From assembly GCA_003165415.1 (NCBI GenBank), contig PLUC01000055.1, positions 1 to 61,761 on the forward strand: a stretch of DNA of 61,761 nucleotides. The letters are read 5' to 3'. The translations under genes and the position numbers were made by a program. Positions within the stretch are counted from its first letter, which is position 1; every line of letters begins with the position of its first letter. Positions 1-61,761 of this stretch are shown piece by piece. The notes beneath the pieces were generated by a model. It was given only the letters and a program-made list of their open reading frames with translations. It searched no databases and was not told the DNA's origin. This DNA comes from Holophagaceae bacterium (GTDB taxonomy: Bacteria > Acidobacteriota > Holophagae > Holophagales > Holophagaceae).

Positions 1-113
1 AACCTTAGCGGAGCGAGCTCCGCAAGGTTGCTAGCACCGTTGGATCCGTTCGGAATGCAACGGCCATTCCGGGCACAAGCAACCTTAGCGGAGCGAGCTC
101 CGCAACGGTTGCT
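1..113. repeat. Tandem ~80-nt repeat with 36-nt hairpins (first copy truncated by window edge)
   Basis: AACCTTAGCGGAGCGAGCTCCGCAA at 1 recurs at 81 (period exactly 80). The hairpin at 78-113 is AGCAACC-TTA-GCGGAG-CGAG-CTCCGC-AAC-GGTTGCT. Confidence 0.85.
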
Positions 114-124
114 AGACTGGGTGG

Positions 125-919
125 ATGAACCCCTCGACCCTCCGCGCTGTCATGTCCGCCCTCCTGACTCCCGGGAGCGGATGCCCCTGGGACCTGAAGC
201 AGTCCCACCAGTCCCTGGCCCGCTACCTGCGGGAGGAGGCGGCGGAGGTGCTGGACGCCCTGGCCGAGCATGTGCCCGGGGACGCGGAAACCGAGCGCCA
301 CCTGTGCGAGGAACTGGGCGACCTGTGGCTGCAGGTGGCTTTCCACGCCCAGCTTGCCCAGGACCGGGGGGCCTGGGACCTGCACGAGGTGGAGGCCATG
401 GTGGTGGAGAAGCTGGTGCGCCGCCATCCCCATGTGTTCGGAGAGGTGGAGGTGGATGGCGCCGAGGCGGTGCTGGTGAACTGGGCGGCCATCAAGCAGG
501 ATGAGAAGGCCGGGCGGGGCGACGTCCAGGAGCCGCGGCTGCTGGAGGGGATTCCGGCCAGCCTGTCGCCCCTGGATACCGCCCTGGAGATCGGCCGGCG
601 CTGCGCCAAGGTGGGCTTTGAATGGCCGGACATGGACGGGGTGCTGGACAAGGTGAAGGAGGAGGTGGAGGAACTCCAGGCGGAATCGGACCTGGACCGG
701 GTGGAATCCGAGTTCGGCGACGTGCTGTTCAGCCTCATCCAGTGGGCCCGCTACAAGGGGATCGATCCGGACCGGGCCCTGCGCCGGCAGATGGTCCGGT
801 TCCAGTCCCGCTTCCGCCATGTGGAGGACTTCGCTGCCGGCAACGGCGGCTGGGAGCGCCAGGACCTGGAGGGCATGGAGGGCGCCTGGCAGGCGGCGAA
901 GCGCTCGGAGCGCCCCTGA
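125..919 (+). CDS. mazG: MazG family nucleoside triphosphate pyrophosphohydrolase
   Basis: ORF 264 aa; MazG-like motifs CPWDLKQSHQSLARYLREEAAEVLDAL and ELGDLWLQVAFHAQLA; second MazG-like repeat in the C-terminus. Confidence 0.9.
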   Translation: MNPSTLRAVMSALLTPGSGCPWDLKQSHQSLARYLREEAAEVLDALAEHVPGDAETERHLCEELGDLWLQVAFHAQLAQDRGAWDLHEVEAMVVEKLVRRHPHVFGEVEVDGAEAVLVNWAAIKQDEKAGRGDVQEPRLLEGIPASLSPLDTALEIGRRCAKVGFEWPDMDGVLDKVKEEVEELQAESDLDRVESEFGDVLFSLIQWARYKGIDPDRALRRQMVRFQSRFRHVEDFAAGNGGWERQDLEGMEGAWQAAKRSERP

Positions 920-2277
920 TGGCGGCCCCTCCTTTCTACTTCGTCCCCCTCACCCATCCGACCTGGGCCGAGGCCTTGGCCTGCGCCCGCGCGCTGCCGC
1001 CGGAAGCCATGGCCGAGCTGCGCCTGGACCTGTTCCCCGAGGAGGTTCCGGAAACGATGATCCGGGCCTTGAACCGGCGCTGTCTGGTGACCTGCCGCCG
1101 GGCCGACGAGGGCGGGGCCTGGCTGGGGGATGAGGCCGGGCGCCTGGAGCGGCTGCTGGCTGGAGCCCAGGGCCGCCCGGCCTGGGTGGACCTGGAGTGG
1201 GACCTGGAGGTGCCGCCGGCCCTGGCCGATTGCCTGTCCCACGTGCGTCTGCTCCGCTCGGTCCACGTGGGGCCGGGGGTGTTCGACCTGGAGCGGCGGC
1301 TGGAGCGCCTGCCCCGGGGCGACGCCTTCAAGTGGGTGGGCCACGCCGCCAGCCTGGCCGACAATGCGCGGCTGCGGGCGCCCCTGGGATGGGCCCGGGA
1401 CCGGAACGTCACGCTTTCGGCCTTCCTCATGGGCCCCAAGGGCATCCCCGGGCGCTGCCTGCAGGCCGCCTGGGGCGGCTCCTTCACTTATGCCCAGCCG
1501 GATGACGGGCCGGCGGCAGCCCCCGGCCAGCTCACCCTGGGCCGGATGCTGGCCTGGCGCTGCCACCGCCTGCACGCGGGCTGCGGGCTGTGCGGCGTGC
1601 TGGGGCAGCCGGTGCTCCATTCCCTGGGGCCGGGCTACCATAATCCGCGCTTCCAGATGGCCTTCAAGGATCTGCTCTACCTGCCCCTGGAGTGCGGGGA
1701 CCCCGGGGAGGCCCTGGCCGCTCTGGAGGCCCTGGAACTGCTGGGGGCGAGCCTCACCTCCCCGCTGAAGGATTCGCTCCCGCCCCTGCTGGGGCTGGAG
1801 GGGCCGCTGAACACGCTGTGGCGCCGGCGGGCAGGGGAACCCTGGCAGGGCGCCAATACCGACGCCATCGCCCTGGACGCGGCCCTGGACGGCCTAGAGC
1901 CGGGTCCGGTGCTGGTGCTGGGGGACGGCGGGGTGGCCGAGACCACCCGGCGGATGGTGCTGCGCCGCGGCTGGCCCTGCCTGCGGGTATCCCGGAATTG
2001 CCCGGTGGAGGCCGACGCGGTGCGCGGGTTCGCGCCGGTGGGGGTGGTCCAGGCCACCCGGCTGGGCATGGACCCGGGCGACCCGCTGCCGTTTCCGGAT
2101 GCCCTGGCGGCCGCGGAAGGATCGGCGCGCTGGGGCGTGGAATGGATCTACAAGGAGGACACGGCATTTGCCGCCTGGGCCAGGGAGGGGGGGCGCCGCC
2201 TGGTTCCGGGCGGGGTGCTGTTCGAGGGGCAGGCCGGGGCGCAATCGGCGGCGTTCATCCGGGAATGCGGAGGATAA
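919..2277 (+). CDS. Fused type I 3-dehydroquinate dehydratase / shikimate dehydrogenase
   Basis: Start inferred at ATG 919, overlapping the mazG TGA. N-terminal ELRLDLFPEE...VTCRRADEGG is dehydroquinase-like; C-terminal GVLGQPVLHSLGPGYHNPRFQ...GASLTSPLKDSL...GANTDAIALDAAL is AroE-like. Confidence 0.8.
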   Translation: MAAPPFYFVPLTHPTWAEALACARALPPEAMAELRLDLFPEEVPETMIRALNRRCLVTCRRADEGGAWLGDEAGRLERLLAGAQGRPAWVDLEWDLEVPPALADCLSHVRLLRSVHVGPGVFDLERRLERLPRGDAFKWVGHAASLADNARLRAPLGWARDRNVTLSAFLMGPKGIPGRCLQAAWGGSFTYAQPDDGPAAAPGQLTLGRMLAWRCHRLHAGCGLCGVLGQPVLHSLGPGYHNPRFQMAFKDLLYLPLECGDPGEALAALEALELLGASLTSPLKDSLPPLLGLEGPLNTLWRRRAGEPWQGANTDAIALDAALDGLEPGPVLVLGDGGVAETTRRMVLRRGWPCLRVSRNCPVEADAVRGFAPVGVVQATRLGMDPGDPLPFPDALAAAEGSARWGVEWIYKEDTAFAAWAREGGRRLVPGGVLFEGQAGAQSAAFIRECGG

Positions 2278-2283
2278 TGGCCC

Positions 2284-3510
2284 ATGCGCCTGCTGCTGGT
2301 GGAGGACAAGGACAGCTTCCGGCGCCTGCTGGTGCAGGCGCTGGAGTCCGCCTGGGAGGTCACAGCCGTGGGCGATCCGGCGGCGGCCCTGGAAGCCCTG
2401 GCCGAGGCCCCCTTCGAGATCCTGGTCACGGACCTCCGGCTGCCGGGAATGTCGGGGCTGGAGCTGCTGAAGGCGGCCAAGCGACGGCACCCGGCCCTGC
2501 GCGCGGTGCTCATGTCGGCGTTCGGCGAGCCCAAGGACATCGTGGAGGCCATGCGCTGGGGGGCCGACGATTTCCTGCCCAAGCCCTTCGATCTGGACCA
2601 GTTCGAGGAGGTGCTGGAACGCGTCCGGGCCCTGGCCGAGGCGCCGCCGCCGGATCCGCGGGAACCCTGGATCATCCATTCCCCGGCCATGCGGGAGCTG
2701 GACCAGGCCCTCTCCAGGGCGGCGGACACCGGCTTCGCCGCGCTGTTCCAGGGCGAGCCGGGCACCGGCAAGGGCCGGGCCGCCCGCCGCCTCCACGCCC
2801 TGCGCCATCCCCAGGCCCCCTACCTGTGCCTGTCGGCGCCGGCCCTGCCGCCGGAGGGGCCGGACCAGCGCCGGCTGGCGCTGCTCCAGGGAGGCAGCAT
2901 CTACCTGTCGGAGCTGGAGGAACTGGCCGAATCCGGGTGGGGGCCGTTGGCGCGGGCCATGGACAGCGACCTGGGGCGGGGCATCCACTGGCTGGGCTCG
3001 TGCCGGGAATTGAAAGCCCTGCCTGAGCTCCTGCGCCTGCGCCTGGGCGTGATCGTGTTCACCCTGCCGCCGCTGCGGGAGCGCCGGGAGGACATCCTGC
3101 CGATGTTCCGGTCCTTCCTGGAGGCCCGGGCGCGCCAGGACGGGCGGCCCCTGCCGGGGCTCGCGCGCGGGGTGGAAAAAGAGCTGCTGCAGGGCGCCTG
3201 GCCGGGGAACCTGAGCCAATTGGCCTGGGCGGTGGCCCATGCCTGGCGGGCTACCACCGGACCCGTGCTGGCACCCCTCCCCGCCTTCGGCCCGGACTCC
3301 GGCGGAGCGCTGGTGCTGCCCTGGCCGGCGCCCGGCACCCTGGCGGCCATGCTGGCCTCGGTGGAGCAGGACGCGGCCGAGGCGCTGCTGCGCAAGGCCA
3401 TGGAGGGCCGCCGCCACGACCCCGCCCAGGTGGCCGCCAGCCTGGGCCTGGCGCCCCGGCGGCTGGCCGGGATCCTGCGCGAGCACCACATTTCCATGGA
3501 GGAAGAATGA
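2284..3510 (+). CDS. Response regulator with degenerate NtrC-type AAA+ domain and Fis-like C-terminus
   Basis: Receiver VTDLRLPGMSGLELL and FLPKPFD; Walker A GEPGTGKG; PLRERREDILPMFRSFL; C-terminal HTH-like QVAASLGLAPRRLAGILREHHI. No GAFTGA motif is present. Confidence 0.8.
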   Translation: MRLLLVEDKDSFRRLLVQALESAWEVTAVGDPAAALEALAEAPFEILVTDLRLPGMSGLELLKAAKRRHPALRAVLMSAFGEPKDIVEAMRWGADDFLPKPFDLDQFEEVLERVRALAEAPPPDPREPWIIHSPAMRELDQALSRAADTGFAALFQGEPGTGKGRAARRLHALRHPQAPYLCLSAPALPPEGPDQRRLALLQGGSIYLSELEELAESGWGPLARAMDSDLGRGIHWLGSCRELKALPELLRLRLGVIVFTLPPLRERREDILPMFRSFLEARARQDGRPLPGLARGVEKELLQGAWPGNLSQLAWAVAHAWRATTGPVLAPLPAFGPDSGGALVLPWPAPGTLAAMLASVEQDAAEALLRKAMEGRRHDPAQVAASLGLAPRRLAGILREHHISMEEE

Positions 3511-4475
3511 GCGCGATGTCCGCCGAGTCCCCTTCCGCCGCCGCCGTCCAGGCGGTGCGGGAATGCGTCCACGCCGGGCTGAAGGCCCTGTGCCGGGTGG
3601 TGGTGGGCAAGGACCAGGCGGTGCGCCGGTCGGTGGCGGTGATGCTGGCCGGGGGGCACCTGCTCATCGAGGACCTGCCGGGTGTGGGCAAGACCACGCT
3701 GGCCAAAGGGCTGAGCCGGCTGATGGGGGGATCCTACCAGCGGGTGCAGGGCACCAACGATCTCCTGCCTTCGGACCTGCTGGGCGTCCACCTGTGGGAT
3801 GCCGCCTCCCAGACCTTCCGCTTCCAGCATGGGCCCGTGTTCGCCAACGTGGTGCTGCTGGACGAGCTGAACCGGATCGGCCCCAAGACCCAGAGTTCTC
3901 TGATGGAGGTGATGGTGGAGGGCCAGGTGAGCCTGGACCGCGCCACCTACCCGCTGCCGGACCCGTTCTTCGTCATCGCCACCCAGAACCCCATGGACCA
4001 TTCCGGCACCTTCCCGCTGCCGGAGAGCCAGATCGACCGGTTCGCCTGCGTCCTGCACCTGGGCTACCCCGATGCCGACGCGGAACGGCTGGTGTTCCGG
4101 GGCGAGGCCGGGGCGGAACGGCTGGACACCCTGGGGCCGGCCATGGACCTGATCGGGTGGCGCCTGGCCCGGGGCCTGGTCCACGCGGTGCTGCTGGCGG
4201 ACCCGGCCATGGACTATGTGGAGCGGGTGGTGGCGCGGATCCGCAAAGACAAAGGGTTCTGCTCCACCCGGGCCGCGGGACACTGGCTGGCCCTGGCCAA
4301 GGCCGAGGCCTGGCTCTCTGCCCGCGACTTCGTCACCCCCGACGATCTGCAGACGACCCTGGGCGACGTCATGGCCCACCGCGGCACCATGGACGACCGC
4401 CGGCTCAACCGCGATGACCGCCGCGAACAACTCGCCCGCCTGCTCAGCGAAGTTCCGGTGGGCTGGAAGCCTTAG
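3507..4475 (+). CDS. MoxR family AAA+ ATPase
   Basis: LIEDLPGVGKTTLAKGLSRLMGGSYQRVQGTNDLLPSDLLG...GPVFANVVLLDELNRIGPKTQSSLMEVMVEGQ is characteristic. Confidence 0.92.
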   Translation: MSAMSAESPSAAAVQAVRECVHAGLKALCRVVVGKDQAVRRSVAVMLAGGHLLIEDLPGVGKTTLAKGLSRLMGGSYQRVQGTNDLLPSDLLGVHLWDAASQTFRFQHGPVFANVVLLDELNRIGPKTQSSLMEVMVEGQVSLDRATYPLPDPFFVIATQNPMDHSGTFPLPESQIDRFACVLHLGYPDADAERLVFRGEAGAERLDTLGPAMDLIGWRLARGLVHAVLLADPAMDYVERVVARIRKDKGFCSTRAAGHWLALAKAEAWLSARDFVTPDDLQTTLGDVMAHRGTMDDRRLNRDDRREQLARLLSEVPVGWKP

Positions 4476-4480
4476 GAGAT

Positions 4481-5359
4481 ATGCTGGAAGACATGGAGTT
4501 CAACCAAGACGTGAGCCCTGGCGCCGGCGGGCCCGCCGGCATCGGCGAAGTGCTGCGGCAGAACCGCATCGCCCAGGGCCTGTCGCTCTTCGTCCTGGCC
4601 CATGAACTCAATCTCAGCGTGCCGATCATCGAGGCGGTGGAAGCGGAGGCGTGGGAACGGCTCCCGCCCGGACGCGAGCGGCCCCACACCCGGCAGATCG
4701 CCGATAGGCTGGGGGTGGACTTGGCCTCGTTCCCGGAACAGTGGAACCAGTTGCCCGGAGCCCTGGAACAGGAGCCGCGCGATCCGCGCCGGGAGTCGCT
4801 GGAACGGGTGCTGGTGAGCGCGATCACGGTGGGCTCGCTGGCGCTGCTGCTCTGGCTGGTGGTGCCCGGCCCCAGCCTCAAGCGGGCGCCCAGGACGGCC
4901 GCGGTCAAGGAGGTGGAGGCGGCCCCCGCGCTCTGGGTGCCCAAGGATCCGGCGGGGCAGTACCCGGTGGTGGGTGAGGTGCTGCCCGAGGTCCCGGTCA
5001 CCGAGGAAGGGGTGCTCATCTCCATGCGCGCCATGGACGTCTGCGAGGCCGTGGTGCAGGGCCTGCCCCAGGGACCGCAGGACCTGCAGGGCGCGGCCGG
5101 AACCGCGCAAAGGCGCACCCTGCGGGTCTCCGACCCCTGGCGCCTGCGGGTGAAGGGCCCGTTCACCATCTCCCTGGACAACGCCGGCGTGGTGGCCCTG
5201 GAGGTGGGGGGGCGCCACATCCGCCTCGGGCGCACCGTGGGCGAGCCCTGGCAGGGCGGGTTCGGGCCCCTGGGCGAATGGATCCAGCCCGCCGAAGCCT
5301 CGCCCCAGAATCCCCCAACGGCCCCGGAAACCGACCCGAATGATCTTGAAAGGGAGTAG
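4481..5359 (+). CDS. RodZ-like helix-turn-helix membrane protein
   Basis: N-terminal IGEVLRQNRIAQGLSLFVLAHELNLSVPIIEAVEAEAWERLP (RodZ-type HTH), a TM segment VLVSAITVGSLALLLWLVV, and a C-terminal domain that may be DUF4115-like. Confidence 0.6.
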   Translation: MLEDMEFNQDVSPGAGGPAGIGEVLRQNRIAQGLSLFVLAHELNLSVPIIEAVEAEAWERLPPGRERPHTRQIADRLGVDLASFPEQWNQLPGALEQEPRDPRRESLERVLVSAITVGSLALLLWLVVPGPSLKRAPRTAAVKEVEAAPALWVPKDPAGQYPVVGEVLPEVPVTEEGVLISMRAMDVCEAVVQGLPQGPQDLQGAAGTAQRRTLRVSDPWRLRVKGPFTISLDNAGVVALEVGGRHIRLGRTVGEPWQGGFGPLGEWIQPAEASPQNPPTAPETDPNDLERE

Positions 5360-5361
5360 CC

Positions 5362-6429
5362 GTGCACCCGATCGTCGACAAATTCATCGAAGGCCAGCTG
5401 CCGGAAACCCTGGCCGAAACCCTGATGGCGGGCAATCTGCCGGTGCCGCCGCTGGACCTGCTCCAGGCCCTGGCGCACGCGGTGTTCAAGGGGTTGCCCC
5501 TGGCTCCCAAGGCCCTGGAAACCCTGCTGGGCATGCCGGAGAAGTTCCTGGCCAACGCCATCGTGGGGCCGGTGCAGCCCGAGGCGCCCCTGGGCCTCAT
5601 TCTCCTCCACCGCAAGGAGCCGGGCCTGCTGGAGACGGCGCTGCTGCACGAGAACATCACCTCAGAGTGGATCGAGCGGGCGGTGCCGTTCCTGCCGGGG
5701 TCGGTCCTGGAAATCGCCCTGAACAACCAGGTACTCTGGCTGGAGCGGCCGGTCATCCTGGATCTCCTCGAGACCCATCCGGAGGCGGACTACCAGATCA
5801 AGCGGCGGGTCAACGAATTCCGCCGCGACGTGCTGCGTCTGGTCTCCGCGGAGGTGGTCCAGGAGCGCCTGGAGATCATCGACGAGGTGGAGGCCGGCCG
5901 GCTCGACCGTGCCTGGTCGGAGCTGCCGCTGCCCAAGGATTCGCCTCTGGAAGAGTCCACCGTGGACCACACTGCCAGTCTGAGCAGGGTGGCGGCGGAG
6001 ACCGGCGAGGACATTCCGCTCCGCCTGGCCCAGCGCGTCATGAAGCTGCGCACCAATCAGAAGATCATGCTGGCGATCAAGGGCGGCAAGGAGGAGCGCA
6101 CCCTGCTCATCCGGGAAGCCAACCGGCTCATCCAGGTGAACGTGGTGCGCAACGGGCGGATCACCGAAGGGGAGATCGCCTTCATCGCCCAGATGCGCAG
6201 CGTCAACGACGAGGTGATCCGGATCATCACTTCCAACCGGGAATGGATGAAGAAGTACTCGATTGTGCGCAACATCGTGATGAATCCGAAGACCCCGCTG
6301 GCGATCTCTCTGAACTTCTTCAAACGGCTCATCGACATGGATCTGAAAATCCTGGTGCGGGACAAGGGCGTCGCGGAAATCCTGCGGCGGGAGGCCAAGC
6401 GCTACCTCACGCTCAAGACCAGCACCTAG
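5362..6429 (+). CDS. Conserved hypothetical protein
   Basis: Intact 355-aa ORF directly downstream of the RodZ-like gene; family not recognised. Confidence 0.75.
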   Translation: MHPIVDKFIEGQLPETLAETLMAGNLPVPPLDLLQALAHAVFKGLPLAPKALETLLGMPEKFLANAIVGPVQPEAPLGLILLHRKEPGLLETALLHENITSEWIERAVPFLPGSVLEIALNNQVLWLERPVILDLLETHPEADYQIKRRVNEFRRDVLRLVSAEVVQERLEIIDEVEAGRLDRAWSELPLPKDSPLEESTVDHTASLSRVAAETGEDIPLRLAQRVMKLRTNQKIMLAIKGGKEERTLLIREANRLIQVNVVRNGRITEGEIAFIAQMRSVNDEVIRIITSNREWMKKYSIVRNIVMNPKTPLAISLNFFKRLIDMDLKILVRDKGVAEILRREAKRYLTLKTST

Positions 6430-6588
6430 CACCGTTGGATAACGTTTGGATGAAGCGTTCGGCTGGGCACAAGCAGCCGTAATGGAGCAAGCTCCATAAC
6501 GGCTGCTAGCATCGTTGGATCATGTTTGGATCAAGCGTTCCGGCTGGGCACAAGTAGCCGTTAGATCGCTGGCGACTTAACGGCTGCT
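6430..6588. repeat. Tandem ~80-nt repeat with two 36-nt hairpins
   Basis: ACCGTTGGAT at 6431 recurs as ATCGTTGGAT at 6511. Hairpins at 6472-6507 (AGCAGCCGTAATGGAGCAAGCTCCATAACGGCTGCT) and 6553-6588 (AGTAGCCGTTAGATCGCTGGCGACTTAACGGCTGCT). Confidence 0.85.
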
Positions 6589-6909
6589 TGTCCGTGCGGG
6601 TTGTTCGGCTCGTTGGCCGATGGTGCGCTGGTCCGGCAAGCGATTGAATTATTTGTATCTAGCAGGGGAAAAAGCGTGGAATCGGAGCCGGGCCCCATCT
6701 GTGGAGAAGCGCGGCAGCACTGGTAAAAACCTGATTTCAATTGGCTCGATGCGTCCTGCACTGGGAATTCAGCAGTGCTCCGATGACCCGATTCTCATAG
6801 GAACTTCCGATTTCCCCACAGCGAAATCAGCAGCCTTCGCGGAAAACTTCCCGGGCCCGGAATGGCCCGGTCCGATCGCACGCTCTCCCCTGGGGTACAC
6901 TGGGAGGCT

Positions 6910-7956
6910 ATGGCATACTCAGTCCCCGCGCCCGTCCAAGGCCCCCGATCGCTCCAGGTCTTTGCCGCGGCGCTCAAGGCCGGTCCACCGGAACCGGAGG
7001 TGCTTGAAGCCATGCTCGCCGGCCTCGAAAGCGAGCGGCGTCTGGAACACGCCTGGCTGATCCTGCGCCAGGCCTGCGTGGATCCGGCCCTGTGGGGCGC
7101 GGCCCAGGCGCGGATGAAGGCCGTCCTGGAGCGGTCCCGGAGGCGGCGCATGAGCCGCTGGCAGACCGACCCCGACCGCGTGACCCTGCGGCTGCGGTTC
7201 GCGGTGCGGGAGCCCGCCTGCGCCCAGTCTTCCGCGGGCCTCCTCTCCCTGCTGGCCGGAACGCTGATGGCGGCGGATCTGCCGGTGGCCATGGGGCTGG
7301 AGAAGTCGCCCAGGCCGGCGGTCCACCTGGGGCACCCGCTCCCGGCCCTGGTGGAGGGCTGCTCCGAGTGGGCGGACGTGGTCCTGCTGGAAGCGCCGCC
7401 GGTCCCGCTGCCGGAGCTGCCGGCGCTGGTCAACGCCCACGCGCCGCGGGGACTGGCCGTGCTCCAGTGCCTGCAGGTGCCCAACTACGCCTCCCCGGTG
7501 GCGGAGCTGTGCCGGGCCGCCCACTGGCGCTGGACCTGCCCCCAGGAGGAGCTGGAAGCCGCCCGGGAGGGGCTGGAGGCCTTCATCCGCTGCGATCAGT
7601 TCGAGATCGAGAAGACCGGCAAGATCGACGGCCAGAAAGGGGCCAAGCGGGTGGATATCCGTCCGCTCATGGAAGCCTGCCGCTGGGAGGGCGCCGACTT
7701 CCTGTTCCGGACCCGCATCGCCCCCGGCGAGGCGGTCAACCCGCGCAAACTCCTCGCCGCCATTCTGGGACCCAGTCTCGACGTGCAGGGTCTGGCCCGC
7801 ACCGCGGTGGACCTGGCGGAGGATCCGCGCCTGCTCCAGGCCGAAAAATTCCAGCCCAAACTGCACAACATGTTCGAAGACGCTGTGCTGCTGGGGGCGG
7901 AGGGCAACATCCGGGTGGTGGACGATGACGAGGACGAGCCGCTGGTACTGGGATAG
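6910..7956 (+). CDS. DUF2344 / radical SAM-linked protein (stand-alone)
   Basis: VTLRLRFAVREPAC...LMAADLPVAMGLEKSPRPAVHLGHPLPALVEGCSEWADVVL...EKTGKIDGQKGAKRVDIRPLM resembles the TIGR03936/DUF2344 pattern. Start at 6910 is preferred over 6862. Confidence 0.7.
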   Translation: MAYSVPAPVQGPRSLQVFAAALKAGPPEPEVLEAMLAGLESERRLEHAWLILRQACVDPALWGAAQARMKAVLERSRRRRMSRWQTDPDRVTLRLRFAVREPACAQSSAGLLSLLAGTLMAADLPVAMGLEKSPRPAVHLGHPLPALVEGCSEWADVVLLEAPPVPLPELPALVNAHAPRGLAVLQCLQVPNYASPVAELCRAAHWRWTCPQEELEAAREGLEAFIRCDQFEIEKTGKIDGQKGAKRVDIRPLMEACRWEGADFLFRTRIAPGEAVNPRKLLAAILGPSLDVQGLARTAVDLAEDPRLLQAEKFQPKLHNMFEDAVLLGAEGNIRVVDDDEDEPLVLG

Positions 7957-7970
7957 CCGCTACCGCGGCT
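7955..7970. terminator. Short hairpin spanning convergent stop codons
   Basis: AGCCGC-TACC-GCGGCT between CDSs ending at 7956 (+) and 7960 (-); no poly-T tract. Confidence 0.35.
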
Positions 7971-9675
7971 TGCCGAAATTGAATTCCATGTTGAGCCAGC
8001 CGGAGGCGGGCTTGCCGTTCCTGGTGCCGGGGGCGTAGGTGGAGGCGAGCGCCGCGTTCTGGGCCGCCTCGTTGAACTCAGGCGTGCCGCCCTTCAGGAT
8101 GACCACCTTCAGGGGCCGGCCGGCGGCGTTCACGAACACCTTGAGCGCGACCTTGATCTCGGAATCCTGCAGGGCCGGGGGCAGGGACTCCCTGGCGACC
8201 CGGGGGATCAGCGGGCTGCCCTGGTGGGTCACGGTGGGCTGCGAGTCCTGGCCGGGGCCCGGCGGCGGCGCGAGTGCAGAAGCCGGCGCGGCCGCCGGGG
8301 GCGGCTGGACCGGGGCGGCGGGAACGTTCATGGTCTGGGCCTGCTGGGCCAGCCTCTGCCTTTCCTTGACGGCCTCGGCGCGCTGCCTGGCCAGCTCCTT
8401 GGTCTTTTGCCGGATGGTCTCCAGCTCCTTCTGGGCGTTCGCCTTGGCTTCCTGGGTGGTGGCTTCTTCCGCCTGCTTGCCGAACATGTCCTCCAGGGCC
8501 TTCTGGGCTTCTTCCTGCTTGGTGATGTCGGCGAGCTTCTCTTCCGCCGCCTCCTTGTCCCGCTGGAACGCGGCGAGCTTGGCCTGCACGCTCTTGAGTT
8601 CGTTGGCGCGCTCCCGGTTGCTCAGGCTGCTCTGGTAGTAGAGGCCCCCGAACAGGGCGATGACCACCAGCGCCCCCACGGCGAGGAGGTAGTAGAGGGC
8701 CCGGCTGCTCCTGGCCTTCGGCGCGCCCCCCTGGGCGCCGGGCGGGGGCAGGTACTGGGCGAAGTTGGCTGCCTGGTCGAGCTTCATGGCCTGGGCTTCC
8801 GCCTCGTTCTCTTCCCGGAACAGGGTGTGCATCAGGAAGGCCATGTTGAAGGTGGTGGGGCTGTACTCCCCGTCGTAGAGCACCCGTTCCAGGGTGGCGT
8901 TGAACTCCGGGGCGCCGGCGAACGGCTGGCCCACCATGAGCAGGCGCTTCAGGAGGTTCAGGATCTCCTCCGGGATGGGGCCTTCCTCCTGGGCCGCCTT
9001 GAGGGTGGCGCGGTCGAGGGCTTCGGGGATGGCGGCCCCCGCCGGGAGTTTCTCCAGGGTGAGGAGTTCGTAGAAGATGGCGCCCACGGAGAACAGGTCC
9101 TGCTGGAAGGCATTGGCGTCCTTGGTGCGGCGGTAGGGCTCCAGGGCGGCTTTCAGGGCCGGGGCCTTGGGCAGCAGGGCCTGGATGACGGCGCCCAGCG
9201 GGGCGTCGAGGATCTGCACGGCGCCCTCGAAGCTGATCCAGACGCTGTTCGGCGAGAGGCTCCCGTGGCGCAGGCCCTTGTCGTGCATCAGGATGACGCA
9301 TTGGGCGAGGCTTTGCAGCACGGTGAGGGCGTGGTCCACGCCGAGGGGGACCTGTTCATCCCGGGTCTTTTCCAGCACCTGGGCCAGGCAGCGGCCGGGG
9401 ACGTAGTCGCAGACCAGGAGCACCGGCTTGCCGGCCTCGAATCGGTAGTTGCCGCCGAACCCGCGGAGGGTGCCGAGCCTGTCCACGGCCTGCTGGATCT
9501 CGGACCCGTGGGCGGCCAGTCCCGCCTCCAGAAGCTCGTCCGAGAACGTGCACAGGAAATGGTGGCGCTCGAAGGTGGCGCCGGTGACGGAGATGGCCCG
9601 GTAGATCCTACCGCTGGGGACGGTCGCCAGGGCATCGGCGAGGAGGAAAGAGCCCAGGCGGTCGTAAGAAGCCAT
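7960..9675 (-). CDS. Pseudokinase-like protein with TM, coiled coil and TonB-like C-terminal domain
   Basis: Kinase-fold-like segment MHDKGLRHGSLSPNSVWISFEGAVQILDAPLG; TM YYLLAVGALVVIALFGGLYY; coiled coil; C-terminus IKVALKVFVNAAGRPLKVVILKGGTPEFNEAAQNAALASTYAPGTRNGKPASGW is TonB C-terminal-like. Confidence 0.7.
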   Translation of the reverse strand: MASYDRLGSFLLADALATVPSGRIYRAISVTGATFERHHFLCTFSDELLEAGLAAHGSEIQQAVDRLGTLRGFGGNYRFEAGKPVLLVCDYVPGRCLAQVLEKTRDEQVPLGVDHALTVLQSLAQCVILMHDKGLRHGSLSPNSVWISFEGAVQILDAPLGAVIQALLPKAPALKAALEPYRRTKDANAFQQDLFSVGAIFYELLTLEKLPAGAAIPEALDRATLKAAQEEGPIPEEILNLLKRLLMVGQPFAGAPEFNATLERVLYDGEYSPTTFNMAFLMHTLFREENEAEAQAMKLDQAANFAQYLPPPGAQGGAPKARSSRALYYLLAVGALVVIALFGGLYYQSSLSNRERANELKSVQAKLAAFQRDKEAAEEKLADITKQEEAQKALEDMFGKQAEEATTQEAKANAQKELETIRQKTKELARQRAEAVKERQRLAQQAQTMNVPAAPVQPPPAAAPASALAPPPGPGQDSQPTVTHQGSPLIPRVARESLPPALQDSEIKVALKVFVNAAGRPLKVVILKGGTPEFNEAAQNAALASTYAPGTRNGKPASGWLNMEFNFGKPR

Positions 9676-9737
9676 GCTGTTCTCCCCAATGATAGTGGTG
9701 GATTCACCATAGCGCTGAACGCCGGAAAGGCCTACCC

Positions 9738-10403
9738 CTATTCCTGGAGCGGCCAGCGGTCGCCCGTCTGGCGCCAGAGCTGGATCCACAGGTTGGCCGT
9801 GGCGTTGACGCCGTTGGAGTAGGTCAACTGGAGAAGCGCGAAGGGCACCGACAGCTCATCCCATGGTCCCACCCGGCGCGAGGTCTTTTCGTCGAAGCAT
9901 TCCAGCAGGCTCTGGTGCCGGTCGAACTTGACCTTCGCCCAGTGCAGCAGCGGCTGGCGCGGATCCAGGGAGCCGGTCACCGCCCAGAACGGCTCCCGGC
10001 TGAGGATCAGCCTGGCCAGGTTGTCGTCGCCATAGGCCTCGAAGCTGTCCCGCAGGGGGGTGGCGCCGCGCACGGCGGAAGGATCCATGAGGAGCTGGAC
10101 CTGGTGGGCGAGGGTGCCCAGTTCCCGGGCCAGCCGTTCGGGCCTGGGGTTCTGCTCGGAGAGGGTCACGATGCGCTGGAACTGGTCCTCCACGTCCTCC
10201 ACGGTGGGGACCTGGTCGTTGCCCTGGCCCCGGGCCCCCTGGGCCAGCTCCCCGGGGTAGGCGCCGAGGAAGGCGGCCATGCGTCTGGGCGCCAGCCGCA
10301 CCGCCAGCATGGTCTGGGCTTCGTGGAAGCGGGGGCTGAAGGCGGCGAGGGCGGGCGCCAGGAGGGCCGCCAGGCCGAGAACGCGTAGTCTGGAATGTCT
10401 CAT
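9738..10403 (-). CDS. Hypothetical secreted protein
   Basis: MRHSRLRVLGLAALLAPALAAFS is signal-peptide-like; intact ORF in the same orientation as the downstream pseudokinase gene. Confidence 0.6.
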   Translation of the reverse strand: MRHSRLRVLGLAALLAPALAAFSPRFHEAQTMLAVRLAPRRMAAFLGAYPGELAQGARGQGNDQVPTVEDVEDQFQRIVTLSEQNPRPERLARELGTLAHQVQLLMDPSAVRGATPLRDSFEAYGDDNLARLILSREPFWAVTGSLDPRQPLLHWAKVKFDRHQSLLECFDEKTSRRVGPWDELSVPFALLQLTYSNGVNATANLWIQLWRQTGDRWPLQE

Positions 10404-10479
10404 GGCACCATTGTGGCTGAGATTCGCCCAATTTGCAGGGCGGTTGACGCGGGCCCGGCGGTTGCCGATCATCGTGGGC

Positions 10480-13371
10480 ATGTTTTCCCGGGAAGCCCTT
10501 TGGCAGCGTCTCAGCGGTTGCGCGTTCTGGCCCCTGGCCTGGGCCCTGGCCGCCGCCTGCGCGGTGCCCTGGGCCGTGCCCGAGACCTGGGACGGCCGCG
10601 TGCCGGGGGCCCTGCTGGCGGGGGGCTGGCTGGGGGTGGCGGCCAGCGCGCCCCTGGCGCTGCGGCGGCGCTGGGTCTGGCTGCCCATGGCGCTGGCCCT
10701 GGCCTGGGGCGCTTTCGGGGCCCTGGGCCGGCAGTCCCGCTGGGAAGCGGGGCTGCCCTCGGGTTTCCAGCGCATCGAGGGGGTCCTGGCGGCGCCCTGG
10801 ACGATGGCGGGCGGCGCCCGCCGGGGCGCCATCCGGGTGGAGACGCCCGCGCCGCTGCGCGGGGCGGTGCTGCCCCTGAGCCTTCCGGCGGGCGGGGCGG
10901 CGCCGCCCGAGCCCGGCACCCCGGTGCGCTTCCAGGGCGAACTGCTGCCGGTGGAGGCGCAGCCGGCCTTCCTGCCGGAACGGCCCCGGTGGCGGGCCCT
11001 GGGCGACGGCGCGCCCCGGCGGATCCGGCTCCGCTCGGCGCTCCTCATGGAGCCCCTCGGGCCGGCCAGGCCCTGGGCCAGGCTGCGGCTGGCCACCTTC
11101 GCCCGGCGCCGGTTCGAGGCCCTGCCGCTGCCGCCGGGCGCCGCGCGGGATCTGTGGGGCGCCCTCACCCTGGGCATCCCGCCGGCCCGGGAGGAGAGCT
11201 TCAGCCCCTTCGCGGAAAGCGGGACCATCCATACCCTGGTGGTCTCCGGCCTGCAGGTAACCCTGGTTGCATGCGCCCTCGCCGCCGCCTGGCGCCGGCT
11301 GTTCCACCTGGGCGGAAGCCTGGCCGGCATCGGGGGAGGGCTGGCATACTGCCTGCTGGTGGGCTTCACCGCGCCGGTGTGGCGCGGGCTGCTCATGGGC
11401 ATCGCCTGGATCGCGGGCCGGGCCACCGGGTGGAAGCTGCCGCCGGCGCTGACGCTGCACGGGGCGCTCCTGGCCTGGCTGATGGCCCACCCCGCGGCGG
11501 GCTGCGAGCCCGGTTTCCTCCTGGCCTGGATGGCGCTGGTGGGGCTGGTGTGGGCCTGCGAGCCCCTGGCCGGCCTGTGCGCGCCGCTGCTGGGGCGGGC
11601 CGCGCCGGGGTTCGCCCGGGCCCTGGCGCCATGGCTCACCACCCTGCCGCTGCTGGCCCTGCTGCACGGCGGCGCGCCGCTCTGGGGGGTGCCGGCCAAT
11701 CTGGTCCTGCTGCCCCTGGTGGCCTTCCTGGCGCCGGTCTGCATCGCCCTGGTGTTCCTGCCGGTCCCCGGCGTGGTCCCGGCCCTGGGCGGCCTGCTGG
11801 GCTGGACTGGGGAGCACCTGGTGCCGGCCTTCGCCCGGATCGCGCCCCTGGCCACCGGCCACCTTTGGCCTTGGATCGCGCTGCTGCTGGGCTGGATCCT
11901 CCTGGCCCAGACCCATGCCCGGTTCGGCCGGACCCGCTGGCTGTGCGCGGCCCTGGTTGCCGCCTCCCTGGGCCTCCTGGCCGCCGGCGGGGTGGGTCGG
12001 GCCCCGCCCGCCCTCAGCCTGGAGGCGGTGGACATCGGCCAGGGGGACGCGTTCCTGCTCCGGGTCCCCGGCGGGGACGCCACCCTGGTGGACACCGGCC
12101 CGGACCCGGCGGCGGCGCGCCGCATCGCCCGGGTGCTGAGCCGGCGCGGGGTGCGGGAGCCGGTCCACCTGGTGCTGACCCATCCCCACCTGGACCATGC
12201 CGGCGGCTGGGCCACCCTGGCCCGGCTGTGGCCGGCCGCTTCCACAGCCCTGCCGGCCGTGGCCGGGCCGTCGGCGCCCTGGGCCGGGTACGGCCCGCCC
12301 GGGGCCGCGGCCGGGGCCCGGAGACTGCTGCGCGGGCAGGCCTGGAACCGGGGCGAGGCCGCGTTCTCGGTGCGCTGGCCGCCCAGGCCCCTGGCGGTCC
12401 GGGACTACAACATGATTTCCGCCGTGCTGCGGGTGCGCTGGCGGGACCGGGAAATCTGGCTCATGGGCGACGCGCTGGCCATCCAGGAGCGGGATCTGCT
12501 GGCCCTGGGCGATCCCGGGGAGGGTCCGCGGTTCCGCCTGCTGAAGGCGGGCCACCACGGCAGCCGCAGCGCTTCCGATCCGGCCTGGGTCGGGGCGCTG
12601 CGTCCGGATCTGGCGCTGGTGTCGGCGGGACGGCGCAACGCCTTCGACCACCCCCACCCCGAGGCCATGGCCGCGCTCCGCTCGGAGGGCGCGCGGGTGT
12701 TCGTGACCGGCACCTGCCGGGGCATGCGGGTGACCGCCTCCGGGGACGGGTGGCTGGTGGAGACCGGGGACGGCCGGCGGCTCCTCTTCTCAGGGCGCTT
12801 CGAAGACCCCGTGGCGCATCAGCGCCTCCATCAGCGCCCGGCTCACCCGCTCGTGGTTGGCGCGCCACTGCTCGTGGGCTTCGGGCCCCACCTGGTTGGC
12901 CACGGCCAGGGCCGCGCCGCAGGGGATGCCGGCCTCGTGGCAGGCCGCGAACACCCCGGTCAGTTCCAGGTGCTCGGCGGCGGCGAAGGCGGACAGGCGC
13001 TCGGCCCCTTCCAGGGTCCGGGTGATGCCCGGGGGCACGGCCACGGACAGGGCGGGGAAGGGGATCGGCAGCACCGCGGCGAGGGTGGCCGGCCAGCGGT
13101 GGACCTCGGTTTCCGGCCGGTAGGCGCGTCCCTCCAGCACGTCCATGGAGATGGACAGGGCATCGGAGGCCCGGAACAGGTCGCCCGCGGCCAGACGCTG
13201 GTCATAGGCGCCGCAGGTGCCCACGAACAGCACCCGCCTGGGGGTCAGGGCGGTGAGCAGCCTGGCGGTGGTGACGGCGGCGGTGAGGGCGCCCACGCCG
13301 GTGCAGCCCACCCGCCACCCGGGGGGCGGATGGATGTCCATCCCCGCCAGCTCGGGCGGGAAGGCGGCTAG
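10480..13371 (+). CDS. comEC: ComEC/Rec2-family DNA internalisation protein (frame runs into the convergent gene)
   Basis: Competence domain (SGTIHTLVVSGLQVTLVACAL) plus metallo-beta-lactamase domain (VDIGQGDAFLLRVPGGDATLVDTGP...VLTHPHLDHAGG...KAGHHGSRSASDP). Recognisable homology ends near 12,790, but the frame has no stop until 13,371. Confidence 0.85.
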   Translation: MFSREALWQRLSGCAFWPLAWALAAACAVPWAVPETWDGRVPGALLAGGWLGVAASAPLALRRRWVWLPMALALAWGAFGALGRQSRWEAGLPSGFQRIEGVLAAPWTMAGGARRGAIRVETPAPLRGAVLPLSLPAGGAAPPEPGTPVRFQGELLPVEAQPAFLPERPRWRALGDGAPRRIRLRSALLMEPLGPARPWARLRLATFARRRFEALPLPPGAARDLWGALTLGIPPAREESFSPFAESGTIHTLVVSGLQVTLVACALAAAWRRLFHLGGSLAGIGGGLAYCLLVGFTAPVWRGLLMGIAWIAGRATGWKLPPALTLHGALLAWLMAHPAAGCEPGFLLAWMALVGLVWACEPLAGLCAPLLGRAAPGFARALAPWLTTLPLLALLHGGAPLWGVPANLVLLPLVAFLAPVCIALVFLPVPGVVPALGGLLGWTGEHLVPAFARIAPLATGHLWPWIALLLGWILLAQTHARFGRTRWLCAALVAASLGLLAAGGVGRAPPALSLEAVDIGQGDAFLLRVPGGDATLVDTGPDPAAARRIARVLSRRGVREPVHLVLTHPHLDHAGGWATLARLWPAASTALPAVAGPSAPWAGYGPPGAAAGARRLLRGQAWNRGEAAFSVRWPPRPLAVRDYNMISAVLRVRWRDREIWLMGDALAIQERDLLALGDPGEGPRFRLLKAGHHGSRSASDPAWVGALRPDLALVSAGRRNAFDHPHPEAMAALRSEGARVFVTGTCRGMRVTASGDGWLVETGDGRRLLFSGRFEDPVAHQRLHQRPAHPLVVGAPLLVGFGPHLVGHGQGRAAGDAGLVAGREHPGQFQVLGGGEGGQALGPFQGPGDARGHGHGQGGEGDRQHRGEGGRPAVDLGFRPVGASLQHVHGDGQGIGGPEQVARGQTLVIGAAGAHEQHPPGGQGGEQPGGGDGGGEGAHAGAAHPPPGGRMDVHPRQLGREGG

Positions 13372-13395
13372 CAACAGTGAAGGGCGTGTGGTCAT
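12790..13395 (-). CDS. Nucleoside phosphorylase / nucleosidase family protein
   Basis: VGCTGVGALTAAVTTARLLTALTPRRVLFVGTCGAYD...AGDLF...FAAAEHLELTGVFAACHEAGIPCGAALAVANQVG is MTAN/PNP-like. Confidence 0.75.
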   Translation of the reverse strand: MTTRPSLLLAAFPPELAGMDIHPPPGWRVGCTGVGALTAAVTTARLLTALTPRRVLFVGTCGAYDQRLAAGDLFRASDALSISMDVLEGRAYRPETEVHRWPATLAAVLPIPFPALSVAVPPGITRTLEGAERLSAFAAAEHLELTGVFAACHEAGIPCGAALAVANQVGPEAHEQWRANHERVSRALMEALMRHGVFEAP

Positions 13396-13493
13396 CGGCA
13401 CCATCCTACGCTTGACGACCGGGGGCATAATTATTTTGTTTGACCCATGGCAAAATTATAAATATTAAATTATATTAGGTTTTTCGGTGGCCC

Positions 13494-13940
13494 TTGATGA
13501 TCTGTGATCAGGCTGACAGCGCCCTTCCCGGAAAGTCCCGCGAGGATCTGTGCAGCACTGGGAATCCGGACATGGACAACCAGCACCTGCGGATCTTCCA
13601 GGCGCTCCTGCGGCTCGACGAAAGCCTGCGGGGGCCGTTCCCGCTGGCGACCCTGGGCGCCCGGCTCCAGCAGCTGGAGGATCACCTCCTGGAACACTTC
13701 AGGGATGAGGAAGCTCTCATGGAGAAGACGCATTACCCGCTGCTCCTGCCCCATAAGGCCGAGCATGAGCTGATGGTGGAACGCTGCCGGCAGGTGGTGG
13801 GACAGTTTGCCTCTCCCGATTCGCCGCCTCTCACCGACCTGTCCGAAGCCTTCATCGCCCTGTTCCTCCGGCACATCCGGGAGGTGGACATGGACTATGC
13901 GAATTTCATTGAACGGGAGCAGGGGAACGGCTTGACCTGA
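13494..13940 (+). CDS. Bacteriohemerythrin
   Basis: Hemerythrin ligand pattern: DNQH...HLLEHFRDEE...HKAEHE...HIREVDMDYANF. Confidence 0.85.
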   Translation: MMICDQADSALPGKSREDLCSTGNPDMDNQHLRIFQALLRLDESLRGPFPLATLGARLQQLEDHLLEHFRDEEALMEKTHYPLLLPHKAEHELMVERCRQVVGQFASPDSPPLTDLSEAFIALFLRHIREVDMDYANFIEREQGNGLT

Positions 13941-13963
13941 GGGCTGCCTAGCCAACTCCCCGT

Positions 13964-16363
13964 TCAATAAGTCAGCTTCACACCGGCGACGAAGGTACGT
14001 CCGATGTTGGGTCCCCAGATATGGGTGACATTGATATCGCCATTCTGGTCCGTGAACAAGAAACTGTCATGCTTCGCCTGCTGGTAATCGAATATATTGT
14101 CGACGCCCAAATAGGCCGAACCCGACTTGGTGAACTGATAGGAGGTATGCAGGTCGGCGACCCAGAAGGTGCGGCTCCAGTTGGCTTTTGCCGTGCCGTC
14201 CAGGTTGAATCGAGGATTGTCCTGATAGTCGTACCACTTGGCCAGATTCTGCGGGCCGGTGAAGGTGCTGCGGAAATTGAAGTCCCATGGCCCGGCCTCG
14301 TGGTCGTAGCCGATCGACACGCGGTAGTCGGGACGGGAAAACAGGCTCGCGTAATAGGCATCCTCGGAATTGAATGCATAGCTGTAGCCTTCAAGCCCGA
14401 GGGTGATCGAGTCGCTGGGCGTCGCCTTCCAGGTGCCGACCACGTCGGCATTGTCGACGGTGAAGGGGTGCTGTGCGGGTAGCAGCACGAAATTTTCGGT
14501 GGGGTTGTAACTGGTGTTGCTGTCCACGAACATCGCCATGTCGGTGATGCGCGTGTGGTTCAACGATCCCGTGACCGTGGTGCGGTCGTCGGTGTAGGTC
14601 AGGGCGTAGGAAAAATTGATCGAGCGCTCGGGCTTGGCCTGGGAGCGGTCCACGGAGGTGTCGGTGAGGATTCCGTGGTCCTGCTCGAAGAACGACGTGG
14701 GCAGACGATAGCCGGTTCCCATCGCGATCCGGCTGGCGAGGGTTGAGGAATGATGCCACAGGACATTCAAGCGCGGCGTGGTGATGCTGCCGAAGACGTT
14801 GTTGTCGTCCTCGCGCAGGCTGGCGTTGACCTCGAGCCGCTCCTGGAAGAAGACTCGGTACGCCTGCGCATAGACTCCCGGGGTCTGGTACTGGTAGGCG
14901 TCCACATCGTGCCGAAGTTGTTGATAGTAGGGGCTGGATGGGTCTTCAATGATGGAATCGCTGTGCAGGTCCTCATACTTGTAGTTGAACCCGACCGTGA
15001 CGAGGGTTCCGCCCAGAATCCTTTGCAGGTTGGCATCCAGGTAGACCTGCCGCTGATGGTCCCAGTAATCGGAATCGTCACCGTACCATGAACTCTGGTG
15101 GTGCTGCGCATAGCCAAGACCAAGGTGCAATCGGGTGTCGCCGAAATCGCGGTTCGCGGTGGCGACGAATTGATCGCGGGTGGTGAAGATGATCTCGGCC
15201 AGCCCGAAGGCGCCACCATCGTAGGGCAAATACCCGCCGTTCGGCCCGCCGGACGGATTGATCCAGCCGTTGGGATTGGGGGAGCCGTGGGGCCCGGCGC
15301 TGAAGTTGAAGGGGTTCCCGGTGGTGCTCGCCTCCACTCCGGAATAGTCGTCGCCCAGCGGGCCGCCCATGCGCTTTTCTTCGATGTGGTCATAGCGGAA
15401 TTTCACCTGGAATCCGCCCAGGTCGTTCAGGAACAGGCCAAGGCCCCCCAGGTAGCGCTTGTAGCCGGTGAACTGCGACATGCCGTAGCCCACGCCGTCC
15501 ACGCTTTCATGGGCCTGATGGGTGCCGTTGATGGACACGGCGCCCCAATCGAAGACTTTCGCGCCATAGAGCGCCTCTCGCTGAAAGCCGAAGCTTCCCC
15601 CGCTGACGTCGGCCTCCGCGGCATCCTTGACGGGCACCTTGGACATGAGGTTGACGGTGCCCCCGAGCGACTCGGGGGTGGTCAGGCTGCTGCCGGCTCC
15701 CCGGGAAATGTCGATCCGCTCCAGGCCGTTCACTCCCAGCATGTCCAGTCCATAGGCATTGGAGACCGGAGAGAAGATCGGCACGCCGTCCAGGGTCAGC
15801 GTCGTGTAGCGTCCGGGCAGGTTGTCCAAGGTGATGCTCCTGACGTTGCACACCGAGCACTCCACCTGGATGTCGATGCCCGGCCGGTGGGTCAACGCGT
15901 CGGTCAGGCTGGTCGCGCCAGTCTTCGCCATTTCCGCGGTGTTGACGGATTCGGTCTTGACGACATCGTCGCGCAGGGCGCCCGGCTGGGTCGGGGCTTT
16001 CACCCCCTCTTCCACCACCACCGTGGCCGAGGCGGTCTCCAGGGCGACGTCCAGCTGCAGGGGCAGGTCGGAACGCACCACCAGGTCCCGGTGGGTGGTG
16101 ATGAAGCCGGGCGCCCCGACCGTGAGGCGGTAGTCGCCGGCGGGCAGGCTGATGAAGGTGAAGTGGCCCCGGGCATTGGCTTTCACCGACTGACGATGGC
16201 CGGCGACCTTGCCCGCCAGGACCAGTACGGCCCTGGATAGGGCTTTGCCATGGTCATCCACGACCTGTCCCGAAACGGAGCCGCTGGGGGTGGCGGGAGG
16301 GGCCGCCACCAGCGAGCCGGCTGACAGAGCACAAAGGATATATTTCGAGTAACTTATGTTCAC
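13964..16363 (-). CDS. TonB-dependent receptor with carboxypeptidase-regulatory-like N-terminal domain
   Basis: N-terminal GSVSGQVVDDHGKALSRAVLVLAGKVAGHRQSVKANARGHFTFISLPAGDYRLTV; plug ALTHRPGIDIQVECSVCNVRSITLDNLPGRYTTLTLDGVPI; C-terminal TFVAGVKLTY beta-barrel end. GTG start at 16363 is inferred. Confidence 0.88.
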   Translation of the reverse strand: MNISYSKYILCALSAGSLVAAPPATPSGSVSGQVVDDHGKALSRAVLVLAGKVAGHRQSVKANARGHFTFISLPAGDYRLTVGAPGFITTHRDLVVRSDLPLQLDVALETASATVVVEEGVKAPTQPGALRDDVVKTESVNTAEMAKTGATSLTDALTHRPGIDIQVECSVCNVRSITLDNLPGRYTTLTLDGVPIFSPVSNAYGLDMLGVNGLERIDISRGAGSSLTTPESLGGTVNLMSKVPVKDAAEADVSGGSFGFQREALYGAKVFDWGAVSINGTHQAHESVDGVGYGMSQFTGYKRYLGGLGLFLNDLGGFQVKFRYDHIEEKRMGGPLGDDYSGVEASTTGNPFNFSAGPHGSPNPNGWINPSGGPNGGYLPYDGGAFGLAEIIFTTRDQFVATANRDFGDTRLHLGLGYAQHHQSSWYGDDSDYWDHQRQVYLDANLQRILGGTLVTVGFNYKYEDLHSDSIIEDPSSPYYQQLRHDVDAYQYQTPGVYAQAYRVFFQERLEVNASLREDDNNVFGSITTPRLNVLWHHSSTLASRIAMGTGYRLPTSFFEQDHGILTDTSVDRSQAKPERSINFSYALTYTDDRTTVTGSLNHTRITDMAMFVDSNTSYNPTENFVLLPAQHPFTVDNADVVGTWKATPSDSITLGLEGYSYAFNSEDAYYASLFSRPDYRVSIGYDHEAGPWDFNFRSTFTGPQNLAKWYDYQDNPRFNLDGTAKANWSRTFWVADLHTSYQFTKSGSAYLGVDNIFDYQQAKHDSFLFTDQNGDINVTHIWGPNIGRTFVAGVKLTY

Positions 16364-16421
16364 GACAGCCCTTCCATGAATTCTGCCTACATGGAAATCT
16401 ATTCTATCTGGAAAGGTTGTC

Positions 16422-16440
16422 AATGAAAATCGTTTCTATT
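16422..16440. promoter_or_regulatory. Candidate Fur-like/metalloregulator operator
   Basis: Imperfect inverted repeat AATgaAAAtcgTTTctATT in the divergent intergenic region of the receptor and tonB operon. Confidence 0.4.
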
Positions 16441-16523
16441 ACTTGACGGGCGTCCAGCGAGTTGTCATCTTAGCCAAACGGACGGTCCTGGACCTTCCAA
16501 CCTTTGGTATCTATTGGATCCGA

Positions 16524-17363
16524 ATGAACCGAGCCCCCAAGGCCAACCCGCCAGCCGCCGACCAGGCCGGGGATTCCCTTGAGGATATGGTCTACCGGTG
16601 CACCCTGGCCGAAGGCAACCGGGCGGTGCGCGGCACCAGTGCGTGGCTGACGGTCCCGGTGACCCTGGCGGTCTGCGGGGCGATGGGGGTGTCGGTGTGG
16701 ATGCTGGCCCGGGAGACCGAAACCGGGGCCAAGGTGCTCCAATCGGTGGCGGTGGTGCTCCAGGAAGGGGCGCCGGCGGGTGTGCGTGCCCCGGCCGCCC
16801 CGGCGCCTCATCCCGCTCCGGCCCCCAAGGCCCCGGCGCCGGCTCCGGCTCCGGCGCCCGCGCCGGCCCCGGAGGTCCAGCCCAGGGAACCGCCGCCGCC
16901 CCCGGATCCCCGGCAGGAGGCGGTCCCCGAGGAGGCGCCCCGGGAACTGCCGAAGGAGGACCAGTCCAGGATGTACGGCTCCAATGCCGATCCCGCGGGA
17001 GGGGGATCCGCGAGCGGTCAGGGGACGGGGGTTGGCGGCGGAACGGGCTCCGGCGGGGGGGCGCCGGGCAAGGTCATTGATCTGGAGATCACCCAGGTCA
17101 AGTTCAAGTTCAAGCCACCGCCGCCAGGTTATCCGCCGCTGGCCAGGCAGGCGCAAATCCAGGGCACCGTGGTGTTGCAGATCCAGGTGGGCGCCAATGG
17201 TGTCCCGATCAGCGTCCGCTCCCTGTCCGGGCCCTACCTGCTCCGGGCCACGGCGGAGGCCTACGCCATGGCCTGTCGCTTCTTTCCGCCGACCCAGAAC
17301 GGGGTGCCCCAGGCCTTCGATTTCATGCTCACCATGCCGTTCAACCTCACTCACACCCAGTGA
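16524..17363 (+). CDS. tonB: TonB energy transducer
   Basis: N-terminal TM, long Pro/Ala linker, C-terminal FKFKPPPPGYPPLARQAQIQGTVVLQIQVGANGVPISVRSLSGPYLL. Confidence 0.85.
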   Translation: MNRAPKANPPAADQAGDSLEDMVYRCTLAEGNRAVRGTSAWLTVPVTLAVCGAMGVSVWMLARETETGAKVLQSVAVVLQEGAPAGVRAPAAPAPHPAPAPKAPAPAPAPAPAPAPEVQPREPPPPPDPRQEAVPEEAPRELPKEDQSRMYGSNADPAGGGSASGQGTGVGGGTGSGGGAPGKVIDLEITQVKFKFKPPPPGYPPLARQAQIQGTVVLQIQVGANGVPISVRSLSGPYLLRATAEAYAMACRFFPPTQNGVPQAFDFMLTMPFNLTHTQ

Positions 17364-17416
17364 TTAGCAAGTAATACGGACAGTCCTGTGCTTGATCCTA
17401 TCCTCCAGGTGGCCCC

Positions 17417-18145
17417 ATGATTTCGCTGACTTCGCCGTTCTGCCTCGCCCTCGCCGAAATGCCCGAGAACGCCTTCGGGCCCAAGGCCATCTGGGAATCC
17501 GCCTCACTCCCCAACAAGGGCATCATCTGCCTGCTGCTCTGCCTGCTGGTCCTGCAGCTCTACATCGCGGTGGAGCGGACCTTCGTTTATGCCCAGAGCA
17601 ACGCCGCCACCCGGTCCTTCCTGAAGCTGTTCGTGGCAGCCCTGCGCAGCGGCGATTTCGACGCGGCCAGGCAGGCCGCGGCCGCCCACGGCAAGAGCCA
17701 CGTGGCCATGGTGCTCAAGCAGGGGCTGGTGATCTTCCAGTACGAGAAGCAGCTCAAGACCCACGGCCAGGACCATGACGTGGTCCAGCCGGTGGAGCGG
17801 GCCATCGCCCGGGGCTCGGCGGAGGTGGGCGACCTGCTGAAGAAGGGCATGCTGTCCCTGGCCACCATCGGCGCCCTGGCCCCCTTCATCGGCCTGCTGG
17901 GCACGGTGATCGGCATCATCCGGGTGTTCGCCGACCTGAAGAGCAGCGGCGCCGGCGATATCAACGTCCTGGCCGGCTCCATCGGCGAAGCCCTGGCCAC
18001 CACTGCCCTGGGGCTCATGGTGGCCATCCCCGCGGTGTGGATCTACAACTACTTCACCGCCCAGCAGGACCAGATGGCCACCCGGATCAGCAATGCCGCT
18101 TCCCAGATGGTGGACGAGATCATCCGCCGGGAGGGCCAGGGATGA
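17417..18145 (+). CDS. exbB: ExbB/TolQ/MotA family proton channel
   Basis: LLKKGMLSLATIGALAPFIGLLGTVIGIIRVFADL...IGEALATTALGLMVAIPAVWIYNYF. Confidence 0.92.
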   Translation: MISLTSPFCLALAEMPENAFGPKAIWESASLPNKGIICLLLCLLVLQLYIAVERTFVYAQSNAATRSFLKLFVAALRSGDFDAARQAAAAHGKSHVAMVLKQGLVIFQYEKQLKTHGQDHDVVQPVERAIARGSAEVGDLLKKGMLSLATIGALAPFIGLLGTVIGIIRVFADLKSSGAGDINVLAGSIGEALATTALGLMVAIPAVWIYNYFTAQQDQMATRISNAASQMVDEIIRREGQG

Positions 18146-18621
18146 AAGCAGATATCAACGTCACCCCGCTGGTGGACATCGTCCTGGTGCTGCTGATCAT
18201 CTTCATCGTGATCACGCCGGCGGTGAGCAACGCGGTGCGGCTGCCGGTGGCCAAGCACAGCTTCACTCCGGAAAAGGAGCGGGACGCTCGCTACCTGACC
18301 CTGATCCTGGCGGCGCACCGGAACGCGGCGGGCAAGGTGGCCGGTCCCGGCACGGTGATGGTGGACGGCAAGGAGGGGAAGGACGCCCAGGGCCACCCGG
18401 TGAGCTTCGACCTGGCGGACCCGGCGGCGCGCGGCCGGCTGGTGGGCTTCATCCAGAACTCGGTGGCCTACCTCAGCGACCGGCGGGTGTTCATCAAGGC
18501 CGATCTGGATCTGCCCTTCAAGCAGGTGGACGAACTGTTCCAGCTGTGCCGGGAGGGGGGCGCGGACGAGGCGTCAGCGGTGACCCGGGAGGACAAGGGC
18601 ACGGGACGGGGGGCCGACTGA
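18142..18621 (+). CDS. exbD: ExbD/TolR family biopolymer transporter
   Basis: MKADINVTPLVDIVLVLLIIFIVITP; start overlaps the exbB stop. Confidence 0.9.
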   Translation: MKADINVTPLVDIVLVLLIIFIVITPAVSNAVRLPVAKHSFTPEKERDARYLTLILAAHRNAAGKVAGPGTVMVDGKEGKDAQGHPVSFDLADPAARGRLVGFIQNSVAYLSDRRVFIKADLDLPFKQVDELFQLCREGGADEASAVTREDKGTGRGAD

Positions 18622-18622
18622 T

Positions 18623-19099
18623 ATGGATACTGGCGGCATCAAGGGCAAGGCCAAATCCGAGATCAACGTCACCCCGCTCATCGACGTCGTGCTGGTCCTG
18701 CTGATCGTGTTCATCGTGCTGGTGCCGGGCCTCACCAAGGCGTTGCCGGTGGCGGTGCCCCAGGTGGTGAAGACCAGCCCCCCGCCGCCGGACCCGCACA
18801 ACCCGCCGCTGGTGGTGACCGTGGACGAAAAGGGCGGCCTGCTGCTGCAGAGCGACCGGATCGATTTGTCCCGGCTGGCGGACGCACTGGCACCGGTGGT
18901 GCAGCTGCAGCCGGCCGGGATGCGCCGGGTGTTTCTCAAGGTGGACGGGGAGCAGCCCTGGCAGAAGGTGGTGGATGTGCTGGACCAGATCCGGGTGGCC
19001 TCGGAGCGGGCCAGGAAGGAAACCGCCGCCAAGCCTGAATGGGGCGGCCGGGACGGGGGCGACATCAAGGTCGCCATCACCCTGAGGAAGCCGGTCTAA
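18623..19099 (+). CDS. ExbD/TolR family biopolymer transporter, second paralogue
   Basis: KSEINVTPLIDVVLVLLIVFIVLVP plus a C-terminal periplasmic domain. Confidence 0.9.
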   Translation: MDTGGIKGKAKSEINVTPLIDVVLVLLIVFIVLVPGLTKALPVAVPQVVKTSPPPPDPHNPPLVVTVDEKGGLLLQSDRIDLSRLADALAPVVQLQPAGMRRVFLKVDGEQPWQKVVDVLDQIRVASERARKETAAKPEWGGRDGGDIKVAITLRKPV

Positions 19100-19851
19100 G
19101 CCCGGACCTCCACCCCGGCCTGCTCCAGCGCCTCCCGCAGCCGGCGCGCGAACGCCAGGGCCTTGGGCTGGTCACCGTGGATGCAGACGGTGTCGGCCTG
19201 GATGGCCACGTCCACGCCGTCGCGGCCGGCCACCTTGCCTTCCCGCACCATGCGCAGCACCCGGGCCACGGCCAGATCCTCGTCCTCGATCATGGCGCCG
19301 GGCTGGCCGCGGGGGGTGAGGCTGCCGTCGGGCTCGACGCCGCGGTCGGCGAACACTTCGCTGGCGCAGGTGAGGCCCAGGGCGCGCCCGGCCTTGATCA
19401 GCTCGCTGCCGCTCAGGCCCACCAGGATCAGCGAGGGGTCGAAATCCCGCACGGCGGAGGCGATGGCGTCGGCCAGGCGCCGGTCCTTGGCGGCCATGTT
19501 GTACAAGGCCCCGTGGGCCTTGACGTGGCTCAGCCGGCCGCCCGCGGCCCGGGCGAAGGCTTCCAGGGCGCCCATCTGGTAGAGGGTCATGCCGCGGGCC
19601 TCCTCGGGGGAGATGGCCATGGTCCGGCGCCCGAACCCCTGGAGGTCCGGGAGCGAGGGATGCGCGCCCACGGCCACCCCCTTGGCCACGGCGAGCCGGA
19701 CGACGCGCGTCATGGTGGCGGGGTCGCCGGCGTGGTAGCCGCAGGCGATGTTGGCGCTGGTGACCAGCTCCAGCAGGGCCTCGTCCTGGCCCATGCTCCA
19801 GGCGCCGAACCCTTCGCCCATGTCGCAGTTGAGATCGATGTGCTTGGCCAT
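19096..19851 (-). CDS. pxpA: 5-oxoprolinase subunit A (LamB/YcsF family)
   Basis: HIDLNCDMGEGFGAWSMGQDEALLELVTSANIACGYHAGDP...GVAVGAHPSLPDLQGFGRR. Confidence 0.93.
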   Translation of the reverse strand: MAKHIDLNCDMGEGFGAWSMGQDEALLELVTSANIACGYHAGDPATMTRVVRLAVAKGVAVGAHPSLPDLQGFGRRTMAISPEEARGMTLYQMGALEAFARAAGGRLSHVKAHGALYNMAAKDRRLADAIASAVRDFDPSLILVGLSGSELIKAGRALGLTCASEVFADRGVEPDGSLTPRGQPGAMIEDEDLAVARVLRMVREGKVAGRDGVDVAIQADTVCIHGDQPKALAFARRLREALEQAGVEVRA

Positions 19852-19862
19852 TGAGCGGCTCC

Positions 19863-20867
19863 TCAGCAGGTTTGCCGCCAGGCCAGGATCCGCTCCAGGG
19901 CGTGGAACCGGGCTTCGCGGCGGAGAAAGAGGCTCTGGGCCGCCTCGAGGGAGATGGTGGCGAACCGCACGGTCTCCGTGGAACGGAGCTGGGCGGCCCT
20001 GGCCAGGTCCACCGAGGCCAGTTCGCCCAGGCGCGGATAGCCGCCCGTGGTCTGGCGGTCGGCCATGAGCAGGATCGGCGAGCCGTCCGGCGGGAGCTGG
20101 ACGGTGCCGGTGGCGACCCCGGAGGAGATCATCTCCAGGGGCTGTTCCAGGGCCAGCCTGGGGCCGCGCAGGCGCAGGCCCATGCGGTCCGAGTTGGGTC
20201 CCACCTGGAAGTTCTCCTCCAGGAAGCCGCGGCGCGAGGCCTCGGTCAGCAGCGGCCACTGCGGGCCTGGAATCACCCGCAGCCGGGCCGGGCGGAGGAA
20301 ATCCAGCTCCTGGTACCAGGGCGGGAACCAGTCCAGGGCCACGGCGGGCTGGAGCCCGCGGGCAAAGCGCTGCTGCAGGGCCGGGTAGATCTGGCGCGGA
20401 CAGGGGCCGGTCTCCAGCAGGTCGCCCCGCTTCAGGGGCCGGCCCTGGAAGCCGCCGAAGCCGGCGGCGAGCTGGGTGCTGGCGCTGCGCATCACCTCGG
20501 GAACCCGGAAACCGCCGGCCACCGCCAGGTAGCAGCGGCAGCCCTGGGCCGGCCCGCCGAAGCTGAGCAGGGCGCCGCCCCGCACCAGCGTGGGGCGCCA
20601 CAGCCGCACCGGCTCCCCCTCGATGTCCGGGTTCAGGTCGGCGCCGCCCAGGGCGATCAGGGCGTCGGTCTTGAACTGCAGGGTGGGGCCGGCCAGGGTC
20701 ATCTCCAGGGTGGCCGCGCCTTGGGGGTTGCCCACCAGCAGGTTGGCCAGGCGGTGGGAGACGGGGTCCATGGCCCCGCAGGAGCCGACGCCCAGGTGCT
20801 GGTAGCCGAAGCGGCCCAGGTCCTGGAGGGTGCTGAGCAGGCCGGGGGCTTCCACCTGGATGCTCAT
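19863..20867 (-). CDS. pxpC: 5-oxoprolinase subunit C (biotin-dependent carboxyltransferase-like)
   Basis: MSIQVEAPGLLSTLQDLGRFGYQHLGVGSCGAMDPVSHRLANLLVGN...QTTGGYPRLG. Confidence 0.92.
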   Translation of the reverse strand: MSIQVEAPGLLSTLQDLGRFGYQHLGVGSCGAMDPVSHRLANLLVGNPQGAATLEMTLAGPTLQFKTDALIALGGADLNPDIEGEPVRLWRPTLVRGGALLSFGGPAQGCRCYLAVAGGFRVPEVMRSASTQLAAGFGGFQGRPLKRGDLLETGPCPRQIYPALQQRFARGLQPAVALDWFPPWYQELDFLRPARLRVIPGPQWPLLTEASRRGFLEENFQVGPNSDRMGLRLRGPRLALEQPLEMISSGVATGTVQLPPDGSPILLMADRQTTGGYPRLGELASVDLARAAQLRSTETVRFATISLEAAQSLFLRREARFHALERILAWRQTC

Positions 20868-21598
20868 GGCCGCTCCTCGGCGCAGGCCCTGTAGGTGTCC
20901 AGGTCCACGGGCACGAAGTGGAGCCGGTCCCCGGGCCTGAGCAGGCAGGGCTCCTCCAGGCCGGGCCGGAACAGGCGCCTGGGGGTGCGCCCGATGAGCT
21001 GCCAGCCGCCGGGGGAGTCCATGGGGTAGATGCCGGTCTGCATGCCGGCGATGCCCACGGAGCCCGCGGGGACCTTGGTCCGGGGGGTCTCCCGCCGGGG
21101 CGCGGCGATGGTGGGATCCAGTCCGCCCAGGTAGGGGAAGCCCGGGGAGAAGCCGAGCATGTAGACCCGGTACTCGGCGCCTGAATGGCGGGCGATGATC
21201 TCCTGGGCGGGCAGCTTGCATAGGTTCGCCACCTCCTCCAGGTCGGGCCCGAACTCCAGGCCGTAGCACACCGGGATCTCCACATGGCGCGGGGCGGGGG
21301 GAGCCGCGGCGCCGGCGCCCTGCCAGAGCCGGACCAGTTCGGCCCGCAGCGCCTCGTACGGAGCGCCGTGGGCGCCCCAGGCGGCGGGGTCGTAGTGCAC
21401 CGCCAGGGTCGCGTAGGCCGGGACCAGGTCGGTCAGGCCCGGAAGGGCGCTGCCCCGGATCACGGCCGCCAGGTGATGCACCTGGTCGTTCACCCCGGGA
21501 TCGATGCCCTCGCCCAGGATCGCCAGCAGGGCCTGATCGCCCAGGGGTTCCACCCGGAGGGTGGAATCCGCGGGTGGGGTGGAAGCATTCGTCGCCAT
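20864..21598 (-). CDS. pxpB: 5-oxoprolinase subunit B (KipI-like)
   Basis: VEIPVCYGLEFGPDLEEVANLCKLPAQEIIARHSGAEYRVYMLGFSPGFPYLGGLDP is KipI-like. Confidence 0.92.
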   Translation of the reverse strand: MATNASTPPADSTLRVEPLGDQALLAILGEGIDPGVNDQVHHLAAVIRGSALPGLTDLVPAYATLAVHYDPAAWGAHGAPYEALRAELVRLWQGAGAAAPPAPRHVEIPVCYGLEFGPDLEEVANLCKLPAQEIIARHSGAEYRVYMLGFSPGFPYLGGLDPTIAAPRRETPRTKVPAGSVGIAGMQTGIYPMDSPGGWQLIGRTPRRLFRPGLEEPCLLRPGDRLHFVPVDLDTYRACAEERP

Positions 21599-21599
21599 G

Positions 21600-22089
21600 T
21601 CAGGCCAACTCCGTTCCGCAGGTTTCGGGGAGCAGGAAAATGGAAACCGCGCCTGCCGCAAATGCCAGGGCCAGGAAGGTGAGCGCGCCACCCAGCCCGA
21701 AAGAAATGGAGAGAGCGCCGATGATGGTGGGTGCGAAGGCGCTCAGCATGCGACCGGTATTGTAGCAGAACCCCACCGCCGAACCGCGGGCCTGGGTGGG
21801 GAACAATTCGGAGATGAAGGCTCCGAAGGCGCTGAAATAGCCGGAGCCGAAGAACCCGAGGAAGGGCCCCAGCAGCATGAGGGTGCCGGAATGGCGTACG
21901 CTCCCGAAGATCCAGACCAGCACGGCGGAGACCAGCAGGTAGAAGCAGAAGGTCGGGCGCCGGCCGAAACGGTCGGCGATGAAGCCGAAGCTCACGTAGC
22001 CGAAGAAGGCGCCGATCATCATGGGGATGGTCCACAGCGGGGCCTTCACGATGCTCAGGCCGGCGCCGCCCTTCTCCACCGGGGAGAAA
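21600..22089 (-). pseudogene. Truncated MFS transporter (C-terminal part only)
   Basis: KGGAGLSIVKAPLWTIPMMIGAFFGYVSFGFIADRFGRRPTF...LLPETCGTELA closely matches only the C-terminal part of the full MFS protein encoded at 23934-25199. Confidence 0.8.
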
Positions 22090-22111
22090 GAGGTTGAGTT
22101 GTGGGGAAGGG

Positions 22112-22885
22112 TTAGAAAACCGCCAGGCTGGAGTTGAGGATGTCGGTGACCAGCATGTAGCCCGGCTTGTGGGTGATGGCCAGGGGCAGGGCGGCGCCGC
22201 TGAGGGCGTTCTGGGGGGTCACGCCGCAGGCCCAGAACACCGGCACCTCGTCGGGCAGGATGGCCACGGCGTCGCCGTAGTCGGGCTGCTGCAGATCGCG
22301 GATGCCGATCAGCGACGGGTCGCCGAAATGCACCGGGGCGCCGTGGATCCCGGGGAACCGGCTGGTGATCTGGATGGCCCGGATGGCGTCCGCCGCCTTC
22401 ATGGGCCGCATGGACACCACCCGCTCCCCCGCGAACGGTCCCGCCGGGCGGTTCTTCACGTTGGTCCGGTACATGGCGACGTTCTTCTGCTCCTGGATGT
22501 GCCGGAGCGGGATGCCTTCCTGCAGCAGCATCTGCTCGAAGGAAAAGGAGCAGCCCAGGGCGAAGGTGACGAAATCCGGCCGCCAGAGCGCCTCCAGGGA
22601 GGTCAGTTCCTCGGCGCGCCGGCCGTCGCGGTAGACGTAGTAGCCCGGCACGTCGGTGCGGATGTCCAGGTCCTCGCCCAGGGCCGGGATGGCCCACTGC
22701 CCGGGTTCTCCGACCCCCAGAAGGGGGCAGGCCTTGGGGTTGAAAAGGCAGAAGCGCAGGAAATCGTCCGCATTCGCCTGGGGGAGAATGACAAGGTTTG
22801 CTTGGGCGTAGGGTCCGCACTGCCCGGAGGTGGGACCCTGGAACCGGCCCTCGCGCACGTTTTGACGAAACTCTGCTGGATGCAT
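22112..22885 (-). CDS. DUF1445 family putative hydro-lyase / D-glutamate cyclase-like protein
   Basis: [23 protein letters not shown]...[35 protein letters not shown]...[13 protein letters not shown]. Confidence 0.85.
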
Positions 22886-22996
22886 ATTCAACCCCCGTTT
22901 TCCGGATAATGTTTAAGAGCTTTGGCCAAGGTTAGGGCCTGCGGCAAACGATTGCCATCGACATTTTCGCGCCGGAACTGTTAAGGTTTACTTACC

Positions 22997-23932
22997 ATGA
23001 ACACCCGCTTCCTGGAAACCTTCGTCACCCTGTCCCAGCTGCGCAATTTCCACGCGACGGCCCGGGCGCTGAACGCCACCCCGGCGGCCATTTCGCTGCG
23101 CATCAAGAGCCTGGAGGACGACCTCCGCACCGAGCTGGTGGACCGTTCCGCCAAGGGCTTCCGCCTGACCCCCAGCGGCGAGCACCTGCTGGGCTACGCC
23201 AAGACCGTGGTGGCCGCCGCCGCCAAGCTGCGCAGCGCCGCGCTGCTGGACAACCCGGTGCAGGGGCGGGTGCGCTTGGGGGTGATCGAGACGGTGGTCC
23301 ACAGCTGGCTGGCCCAGTTCATGAAGGAGCTCGCAGCGGACTACCCCGATCTGCAGATCGACCTGACGGTGGACATGAGCACCGTCCTGCAGAAGCGCCT
23401 GCTGAACGGTGAACTGGACATCGTCGTCCGGGTGGAGGGCATCGACCACCCGGAGGTCCTGTCCACCGCCCTGGCCCTCTATCCGGTGCAGTGGCTGGCC
23501 CGGAACGGGCTGCTCTCGCCCCGGCCCGGCGGGCTTTCCCAGCGGGCCCTGCAGTTCCCGATCATGACCTTCGCCCAGGGCACCCAGCCCCAGCTGGCGC
23601 TGGTGGAGATCCTCACGGCCATGGCCACCCGGGAGGACATTCCCATCGAGCAGATCCGGATCACCTGCTCCCCGTCGGTGGCGGCCATCGTGCAGCTCAT
23701 CAAGGACGGCTACGGCATCGCCGCCATTCCCGGCCTGTTCGTGAAGGACTCCCTGCTCACCGGCGACATCATCGAGCTGCCGCTGCACCCGACGCCGCCC
23801 GCCTACATGGTCGCCATGTGCTGCCGCACCGACGCCAAGGCCAGGGTGCACGCCACCGCCGCCACCATCCGGAAGGCCTGCCTGAACTACGGCAACAGCA
23901 CCGGCAAGGAGTTCGTGAAAATATTGTGCTGA
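22997..23932 (+). CDS. LysR family transcriptional regulator
   Basis: N-terminal MNTRFLETFVTLSQLRNFHATARALNATPAAISLRIKSLEDDL; LysR substrate-binding domain; divergent from the DUF1445 gene. Confidence 0.92.
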   Translation: MNTRFLETFVTLSQLRNFHATARALNATPAAISLRIKSLEDDLRTELVDRSAKGFRLTPSGEHLLGYAKTVVAAAAKLRSAALLDNPVQGRVRLGVIETVVHSWLAQFMKELAADYPDLQIDLTVDMSTVLQKRLLNGELDIVVRVEGIDHPEVLSTALALYPVQWLARNGLLSPRPGGLSQRALQFPIMTFAQGTQPQLALVEILTAMATREDIPIEQIRITCSPSVAAIVQLIKDGYGIAAIPGLFVKDSLLTGDIIELPLHPTPPAYMVAMCCRTDAKARVHATAATIRKACLNYGNSTGKEFVKILC

Positions 23933-23933
23933 C

Positions 23934-25199
23934 TTAGGTGAGCTCGATTCCGGCGGTTTCCGGGAGCAGGAAGATGGAGGCTGCGGCCAGGATGAAGGCG
24001 ATGGCGGTGAAGGTCAGGGCGGCGCCCACACCGAAGCTGATGGCCAGGAAGCCGATCACCGTGGGGGCCAGGGCGCTGACCATGCGCCCGGTGTTGTAGC
24101 AGAACCCCACCGCCGAGCCGCGCGCCCGGGTCGGGAACAGCTCGGAGATGAACGCCCCGAAGGCGCTGTAGTAGCCGGAGCCGAAGAAGCCCAGGAAGGG
24201 GCCCATGATCATGAGCGCGGTGGCGTTGCGGGTGTTGCCGAACAGGAAGACGAAGACCGCGGAAAGGACCAGGTAGGCGGCGAAGGTCGGGCGCCGGCCG
24301 AACTTGTCGGCCACGAAGCCGAAGGAGATGTAGCCGAAGTAGGCGCCGATCATCAGGGGGATCATCCACATGGGGGCCCGGACGATGGAGAGGCCGGCGC
24401 CGCCCTTGGCGACGGGGGAGCCCAGGAAGCTGGGCAGCCAGGAGAACAGGCCCCAGTAGGCGAACATCACGAAGGTGGAGATCAGGGTGCTGATCAGGGT
24501 GAAGCGCAGCAGGTCCGGGGCGAAGATCTGCCAGAAACTTCCCTTGGTCTTGGGCTCCGCGCGCTCCAGCTTGTGCTGTTTCACCCAGACCTGGGGCTCG
24601 TCGACCTTGGTGCGGATCCAGAACGCGAACAGGGCCGGGATGATGCCCACGAAGAACATCACCCGCCAGCCGAACCGGGGCAGGATGAGGGCGGCGCAGA
24701 CGGCCGCGGCGATGTAGCCCAGGGCCCAGCCGCCCTGCATGAGGCCGATGGCCTTGCCCCGGTGCTTGGCTGGCCAGGTCTCGGACACCAGCAGCGCGCC
24801 GGCGGCCCACTCGCCGCCCATGCCCAGGCCGAGGATGGTGCGGGCGATGGCGAGCTGGACCAGGTTCTGGGACAGTCCGGACAGGCCGGAGCAGACGGAG
24901 AAGATCAGCACGGTGGCCATCAGGGCGTTCTTGCGGCCCCAGCGGTCGGCCACGGCGCCGAACACGATCCCGCCGAAGGAGGACGCGAACAGGGTCACGG
25001 TCACCATGAAGCCGGCCGTGGCCGGGTTCAGGTGCCACTCCTCCATGATCACCTTCAGGCAGAAGACGTAGAGCATGACGTCGAAGGCGTCCAGCATCCA
25101 GCCGACCTTGCCGGCCAGGAGCGCGTACCACTGTTTGCGGGTGATCTCCTTCCACCAGGGGATGTTCGGATCGGCTTGGATGGTAATGACATCGCTCAT
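23934..25199 (-). CDS. MFS transporter
   Basis: FGAVADRWGRKNALMATVLIF and ADKFGRRPTF motifs; about 12 hydrophobic segments. Confidence 0.9.
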   Translation of the reverse strand: MSDVITIQADPNIPWWKEITRKQWYALLAGKVGWMLDAFDVMLYVFCLKVIMEEWHLNPATAGFMVTVTLFASSFGGIVFGAVADRWGRKNALMATVLIFSVCSGLSGLSQNLVQLAIARTILGLGMGGEWAAGALLVSETWPAKHRGKAIGLMQGGWALGYIAAAVCAALILPRFGWRVMFFVGIIPALFAFWIRTKVDEPQVWVKQHKLERAEPKTKGSFWQIFAPDLLRFTLISTLISTFVMFAYWGLFSWLPSFLGSPVAKGGAGLSIVRAPMWMIPLMIGAYFGYISFGFVADKFGRRPTFAAYLVLSAVFVFLFGNTRNATALMIMGPFLGFFGSGYYSAFGAFISELFPTRARGSAVGFCYNTGRMVSALAPTVIGFLAISFGVGAALTFTAIAFILAAASIFLLPETAGIELT

Positions 25200-25392
25200 G
25201 CTCGTGCCTCGTCGAGGAAAAAAAGGAATCGGCCAACGGCGAAACGCAGGAAACCGGGCCTGGCTGAGGCCGGATGCCTGCTCGCCTGTCATAGCTGGAT
25301 TTGAAAAAGGATCTGTGCCCCCAGGGTAGGGTCGTTTGATTCATTTCTCAATCAACACTTGGGCTTGCAGAGGAATAGTAATTATTTATTTT

Positions 25393-27117
25393 ATGATTGT
25401 GTCACCAGCCTCCAGATCCCCCCTGGGTGGAACCCTCCGCCGGCTCGCCGCCGCCCGGCCCCCGTGGCTGGTGGTCGGCTGCGCGACGCTGGCGGCGGCC
25501 CTGCTGTTCCTGGTGGGGCTGCACAACCACACCCTGTGGGACTACCACGAGCCCTACGTGGGCGGCATCGTCCACGAGATGGCCACCCGGGGGGAATGGG
25601 TGGTGCCGACCCTGAACGGGCAGCCGTACCTGGAGAAGCCTCCGCTGTTCTACCTGATGGCGGTCCTGTGCTGCAGGGCGGCGGGCGACTTCGCGCCCTG
25701 GGCGCTGCGCCTGCCCAGCGCCCTGATGGCCATCGGCACCGTGGCCTGGGTGAGCTGGCTGGGATGCAGGCTCCAGTCGGCCCGGGCGGGGCTGTGGGCC
25801 GGGCTCCTCACCGCCACCGACGTGCTGTTCTTCCAGATGGGCCACCAGGCGGTGGTGGACATGACCCTCACGGCGACGGTGACGCTGTCCCTGGGGCTGG
25901 CCTTCCTGGCCCTGACCGAGGAGCGGTCCCGGCCCTGGCTGGACGGGTTCTGGGCGAGCCTGGGCCTGGTGTTCCTGGCCAAGGGGGTGGTGGGGCCGGT
26001 GATGGTGCTGTGGCCGGTGGCGGCGGCGCTGGCGTTCCTGGGGGACCGCCGGAAGACCGCGGCCTTCCTGCGGCCGACCTGGGGCATGGCGGTGGGCCTG
26101 GGGCTGGCCCTGGCCTGGGTGGTGCCCCTGGCCATGAAGGGCGGGCGGGAGTTCCTCACGGAGGTGTTCGTGCGCAACTCGCTGGGGCGCTTCCTGAAAC
26201 ATCCGGACCTGGTGTCCCGCACGGGGCGGCTGGAGGAGCACCGGGAGCCGCTCTACTTCTACCTGGAAAGGTCCCCCGGGAACCTATGCCCGTGGCTGGC
26301 CCTCTGGATCGCCGCCATGGTGCCGGCCCGGGCCCGGAGGGGCGTGGCGGCCTGGGGCATCCCGCTGCTGTTCCTGGCGACCCTGGTGCTGCTCAGCGTC
26401 TCCTCGGGCAAGCGCATGGTCTACCTGCTGCCAGTCCTGCCCATCACGTTCCTGCAGACGGCGTTCTGGACCGACCGGGTCCTGGACGAGGGCCCGGGGC
26501 GGGCGGCCAGGTTGGCGCTCTGGACCACCCTGGTGCTGACCTTCCTGCTCAGCGTCGGTCTGCCCTGGCTGGCGGTGGACCGGGGCGGGATGCCCTGGGC
26601 CATGGCCCTGCCCATGAGCCTCGTGTCCCTGGCCATGGGCACGGCCGCCCTGGGCCTGGCGCTCCGGCGGCGTCTGGCCGGGGCCCTGGCCTGGTGCATG
26701 GCCCAGTGGGCGGCGGCGGTCCTGGTGTTCGGGGTGCTGGCGGTGCCGTACATGGACCGGGAGTGGAACCCGCTCCTGGAGCCCTATCAGGTCGCCCGGC
26801 GGCTGGAGGACCTGGGCGCCGGGGTGCACCAGGGCAATCTGGGGGAAACGCAGATCGGCTTCATCAACCTGGTCCTCGGGCACCAGGTCCCGGCGGCGAA
26901 GACGGAAAGCGAGGTGCGGGAGGTCCTGGCCCGGAACGGGCCGGAGGTGGTGCTGGTCGAGTCCATCCATTTCTGGCGCAGGGACCTGCGCGGGCGGGTA
27001 GAGGGCGGGCTGGAGATCCCCACCCAGGCCGGACAGTCCAGGAAGCTCTGGGACCGGGCTCCGGTGGTGGTGGTGAACCAGAGCGCCCTGGACCTGCTGG
27101 AGGACGAGGACAATTGA
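25393..27117 (+). CDS. GT39/ArnT-like glycosyltransferase (membrane)
   Basis: LHNHTLWDYHEPYVGGIVHEMATRGEWVVPTLNGQPYLEKPPLFYL matches the PMT/ArnT N-terminal signature; multi-TM protein. Confidence 0.85.
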   Translation: MIVSPASRSPLGGTLRRLAAARPPWLVVGCATLAAALLFLVGLHNHTLWDYHEPYVGGIVHEMATRGEWVVPTLNGQPYLEKPPLFYLMAVLCCRAAGDFAPWALRLPSALMAIGTVAWVSWLGCRLQSARAGLWAGLLTATDVLFFQMGHQAVVDMTLTATVTLSLGLAFLALTEERSRPWLDGFWASLGLVFLAKGVVGPVMVLWPVAAALAFLGDRRKTAAFLRPTWGMAVGLGLALAWVVPLAMKGGREFLTEVFVRNSLGRFLKHPDLVSRTGRLEEHREPLYFYLERSPGNLCPWLALWIAAMVPARARRGVAAWGIPLLFLATLVLLSVSSGKRMVYLLPVLPITFLQTAFWTDRVLDEGPGRAARLALWTTLVLTFLLSVGLPWLAVDRGGMPWAMALPMSLVSLAMGTAALGLALRRRLAGALAWCMAQWAAAVLVFGVLAVPYMDREWNPLLEPYQVARRLEDLGAGVHQGNLGETQIGFINLVLGHQVPAAKTESEVREVLARNGPEVVLVESIHFWRRDLRGRVEGGLEIPTQAGQSRKLWDRAPVVVVNQSALDLLEDEDN

Positions 27118-27119
27118 AA

Positions 27120-27141
27120 GGCGGGGGCCGTGGCCCCCGCC
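27120..27141. terminator. Bidirectional hairpin terminator candidate
   Basis: GGCGGGGGCC-GT-GGCCCCCGCC perfect stem between convergent genes. Confidence 0.7.
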
Positions 27142-27161
27142 TCGCTCACGGTGGACTCTAA

Positions 27162-29885
27162 CTACTTGGTCTCTTCAAGCACGGCCTGGGCGGCCGCGAG
27201 GATGGCGATGGGCACGCGGTAGGGGCTGCAGCTCACGTAGTTGAGGCCCACGCGGTGGAAGAACTTCACCGAGCGGGGGTCGCCGCCGTGCTCGCCGCAG
27301 ACGCCCAGATGGATGTTGGGGCGGGTCTTGCGGCCTTTCTCGCAGCCGATCTTCACCAGCTCGCCGATGCCTTCCTGGTCCAGGCTCTGGAAGGGATCGT
27401 CCTCGAGGATCTTCTTGGAGACGTACTCGGGCAGGAAGGAGCCAGAGTCGTCCCGGGAGAAGCCGAAGCCCATCTGGGTGAGGTCGTTGGTGCCGAAAGA
27501 GAAGAACTCGGCTTCGGTGGCCACCTGGTCGGCGGTGATGGCGCCGCGGGGGATCTCGATCATGGTGCCGATGGGGCAGATGAAATCGGTGCCCTGTTCC
27601 TTGTTCACGAGGGCCAGCTCTTCCAGCATCTGGACCTTGGTGTAGGCCAGCTCCTTGACGGCGCCGACCAGGGGCACCATCACTTCGGGCAGGGCCTTGA
27701 TGCCGCGTTTGCCGACGTTGATGGCGGCTTCGGCGATGGCGCGCATCTGCATGCGGATCAGCTCGGGGTAGGTGATGCCCAGACGGCAGCCGCGGTGGCC
27801 CATCATCGGGTTGAACTCATGGAGCTTCTCCACCCGGTGCTTCACTTCGGCGAGGGAGACGCCGATGACCTTGGCCATCTCGGCCTGTCCGGCTTCGTCG
27901 TGGGGCACGAACTCGTGGAGGGGGGGATCCAGCAGGCGCACGGTGACCGGCAGCCCGTCCATGGCTTCGAAGATGCCTTCGAAATCGGTGCGCTGGATCG
28001 GCAGCAGGCCCTTGAGGGCCTCGGTGCGGGCCGCCAGGTCCTTGGCCAGGATGAACTTGCGGAAGGCGATGATGCGCTCGCCCTCGAAGAACATGTGCTC
28101 GGTGCGGGTCAGGCCGATGCCCTCGGCGCCGAAGGCCCGGGCCACCTGGGCGTCGTGCGGGGTGTCGGCGTTGGTGCGGACCTTCAGCCGGCGCACGGCG
28201 GTGGACCAGGTCATGATCTTCTGGAAGCGGGCGAACAGCTCGCTGTCCTCGGGCTTGAGCTTCTTCTCCACCAGCACCTGGTTCACTTCCGAGGGGAAGG
28301 CGCTGAGCTGGCCGGCGAACACTTCGCCGGTGGAGCCGTCGATGGAGATGAAGTCGGTGCCGGCCTTGAGGGTGAGGGTGTCGGTGCTGAGGGTGCGGGC
28401 CTTCAGGTCGATGGTGATGCCGGAGGCGCCGCAGACGCAGGGCTTGCCCATGCCGCGGGCCACCACGGCCGCGTGGGAGGTCATGCCGCCGCGGGCGGTG
28501 AGGATGCCTTTGGCGGCGACCATGCCGGCCAGGTCCTCAGGGGAGGTCTCGGTGCGGCAGAGCACCACGGGGCCGGACTTGGCCAGCTCCTCGGCCTCGT
28601 CGGCGCTGAGGGCGATGCGGCCGGCGGCGGCGCCGGGGCCGGCGTTCAGGCCCTTGGTCATGAGCTTGCCGGCCTTCTTGAAGGAGGCCTTCTCCTTGGG
28701 ATCGAACACGGGGGCCAGCAGCTGGTTGAGGCTGTCGGGGTCGATGCGGGTGAGGGCGGTGTTGGAGTCGATCAGGCCTTCGTCGACCATGTCGATGGCG
28801 ATGCGGATGGAGGCCAGTGCCGTGCGCTTGCCGATCCGGGTCTGGAGCATGAACAGCTTGCCGCGCTCGATGGTGAATTCCAGGTCCTGCATGTCGGTGA
28901 AGTGGCGCTCCAGGCGGTTGCAGGTGCTGAGCAGCTCCTTGAAGGCGGCGGGCATGGCTTCTTCGAGGCTGGTGTGGCCGGTGCCTTCGGCCTGGGCCCT
29001 GGTGATGGGCTGCGGGGTGCGCACGCCGGCCACCACGTCCTCGCCCTGGGCGTTGATCAGGTACTCGCCGTAGAAGTAGGGCTCGCCGGTGCCGGGGTCG
29101 CGGGTGAAGGCCACGCCGGTGCCGCAGTCGTCACCCATGTTGCCGAACACCATGGTCTGGACGTTGACGGCGGTGCCCCAGTCGTCGGGGATGCGGTTCA
29201 GGCGCCGGTAGATCTTGGCGCGGTCGGTCTCCCAGCTGTCGAACACGGCGCAGATGCCGCCGAACAGCTGCTCGATGGGATCCTGGGGGAAGGGCTTGCC
29301 CAGCTCCTTCTGCACGATCGCCTTGAAGATGACCGTGAGGCCCTTCCACTCTTCGGCGGTGATCTCGGTGTCGAGCTTCTTGCCGGTCTTCTGCTTGAGG
29401 GCGGAGATCTCATGCTCGAACAGGTCCTTGTGCACGCCCAGGACCACGTCGGAGTACATCATGATGAAGCGGCGGTAGGAATCGTAGGCGAAGCGGGGGT
29501 TGTTGCTGGCCTTGGCCAGGCCCTCCACGGTCTTGTCGTTGAGCCCCAGGTTGAGCACTGTGTCCATCATGCCGGGCATGGACACCCGGGCGCCGGAACG
29601 CACGGAGAGGAGCAGGGGGTTCTCCACGTCGCCCAGCTTGCGGCCGCGGTTGCCTTCCAGCCACTTGAGGGACTCCAGGACCTGCGCCTTCACATCCTCG
29701 GGCAGGGTCTGGCCGCCGGCGATGTAGAGGGTGCACACTTCGGTCGTGACGGTGAAGCCGGGGGGCACGGGAATCTCCAGGCCCGCCATCTCGGCCAGGT
29801 TACAGCCCTTGCCGCCAAGCAGGTTGCGCATCTTGGCGCTGCCCTCGTTACGATCGCCGCCGAAACTGTATACATGTTTTATCAT
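27162..29885 (-). CDS. ppdK: Pyruvate, phosphate dikinase
   Basis: KHVYSFGGDRNEGSAKMRNLLGGKGCNLAEMAGLEIPVPPGFTVTTEVC; GGMTSHAAVVARGMGKPCVCGA; C-terminal PEP-utilising domain VCGEHGGDPRSVKFFHRVGLNYVSCSPYRVP. Confidence 0.96.
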   Translation of the reverse strand: MIKHVYSFGGDRNEGSAKMRNLLGGKGCNLAEMAGLEIPVPPGFTVTTEVCTLYIAGGQTLPEDVKAQVLESLKWLEGNRGRKLGDVENPLLLSVRSGARVSMPGMMDTVLNLGLNDKTVEGLAKASNNPRFAYDSYRRFIMMYSDVVLGVHKDLFEHEISALKQKTGKKLDTEITAEEWKGLTVIFKAIVQKELGKPFPQDPIEQLFGGICAVFDSWETDRAKIYRRLNRIPDDWGTAVNVQTMVFGNMGDDCGTGVAFTRDPGTGEPYFYGEYLINAQGEDVVAGVRTPQPITRAQAEGTGHTSLEEAMPAAFKELLSTCNRLERHFTDMQDLEFTIERGKLFMLQTRIGKRTALASIRIAIDMVDEGLIDSNTALTRIDPDSLNQLLAPVFDPKEKASFKKAGKLMTKGLNAGPGAAAGRIALSADEAEELAKSGPVVLCRTETSPEDLAGMVAAKGILTARGGMTSHAAVVARGMGKPCVCGASGITIDLKARTLSTDTLTLKAGTDFISIDGSTGEVFAGQLSAFPSEVNQVLVEKKLKPEDSELFARFQKIMTWSTAVRRLKVRTNADTPHDAQVARAFGAEGIGLTRTEHMFFEGERIIAFRKFILAKDLAARTEALKGLLPIQRTDFEGIFEAMDGLPVTVRLLDPPLHEFVPHDEAGQAEMAKVIGVSLAEVKHRVEKLHEFNPMMGHRGCRLGITYPELIRMQMRAIAEAAINVGKRGIKALPEVMVPLVGAVKELAYTKVQMLEELALVNKEQGTDFICPIGTMIEIPRGAITADQVATEAEFFSFGTNDLTQMGFGFSRDDSGSFLPEYVSKKILEDDPFQSLDQEGIGELVKIGCEKGRKTRPNIHLGVCGEHGGDPRSVKFFHRVGLNYVSCSPYRVPIAILAAAQAVLEETK

Positions 29886-30136
29886 GGTTCCCTCACAAGA
29901 AATGCCACTGGACCCGCTTGGGGCTTGGCTTGTTTGCTCACGCTACCTCTCAAAAAAAATCCGAACTAGCTTCCAGAATAACGCCATGGTCGGCGGGAAG
30001 CTCTGTTAATTCCTTGAGGTGGCAGTGGAACCCGGGCTTATGTGACGGGTTCCCGGTTGGGAAAAATCCCCGATGCCTGACGGGAGAAGTGTGAGAGAAT
30101 ATAAGGTTCGCGTCGGGATGACGCCAGAGGTTCACC

Positions 30137-31222
<1,086 letters not shown>

Positions 31223-31228
<6 letters not shown>

Positions 31229-31507
31229 GGGATGATCGGTGCTGGCGGGGGTCAGGAAATGGTACTCGCCCTCGATCACGCCGGCCCTGGTTGCGGCCTC
31301 GGCCGCCTGGGACGCGTGCATAAACGCCTTCGCGGCTTCCGGGTCCTCCACCTGGAAGAGGAAGAAGACGTTGTCCGGATCCTCCTGGTCCTGCCATAGG
31401 GCCATCAGGACGAGCCCGGCCGCGCGGTGGGCGGCCGCGTGGGAACTGAACACGCCCCACCAGCGCTGAAAGTCCGACACCCGGTTCCGGCAGAGCAGGT
31501 GCAGCAT
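31223..31507 (-). CDS. Small hypothetical protein (possible ferredoxin-like dimeric alpha-beta barrel)
   Basis: 94-aa intact ORF MLHLLCRNRVSDFQRWWGVFSSHAAAHRAAGLVLMALWQDQEDPDNVFFLFQVEDPEAAKAFM...; the pattern resembles antibiotic-biosynthesis-monooxygenase-type folds. Confidence 0.55.
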
Positions 31508-31533
31508 GGGGTCCCCCGCTGATTTAGCCTACT

Positions 31534-31551
31534 ACCGTTGGATCCGTTCGG
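31534..31551. repeat. Orphan partial copy of the ~80-nt repeat linker
   Basis: ACCGTTGGATCCGTTCGG, identical to positions 36-53. Confidence 0.55.
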
Positions 31552-31719
31552 CACGCGTCGGGTTTTTACGGATTCTTGACGGCTTTCGGGCTTTTCCGCA
31601 GGTTTCCTTGACCCGGTCCCACCCATAATTCCGGCCAAACGTGACCGCCGACGCCGGAACGCGTTGCGCGCCACCCGGGCCGCCTGTTCCCGCCCTGCGC
31701 CGGCACCTTGGAGAAGACC

Positions 31720-31992
31720 ATGAAGAACAGCCAGATCAAGCCCCTCAATCCCGCGCCTTGCCTGCCCAAGGCGGAAGCCATCGAGAAGGTGAACCAGCAG
31801 ATCGCCAACCTGCAGACGCAGCTGGACGCCGCCAAGGCCCAGATGCAGTCCGCGGTGAGCCCGGGGAAATATGCCCTGAACTTCCAGGTCAACACCCTGA
31901 AGAAGCAGCTCCATGCCTGCAAGCTCCAGGTGGACCGGATCAAGAAGGATCCCAAACCGGAAGTCCCCTGGTTCGATCGATTCAGCGCTTAA
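31720..31992 (+). CDS. Small hypothetical coiled-coil protein
   Basis: MKNSQIKPLNPAPCLPKAEAIEKVNQQIANLQTQLDAAKAQMQ...; intact short ORF. Confidence 0.5.
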   Translation: MKNSQIKPLNPAPCLPKAEAIEKVNQQIANLQTQLDAAKAQMQSAVSPGKYALNFQVNTLKKQLHACKLQVDRIKKDPKPEVPWFDRFSA

Positions 31993-32037
31993 TGGGCTGT
32001 CCATCCGGCCGGAGCCGGGCGTAGAATACTGGCTCCG

Positions 32038-33327
32038 ATGAAAATCCTCCTGGTCAATCCTCCCAACTGCGGGCGCAGCATCCCGGAGGAGATGTACGGG
32101 ATCACGTCCATCAAGCAGATCTTCCGGGGCGAGCCCTTGGCCCTGGAGGTGCTGGCCGGCAACCTGGACGGCCACGAGGTGGCCATCCTCGACCTCAAGG
32201 TGCATCCCGGGAATCTCGCCGCCACCCTGGCTGGGTTCCGGCCGGACCTGGTGGGGATCACGGCCGTGACCTGCGAGGCCAACACCGCGTGCCTGATCGC
32301 CACGGCGGCCAAGGAGAGCACGGGGGCCGTGGTGGTGGTGGGCGGCATCCACGCCAGCGGCGATCCGGACTTCTTCAACCGCCCCGGCATCGATTTCGTC
32401 GTTGTGGGGATCGGCAAGGCCTCGTTCCGGGAACTGGCGGACGCCCTCGAGCGGGGCGCGGGCGCCGGGTCCATCCCCGGCGTGGCCCCCACGTGCCCGG
32501 GCAGGCCCCTGCGGTTCGTGCCCCGGGCCTTCGGAAGGGGCGACCTGGTGGAGGACAAGGCCCCCAGGTACGACCTCGTCGCGGCCAACCGCGCCCACTA
32601 CGCCCTGCTGAACCACCCCATGGGCTTCGTGGCCTCGGCTTTCGGCTGCCCCTACGACTGCCATTTCTGCTGCATCACCAACCAGGCCGGAGGCCGCTAC
32701 CTGGCCTGCGGCATCGATGCGGTCATCCGCGACATCGGCCTGCTCCCGGAGGTGCCCTTCATCCGCATGGTGGACGCCAACACCTTCGGCCAGCCGTCTC
32801 ACGCCAGGCAGCTGGTCCGGGCCATCCGGGACGCCGGGATCAAGAAGGACTTCTTCGCGGACGTGCGCGCCGACACGGTGGTGCGCCACCCCGATCTGCT
32901 CCAGGAGTGGAAGGACGCCGGCCTGCGCACCGTGATCATCGGGTTCGAGGACATCACCGACGAAGGGCTGTCCGGCATGAACAAGGCCTCCGGCGTGGCC
33001 CAGAACCGGGAGGCCATCCGCATCCTCCGGGCCATGGGCGTCACGATCGTGGGCGATTTCATCGTCTCGCCCCAGTACGCCCCTGCGGACTTCCACCAGC
33101 TCATGACGTTCATCGATAAAAATCCAATCGACCTGCCGATCTTCACTGTAATGACACCTTTGCCGGGCACCTCGCTGTACCGTACAATGCATGAAAGGAT
33201 TGTGAACCACAACCTCGACTACTACACCCTCTCCAACGCGGTTCTTCCCACCCGGCTGCCCGAAGGGGAGTTCTACCGGCGTTACGCCGACCTGTTCCAC
33301 CTGACCCACCCCAAGGCCAGGATCTGA
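32038..33327 (+). CDS. B12-binding-type radical SAM protein
   Basis: N-terminal Rossmann-like MKILLVNPPN...DLVGITAVTCEAN...VVVVGGIHAS; radical SAM CxxxCxxC in FGCPYDCHFCCIT. Confidence 0.88.
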   Translation: MKILLVNPPNCGRSIPEEMYGITSIKQIFRGEPLALEVLAGNLDGHEVAILDLKVHPGNLAATLAGFRPDLVGITAVTCEANTACLIATAAKESTGAVVVVGGIHASGDPDFFNRPGIDFVVVGIGKASFRELADALERGAGAGSIPGVAPTCPGRPLRFVPRAFGRGDLVEDKAPRYDLVAANRAHYALLNHPMGFVASAFGCPYDCHFCCITNQAGGRYLACGIDAVIRDIGLLPEVPFIRMVDANTFGQPSHARQLVRAIRDAGIKKDFFADVRADTVVRHPDLLQEWKDAGLRTVIIGFEDITDEGLSGMNKASGVAQNREAIRILRAMGVTIVGDFIVSPQYAPADFHQLMTFIDKNPIDLPIFTVMTPLPGTSLYRTMHERIVNHNLDYYTLSNAVLPTRLPEGEFYRRYADLFHLTHPKARI

Positions 33328-33343
33328 TCGAGGTTCCCCATCC

Positions 33344-34495
33344 ATGGACGTTTTCATCACCGATCTTGCCGCGTTCCTGCCCAACGGCCCCATCGCCAAC
33401 GACCAGATGGAAGCGCTCCTGGGCATGGTGGACCAGGTCCCGTCCCGGACCCGCAAGCTGATCCTCCGGAACAACAAGATCATCACCCGCTACTACGCGA
33501 TCGATCCGGCCACCGGCAGGTCCACCCATACCAACGCCCAGTTGGCGGCGGAGGCCATCCGGCGCCTGAAGCCCTATGAGGGCTTCTCGCCCCGGGACAT
33601 CCAGTGCCTGGCCTGCGGCACGACCCAGGCCGACCAGCTCATCCCCGGGCACGCGTCCATGGTGCACGGCGAACTGGCGGAGAGCGGCCCGTGCGAGATC
33701 GTCAGCACCTCGGGCGTCTGCATCGCGGGCATGACCGCCCTCAAGTACGCCGCGATGAATGTCGCCACGGGGCAGGTCGCCAACGCCGTCGCCACCGGAT
33801 CCGAGCAGGCCTCCTCCTTCATGCGTTCGCGCATGGCCGGGGCGGTCAGCCCGGAGGTGTGCGAGAACCTGGAAGCCCAGCCCCATCTGGCCTTCTCCGC
33901 CGACCTGCTGCGCTGGATGCTCTCCGACGGGGCCGGCGCGGCGTTCCTGGCCCCCGCCCCGGTCCCGGGCCGGCGTGCCTTCAAGATCGAGTGGATCGAC
34001 ATCTTCTCCTTCGCCAACGAACTGGAGACCTGCATGTACGCCGGCGCCGTCAAGAACCCCGACGGCACCCTCACGGGCTGGCGGGAGCTGGAGAGCCCCG
34101 GGGAGGCGGTGGCCCAGCGCGCCATGCTGGTGCGGCAGGACGTCAAGCTGCTGCACAAGGAGATCGTGGCCGCCACCGCCGACCGGGCCATCCCCAGGCT
34201 GGTGGCCAGGCGCGGCATCAAGGCCGAGGACGTGGACGTGTTCGTGGCCCACTACTCCTCCGACTACTTCCGGCTGCCCATCTACGAAGGCCTGAAGAAC
34301 GTGAGCTTCCACATCCCCCTGGAGAAGTGGTTCACGAACCTCCCCGAGAAGGGCAACACAGGCAGCGCTTCGGTCTTCATCATCCTCGCCGACCTGCTCA
34401 GGTCGGACCGCATCAGGCCAGGGGACAAGGTGCTATGCTACGTCCCCGAAAGCGGGCGCTTCTCCATCTGCTACGCCCTGCTCACCGTCGTCTGA
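33344..34495 (+). CDS. 3-oxoacyl-ACP synthase III (KAS III)-like enzyme
   Basis: Active-site Cys in VSTSGVCIAGMTALKYA, His in VFVAHYSSDYFR, Asn in LPEKGNTGSASVFIIL. Confidence 0.85.
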   Translation: MDVFITDLAAFLPNGPIANDQMEALLGMVDQVPSRTRKLILRNNKIITRYYAIDPATGRSTHTNAQLAAEAIRRLKPYEGFSPRDIQCLACGTTQADQLIPGHASMVHGELAESGPCEIVSTSGVCIAGMTALKYAAMNVATGQVANAVATGSEQASSFMRSRMAGAVSPEVCENLEAQPHLAFSADLLRWMLSDGAGAAFLAPAPVPGRRAFKIEWIDIFSFANELETCMYAGAVKNPDGTLTGWRELESPGEAVAQRAMLVRQDVKLLHKEIVAATADRAIPRLVARRGIKAEDVDVFVAHYSSDYFRLPIYEGLKNVSFHIPLEKWFTNLPEKGNTGSASVFIILADLLRSDRIRPGDKVLCYVPESGRFSICYALLTVV

Positions 34496-34507
34496 TGGAA
34501 GTGCGCC

Positions 34508-34906
34508 GTGAATGATGCCGAGGTTCCCCAGGAGGGGAACGCCACGCTGGGCGGAGGCCACAAGGCGGTGTACGCCAGGGGCGGGGACGGCCAGGTGCGG
34601 CTGGTCACCTCCGCGGGCTGGCAGGTGGAGGAGATCGTCACCCGCCAGGCCCTGGACACCCTGGCCGCCCAGGCCGAAGCCGCCCGCTCGAGGGTCCTCC
34701 AGGGGCTCAGCGCCCCGCTGGAATACCACATGTACCGTTCGCGCATGGATCTGGCCCTGCTCAGCCAGACCACCGGGATCTGGCGGTGGCGGGTGCGCCG
34801 GCACCTGAGGCCCGCGGTCTTCGCCCGGCTTTCCGCCAGGGTCCTGCAGCGCTACGCCGACGCCCTCGGGGTGACGGTGGACGCCCTGCGCGAGGTGGCG
34901 CCTTGA
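34508..34906 (+). CDS. Small XRE-like HTH protein of the locus
   Basis: C-terminal SRMDLALLSQTTGIWRWRVRRHLRPAVFARLSARVLQRYADALGVTVDALREV is consistent with a helix-turn-helix; GTG start. Confidence 0.55.
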   Translation: MNDAEVPQEGNATLGGGHKAVYARGGDGQVRLVTSAGWQVEEIVTRQALDTLAAQAEAARSRVLQGLSAPLEYHMYRSRMDLALLSQTTGIWRWRVRRHLRPAVFARLSARVLQRYADALGVTVDALREVAP

Positions 34907-35892
34907 TGCCCGCCTTCCAGCACCGCCATGCCTCCCACTGCGAGAGCGGCGTGATGGCCGCCCTGGTCACCCACGCCGGCCTGCCCATGTCCGAGCCCAT
35001 GGCCTTCGGCCTGGCCTCGGCCCTCGCCTTCGCCTTCATCCCCATCATCAAGGTGGGCGGCCAGCCCCTGGTGGCCTTCCGCATCATCCCCCGCGCCATC
35101 ATCCGGCGGCTCCACAGCCTCCTGGGCCTGTCGCTGCAGGCCGAGACCTTCCGGGTCCCGGCCCGGGGCGCGGCGCGCCTGGACGCCCTGCTGGGGGAAG
35201 GCTGCCTGGTGGGGATGCAGACCTCCGCCTTCTGGCTGCCCTACTTCCCCGAGGACCTGCGCTTCCACTTCAACGTCCACAACGTGATCGCCTACGGCCG
35301 GGACGGGGAGGACTACCTCCTGTCCGACCCCGTGTTCGAAGCGCCCGTGCGCTGCCCCGGCCCGGACCTGACCAGGGCCAGGTTCGCCAAGGGGCTCATG
35401 GCGCCCAAGGGGCTCCTCTACCGCATCCGGGAAGCGCCCCGGGAGCCCCGCTGGGCCGAGCTCCTGCCCAAGGTCATCCGGCGCAACTGCCGCTCCATGC
35501 TGGCCCCCGTGCCCTTCGCCGGGGCGAAGGGCATCCGCTACCTCTCCCGGGCGGTGGACCGGCTGGACACCGGCGGCGATGGAGCCGCCGCCCGGCTGTT
35601 CCTGGGCCACCTGGTCCGCATGCAGGAGGAGATCGGCACGGGCGGGGCCGGGTTCCGCTTCATCTACGCGGCCTTCCTCCAGGAGGCCGCCGCCCTGGCC
35701 CAGCGCCCCGCCCTGCTGTCCCTGGCCGACGAGCTCGTGGCCATCGGCGACCAGTGGCGGGAGCTCGCCCTGGCCTCGGCCATGATGATCCGCGGCCGGC
35801 AGCCCCTGGAGCCCCAGCGCATCGCCGCGCTGCTGCGGATCCAGGCGGACCGGGAGGAGACCTTCTTCCGCACCCTGCGCGCCAGCGTATGA
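34905..35892 (+). CDS. BtrH N-terminal domain-containing protein (papain-like acyltransferase fold)
   Basis: RHASHCESGVMAALVTHAGLPMSEPMAFGLASALAF ... FNVHNVIAYGRDGEDYLLSDP; Cys/His/Asp positions match the BtrH_N/DUF4872 pattern. Confidence 0.75.
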
Positions 35893-36815
35893 GCCAGGAC
35901 CTGCTCAGCTTCGAGGACCTCCACTTCCGCTACCCGGGGGCCGAGGCGCCGGCCCTGGACGGGGTGAGCTTCACGGTGCCCGTCGGGGAGGCCCTGGGCC
36001 TCCTGGGGCCCAACGGGGCGGGCAAGACCACCCTCCTGGCCATCGCCATCGGCCTGCTGGCGGCGGACCGGGGCCGCATCACCTGCGGCGGGCGCCCCAT
36101 CGCCGCCGTCCGGGGCCTGGCCGCCCTGGTGCCCCAGGACAACGCCTTCTACCCCATGCTCACCGTGCGGGAGAACCTGGCCTTCTTCGGCCAGGTGCAG
36201 GGCCTGGGCGGCCGGTTCCTGCGGGAGCGGGAGGCCTCGGCCCTGGCCTCCACCCAGCTCGGGGACTTCCGGAACCGCCGCGCGGGCCAGCTGTCCGGGG
36301 GCCTGAAGCGTCGGCTGAACCTGGCCATCGGCCTCCTGGCGGACCCGCCCATCCTCCTCCTGGACGAGCCCACGGTGGGGGTGGATCCCCAGTCCCGGCA
36401 CTTCCTCCTGGAAACCATCGGCGGCCTCCAGCGCTCGGGCCGGACCATCATCTACACCAGCCACTACATGGAAGAGGTGGAGGCGCTCTGCGCGCACGTG
36501 GCCATCCTGGACCAGGGACGGGCGCTGGTGTCGGGGACCCTGGGCGAGGTGCTCGCCTCGGCCCCCCCGGTGTTCTCCATGCGCCTGGGCCAGGAGCTGC
36601 CCGCCCCTCTGCGGGCCGAGTGGGCCGGGCGCTGCGCCCTGGTGTCCCTGCCGGGCCACCGCTACCAGCTGTCCGGCATCCCCATGGAGGACACCGGGGC
36701 GTTCCTGGCCGGGGCCCGGGCCGCCGGCTGCACCGTGGATTCCTGGTCCTGGGGGCAGCAGCACCTGGACGACGTGTTCCTGCAGCTCACCCGCCACACG
36801 CTGAGGGACGACTGA
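35889..36815 (+). CDS. ABC transporter ATP-binding protein
   Basis: Walker A GLLGPNGAGKTT; signature QLSGGLKRRLNLAIGLL; Walker B PPILLLDEPT. Confidence 0.95.
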   Translation: MSQDLLSFEDLHFRYPGAEAPALDGVSFTVPVGEALGLLGPNGAGKTTLLAIAIGLLAADRGRITCGGRPIAAVRGLAALVPQDNAFYPMLTVRENLAFFGQVQGLGGRFLREREASALASTQLGDFRNRRAGQLSGGLKRRLNLAIGLLADPPILLLDEPTVGVDPQSRHFLLETIGGLQRSGRTIIYTSHYMEEVEALCAHVAILDQGRALVSGTLGEVLASAPPVFSMRLGQELPAPLRAEWAGRCALVSLPGHRYQLSGIPMEDTGAFLAGARAAGCTVDSWSWGQQHLDDVFLQLTRHTLRDD

Positions 36816-38023
36816 TGGCCAGGATCCTCATGGCGCTCTGGCGCAAGGAATGGCTGGCCCTCTCCCGGGACCGCTTCGGGCTGGCGACCCTCTTCGTGAT
36901 GCCGGCGGTGTTCATCCTCATCATGTCCCTGGCCCTGCGGGATACCCTGCGGCCCGACAGCTCCGGGCTGCAGCTGAAGTACGCCGTGGTGGACCTGGAC
37001 GGCACCCCGACCAGCCGGGACCTGGCCGAGCTCCTGGCGACCCGGGCCTTCGTGTCCGAGCCGGGCCTCGCCACCGAGGCCGGGGCCCGCCAGGCCATAG
37101 CCGCCGGGCGGCTGCCCTTCGCGGTCCTGGTGCCCAGAGGCTTCGAGGAACGGTTCCTGGCCGAAGCGGGCGCTCCGGGCCTGGTCACGCTGCAGCTGGA
37201 CCCCACGGTGGCGGCCATGGCCCGCTCCGCCTTCCGCCAGCATCTCGTGGGCGTCCTGGGCACCCTCAAGGCGAAGAGCTTCCTGCGCAGCCTGGGTCCC
37301 GGCTTCGGCGGCGCCGCGGCCTCGGCCCTGGACCCCCAGTCCCTGCAGGCCACCGTCGCCGAGGCCACGGTGGGACGCGCGGGCCTGGCCGTCCCCCCCA
37401 CCGCCGTGCAGCAGACGGTGCCGGCCTGGCTGATCTTCGGGATGTTCTTCGTGGTGCTCCCCCTGTCGGCGATATTCATCACGGAGCGCCAGCACGGCAC
37501 CCTCCAGCGCCAGCTGAGCCTGGGGCTGGGCCACGGCACGCTGCTCCTGGGCAAGCTGCTCCCCTTCATGGCCATCAACCTGATCCAGGCGGTGCTGATG
37601 CTCTGCGTGGGGGTCTGGCTGGTGCCGCTGTTCGGCGGGGAAGCCCTCACCCTGCCGCCGGCGCTCTGGCCGCCCATGGCGTTCATGGCCCTGGTCCTCT
37701 CCTTCGCCGCGGTGTCCTGGGCCCTCCTGGTGGCCAGCGTGGTGCGCACCACAGAGCAGGCCACGGTGTTTGGCGGCGTGGGCAACATCATCCTCGGCGC
37801 CCTGGGGGGCATCATGGTGCCCCGCTTCGTCATGCCCGCGGAGATGCGGGCGCTGACCAACATCTCCCCCATGGCCTGGGGCCTGGACGGCTTCCACGCG
37901 GTGATGCTGCGGGGCGAGGGCTGGTCCGGGCTCGCGCCCTTCGCGGCCCGGCTGGCCATCTTCGGCCTGGCCGCCCTCCTCCTGGCCGCCGGACTCGCCC
38001 GCAGGGGCAAGGTGCACACGTGA
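36815..38023 (+). CDS. ABC-2 type transporter permease
   Basis: N-terminal KEWLALSRDRFGLATLFVMPAVFILIMSLALRD; C-terminal multi-TM ABC-2 domain including QGTLQRQL-like ERQHGTLQRQLSLG; ATG overlaps the upstream TGA. Confidence 0.9.
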   Translation: MARILMALWRKEWLALSRDRFGLATLFVMPAVFILIMSLALRDTLRPDSSGLQLKYAVVDLDGTPTSRDLAELLATRAFVSEPGLATEAGARQAIAAGRLPFAVLVPRGFEERFLAEAGAPGLVTLQLDPTVAAMARSAFRQHLVGVLGTLKAKSFLRSLGPGFGGAAASALDPQSLQATVAEATVGRAGLAVPPTAVQQTVPAWLIFGMFFVVLPLSAIFITERQHGTLQRQLSLGLGHGTLLLGKLLPFMAINLIQAVLMLCVGVWLVPLFGGEALTLPPALWPPMAFMALVLSFAAVSWALLVASVVRTTEQATVFGGVGNIILGALGGIMVPRFVMPAEMRALTNISPMAWGLDGFHAVMLRGEGWSGLAPFAARLAIFGLAALLLAAGLARRGKVHT

Positions 38024-38292
38024 GCAGTGCAACCCTCCTTCTTGAACTCAAGCAGCTCATCGCGGCGTCCTGCGAGCGCCCGGTGGACCCCGCCTCCATC
38101 CAGGACGACGAGCTGCTGTTCGGGCCCGAGGCCCGGCTGGCCCTGGATTCCCTGGACGCCCTGCAGGTGTCCATGGCCATCCAGAAGCGCTATGGCCTGC
38201 GCCTGACGGACAGCAAGGAGACCCGGCGCCTCCTGTCCTGCGTGGCCAACCTCGCCCAGGTGCTGGAAACCCACCTCGCCGCCCGGTCCTGA
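38020..38292 (+). CDS. Acyl carrier protein-like protein
   Basis: 91 aa with LALDSLDALQVSMAIQKRYG (DSL phosphopantetheine site); GTG start overlapping the permease TGA. Confidence 0.8.
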   Translation: MSSATLLLELKQLIAASCERPVDPASIQDDELLFGPEARLALDSLDALQVSMAIQKRYGLRLTDSKETRRLLSCVANLAQVLETHLAARS

Positions 38293-39359
38293 TGCGTCCG
38301 GTCTTCCTCTCCCACGCGGGACTCTGGTGCGGCGCCGGGTCGACCCCCGCGGGCGTCCGCCGGGCCCTGGCGGCCATGGACCCGCCCCGGGGACGTCTGG
38401 ACCTGCCCGGGCACCCGGTTCCCTATGTCCATGCCACGGACCCCGCCCGGCCCTTCCGGGCCCGCCTGGAGGAGGCGCTGGCCGCGGTGGGCGCCGCCCT
38501 GGACCTGCCCTTGGCGTCCGGGACCCCCATGCTCCTGGGCACCTCCAGCCTCCTCATCGGGGGTTCGGAAGCCGGAGGCACCCTGCCGGAGCCCTCGGAG
38601 CTGCTGGCCATCGTCCAGGAGCGCTGGGGCCTGCAGGGCCGGGGCTGGATCTTCTCCAGCGCCTGCGCCTCCGCCGTCCACGCCCTGGATGCCGCGGTGG
38701 GCCTCATCGAGGGCGGCCAGGCCGAGGAGGCGCTGGTGCTGGGGGTGGAGCTGCTGAACCGGTACACCCCGGCGGGCTTCGCCTCCCTGTGGCTGCTGTC
38801 CCCCACGGGCGCCAGGCCCCTGGACGCGGGCCGCGACGGGCTGGTGCTGGGGGAGGCCGTGGCCGCCGTCCGGCTCTCGGCCAGGTCCGGCCCCTGGCGG
38901 GTCCACCCTCCGGCCCTGGGCTTCGACGCCACCAGCCCCACCGGCTTCACCCCGGACGGCAGCACCATCGCGGCGGTCATGGCTGAAGCCCTGGCCCTGG
39001 CCGGCCATGGGCCGGAGTCGATCCGGGCCGTGAAGCTGCAGGCCTCCGGCGCCCCGGGCACGGACGCCGCCGAGGCCCGGGCGCTGCGCCTGGTCTTCCC
39101 TGAAGCGCCGCCTGTGTTCTCCCTCAAGGGGGTGCTGGGCCATACCCTGGGCGCCAGCGGCATCGCGGAACTGGCGGCCACCCTGATGTGCCTGGAGGAA
39201 GGCTGGCTGCCCCCCACGGCCGGGTTCGGGACCGAGGATCCGGACCTGGGCCTCTGCCCTACCCGGACCGTCCAGCCCTGGGCGCCGGGTCCGGTCCTGT
39301 TCAACCTCCAGGGCTTCGGGGGCTGCCTGGCCTCCTGGATCGTGGAGCCCGCATGGTGA
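38292..39359 (+). CDS. Beta-ketoacyl synthase (KAS I/II-like) with atypical active site
   Basis: IFSSACASAVHALDAAVGLIEGG (Cys nucleophile), SLKGVLGHTLGASG (second His); first His region reads VKLQASGAPGTDAAEARAL. Confidence 0.85.
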   Translation: MRPVFLSHAGLWCGAGSTPAGVRRALAAMDPPRGRLDLPGHPVPYVHATDPARPFRARLEEALAAVGAALDLPLASGTPMLLGTSSLLIGGSEAGGTLPEPSELLAIVQERWGLQGRGWIFSSACASAVHALDAAVGLIEGGQAEEALVLGVELLNRYTPAGFASLWLLSPTGARPLDAGRDGLVLGEAVAAVRLSARSGPWRVHPPALGFDATSPTGFTPDGSTIAAVMAEALALAGHGPESIRAVKLQASGAPGTDAAEARALRLVFPEAPPVFSLKGVLGHTLGASGIAELAATLMCLEEGWLPPTAGFGTEDPDLGLCPTRTVQPWAPGPVLFNLQGFGGCLASWIVEPAW

Positions 39360-39856
39360 TCTGGATGCCGCTCGGGGAGACCCGCACCGACCTGAGCCGG
39401 GACCAGGTCCACGCCTTCGTGCGCGCCCAGTTCGGCTCTGGCCTGCGGCGGGCGGGGATCAGCGCGGAATTCACCCTGGCCACCGCCGCCGCCGCCTGGG
39501 GCGGCCTCCACCCCGCCCCGGAAGCCCCCTGCCTCGCCCTGATCTTCACCAGCCGCACCTTCACCGGCACCGAGACCGCCGCCTGCCTCGCCGACCTGCG
39601 GGCGGGCACCTTGCCCATGCCCTTCCAGTTCGTCGCCAGCCAGCCCCACCTCGCCGCGGCCCACGCCCTGGGCCTGTTCCCCGGCCTCGACCAGGTGGTC
39701 ACGCTGGTGGGCCCGGCCGGGGACGTGGATGCATTGCTGCCTGCCCTGGCCCGCAGGCGGGCCTGGACCCACGTGCTGCTGGGAGAGGTGTGGACCCCCG
39801 CCCCGAAGAGCGGGGACCGGTTCCTGGCGAACTGGCAGGTCAGGGTTCGAGGCTGA
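39353..39856 (+). CDS. Partial ketosynthase-fold protein
   Basis: 167 aa; LALIFTSRTFTGTETAACLADLRAGTLPMPFQFVASQPHLAAAHALGL resembles the Ketoacyl-synt_2 N-terminal domain; no catalytic Cys region. Confidence 0.5.
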   Translation: MVIWMPLGETRTDLSRDQVHAFVRAQFGSGLRRAGISAEFTLATAAAAWGGLHPAPEAPCLALIFTSRTFTGTETAACLADLRAGTLPMPFQFVASQPHLAAAHALGLFPGLDQVVTLVGPAGDVDALLPALARRRAWTHVLLGEVWTPAPKSGDRFLANWQVRVRG

Positions 39857-40409
39857 CGGCGATGTCGATGAGCTGCAGGAGTTCGGAGACCACCATGCGC
39901 CGGTTGCCGTCGGCTTCGTAGAGGGCCGCGACCTTCTTGCGGGCCGCCGCCAGGTTGCCGCAGGCCTTGCCCCGGGCGATGAGGTCCCGCAACGGGGCGG
40001 GCATGGGGCCCCAGCTGCCGCATTCCACGAAGGCGTCGCTCAGGAAGACGAACTTGGGGATGGCCTCGCCGCCGTTGGTGAGGAAGCGGGTGAACACGTC
40101 CGGCCACTGCTGCCGGGTGATGAAGCGGAGCTTCAGGTTCGGGGCGGCCTCGGCCAGGCGCTGCAGCACCGGCACGTGCCGGACCACGTCGCCGCACCAG
40201 TCCTCGGCGATGGCGATGACGTGCACTGGGCGGGGCAGGGCGGCCAGGAAGCCGAGGGCCTGGGGCTCCAGCGCCTGGGCTTCGCGCAGGGCCTCCATCT
40301 TGTGGCGGTTGTCAGGGGCTTCGCCGCCGGTGATCCAGGTGGCGTAGTCCTGGCCTGACTCGTACACGGCCTTCCAGTCGATCAGGGGGATGGTGGGCGG
40401 ACGGGGCAT
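39840..40409 (-). CDS. Thioredoxin family protein
   Basis: IAEDWCGDVVRHVPVLQRLAEAAPNLKLRFITRQQWPDV...EAIPKFVFL. Confidence 0.75.
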   Translation of the reverse strand: MPRPPTIPLIDWKAVYESGQDYATWITGGEAPDNRHKMEALREAQALEPQALGFLAALPRPVHVIAIAEDWCGDVVRHVPVLQRLAEAAPNLKLRFITRQQWPDVFTRFLTNGGEAIPKFVFLSDAFVECGSWGPMPAPLRDLIARGKACGNLAAARKKVAALYEADGNRRMVVSELLQLIDIAVSLEP

Positions 40410-40437
40410 GGGCGTTCTCCTTCGGGGAAGTATGGTA

Positions 40438-43254
40438 TCACTTGCATTCCAGCCAGTTGTTTCCGGGGCGCACCTCGGCCACCAGCTTCACGTCCAGGGG
40501 GCCCAGGTCGTCGGCGCCTTCCATGGCCTCCCGCAGCAGTCCCGAAACGGTATCCACTTCCTCGGGCGGGGCCTCCACCAGGAGCTCGTCGTGCACCTGC
40601 AGCAGCAGGCGGGAGCGGTGGCGGCCGGCCCGCAGGGCTTCGTGCAGGCGCACCATGGCCCGGCGCATGATGTCGGCGGCGGTGCCCTGGACGACGGTGT
40701 TCACCGCCTCGCGCAGGGCGGTGGCCTTCAGTCCCTGGTTGGCGGACTGCAGGTCGGGGATGCGCCGCACCCGGCCCCAGTGGGAGCGCACCAGGCCTTC
40801 GTCCAGGGCCCGGGCCTTGGTGGCCTCGATCCACTCCGCCACCTTGGGCATGCGTTCGAAATAACGCTCGATGAAGGACTTGGCTTCACGGAAGGGGATG
40901 CCCAGGCTGGCCGAGAGGGCGTAGGCGCCCTGGCCGTAGAGCAGGCCGAAGTTCACGGCCTTGGCGGCGCTGCGCTGGGAGGAGGTGATCTCCTCCATGG
41001 GCAGGCCCATGACTTCGGAGGCGGTGCGCCGGTGGATGTCCTCGCCGCGCTGGAAGGCCCCCAGCAGGGTCGGGTCCTGGGCCAGGGAGGCCACCACCCG
41101 CAGCTCGATCTGGCTGTAGTCGGCGTCCAGCAGGGTCCACCCGGCCTCGGGCACGAAGGCCGCCCGGATGGCGCGGCCCTCTTCGGTGCGCACCGGGATG
41201 TTCTGCAGGTTGGGGTCGGAGGAGGCCAGGCGGCCGGTGGCCACCGCGGCCTGGTGCAGCCGGGTGTGGAGCCGGCCGGTGACCGGGTTGACCATGAGCG
41301 GCAGGGCCTCCACATAGGTGCCCAGCAGCTTCTGCATCTGCCGGTGGCGCAGCAGCACTCGGGCGATCTCGCCGTCCTCGCGCCGGGCCAGCTCCGACAG
41401 CACGTCCTCGTCGGTGGCGGGGGCCTTGGTCTTGTCGGTGCGCTTGAGCACGGGCAGGCCCAGCTTCTCGTAGAGGATCCTGCCCAGCTGGCCGGGGCTG
41501 TTGAGGTTGAACGGCTCGCCGGCGAGCTCGGTGGCCCGTTTCTCGGCGGCGTCCCGCTGGGCGCGCATGTCCAGGGCCAGGTGGGCCAGCACGTCCACGT
41601 CCAGGCGCACGCCGGTCAGCTCCAGGTCGGCCAGCACCTGCACCAGGGGCAGGTCCACCTTGCGGTAGAGCAGGCTGAGGGCGGGGTCGGCCAGCAGCAG
41701 GGGTTCCAGCTTGCGGCAGAGCTGCAGGGCCAGGTCGGCGTCCTCGGCGGCGTACTGCACCGCGTGGTCGAAATCCGCCTCGTCGAAGCGCTTCTGGCCC
41801 TTGCCCTTGCCCACCACGGCCTCGAACGGGATGGGGCGCAGGTCCAGATAGCGGGAGGACAGGTCGTCCAGGTTGTGCCGGAGCTTGGAATCCACCAGGA
41901 AGCTCATCACCATGCTGTCGTCGCCCACGCCCTGGACCTCCAGGCCGTGGCGCTTGAGCACCTGCAGGTCGTACTTGAGGTTCTGGCCGTCCTTGGCCAC
42001 GGCGGGATCCAGGAACAGGGGACCCAGGATCCGCAGCGCGTCCCGGAAGGGGACGTTGCGGGGATCCAGGTAGGGGGCCAGCTCCTGGAAGAAGGCCGCG
42101 GGTCCGCCGCGCAGGTCCAGGAGGGACTCGGGCAGGCCGGAGTCGGGGAGCAGGCCCGGCAGGGCGCCGGCGGTGTCCTGGTCGCCCGGCTTCAGGTGGG
42201 CCAGGGGCACGTAGAGGCCCTCGTTGGGCTTCCAGGCCAGGCTGAGGCCCACGAGGTGGCCGCGGGTGGGGTCGATGCTGGTGGTCTCGGTGTCCAGGCC
42301 GAACACCTCGGCCTCGCGGCAGGCCGCCACGGCTGCCTCCAGGTCCGCGGCGCAGGCCGCCGCCCGGTAGGTGCGGGATCCGGCCGTCTCCGGGGCGGCC
42401 ACGGTGCCGACGGTGGTGAACTCCTTGGTGAGGGCCTCGAAACCCATGTTCTTGAAGGCGGCCCGGGCCTGGGCCTGGTCCACGCCCTTGTAGACCAGGT
42501 CGTCCAGGCCCAGGGGCAGGGTGAGGTCGGTGACCACCGTGACCAGGCGGCGCACCAGGGGCAGGCGGTCCAGGGCCGCTTCCAGGCCCTCCCGGTGGGC
42601 CTTGCGCTTGAGTTCGGCGCGGTGGGCCAGGAGGTTGTCCAAGGTCCCGTACTGCTCCATCAGGTCCCGGGCGCCCTTTTCGCCGATGCCCTCCACGCCC
42701 TTGATGTTGTCGCTGGCATCGCCCATGAGGGTGAGCACGTCCACCACCTGCTCGGGCCAGACCCCGAAGCGCTCCTTCACCCCGGCCCGGTCGATCCACA
42801 CTTCCCCGTCCCGGTTGTTGAGCACCTGGATCTTCCCGGGATCGTCCACCAGCTGCAGCAGGTCCTTGTCCGGGCTGACGATGGCGCAGGCCAGGCCGGC
42901 CGCCGCGGCCTGCCGGGCCAGGGTGCCCATGACGTCGTCGGCCTCGTAGCCGGCCAGTTCCACGATGGGGATGTTCAACGCGGCGGCCAGGTCGCGGATC
43001 ATGGGGATCTGGGGCCGGAGGTCGTCCGGCATCGCGGCCCGGTTGGCCTTGTACTCGGGATAGATCTCGTGCCGGAAGGTGGGCTCGGGGCGGTCGAACA
43101 CGCAGGCCATGTGGGTGGGCTTGTGCTGGTTCACCAGGGCGAGCAGCATCCGGGCCATGGTCACGGCGGCGCCGTTCTTGATGCGCATGTTGCCGTAGTA
43201 CGCACGAAATATTAGGGCGAAGGTGTCGATGAGGTAGAGGCGGTCTTCGTTCAT
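40438..43254 (-). CDS. polA: DNA polymerase I
   Basis: 5'-3' exo (MNEDRLYLIDTFALIFRAYYG), DEDD exo (FGLDTETTSIDPTRGHLVG), polymerase (DADYSQIELRVVASLAQD; QVHDELLVEAP). Confidence 0.97.
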   Translation of the reverse strand: MNEDRLYLIDTFALIFRAYYGNMRIKNGAAVTMARMLLALVNQHKPTHMACVFDRPEPTFRHEIYPEYKANRAAMPDDLRPQIPMIRDLAAALNIPIVELAGYEADDVMGTLARQAAAAGLACAIVSPDKDLLQLVDDPGKIQVLNNRDGEVWIDRAGVKERFGVWPEQVVDVLTLMGDASDNIKGVEGIGEKGARDLMEQYGTLDNLLAHRAELKRKAHREGLEAALDRLPLVRRLVTVVTDLTLPLGLDDLVYKGVDQAQARAAFKNMGFEALTKEFTTVGTVAAPETAGSRTYRAAACAADLEAAVAACREAEVFGLDTETTSIDPTRGHLVGLSLAWKPNEGLYVPLAHLKPGDQDTAGALPGLLPDSGLPESLLDLRGGPAAFFQELAPYLDPRNVPFRDALRILGPLFLDPAVAKDGQNLKYDLQVLKRHGLEVQGVGDDSMVMSFLVDSKLRHNLDDLSSRYLDLRPIPFEAVVGKGKGQKRFDEADFDHAVQYAAEDADLALQLCRKLEPLLLADPALSLLYRKVDLPLVQVLADLELTGVRLDVDVLAHLALDMRAQRDAAEKRATELAGEPFNLNSPGQLGRILYEKLGLPVLKRTDKTKAPATDEDVLSELARREDGEIARVLLRHRQMQKLLGTYVEALPLMVNPVTGRLHTRLHQAAVATGRLASSDPNLQNIPVRTEEGRAIRAAFVPEAGWTLLDADYSQIELRVVASLAQDPTLLGAFQRGEDIHRRTASEVMGLPMEEITSSQRSAAKAVNFGLLYGQGAYALSASLGIPFREAKSFIERYFERMPKVAEWIEATKARALDEGLVRSHWGRVRRIPDLQSANQGLKATALREAVNTVVQGTAADIMRRAMVRLHEALRAGRHRSRLLLQVHDELLVEAPPEEVDTVSGLLREAMEGADDLGPLDVKLVAEVRPGNNWLECK

Positions 43255-43258
43255 GAAG

Positions 43259-44131
43259 CTATTTTGCAACAGATCTCGGGCCACCCGGCTGTTTTCCCAG
43301 GCCGAAAGCCCGGCGCAAAGCCCAGTCCCAGAGCGCCGCCGGCAGGATGGCCTTGGCCACGTTGGCCCAGAACGCGTCCGCGCCGATCACCACCCGCCGG
43401 GGCGGGCGGGGCCGGGTCAGGGCGGCGGCGATGCGCCGGGCGCAGGCCTGGGCGGTGAGGCCGTGGACCTCCGCGCCCCGGTGCCGGGCGAGGTAGGCGG
43501 CCAGGACCGGCTCGAACCGGGTGCCCTGGAGCCGTCCGGGCAGGTCGCCCAGGTCCTTGACCAGGGTTTCCCGGAACTCCGAGCGGATGGCGCCGGGCTC
43601 CACCAGGATCACCCGGATCTCCGGTTCCAGTTCCAGGCGCAGAGCCTCGGCCAGGGCCACCACCGCGAACTTGGAGGCGCAGTAGGCGCCGGCCATGGGC
43701 ACGCTCATTCGCCCGAGCACCGAGGCCACCTGGACGATCCGCCCTTCCCCCGGCCTGCATCCGGCCCGGATGAGCGGCAGGAAGGCCCGGGTGACGGCGT
43801 GCAGGCCCAGCACGTTGGTTTCGAACTGGACCCTGAGTTCTTCGGTGCCGATCCACTCCAGCGGGCCCATCTGGCCGTAGCCGGCGTTGTTGATCAGCGC
43901 GGTCAGGGGCAGGCCGGCACAGGCCTCGGCGGCGGCGGCGATGCTTTCGGGCCGGGTCACGTCCAGCGGGAGGCGGCGCAGGTCCGGGCCCTCAGGCAGG
44001 CCCTCCAGGGCGGCCAGGGACCGGGCGGTGGCAATCACGCCCCACCCGGCCTCCCGGCAGGCGGCCACCAGCGCCCGGCCGATGCCGGTGGAGCAGCCGG
44101 TGATGAGCACCCAGGGGCGTTGATCGGTCAT
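43259..44131 (-). CDS. SDR family oxidoreductase
   Basis: VLITGCSTGIGRALVAA; LINNAGYGQMGPLEW; YCASKFAVVALAEALR. Confidence 0.93.
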   Translation of the reverse strand: MTDQRPWVLITGCSTGIGRALVAACREAGWGVIATARSLAALEGLPEGPDLRRLPLDVTRPESIAAAAEACAGLPLTALINNAGYGQMGPLEWIGTEELRVQFETNVLGLHAVTRAFLPLIRAGCRPGEGRIVQVASVLGRMSVPMAGAYCASKFAVVALAEALRLELEPEIRVILVEPGAIRSEFRETLVKDLGDLPGRLQGTRFEPVLAAYLARHRGAEVHGLTAQACARRIAAALTRPRPPRRVVIGADAFWANVAKAILPAALWDWALRRAFGLGKQPGGPRSVAK

Positions 44132-44135
44132 CGTC

Positions 44136-44465
44136 TCACCTCCAGAACCACGCGGCGGCGGCCAGGGCCCATCCGGCCAGGCCGGCGGCGAGGGCCGGTC
44201 TGCCCTTGAACGCCGGCACCCGGTGCACGTGGAGCACCGCGAAGAAAATCAGCCAGGTAAGCAGGCCCCACCGCTGCCGGCCGGTAAGCTCCAGGGTCCG
44301 CCAGGCGCCGGTGACCATGGCCCCGGCCAGCAGCAGGAAGCCCGCCCGGGTCCAGGGCAGGACCGGCTCCGCGGGCCCCCGGGCCAGGAGCGCCCTGGCG
44401 GCGAGGATGGCCGCCACGGTCACGCAGGCGAAGCCCGCCGCCTGGAGCGCGGTCTGGACGATCAT
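44136..44465 (-). CDS. Small membrane protein, CcsA-like C-terminal part
   Basis: 109 aa; RWGLLTWLIFFAVLHVHRVPAFKGRPALAAGLAGWAL resembles the CcsA segment after the WWD motif. Confidence 0.45.
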   Translation of the reverse strand: MIVQTALQAAGFACVTVAAILAARALLARGPAEPVLPWTRAGFLLLAGAMVTGAWRTLELTGRQRWGLLTWLIFFAVLHVHRVPAFKGRPALAAGLAGWALAAAAWFWR

Positions 44466-45031
44466 GGCCGGGTCCCCTTGGCCTCCCGGCGCTTGAGCCA
44501 GGGCTTGAGGTAGAACATCCAGGCGGAGCCGAGCAGGAGGCTGGCGAACCCGGTCTGGATGAGCCGGAGGGACGGCGCGCGCGGCCCGCCGAGCCGCTCC
44601 CACAGGATCCCCAGCAGGACCAGGGACGGAGCCACGTGGACCATGAGAAAGCCCAGCCGGGACGGGGGGTAGGGGCGCCGCTTCCAGGTCACCGTCAGCA
44701 TGGAGGCGGCCAGGACGGCCAGGAGGGCGCAGAACCACAGGCTGCGCCACACCTCCGTGACGGAGGTCAAAGCCAGGGCCGCGGCCGCGACGAGAAAGGC
44801 GCCCTGGGTTACGGCGAAGCGCACCGAGGTGAACAGCAGGAACAGCCGGCCGCGGGCGGCCAGGATGCCCGCGCCGAAGCTCACGGCCAGGATGGCCAGG
44901 AACGCCACCACCTGCCCGCGGTCGTCCAGCCCCATCCCGGACAGCAGGCGCTCCAGGGCCGCCCAGAACAACACCCATCCCGCCAGGGCCAGGGCTTGGC
45001 GGGGCATGTGCTCGTGGAAGGGGTTCGGCAT
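44462..45031 (-). CDS. Membrane protein, possibly ResB-like
   Basis: 189 aa multi-TM protein; PSRLGFLMVHVAPSLVLLGILWERLGG resembles ResB TM segments; overlaps the CcsA-like gene by 4 nt. Confidence 0.45.
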   Translation of the reverse strand: MPNPFHEHMPRQALALAGWVLFWAALERLLSGMGLDDRGQVVAFLAILAVSFGAGILAARGRLFLLFTSVRFAVTQGAFLVAAAALALTSVTEVWRSLWFCALLAVLAASMLTVTWKRRPYPPSRLGFLMVHVAPSLVLLGILWERLGGPRAPSLRLIQTGFASLLLGSAWMFYLKPWLKRREAKGTRP

Positions 45032-45041
45032 GGCTTCAGTA

Positions 45042-46757
45042 TCAAACCAGCGCGAGCAGGCCCGCCAGGTAAAAGCTGCTCTCCACCCAGGGCTCCAGCC
45101 GGGACTTGCCGGCGGAGAAGTGTTCCTGGAAGAACCACAGGTGGAAAGCCGGGTAGCCGCAGCAGATGGTCAGGATGGCGGCGGTCAGCCAAGGGTGGGG
45201 GGCGGGCTGGCTGAAGGTGACCGCCAGGGCGGCGCCCAGGGCCGCGGCCAAGTAGGCCGCCAGCAGGACCTTGGTGGTCCGGCGCCCGAACAGGATCGGC
45301 AGGGTCTCCCGGCCCAGGATCTGGTCGTTCTGCATGTCCCTCAAGTTGTAGGTGGTGGTCCGGGCGAACACCAGGGCGCTCACCAGCAGCACCCCGGCCC
45401 AGGCCCGGGCGTCCCAGGGCCGGCCGTCATGCCAGAGCGGCAGGGCCACCGCCACCACGGCCAGGGCCAGGGCCACCAGCACGTCCTTGGAGCCCGGGAT
45501 GGACTTGAGGCTCAGCACTGTCCTGCCGAACCGCAGGTTCTGCTTGTAGACCAGGCCGAACAGGGAGGCGCCGCCCACCACCAGGATCGAGCCGGTCCCC
45601 AGGGAGTAGGCCAGCACGAAGGCCGCGGCCAGGGTGATCCAGGAGGTCCACAGCATGAAATGCCGGCTCCGCTCCAGCAGCCGGGCCCGGCCGGGGCCTT
45701 TGGCGCCCAGGCCCAGGGGATCCAGGTAGGGGGTCAGCAGGTACATGGACAGGGCGTAGGCGGCGGTGATGGCCGGATAGCGCCAGGTGAACGGCAGGCC
45801 GATCCAGGCGCAGATGCCCAGGGAGAGGAGCCCGGCGCCCAGCGCCAGCTTCAGGGGGACGGCGAAGGCGTCGTTCATGAACCGGGAAGCGTGGGAGGAG
45901 CCGCCGTGCTGCTCCAGGACGTCCACCACCTCCTCCACCAGCCAGGTGGGGGTGGAGGCGCCGGCCATGACCCCCACCGTCTCGGTGCCCTTGAAGAGGG
46001 AGAGGTCCATCTCCGAGGCCGTCTCCACATACTGCACCGGCTTGCCGAAGGACCGCGCCAGTTCCGCCAGGTGCTTGGTGTTGGAGGAGGCCTTGCCGCC
46101 CACCACGATGACGTAGTCCGCGGCCTGGGCGATCTCCCGTGCCTCTTCCTGGCGCCTCCAGGTGTCCTCGCAGATGGTGTTCTCGACGATGCAGGCGTCG
46201 CTGCGGCCGCGGATGTAGTCGGAGATGGCCTGGAAGTCCGTGACCGTGAAGGTGGTCTGGGCCACCACCAGGGCCTTGCGCAACTGCTCGTCGGTGAGGG
46301 CCCGGGCCTCCTCCATGCTGGCGACGATGACCGAGCCGTGCTCGGCGAAGCTCTGGTGGGCCACGCTCTCGGCGTGGCCGTGGGTGCCCAGGATGATGAC
46401 GAAGTAGCCCTTGGGGCTCCACTTCTTGATCCGGCTGTGCACCTTGGCCACTTCCGGGCAGGTGGCGTTGACGATGGTGAGCTCGCCGTCCCGCTGGCGC
46501 TGCTTCAGCCCGCGCAGCTGCTGGATGGGAATGCCATGGGCCCGGATCACCACGGTCCCTTTGCGCACCGCCTCCGGGTCGGGGGCCACCGCCACGCCCC
46601 GGCGCTCGATCAGCTCCAGCGCCTGGGGATTGTGGATCAGCGGGCCGAGGGTCTGGACGGTGCCCCGCTCGCCCCGGGCCGAGGCCTCCAGGACGGCGTC
46701 CATGGCCCGACGCACGCCCCAGCAGAAGCCGGCGGTCTTGGCCAGGATCACCTTCAT
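45042..46757 (-). CDS. ispH: 4-hydroxy-3-methylbut-2-enyl diphosphate reductase fused to UbiA-like membrane domain
   Basis: IspH: KTAGFCWGVRRAMD, NATCPEVAKVHS, ENTICEDTWRRQEEA, AGASTPTWLVEEVVD. C-terminal multi-TM region with YNLRDMQNDQILGRETLPILFG (UbiA second Asp motif). Confidence 0.85.
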   Translation of the reverse strand: MKVILAKTAGFCWGVRRAMDAVLEASARGERGTVQTLGPLIHNPQALELIERRGVAVAPDPEAVRKGTVVIRAHGIPIQQLRGLKQRQRDGELTIVNATCPEVAKVHSRIKKWSPKGYFVIILGTHGHAESVAHQSFAEHGSVIVASMEEARALTDEQLRKALVVAQTTFTVTDFQAISDYIRGRSDACIVENTICEDTWRRQEEAREIAQAADYVIVVGGKASSNTKHLAELARSFGKPVQYVETASEMDLSLFKGTETVGVMAGASTPTWLVEEVVDVLEQHGGSSHASRFMNDAFAVPLKLALGAGLLSLGICAWIGLPFTWRYPAITAAYALSMYLLTPYLDPLGLGAKGPGRARLLERSRHFMLWTSWITLAAAFVLAYSLGTGSILVVGGASLFGLVYKQNLRFGRTVLSLKSIPGSKDVLVALALAVVAVALPLWHDGRPWDARAWAGVLLVSALVFARTTTYNLRDMQNDQILGRETLPILFGRRTTKVLLAAYLAAALGAALAVTFSQPAPHPWLTAAILTICCGYPAFHLWFFQEHFSAGKSRLEPWVESSFYLAGLLALV

Positions 46758-46911
46758 GGTTTGCTCCGAATCTTGACCGGGATGGTCAAGCAATCAGTGT
46801 ACCCCGAACCGGATCCCGGCTGCAATTCCTTTGGATATTTCTATATCCGCGAAGGCCCATTTCCCAGTACCTTTAGGGAAGGGAGACCGCCCTCCTCAAG
46901 GATATTTGGAC

Positions 46912-47364
46912 ATGCCCGCAGCTCCGCTCCAACCTGTGACCCTCACCTGCAACACGGACTTGCGGTTCATCGACCTGATCCAGGTCGTGGGGTCGGAACT
47001 CCTCAAGCACATGAACTTCTCCCACGAGGACGGCGAGCGCCTGTGGCTGGCGATCCAGGAAGGCATCGGCAACGCCATGCGCCACGGCAACAAGCTGGAC
47101 AAGCGCAAGACCATCCAGGTGACCTTCACCCCCTTGCCCCAGCGCCTGGAGATCCGCATCCATGACACCGGGCAGGGCGTGGACCTGGACAGCCTGCCCA
47201 ACCCCAACCTGTCGGAAAACCTGCTGAAGCCCTGCGGCCGCGGGGTGTACTTCATGAAGCAGGTGATGGATTCCGTGGTGATGGAGACCACCGGGGAAGG
47301 CAGCACCCTGCTCCTGGTGAAGCAGCGGCGGCACTCCGAAATGATGGCGGAATCCTCCCTCTAA
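46912..47364 (+). CDS. Anti-sigma regulatory factor-type ATP-binding protein (HATPase_c_2)
   Basis: LAIQEGIGNAMRHGNKLDKRKTIQVTF...LEIRIHDTGQGVDLDSLPNP...GRGVYFMKQVMDSV. Confidence 0.85.
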   Translation: MPAAPLQPVTLTCNTDLRFIDLIQVVGSELLKHMNFSHEDGERLWLAIQEGIGNAMRHGNKLDKRKTIQVTFTPLPQRLEIRIHDTGQGVDLDSLPNPNLSENLLKPCGRGVYFMKQVMDSVVMETTGEGSTLLLVKQRRHSEMMAESSL

Positions 47365-47365
47365 C

Positions 47366-48208
47366 CTATCTCGGCCAGGCCAGTCCCATGGCGCCGGCGG
47401 TGATCAGGGCAGCGCCGGCCCACTGGCGCGGGCCGGGGCGCTCACCGATGACCCGGGAGAAGAGCACCGCGAAGACGATGGAGGTGTTGCGCAGGGTGGC
47501 CATGATGCCCGCGCCCTCCAGGGCCAGGGCCTCCAGGTAGAGCAGGAAGCTGGCGGCGCAGAGGGCGCCGGCGACAAGCACCAGGCCCCACTGGCTGGGC
47601 AGGATGCCTTTGAGGCCCCGGCCGCGGCTGGGAGTAATGGCGATCTGGACCGGCAGCGCCACCAGCATGGCCAGGCCGAACAGGCCCACCGGGTGCGCCC
47701 CGTGGGCCAGGGAAACCTTGTAGCAGATGGTGTAGCCGGCGATGCAGACACCCGTGGCGAAGGCCCAGAAGAAGGCCCTGGGGTTCGGGCCCCGCCCGGC
47801 GGCCGTGCCCATCATGGCCAGGCCCAGGCAGACCACGCCCACCGCGACGGCCGACCCCGGATGGAAGCTCTCGCCCATGCACAGGATGGAAACCGGCCAC
47901 ACCAGCAGCATGCCCGTCCCGCGCATCCAGGAATAGCTCCAGCCCAGCGGGGCGGAGCGCAGGGCCCGGGACAGGCCCACGAAATAGCAGCCTTCGCCCA
48001 GTCCCGCCCCCAGGGCCCACAGCAGGGCGGGCAGGCTGGGAAAGACCCGGCCCCGGGTGAAGGGCACCAGGCAGGCCGTGAAGACCACCGACACGCCCAG
48101 GATCCCCAGGGAGGCGGTCTGGATATCCCGGGCCCGTTTCAGCAGGGCGTTCCAGAGGGCGTGGATGCCGGCGGAGGCCAGCACGAGGATCATGGCGAGA
48201 AGGAGCAA
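47366..48208 (-). CDS. EamA/DMT family transporter
   Basis: About 10 hydrophobic segments; LASAGIHALWNALLKRA...LRNTSIVFAVLFSRVIGERPGPRQWAGAALITAGAM. Confidence 0.8.
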   Translation of the reverse strand: MLLLAMILVLASAGIHALWNALLKRARDIQTASLGILGVSVVFTACLVPFTRGRVFPSLPALLWALGAGLGEGCYFVGLSRALRSAPLGWSYSWMRGTGMLLVWPVSILCMGESFHPGSAVAVGVVCLGLAMMGTAAGRGPNPRAFFWAFATGVCIAGYTICYKVSLAHGAHPVGLFGLAMLVALPVQIAITPSRGRGLKGILPSQWGLVLVAGALCAASFLLYLEALALEGAGIMATLRNTSIVFAVLFSRVIGERPGPRQWAGAALITAGAMGLAWPR

Positions 48209-48271
48209 AGCGTGCCCTCACTTCCGCCCAGTATGCCGGTGACGGTCAGAGGAACCTAGCATATGAAATTC

Positions 48272-49087
48272 TCAGTTCCCCAGGTAGGTGAACCAGAACC
48301 GCACCCCCAGTGAGGGGGAGTCGAAACCCTCGGGCAGCCGGGGCAGGGGGTTCGAACGGCGCACCGCCAGGAGCGCGCTCTGGTCCATCAAGCTGTTGCC
48401 GCTGGGGCTCTCCACCCGCTCGCCGTCGATGGAGCCGTCCCGCCTGATGCGGAAGTAGATCTGCACCCGGCCCTGGACCGAGTTCAAGCGGTTCCAGTTG
48501 CCGGTGATCCTGGACTGGATCTGCTGGAGGTACGAAACGTAGGGGAACTCCCCGTCGGTGTCGGAGATCAGGCCGCTGCCGCCCTGGATGCCGGCCGAGG
48601 CCTTGAGCCCGGGGATGGAGGCGCCCAGGCCGATACCGCCGCCGGCGCCCTGGCCCGCGGCGCCGATGACCGGGTTCGTCACGGGGACCTTGCCCTTGGC
48701 GGCCACCGGGGCCTTGCCCAGGCTGTCGGCGTCGGTGCTGGTGCCCTTCAGGGGATGGGAGGCCTTGGTGCCGAATACGTTGGGCGTCGCCGTGTATCCA
48801 GCAGGCTCCTGCCGCTGGGGAGCCACCTCCTCCACCCGGCGCAGGCGCTCGCCCTGCTTGCCCTGCTCCGTGGGGCCGGACCCGCCCAGGGGGCCGGTGT
48901 CGCCGCCGGAGGGGAGGGTCACCCAGGTGACCTTGGGCTCCTCCGGCTTGGGCCCGGTGCGGGGGGCGGCCAGGATCGCCGCCGCCACCAGGCCGTGGAA
49001 ACCGAGGCTCACGGTCAGACAGATGGGCCAGCCCAGGCCCGTCATCCGGGCGCGCTGGCGGAGGAAATCGTAGAGGTCCTGGCTCAT
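48272..49087 (-). CDS. TonB/TolA-like energy transducer
   Basis: Single N-terminal TM; C-terminal YVSYLQQIQSRITGNWNRLNSVQGRVQIYFRIRRDGSIDGERVESPSGNSLMDQSALLAVRRSNPLPRLPEGF. Confidence 0.8.
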   Translation of the reverse strand: MSQDLYDFLRQRARMTGLGWPICLTVSLGFHGLVAAAILAAPRTGPKPEEPKVTWVTLPSGGDTGPLGGSGPTEQGKQGERLRRVEEVAPQRQEPAGYTATPNVFGTKASHPLKGTSTDADSLGKAPVAAKGKVPVTNPVIGAAGQGAGGGIGLGASIPGLKASAGIQGGSGLISDTDGEFPYVSYLQQIQSRITGNWNRLNSVQGRVQIYFRIRRDGSIDGERVESPSGNSLMDQSALLAVRRSNPLPRLPEGFDSPSLGVRFWFTYLGN

Positions 49088-49509
49088 GATGCCGGCGCAG
49101 GCTCGTTGGGCAGCGCCTGGGTGACGAAGCCCACCTGGGTGAACCCGGCCTCGCGGATGTCGTCCACCACGTTGATGACCCGGCCGTAGGGGATGTTCTG
49201 GTCGGCCCGCACCAGCACCGGCCGCTTGCGGCTTTCCGCGGCCCGCTGGCGCAGCCTCGCCTTCAGCGCGCCCTCCTGGACGAACTCCTCCTGGAACTGG
49301 ATCCGCCCGTCCCGCTCAAGGGTCACCACCAGCGCTTCGGACTGCAGGTTCTTGCCGGTCCGGCTCTCCGGCAGGTTCACGTCCACCCCGGTGGTGAGCA
49401 TGGGCGCCGCCACCATGAAGATGATCAGCAGCACCAGCATCACATCGATGAGCGGGGTCATGTTGATGGATGCCATCTGACCGTGGGTGGAACCGGGAGT
49501 GAACGACAT
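49084..49509 (-). CDS. ExbD/TolR family protein
   Basis: ASINMTPLIDVMLVLLIIFMVAAPMLTTGVDVNLPES...PVLVRADQNIPYGRVINVVDDIREAGFTQVGFVTQ. Confidence 0.92.
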   Translation of the reverse strand: MSFTPGSTHGQMASINMTPLIDVMLVLLIIFMVAAPMLTTGVDVNLPESRTGKNLQSEALVVTLERDGRIQFQEEFVQEGALKARLRQRAAESRKRPVLVRADQNIPYGRVINVVDDIREAGFTQVGFVTQALPNEPAPAS

Positions 49510-49569
49510 GATCACCTCGGGGCCAGTTTAGCAGCCCGGCTAGAATGGCTGAAGGAGACCCCGCCACCC

Positions 49570-51801
49570 ATGGTCCGCCTCATCGTCAGCGAGAAACCCA
49601 GCATGGGCCGCGCCATCGCGGCGGCCCTGGGGATCCAGGGCTCGGGGCGCAGCTCCATCCAGGGGCAGGGCGTCATCGTCACCTGGTGCGTGGGCCACCT
49701 GGTGGAGGCGCTGGCGCCCGAAGGCTACGACCCGGCCCTGAAGCAGTGGCGGATGGACTCGATCCCGTTCTTCCCGGAGGTCTTCCGCTACGCGCCCATC
49801 GAGGCCACCCGGGACCAGTACCAGGCGGTGGCGGCGCTCATGAACCGGGCGGATGTTGCCGAGATCATCAACGCCACCGACGCCGGGCGGGAAGGGGAGC
49901 TGATCTTCGACCTGGTCTACCGGCTGGCCGGGGCGGAGAAACCGGTGCTGCGGTTCTGGACCTCCAGCCTCACGGACGAGGCCATCCGCGAGGCCTACGG
50001 CCGCATGAAGCCCGGGGAGAGCTACCGGGGCCTGCGGGACGCGGCCCGGTGCCGACAGGAGGCGGACTGGCTGGTGGGCATCAATTGCACCCGGGCCCAG
50101 ACCCTGGCCCAGCGCCGGGCCGGGGGAGAGGGAGTCTACTCGGTGGGGCGGGTCCAGACCCCCACCCTGGCGCTCATGGTGAACCGGGAACTTGAGATCC
50201 AGAACTTCGTGCCCAAGGACTTCTGGACCCTGTGGGCCCAGTTCCAGGCCGCGGCCGGCAGCTACAAGGGCAAGTGGTTCCGGAAAGAGGGCGACCGCCT
50301 GGACACCGAGGCCGAGGCCAAGGCCCTGGCCGAGGCCCTGGCCGGCAAGCCGGGCCGGGTGGCCTCGGTCAGCGCCCGCACCGAGAAGAAGAAACCCGAG
50401 CTGCTCTACGATCTGACCGCCCTGCAGAAGGAGGCCAACAAGCGCTTCGGGCTCACCGCCGAGCACACCCTGGAGGTGGCCCAGGCGCTCTACGAAGCCA
50501 AGCTCATCAGCTACCCGCGCACCAATTCCCGCTGCCTCACCGAGGCCGACGCGCTGAAGATCCCCGGCTGGATCAAGGCCATCGACCAGGGCCAGCTCAC
50601 GGCCCTGCAGCCATTCGTGGCGGACCTGCGCCGGCGCTGGCCGGTGAAGCTGGACAAGCGCTTCGTCAACGACAAGGAAGTGGAGGACCACACCGCCCTG
50701 GTGCCCACCGAGAGCCCGGCCCGGAGCCTCCAGGGGGACCAGCTGCGCATCTACGAGCTCATCGCCCGGCGCTTCCTGGCCGCCTTCTGGCCGGACCGGG
50801 TCGAGGCCAAGACCACCCTCATCACCCGCATCGAGCAGGAGACCTTCAAGACCACCGGCACGGTGGTGAAGGCCCTGGGCTGGTCGGAAGTGGATCCGCC
50901 CCACGGACGGCCGAAGAAGGTCAAGGAACCGGAAGCCGAGGAGACCGAGGAGGACGAGGATTCCGGGACCCTGCCGGCGGTGGCCAAGGACGAGCGGGTG
51001 GAGACCACCGACCTGGCCGCCAAGGCCGGCCAGACCACGCCGCCCAAGCGCATGAGCGAAGCCGACCTGCTGGGGGCCATGCAGAGCGCCGGCAAGGAGC
51101 TGGACGACGACGCGCTGAAGGGGGCCATGAAGGACTGCGGCCTGGGCACCCCCGCCACCCGGGCCAACATCATCGAGACCCTGCTCAAGCGCAGCTTCGT
51201 GGAGCGCAAGCGCAACATCCTGCAGCCCACCGCCAAGGGCATCGAGCTGGTGCAGAGCATCCGGGCGGAGACCCTGAAGAGCCCGCAGCTCACCGGGGAA
51301 TGGGAGGCGCAGATGGAGCGCATCCGCCGGGGCGAGGCCGGGCGCGCGGCGTTCATGGAGGGCATCCACCGGTTCGTGCGGGAGGTGGTGGAACAGATCA
51401 AGGGTTCGGCGCCACGGGCCGTGCCGCGGGTCTCAGGCCCGGTGGCGGGGCCCTGTCCCCGGTGCGGGGCAGACCTGCGCCTGCGGGACTGGGAGGGCCG
51501 GCACTACGTGAAGTGCTCGGCCTCCGGAGCCGATCCCGAGTGCCGCGTGGCCTACGACACCGACGCCGAGGGCAAGCCGCTGGAACTATGCCGCCTGTGC
51601 CAGGGCCCGGTGCGCACCACCAAAGGCGGGGCCAAGGTCTGCGTGACGTGCGGCAAGTGGGTTGCCGATCTGGACCCGGATCTGCCCGAGGCGGGAGTCT
51701 GCGCCAGCTGCGGGCAGCCCATGCGGCTGATCCCGTCCACCGCGAAGGGGAAGTATTTCCGGCGCTGCGCTCCGTGTGGGGTGATGGTCCAGGCCGATTA
51801 G
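49570..51801 (+). CDS. topB: DNA topoisomerase III (type IA)
   Basis: VRLIVSEKPSMGRAIAAALG; NATDAGREGELIFDLVYRLAG; YSVGRVQTPTLALMVNRE; LISYPRTNSRCLT; C-terminal Cys-rich zinc-binding motifs. Confidence 0.93.
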   Translation: MVRLIVSEKPSMGRAIAAALGIQGSGRSSIQGQGVIVTWCVGHLVEALAPEGYDPALKQWRMDSIPFFPEVFRYAPIEATRDQYQAVAALMNRADVAEIINATDAGREGELIFDLVYRLAGAEKPVLRFWTSSLTDEAIREAYGRMKPGESYRGLRDAARCRQEADWLVGINCTRAQTLAQRRAGGEGVYSVGRVQTPTLALMVNRELEIQNFVPKDFWTLWAQFQAAAGSYKGKWFRKEGDRLDTEAEAKALAEALAGKPGRVASVSARTEKKKPELLYDLTALQKEANKRFGLTAEHTLEVAQALYEAKLISYPRTNSRCLTEADALKIPGWIKAIDQGQLTALQPFVADLRRRWPVKLDKRFVNDKEVEDHTALVPTESPARSLQGDQLRIYELIARRFLAAFWPDRVEAKTTLITRIEQETFKTTGTVVKALGWSEVDPPHGRPKKVKEPEAEETEEDEDSGTLPAVAKDERVETTDLAAKAGQTTPPKRMSEADLLGAMQSAGKELDDDALKGAMKDCGLGTPATRANIIETLLKRSFVERKRNILQPTAKGIELVQSIRAETLKSPQLTGEWEAQMERIRRGEAGRAAFMEGIHRFVREVVEQIKGSAPRAVPRVSGPVAGPCPRCGADLRLRDWEGRHYVKCSASGADPECRVAYDTDAEGKPLELCRLCQGPVRTTKGGAKVCVTCGKWVADLDPDLPEAGVCASCGQPMRLIPSTAKGKYFRRCAPCGVMVQAD

Positions 51802-51908
51802 AACGGGTGCTGCATCCTTGGAGGCCGAAAAGGTAGCTGCTGTCATAAATATTTTGAGCGCGGTTGCCTGGAAGGTCACGCGGTCTCGTTTCGACGGGTT
51901 GGCACGTT

Positions 51909-54545
51909 CTATCCCTTGCGGGGCTTCTGGTTCCGAAGCTCCTGTTCAGCTTTGGACCAGTCCTGGGCATCTTGACCGTTGCTTCGGCCGCGCTGCTCAT
52001 AAAGTTCATAGGCGCGTTTGGCAATCTGCGGGGTCAAATCCATGTGCTTCTCGGCCACGGACTCGGGAACGCGCCATTTGATCATGCCGACCTTCAAGGC
52101 GTCGTTCACCCCGAGGCAGGCCACCATCGCGTAACCGAAAATCGCCAATGGCTGCCACCAGGGAAGGGCCACCAGGTCTGGAATTCCCACCAGGGTCAGG
52201 ATCGTCCCGATCAAAGCATCTGCGCCCAAGGCTGACATGAGGGTCTTGCTGGGTGTTGTCCGCCAGAACCAACTGCGTTCCCGCGCGGATACCACGGAGA
52301 ACACGGCAAAATAGAGCATCATCAGGAAACAGAATGTGCAGAGGGCCGGGTCTGCCGTTGCGAGACCGAACCGAGACCAGGCGATCCACAAGAAGAGCAG
52401 CGCCTCCACCACCATCAATACTCCCAGGACAATCGACACCGTGATGTAACCTCCGATATTCCAGGTCTCCGGGCTCTTGGAGGATCTAACGTTATCGGTG
52501 GCGAGGGCGATCTTCGCGAAGTCGGTCATGAAGACCAGCAGCAGCATGGCAAAGGCGGAAACGACGAATTTTCCGGTGACCACATAGGCGATGGCGACAA
52601 AGGCGGCCTTCAGGATCGTCCGGCTTATTTTGTTGATGATCCAGGTCAAAATGCGCTGGTAGATTGAGCGCCCTTGCTTTACCAGTGCCACGATGTTGGT
52701 CAGCCCTGGCTCGGTCAGGACCACACTGGCCGCGCCCTTGGCCACATCCGTGGCGGTGCTGACGGCGATGCCGACCTCCGCCTGGCGCAAGGCTGGCGCA
52801 TCGTTGACTCCATCACCGGTCATGCCGGTCACGTGCCCCGCCGCTTGCATATTCTTCACAACAAGGTACTTGTCCTCCGGGTAGACCTCAGCGAAACCAT
52901 CCACCCCGGCAAACAATTCAGCCTTTCCGTCGCCGGCCCCGGTGCCGGCCGCTTTTAGTTCTGCCACGGGCCGGATGTTGGGTAGACCGACTTCCTTCGC
53001 TATTTCGCTCGCCACGGCCAAGCTGTCACCGGTAAGCATTTTCACTGAGACGCCCAGGCCCTGGAGTGTGGCGATGAGCTGCTTGGCATCCGGCCGGGGA
53101 GGATCATACAGGGTGATCAGGCCGACCATGGCGAGTTTGCCTTGTTCGGGACCTCGCGCTACCGCCAGCGCCCGATAGCCTTTCAGCCCGGAATCGCTGA
53201 CCTGGGCTTCCAGCGCCTGGATGGCGGGGGGCTCAAGTCCACAAGCTTCGGCAATCGTTTTCACCGCGCCCTTCATCACCCGCAGGCGTTCGCCGTTCTG
53301 CTCGATAACAGCTTCGGTCCTGCGGGTTTTCGCGTCGAACGGCGTGAAGGAAATGGGAGTGATGGCGGGCACACCATCGAAGATATGCCGGTCTTTTGCC
53401 CCGGCGAGGAAGGCCAGGTCGATCGGATCCTGGTTGGCCTCCTGGGATGCGAGGGCTCCTGCGAACAGCACGTCGGCTTCACTCGCGGGCGCTATGGGGA
53501 TAACGCCGGTCACGGCAAGCTGATTCATCGTGATCGTACCCGTCTTGTCCGCACAAAGCATGTCCATTGTCGCGGCATCCTCTGCTGCGCTGAGGCGGGT
53601 GACCAGGACCCCCAGCTTGGCAAGTTCCTTGGACCCAACGGCCATGCTTACGGTGAACATGACTGGCAGGGCGACAGGCACCGCACTCATCAACAGGACG
53701 AGCATGAGTGAGACCATATCAATAAGAGGCGTACCGCGGATGAGCGACAACGCGACGACCAGACCGATCATCGCGGCGACGATCACCAAGAGCCAACGGA
53801 CCACTTTGGCAACCACCGCTTCGATATGGAGTTTTGGCCGCGCCGACTGCACCAGTTCCGTGGTGCGGCCAAAAAAGGTCTGTGCCCCGGTGAGCATGAC
53901 CACACTGTTACCTTCTCCCCGCCGGACGATGGAACCCGATGAGAGGACGTCGCCAATCGCCTTGTCGGAATCCTTGGATTCCCCAGTGAGCGCCGACTGG
54001 TCGATACTCAGCGCGCTGGTGAGGAGCTTAATGTCCGCAGGAATGATGTCGCCCATGCGCACGCGGATGATATCGCCGGGGACCAGTTCCCTGGCCGGGA
54101 TGGCCTGCCATTTTGCCTCGCGCAGGACCCGCGCGGTGACCTGGATGCGCTTTCTCAGTGCCTCGACCACACCGGCGGCCCGGCGTTCCTGGGCGAAGCT
54201 CAGAACGGCGTTGACGACCAGCAGCGCACCCACCACCACCAAGTCCGGGTATTTACCAAGGAAGGCCGACAGGATCATGATCAGCTCAAGCATCCACGCC
54301 GACAGGCCCCAAAATTTCCCGAGAAATTTAAGGACCGGGTGCCCTTTCTGCCTGACCACTTCATTGTAGCCATGGGCTTTTCGGCGGACCTCCACCTCGG
54401 CAGGAGCGAGACCTTTATCTGGGTCCACTTTGAGGGTCGCTAGGGTATCCGGTACCGAGGCGGTCGCGATGTCGGGTGGCTTTCCGGTTGCTTCCTTCGG
54501 CGGCGGGATATCCTTGTCAGGTTTCCCTGGAACTTTTGGCATCAT
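51909..54545 (-). CDS. Plasma-membrane H+-type P-type ATPase (P3A-like)
   Basis: ALTGESKDSDKAIGDVLSSGSIVRRGEG; phosphorylation motif CADKTGTITMNQL; MTGDGVNDAPALRQAEVGIAVSTATDVAKGAASVVLTEPGL. Confidence 0.93.
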   Translation of the reverse strand: MMPKVPGKPDKDIPPPKEATGKPPDIATASVPDTLATLKVDPDKGLAPAEVEVRRKAHGYNEVVRQKGHPVLKFLGKFWGLSAWMLELIMILSAFLGKYPDLVVVGALLVVNAVLSFAQERRAAGVVEALRKRIQVTARVLREAKWQAIPARELVPGDIIRVRMGDIIPADIKLLTSALSIDQSALTGESKDSDKAIGDVLSSGSIVRRGEGNSVVMLTGAQTFFGRTTELVQSARPKLHIEAVVAKVVRWLLVIVAAMIGLVVALSLIRGTPLIDMVSLMLVLLMSAVPVALPVMFTVSMAVGSKELAKLGVLVTRLSAAEDAATMDMLCADKTGTITMNQLAVTGVIPIAPASEADVLFAGALASQEANQDPIDLAFLAGAKDRHIFDGVPAITPISFTPFDAKTRRTEAVIEQNGERLRVMKGAVKTIAEACGLEPPAIQALEAQVSDSGLKGYRALAVARGPEQGKLAMVGLITLYDPPRPDAKQLIATLQGLGVSVKMLTGDSLAVASEIAKEVGLPNIRPVAELKAAGTGAGDGKAELFAGVDGFAEVYPEDKYLVVKNMQAAGHVTGMTGDGVNDAPALRQAEVGIAVSTATDVAKGAASVVLTEPGLTNIVALVKQGRSIYQRILTWIINKISRTILKAAFVAIAYVVTGKFVVSAFAMLLLVFMTDFAKIALATDNVRSSKSPETWNIGGYITVSIVLGVLMVVEALLFLWIAWSRFGLATADPALCTFCFLMMLYFAVFSVVSARERSWFWRTTPSKTLMSALGADALIGTILTLVGIPDLVALPWWQPLAIFGYAMVACLGVNDALKVGMIKWRVPESVAEKHMDLTPQIAKRAYELYEQRGRSNGQDAQDWSKAEQELRNQKPRKG

Positions 54546-54810
54546 TTCTACCCCCGATGCGTGCTCGCCGGTCGCGCGATGACCTCAGTTGGAACCCCGT
54601 CGAGCAGGCTTTTCATGCCTTGCAAGGACCCTGGCAAGAACAAGGATTTTAAAAATAAACGTATTTGAATAAATTTATCAATTTTTTCCATGCAACCCTT
54701 TCCAGCGCATCGCAATTCTAGCTCAAACATGCGGGCTTTAAATTCTTATGTGGCGAAATTGTATCAGCCAGGCTCAGTGACCCGTTCAGAATGGTCCCGG
54801 CTACACAAGG

Positions 54811-54844
54811 GAACCCTGCGGAGCATTGGCTTCTCACAGGGTTC
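54811..54844. other. Imperfect inverted repeat in AT-rich intergenic region
   Basis: GAACCCTG (54811-54818) pairs with CAGGGTTC (54837-54844). Confidence 0.4.
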
Positions 54845-54894
54845 TACAAAGGGAACGTTCGGTGAATCTGGATAGTGGAGTGGGCCTGTCTGCC

Positions 54895-55734
54895 TCACTC
54901 CTCAGGGAAATCCGCCCCTTCCGTGACCTCGGCCCAGGTGTCGAAATCCTTCTGCACCGCGGCCAGCTTGATCCGGGCCATCTTCATGGCGGCCTTGCCG
55001 AGCAGGAGACGCAGCGGCGGCTCGGGGGCCTCCACGGCCTGGACGATGGCCCTGGCGGCCCGCACGGGATCCCCGTGCTGCCGGCCGCTGGCGCCACGGA
55101 TCATCCTGGCCCGGGCGCCGGCGGTGTCCTGGTAGTCGGGGAGGGTTTCCGGCGCTTCGCTGGCCGACCGTCCGGCCCAGTCGGTGCGGAAGGGGCCCGG
55201 CTCCACCAGCAGCACCTTGATCCCCAGCGGGGCCACTTCCTGGGACAGGGCCTCGGAAAGGGCCTCTACCGCGAACTTGGTGGCGTTGTAGAAGCTGATG
55301 GCGGGGTAGGCGGCGATCCCGGCGATGGAGGAGATGTTGACGATGGTGCCCGAACGCTGTTTGCGCAGCAGCGGCAGCACCGCGCGGGTGGTCTCGGCGA
55401 GGCCCCAGACGTTGACCTCGAACATATAGCGCACCTTGTCCTGCTCGCTCTCCTCGAACGAGCCGAAGTAGCCGATGCCGGCGTTGTTCACCAGGACGTC
55501 GATGGTGCCGAACCGGGCCACGGCGGCGGCGACCGCCGCGGCGATCTGCCCGGGATCGGTCACGTCCAGCGGCAGCGCCAGGGCCAGGTCTGGATGGGCC
55601 ACGGCGAGGTACTGGATCTGCTCCGGATTGCGCGCAGTGAGGACCGTGGGATGGCCCAGGGAGAGGGTGAGCTCAGCCAGGGCCCGGCCGAAACCGGTGG
55701 AGCAGCCGGTGATGAACCAGACTTTTCTTGCCAT
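54895..55734 (-). CDS. SDR family oxidoreductase
   Basis: VWFITGCSTGFGRALAELTLS; LVNNAGIGYFGSFEE; YNATKFAVEALSEALSQE. Confidence 0.92.
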   Translation of the reverse strand: MARKVWFITGCSTGFGRALAELTLSLGHPTVLTARNPEQIQYLAVAHPDLALALPLDVTDPGQIAAAVAAAVARFGTIDVLVNNAGIGYFGSFEESEQDKVRYMFEVNVWGLAETTRAVLPLLRKQRSGTIVNISSIAGIAAYPAISFYNATKFAVEALSEALSQEVAPLGIKVLLVEPGPFRTDWAGRSASEAPETLPDYQDTAGARARMIRGASGRQHGDPVRAARAIVQAVEAPEPPLRLLLGKAAMKMARIKLAAVQKDFDTWAEVTEGADFPEE

Positions 55735-55743
55735 GTCGTTCTC

Positions 55744-56523
55744 CTAGACTTCAGGCTTGAGGCTGATGCGGTCTATGAGCCGGAGCAGCTCCACCGGGAG
55801 CGGGAACACGATGGTGCTGTTCTTCTCCACGGCGATCTCGGCGAGGGTCTGCAGGTAGCGCATCTGGATGGCCACCGGGTTCTGGCTGATCTTGTTGGCG
55901 GCTTCCAGCAGCTGCTGGGAGGCCAACAGCTCGCCTTCGGCGGCGATGACCTTGGCCCGCTTCTCGCGCTCGGCCTCGGCCTGCTTGCCCATGGCCCGCT
56001 GGATCTGCTCGGGCAGGTCCACCGACTTCAGCTCCACGCTGGTCACTTCCACGCCCCAGGGCTCGGTGGAGGTGTCGATGATCTCCCGCAGGCGGATGCT
56101 CAGCTTCTCGCGTTCGGCCAGGAGCTCGTCCAGGCTCACTTCGCCCAGGACGGAGCGCAGGGTGGTCTGGGCGATCTGGCTGGTGGCGTAGTAGTAGTTC
56201 TCCACGCCGAGGATGGCCTGCTGGGCGTTCAGCACCCGGAAATAGACCACGGCGCTCACTTTGAGGCTCACGTTGTCGCGGGTGATGATGTCCTGGCTGG
56301 GGACATCCAGCACCACGGTGCGCAGGCTCACCACCACGGCCCGCTGGAACGGCCGCAGGACGAAGATGAGGCCCGGGCCCTTGGGCACCTGGCCGACCTT
56401 GCCCAGGGTGAAGATCACCGCCCGCTCGTACTCGTTCACCACCCGGATACAGGCGGCGAGCCAGATGATCACGACGATGATGATCGGACCGATGCAGCCC
56501 AGACCCGCGATCAGTTCTTGCAT
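55744..56523 (-). CDS. Slipin / SPFH-domain (stomatin-like) protein
   Basis: RVVNEYERAVIFTLGKVGQVPKGPGLIFVLRPFQRAVVVSLRTVVLDVPSQDIITRDNVSLKVSAVVYFRV. Confidence 0.93.
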   Translation of the reverse strand: MQELIAGLGCIGPIIIVVIIWLAACIRVVNEYERAVIFTLGKVGQVPKGPGLIFVLRPFQRAVVVSLRTVVLDVPSQDIITRDNVSLKVSAVVYFRVLNAQQAILGVENYYYATSQIAQTTLRSVLGEVSLDELLAEREKLSIRLREIIDTSTEPWGVEVTSVELKSVDLPEQIQRAMGKQAEAEREKRAKVIAAEGELLASQQLLEAANKISQNPVAIQMRYLQTLAEIAVEKNSTIVFPLPVELLRLIDRISLKPEV

Positions 56524-56581
56524 GAGGATCTCCTATGGATGTCTGGGCCATTCTCGCACGTTGTTGCAAAATCCAGTGAGA

Positions 56582-57214
56582 CTACCGTCGCAGCCTGCGC
56601 ACGTACGGGTTGTCCGCCGCCTCGCTGCCGATGGTGGTGGCAGGGCCATGGCCGGGGATCACCAGGGTGGCGTCCTCCATGGGGTAGAGTTCCCGCTGGA
56701 TGCTGGCCTCCAGCTGCTCCCAGCTGCCGCCCCACAGGTCGGTGCGGCCCACGCCGCCCTGGAACAGGGTGTCGCCGGCCAGGACGACCTTGCCCCGGTC
56801 GAACTGGCCATGGAAGCAGCAGGAGCCGGGGGTGTGGCCGGGCGTGTGCAGGGTGGCCATGCCGTGGTGGACGTCCCCGGGAAGCAGCGCCGTGGTCTCC
56901 GGGCGGGGGATCGGGTCCATGCCGAACATCCCGGTCTGGAGGTCCAGGGAATCGATCAGGAACCGGTCCCCCTCGTGCAGGTAGGCCGGACATTGCCAGA
57001 GCTCCTGCAGCTCCCGGGTGGCGCCCACGTGGTCGAAATGGGCGTGGCTGTGCAGCAGCGCGGTCACCTTGAAGCCCAGGGCCAGCACCCGCCGGGCGAT
57101 CCTGGGGCCTTCCCCGCCCGGGTCCACCACGATGCCGGTGAGCCGCTCCGGATCCCAGAGCAGGGTGCAGTTGCAGCCGAGGGGGCCGACCGGGAAACTT
57201 TCGAGCTTGTGCAT
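56582..57214 (-). CDS. MBL fold metallo-hydrolase (glyoxalase II-like)
   Basis: LLHSHAHFDHVGATRELQ; HTPGHTPGSCCFH; LAGDTLFQGGVGRTDLWGGS; VIPGHGPATTIGSE. Confidence 0.92.
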   Translation of the reverse strand: MHKLESFPVGPLGCNCTLLWDPERLTGIVVDPGGEGPRIARRVLALGFKVTALLHSHAHFDHVGATRELQELWQCPAYLHEGDRFLIDSLDLQTGMFGMDPIPRPETTALLPGDVHHGMATLHTPGHTPGSCCFHGQFDRGKVVLAGDTLFQGGVGRTDLWGGSWEQLEASIQRELYPMEDATLVIPGHGPATTIGSEAADNPYVRRLRR

Positions 57215-57225
57215 GGGGCCTCCGT

Positions 57226-58143
57226 TCACAGTTTGTCGGGGTCGGGCTGGAAGGTCCAGGCCAGGATCCGGCTCTGCTTCTGGCCCTGGGCCATGTCCAG
57301 GGTCCGGGTGGCCAGGGCGCCGGCCTGGCCCAGGGCGCGGCGGAGCGCCGGGAGGCTGGAGGATCTGGCGACCAGGGTGGAGAACCACCGGCAGCGGGTG
57401 GGGATCCGGGCGCTTTCGGCGATCATCCGGCCCACGAAGCCCGTCTCGCCGCCCGGGCACCACAGCTCGGCGCCGCGGCCGCCGAAATTCAGGCGGAACG
57501 GGCCGCCCTTGCCGAGGTTGCCCAGCTTGCGCCGGGCGGCTTCCCGGGCCTCCCCCGGGGAGGCGTGGAACGGCGGGTTGCAGATGGAGAGGGCGAACGT
57601 CTCCCCGTCGCGCAGGAGGCCCTGGAAGATGTGCGCGGGGTCCGGCTGCAGCCTGAGTTCGATGGCGCCGGCCAGGCCGGCATTGGCCTGGAGGATCCGG
57701 CCGGCCGCGGCCAGGGCGGCGGGATCGATGTCGGAGCCCAGGAAGCGCCACCCGTATTCCTGGTGCCCGAGGATGGGATAGATGCAGTTGGCGCCGACCC
57801 CGATGTCCAGGACCCGCACCGAACCGCCGCGGGGAATGGGGCCGCCGGCGCCGAGCAGGTCGGCGATGTGGTGGAGGTAGTCGGCCCGGCCCGGGATGGG
57901 CGGGCAAAGGTAGCCGGCCGGCAGGTCCCACTGGTGGATCCCGTAGAAGTGCTTCAGCAGGGCCCGGTTGAGGGCGCGCACGGCCTCCGGGTCGGCGAAA
58001 TCGATGGATTCGTCCTGGTACGGCGTCAGCTTGACGAAAGCGGCCAGCTCTGGACAGGACCGGGTGAGTTCGGCGAAGTCGTAGCGCCCCCGGTGCCGGT
58101 TCCGGGGATGGAGGCCTTGCTTCGCTTCCTGGCCGCCGGGCAT
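57226..58143 (-). CDS. rlmF: 23S rRNA (adenine-N6)-methyltransferase, RlmF family
   Basis: [60 protein letters not shown]...[16 protein letters not shown]...[10 protein letters not shown]. Confidence 0.92.
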
Positions 58144-58427
58144 CAGTGGGCGGGGCAGGAAAGGGCGCTTCCCAGCACGAGGATCACGACTGCTTTGATC
58201 ATCCCGACTCCCCGATGAGGCTGGTGGCATGGGCTGGACCCCAGGCCGGAGGATCCGTTCAGAAACTCATCATAGCCCCTAGACCGGAAAATCCGGCGAC
58301 TGGACGCCTCGGGATTAGATCCCTATGCTTACCCCATAGCCATCCCTCTTCCGTGCGCGCCGTCCGGCTGGAATCCCCTTTCGCCCGACCTCTCCGCCCG
58401 GGAGGCGCAGGGTTGCCCCGGGGAACC

Positions 58428-61400
58428 ATGCCGAAACCTTCATCCTCCGTCCGCATGCTGATTCTGGCCGGGGCGCTGCTGGCCGCGGCCGGCCCCGCCC
58501 GGGCCGAGACCCGGCTGCTCCGTTTCCCGGACATCCACGGCGACCGGGTGGCGTTCACCTACGGCGGCAACATCTGGACCGCCCCCTCGGGCGGCGGGGT
58601 GGCTACCCACATCACCACCCACCCCGGACTGGAGCTGTTCCCGAAATTCAGTCCGGACGGCAGATGGATTGCCTTCACCGGGCAGTACGACGGCGATGAG
58701 CAGGTCTATGTCATGCCCTCCGGGGGCGGCGTGCCCCGGCAGCTGACCTTCTATCCGGCCTGGGGGCCCCTGAATCCCTGGGCCGGCTATGACAACCAGG
58801 TGATGGGCTGGACCCCGGACGGCAAGTCGGTCCTGTTCCGCTCCATGCGCGACGCCGACGGCGTGCTCAGCGAAGGCACGCTCTACACCGTCGGGCTGGA
58901 TGGCGGGGCGGTGCGGCGGCTGCCCATCCCCGCCGCGGGCGCCGGGGCCATCTCGCCGGACGGCAGGACTCTGGCCTACGCCCCGATGTCCCGGGACTTC
59001 AGCAGCTGGAAGCGCTACCAGGGCGGCCAGGCCCAGGGGCTGTTCGTGTTCGACCTGGCCAGCCGCAAGCAGAAGCGGGTGGCCCCTTCCCGGCGCACCG
59101 AACGGGACCCCATGTGGATCGGCAACCGGCTCTATTTCACCTCGGACCGGGACGGGACCCTGAACCTCTATGGCGCGGATCCGGTCCGGGACCGGGTCAA
59201 GCAGCTCACCTTCAGCCGGAAATGGGATGTGCGCTGGCCTTCCACCGACCACGTGGCCCGGATCGTCTACGAGAAGACCGGCGGGCTCCGGGTCTTCAAC
59301 GTGCACGACGGCAGCGACCGGGACATCCCCATCACCGTGCCCAGCGACGGCGGCGCCAGCAGGCCCACCCGGATCGAGGCCGAGGTGGAGGGCTGGAGCC
59401 TGTCGCCCACGGGCGAGCGGGCCCTGTTCGTGGCCCGGGGGGACGTGTTCACCGTGCCGGCCCACGCCGGCCCCGTGCGCAACCTCACCAGCAGCTCCAG
59501 GTCCCACAGCAAGCTGGCCCGCTGGTCCCCGGACGGCCGGACCATCGCGTTCGTCTCCGACCTGACCGGCGAAGAGCAGGTGTACCGGGTGGACCAGGAA
59601 GGGAAGGGCAGGCCCGAAGCGCTCACCACCGGCCTGAAGGTGTTCATCACCAGCCTGGCCTGGGCTCCCGACGGCAAGCACCTGGCCGTGGGCGACAAGG
59701 ACGGGCGGATCTTCCTGGTGGGGGTGGAGCGCCGGGATCTGGTCCAGGTGGCCAAGGACATCAACAACGGCGGAGTGTACCTGGCCTGGTCCCCCGACGG
59801 CCAGTTCCTGGCCCTCACCCTGACCAACCTCAACGGGACTGACTCCCTGAACATCTACAGCCTGGCCGACGGCACCCTGCGGCGGGTCACCAGCGACCTG
59901 TTCGAGGTGATGGCGCCGGCCTGGGATCCCCATGGACGGTACCTCTACTACGTGTCCCGGCGGGACTACGCCAGCCAGCTCTCCACCGCGGAGTTCGACT
60001 TCGCGGTGACCGACAACCTGGGCATCTTCGCCCTGGCCCTGCGCAAGGACGTGCCCCACCCGTTCCCCTCCGAAAGCGACGAGGAGGGCCAGGCCAAGGC
60101 CCCGGCCCCGCCGGCGGAGGCACAGCCGCTGCGCATCGACTGGGCCGGGCTGGAGCAGCGGGCCGTCCGGGTGCCCGTGGCCACCGGCAACCTCAGCCGG
60201 CTCGTGGCCACCCGGGACCACCTCCTGTACGGAAGGACCGCCCCGCAAGCCTACGGCAGCGAGTCCGGCGGCAGGCAGACGCTCTGCCTCTTCGATCTCC
60301 GGAAGCGCCGGGAGAGCGCCCTGGCCGAGGACATCCAGGGCTGGGAAGCCAGCGCCGACGGGAACAAGGTGCTGGTGCTGCAGCAGGGGGAATACAACCT
60401 CATGGAGGCCGAGCCGGGCGCGTCCCGGCACGCGGTGCGGACCCGGGAACTCATGGTCGACAGCGTGCCCAGCGAGGAATGGGCGGAGATCTTCGACGAA
60501 GTCTGGCGCCGCTACCGGGACTTCTTCTACGCCAAGAACATGCACGGCTACGACTGGAAGGCGCTGGGCGACCAGTACCGGCCCCTGCTCAAGCACGTGA
60601 TCCACCGTTCGGACCTCACCTACGTGCTTTCAGAGCTGGCGGGGGAACTGAACGTCGGCCACGCCTTCCTGGGCGGCGGGGACTTCTTCCAGCCGAGCCG
60701 GCCCAGGGTGGGTCTGCCCGGGGCGCAGATCGAGCTGGACGAGGCCTCCCAGCGCTACCGCATCACCCGGATCTACCGGGGCAACAACGAGGAGCCCCGC
60801 TACCGCTCGCCGCTCACCGAGGTGGGGGTGGACGCCCATGAAGGCGACTTCGTGATGGCCATCAACGGGACCGAACTGAAAGGGAGCGACACCCCCTACC
60901 GGCTGCTGCGCCACAAGACCGACCCGGTCACCCTGACCCTCAACGGCAGCCCCACCCTCGCCGGCGCCCGCCAGGTCACCTACACCCCCATCGAAAGCGA
61001 GGTCTCGCTGCGCTACCTGGACTTCGTGCTGCGTTCCCGGGAACGGGTGGACCAGCTCTCGGGCGGCCGGGTGGGCTACATCCACTTGCCCGACATGGAT
61101 TCCCGGGGCCTGTCCGAGTTCGTGAAGTGGTACTACCCGCAGATCCGCAAGGAAGGGCTGGTGGTGGACGTGCGGGCCAACAGCGGCGGCGACGCCTCCG
61201 AGATGATCCTGGAACGCCTGGGCCGCAAGCTCATGGGCACCAGCTTCGGCCGCATCGGCGAACTCCCCGTCACCTACCCCGACACCGTCTTCTGCGGCCC
61301 CATGGTCTGCCTGATCAGCGAGACCACCGCGTCGGACGGCGAGATCTTCGCCTACCACTTCCGGGATTCGGGCCTGGGGCCGCTCATCGGCAAGCGCACC

Positions 61401-61673
61401 TGGGGCGGCGCGGTGGGCTTCACCAGCTCCGGCCCGCTCAAGGACGGAGGCTTCGTCGGGGTTCCTGTGCAAGGCACGGCGAGCCGCAACGGGGACTGGA
61501 TCATCGAAGGGGAAGGAGTCCACCCCGATGTGGAGGTGGAGACTGACCCCAGGGCGCTCCTGGCCGGGCGGGATCCCCAGCTGGAGCGGGCGGTGGCGGA
61601 GGTGATGCGGCGCATGGCCGAGCATCCGGCGCGCCTGCCCAGGAGGCCCGCCGATCCAGTAAAGACTCAGTAG
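58428..61673 (+). CDS. Tricorn protease-like S41 family peptidase, exported
   Basis: Signal-peptide-like N-terminus, repeated beta-propeller segments (SPDGRWIAFTGQYDGDEQVYVMP), PDZ-like region, S41 C-terminus LVVDVRANSGGDASEMILERL...ISETTASDGEIFAYHFR. Confidence 0.93.
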   Translation: MPKPSSSVRMLILAGALLAAAGPARAETRLLRFPDIHGDRVAFTYGGNIWTAPSGGGVATHITTHPGLELFPKFSPDGRWIAFTGQYDGDEQVYVMPSGGGVPRQLTFYPAWGPLNPWAGYDNQVMGWTPDGKSVLFRSMRDADGVLSEGTLYTVGLDGGAVRRLPIPAAGAGAISPDGRTLAYAPMSRDFSSWKRYQGGQAQGLFVFDLASRKQKRVAPSRRTERDPMWIGNRLYFTSDRDGTLNLYGADPVRDRVKQLTFSRKWDVRWPSTDHVARIVYEKTGGLRVFNVHDGSDRDIPITVPSDGGASRPTRIEAEVEGWSLSPTGERALFVARGDVFTVPAHAGPVRNLTSSSRSHSKLARWSPDGRTIAFVSDLTGEEQVYRVDQEGKGRPEALTTGLKVFITSLAWAPDGKHLAVGDKDGRIFLVGVERRDLVQVAKDINNGGVYLAWSPDGQFLALTLTNLNGTDSLNIYSLADGTLRRVTSDLFEVMAPAWDPHGRYLYYVSRRDYASQLSTAEFDFAVTDNLGIFALALRKDVPHPFPSESDEEGQAKAPAPPAEAQPLRIDWAGLEQRAVRVPVATGNLSRLVATRDHLLYGRTAPQAYGSESGGRQTLCLFDLRKRRESALAEDIQGWEASADGNKVLVLQQGEYNLMEAEPGASRHAVRTRELMVDSVPSEEWAEIFDEVWRRYRDFFYAKNMHGYDWKALGDQYRPLLKHVIHRSDLTYVLSELAGELNVGHAFLGGGDFFQPSRPRVGLPGAQIELDEASQRYRITRIYRGNNEEPRYRSPLTEVGVDAHEGDFVMAINGTELKGSDTPYRLLRHKTDPVTLTLNGSPTLAGARQVTYTPIESEVSLRYLDFVLRSRERVDQLSGGRVGYIHLPDMDSRGLSEFVKWYYPQIRKEGLVVDVRANSGGDASEMILERLGRKLMGTSFGRIGELPVTYPDTVFCGPMVCLISETTASDGEIFAYHFRDSGLGPLIGKRTWGGAVGFTSSGPLKDGGFVGVPVQGTASRNGDWIIEGEGVHPDVEVETDPRALLAGRDPQLERAVAEVMRRMAEHPARLPRRPADPVKTQ

Positions 61674-61687
61674 GCCGAACAGGACGG

Positions 61688-61741
61688 GGGGACCGCGCGC
61701 TCGCTTTGCTCGCTCTAACCGAACGCATGCGTTCGGTCCCC
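61688..61741. repeat. GC-rich intergenic structure with 20-nt perfect palindrome
   Basis: ACCGAACGCATGCGTTCGGT at 61718-61737 is its own reverse complement; GGGGACCG (61688-61695) can alternatively pair with CGGTCCCC (61734-61741). Confidence 0.65.
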
Positions 61742-61761
61742 GCACCCCCACTTCATGCCCG

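Follow-up and report, generated by a model that had tools for sequence, protein, structure and literature searches.

The genome of this Holophagaceae bacterium (4.84 Mb, 273 contigs) contains at least 69 dispersed, near-identical, non-coding copies of a repeat of approximately 81 nt, which we found with a covariance model and pattern searches. Half of these copies lie within the stop codon of an adjacent gene and leave that gene undamaged. We consider that the repeat is probably a non-autonomous, MITE-like mobile element of approximately 79 bp that targets TA, has imperfect terminal inverted repeats and leaves a TA on each side. It is a new family among the known small mobile repeats: we found no published description of it in the literature searched or in Rfam, and Rfam gave no match at the gathering threshold within the window, the 61,761-nt contig PLUC01000055.1 (C74 in our numbering).

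Positions 6427–6588 of the window consist of two tandem 81-bp units, each with a 5′ domain of approximately 45 nt followed by a 36-nt hairpin. The features of the window that bear on the repeat are all on the forward strand:

1–31, forward: hairpin end of a further unit in a tandem array, cut by the contig end
32–113, forward: third full copy, with a 5′ domain of the CCGTTCGGAATG type
5362–6429, forward: host gene with the element in its stop codon; no Pfam match
6427–6429, forward: TAG, the stop codon of the 5362–6429 gene and the left end of the element (TA plus the element's first base, G)
6427–6507, forward: repeat unit 1, 81 bp (TA, 5′ domain and hairpin); best covariance-model match, 106 bits
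6472–6507, forward: hairpin of unit 1, 36 nt
6508–6588, forward: repeat unit 2, 81 bp, in tandem with unit 1; its 3′ TA is now TT
6553–6588, forward: hairpin of unit 2, 36 nt, with the tip variant GATCGC/GCGACT

The original prediction described the hairpins at 6472–6507, 6553–6588 and 78–113 as equal in length, with arms that differ in a paired manner. Checked on the sequence, each is 36 nt, and the paired changes (for example, GCGGAG/CTCCGC to ATGGAG/CTCCAT) are as it described; the TAG at 6427–6429 both ends the 5362–6429 open reading frame and opens the repeat as its first three bases. The further claim of one repeat family with compensatory stem changes is supported by covariation and by the additional genomic copies. 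Each unit consists of TA, then a variable 5′ domain in which GCACCGTTGGAT and GGGCACAAG are conserved, then the 36-nt hairpin, and is followed by TA. An IS sharing the ends of the family would carry TA-GCACCGTTGG or TA-AGCCGTTG at one side and GGAGCCGTTACG-TA at the other. The terminal inverted repeats of the 81-nt form (5′ GCA-CCGTTGG and 3′ GCAGCCGTTAC) are short and imperfect, unlike those of a classical MITE.

The covariance model returned 60 full-length matches in the genome; as all 60 of the scored candidates matched, this number is a lower bound. Two pattern searches enlarged this set to the 69 loci and 71 units analysed here. Of the 69 loci, most have a terminal TA at the 5′ end and, where the 3′ end is intact, nearly all have one there too; the commonest context is CTAG or CTAA. 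BLAST with the 82-nt consensus found no match in any of five congeners, and the covariance model found a single match among them, in G005.

Genes were called with a codon-usage score that had been trained on the genes of the window. By these calls, 35 of the 69 copies have a terminal TA inside the TAG or TAA stop of a flanking gene that reads into the element; the TA concerned is at the 5′ end in 20 copies and at the 3′ end in 20, with 5 copies counted in both. The TAG of the 5362–6429 gene is thus not a one-off case. Within the window, 23 of 143 intergenic-or-stop TAs are stop TAs (16%), rising to 29% for YTAR. The observed overlap exceeds both expectations (P = 3e-11 and P = 9e-5, respectively), although these values are only indicative, given that the expectation comes from a single 61-kb window and the gene caller is approximate. 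Among the 34 copies whose gene context could be scored, 13 were convergent, 15 tandem and 6 divergent; convergent gaps make up 9 of the 53 gaps in the window and 4% of its intergenic bases. Copies in other genomes showed a lower stop overlap (7 of 25, P = 0.09).

Such overlaps could arise if the element truncates or reshapes its target genes and supplies them with new stop codons, which the original prediction gave as one of two options for the 5362–6429 gene. We searched the peptides ending at the 35 overlapped stops against the five congeners and obtained usable hits for 22 genes. Most orthologues end at the identical residue, often with TAG, and carry no repeat. Because repeat-free orthologues end at the same codon, the element used pre-existing stops and did not reshape the genes. 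Relatives of the 5362–6429 protein occur in Holophagaceae/Geothrix metagenome-assembled genomes and in one record labelled Deltaproteobacteria. In three repeat-free congeners the orthologue stops at this very position with TGA, in a fourth it extends two residues further to a TAA, and several more distant relatives have TAG at that end. The prediction was therefore correct that the element inserted at the 3′ end of this gene and that the stop codon is now made up of its first bases. Reshaping of the gene is not supported, as the congener orthologues end within 0–2 residues of the same place. This outcome, a shared end without the repeat, comes close to what the prediction itself named as its refutation. 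Reshaping may account for the few orthologues that differ by 1–7 C-terminal residues (for example, at L122 and L026) and for four 105-nt copies of the sister subfamily described below (L219, L223, L228 and L230), in which a convergent reading frame runs 17 nt into the element before its stop. As a general rule it is contradicted by the orthologues and by several empty sites that already carry a stop at the insertion point, and we regard it as extremely unlikely.

The empty sites come from a 105-nt sister subfamily, which we reached through weak matches to the repeat. It is present in 24 of 77 Holophagaceae genomes, including the host genome, and follows the plan [TA]AGCCGTTG...CGGCATAAGGRGCCGTAACG...hairpin...GGCYCC[TA], with short and imperfect terminal inverted repeats (AGCCGTTG and GGRGCCGTTAC). 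The family is thus common to part of the Holophagaceae, and knowing it should be useful for annotation. When the flanks of eleven 105-nt copies were joined, they matched many element-free congeners. At L235/L242 (95% identity), the empty site ATG-TAA-GGAG corresponds to the filled site ATG-TGA|element|TAAGGAG, and at L227/L243 and others, the empty site CTA (a reverse-strand TAG stop) corresponds to CTT|element|CTA. L223/L251 fits a TA insertion, and L225/L247 has a stop at the insertion point, but the empty site there has TGA. The comparisons at L229 and L234 are uninformative. Together, the empty sites indicate insertion at TA, more than once within a stop codon, with duplication of the TA and erosion of some TA copies. 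They are confined to the 105-nt form because the congeners are too divergent between genes for the 81-nt copies; the 81-nt subfamily, in which TA is seen at both ends, probably duplicates TA in the same way. We also considered a 3–4 bp duplication (TAN or YTAR) and rejected it, as the bases that adjoin the left and right TA on the inner side seem to belong to the element.

From the TA target alone, we infer that a transposase of the IS630/Tc1-mariner type would mobilize the element in trans. No autonomous IS with matching ends was found among the DDE_3 (IS630) loci of the host and carrier genomes, the assemblies of which are fragmented. The copy that adjoins a DDE_3 fragment in G007 (L285) forms no element end, and neither does the copy lying approximately 1 kb away in G023 (L275). 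An attC-like reading of the motif GTTGGAT was dropped, as no cassettes were seen.

In this high-GC genome, non-coding TA falls disproportionately within TAG and TAA stops. As the outer bases of the 81-nt form are G and C, insertion at the TA of a stop codon would restore TAG for genes that run into the element from either direction. Insertions of this kind would be nearly harmless and would accumulate at gene ends, above all between convergent genes, so that the stop-codon enrichment would come mainly from selection rather than targeting. Alternatively, the family may be specialized for stop codons through its choice of TA/YTAR targets, the G...C bases that regenerate TAG for the genes to its left and right and, possibly, an active preference for gene 3′ ends; we view this only as a tentative possibility, under which the element would spread through a high-GC genome almost free of cost. 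Through the orthologues and empty sites, the repeat offers a clear case of a small bacterial repeat lodged in stop codons with its neighbour genes intact, and explains why such repeats so often appear to provide stop codons.

We next consider the hairpin. The region 6420–6600 folds beyond chance (z = −6.5 relative to shuffles). In a 45-copy alignment, 8 of 16 stem pairs changed on both sides, and double-change cells numbered 53 compared with 12.8 in shuffles, with none of 500 shuffles as high. Pair 50–77 (unit numbering) occurs as GC, AT, TA or CG, and pair 57–70 as CG, GC or TA. On a poorly resolved tree of the 5′ domain, five stem pairs require 6–14 changes, which makes compensatory change look recurrent; exchange of hairpin modules as blocks may be another source of this pattern. 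The covariation is real, yet it is no proof of a functional RNA. Selection on an RNA from one strand would be expected to favour G.U, whereas the non-Watson–Crick positions are approximately strand-symmetric (19 A.C and 15 G.T), and the stem therefore looks as though it is kept as a DNA palindrome rather than a one-strand RNA, most likely for transposition. A structured 5′ domain, or pairing of CGGCTG with a hairpin arm, was rejected: the covariation score exceeded that of shuffles, but doubly changed pairs and pair types did not. In one copy (L023:7145–7225), both hairpin arms (CAGGCG/CGCCTG) and an upstream CGGCTG to CGCCTG change in step, which hints at an alternative pairing that the remaining alignment weakly supports.

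The repeat could instead be a functional RNA at mRNA 3′ ends, a bidirectional terminator or an mRNA stabilizer or processing site; its spread or retention would then follow from its ending or protecting transcripts between convergent genes. In favour of this are the hairpin immediately behind stop codons, the strong covariation of its stem and the excess of copies between convergent genes; effects on mRNA decay are known for ERIC and Correia repeats (PMC10969869). However, an intrinsic terminator has a hairpin followed by a U-tract, and a run of four T after the hairpin was found in 1 of 55 copies and in none of the other 54. The equal frequency of A.C and G.T mismatches, the 6 divergent placements among 34 and the near absence of the repeat from complete congeners also count against this explanation. 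We judge it unlikely, and our preferred reading of a mobile element would involve no regulatory role.

A REP/REPIN-type palindrome moved by a RAYT (Y1 tyrosine transposase), with termini that happen to supply TAG, would account for the palindrome, the copy number and the placement between convergent and unidirectional genes. IS200/IS605-type insertion is not known to duplicate its target, whereas TA was left on both sides in the sister-subfamily empty sites. The unit of 81–105 nt also exceeds the 20–40 nt of REPs. The host genome's three Y1 loci contain no copy of the repeat, no Y1 transposase is flanked by it, and these genes look IS200-type, with hairpins of their own. GTAG/CGTC REP elements resemble the repeat in being palindromes at gene 3′ ends from whose terminus flanking ORFs often obtain their TAG (PMC3733652), but here there is no GTAG/CGTC tag (the ends are CTAG/CTAA-TA, with GTAG at the 5′ end in 4 of 69 copies) and no RAYT association was found. 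A REP origin is accordingly quite improbable.

Each ingredient of the mobile-element reading has a published precedent: TA duplication, the IS630-linked RUP, the stop-supplying BOX and GTAG-REP, and a MITE acting as an IS hot spot. ERIC-type repeats duplicate TA on insertion (PMC2759123), and, like ERIC and the enterobacterial RU elements (PMC2759123, PMC10969869), the repeat is a short, non-coding, RNA-foldable palindrome with TA ends, intergenic and near gene ends. We saw no sequence relation to them; the repeat measures 81 or approximately 105 nt rather than the 127 nt of ERIC, and has one strong hairpin at one end in place of ERIC's long central palindrome. Correia is a further comparable element, beside ERIC and RUP. 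The pneumococcal RUP has a link to an IS630-type transposase, and BOX provides the stop codon for 36 CDSs without clear truncation; RUP, BOX and SPRITE share with our repeat an enrichment between convergent genes (PMC3049150), but differ in sequence and host, and for our repeat family the empty sites show insertion into stops that already existed. QMITE2 of Coxiella burnetii, a MITE near gene 3′ ends, is a hot spot for IS1111 (PMC5896051); our repeat is likewise a hot spot for a DDE-type IS, although the IS family, sequence and host differ.

A second multicopy element, starting (T)CTGCAGTTTGGAC, lies flush against the feet of several kinds of hairpin, including this repeat, at L017:1625–1804, L042–L061, L018:1–60 and approximately 40 sites in G000, most of them at contig ends; many assembly breaks coincide with it. 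Where L018 begins, it abuts a terminator-like hairpin. Some copies continue into sequence for the C terminus of a DDE-type transposase, which matches PF04693 weakly, and the element resembles an IS with hairpins as its target. At L017:1589–1673 and L068:259–303, the same IS-like end stands at either foot of a repeat-unit hairpin and separates that hairpin from its 5′ domain. At its right end (61680–61761), the window holds another type of palindrome, with the motifs ACGCATGCGT and CATGCCCG, which also borders the IS-like element in L058, L059 and L061.
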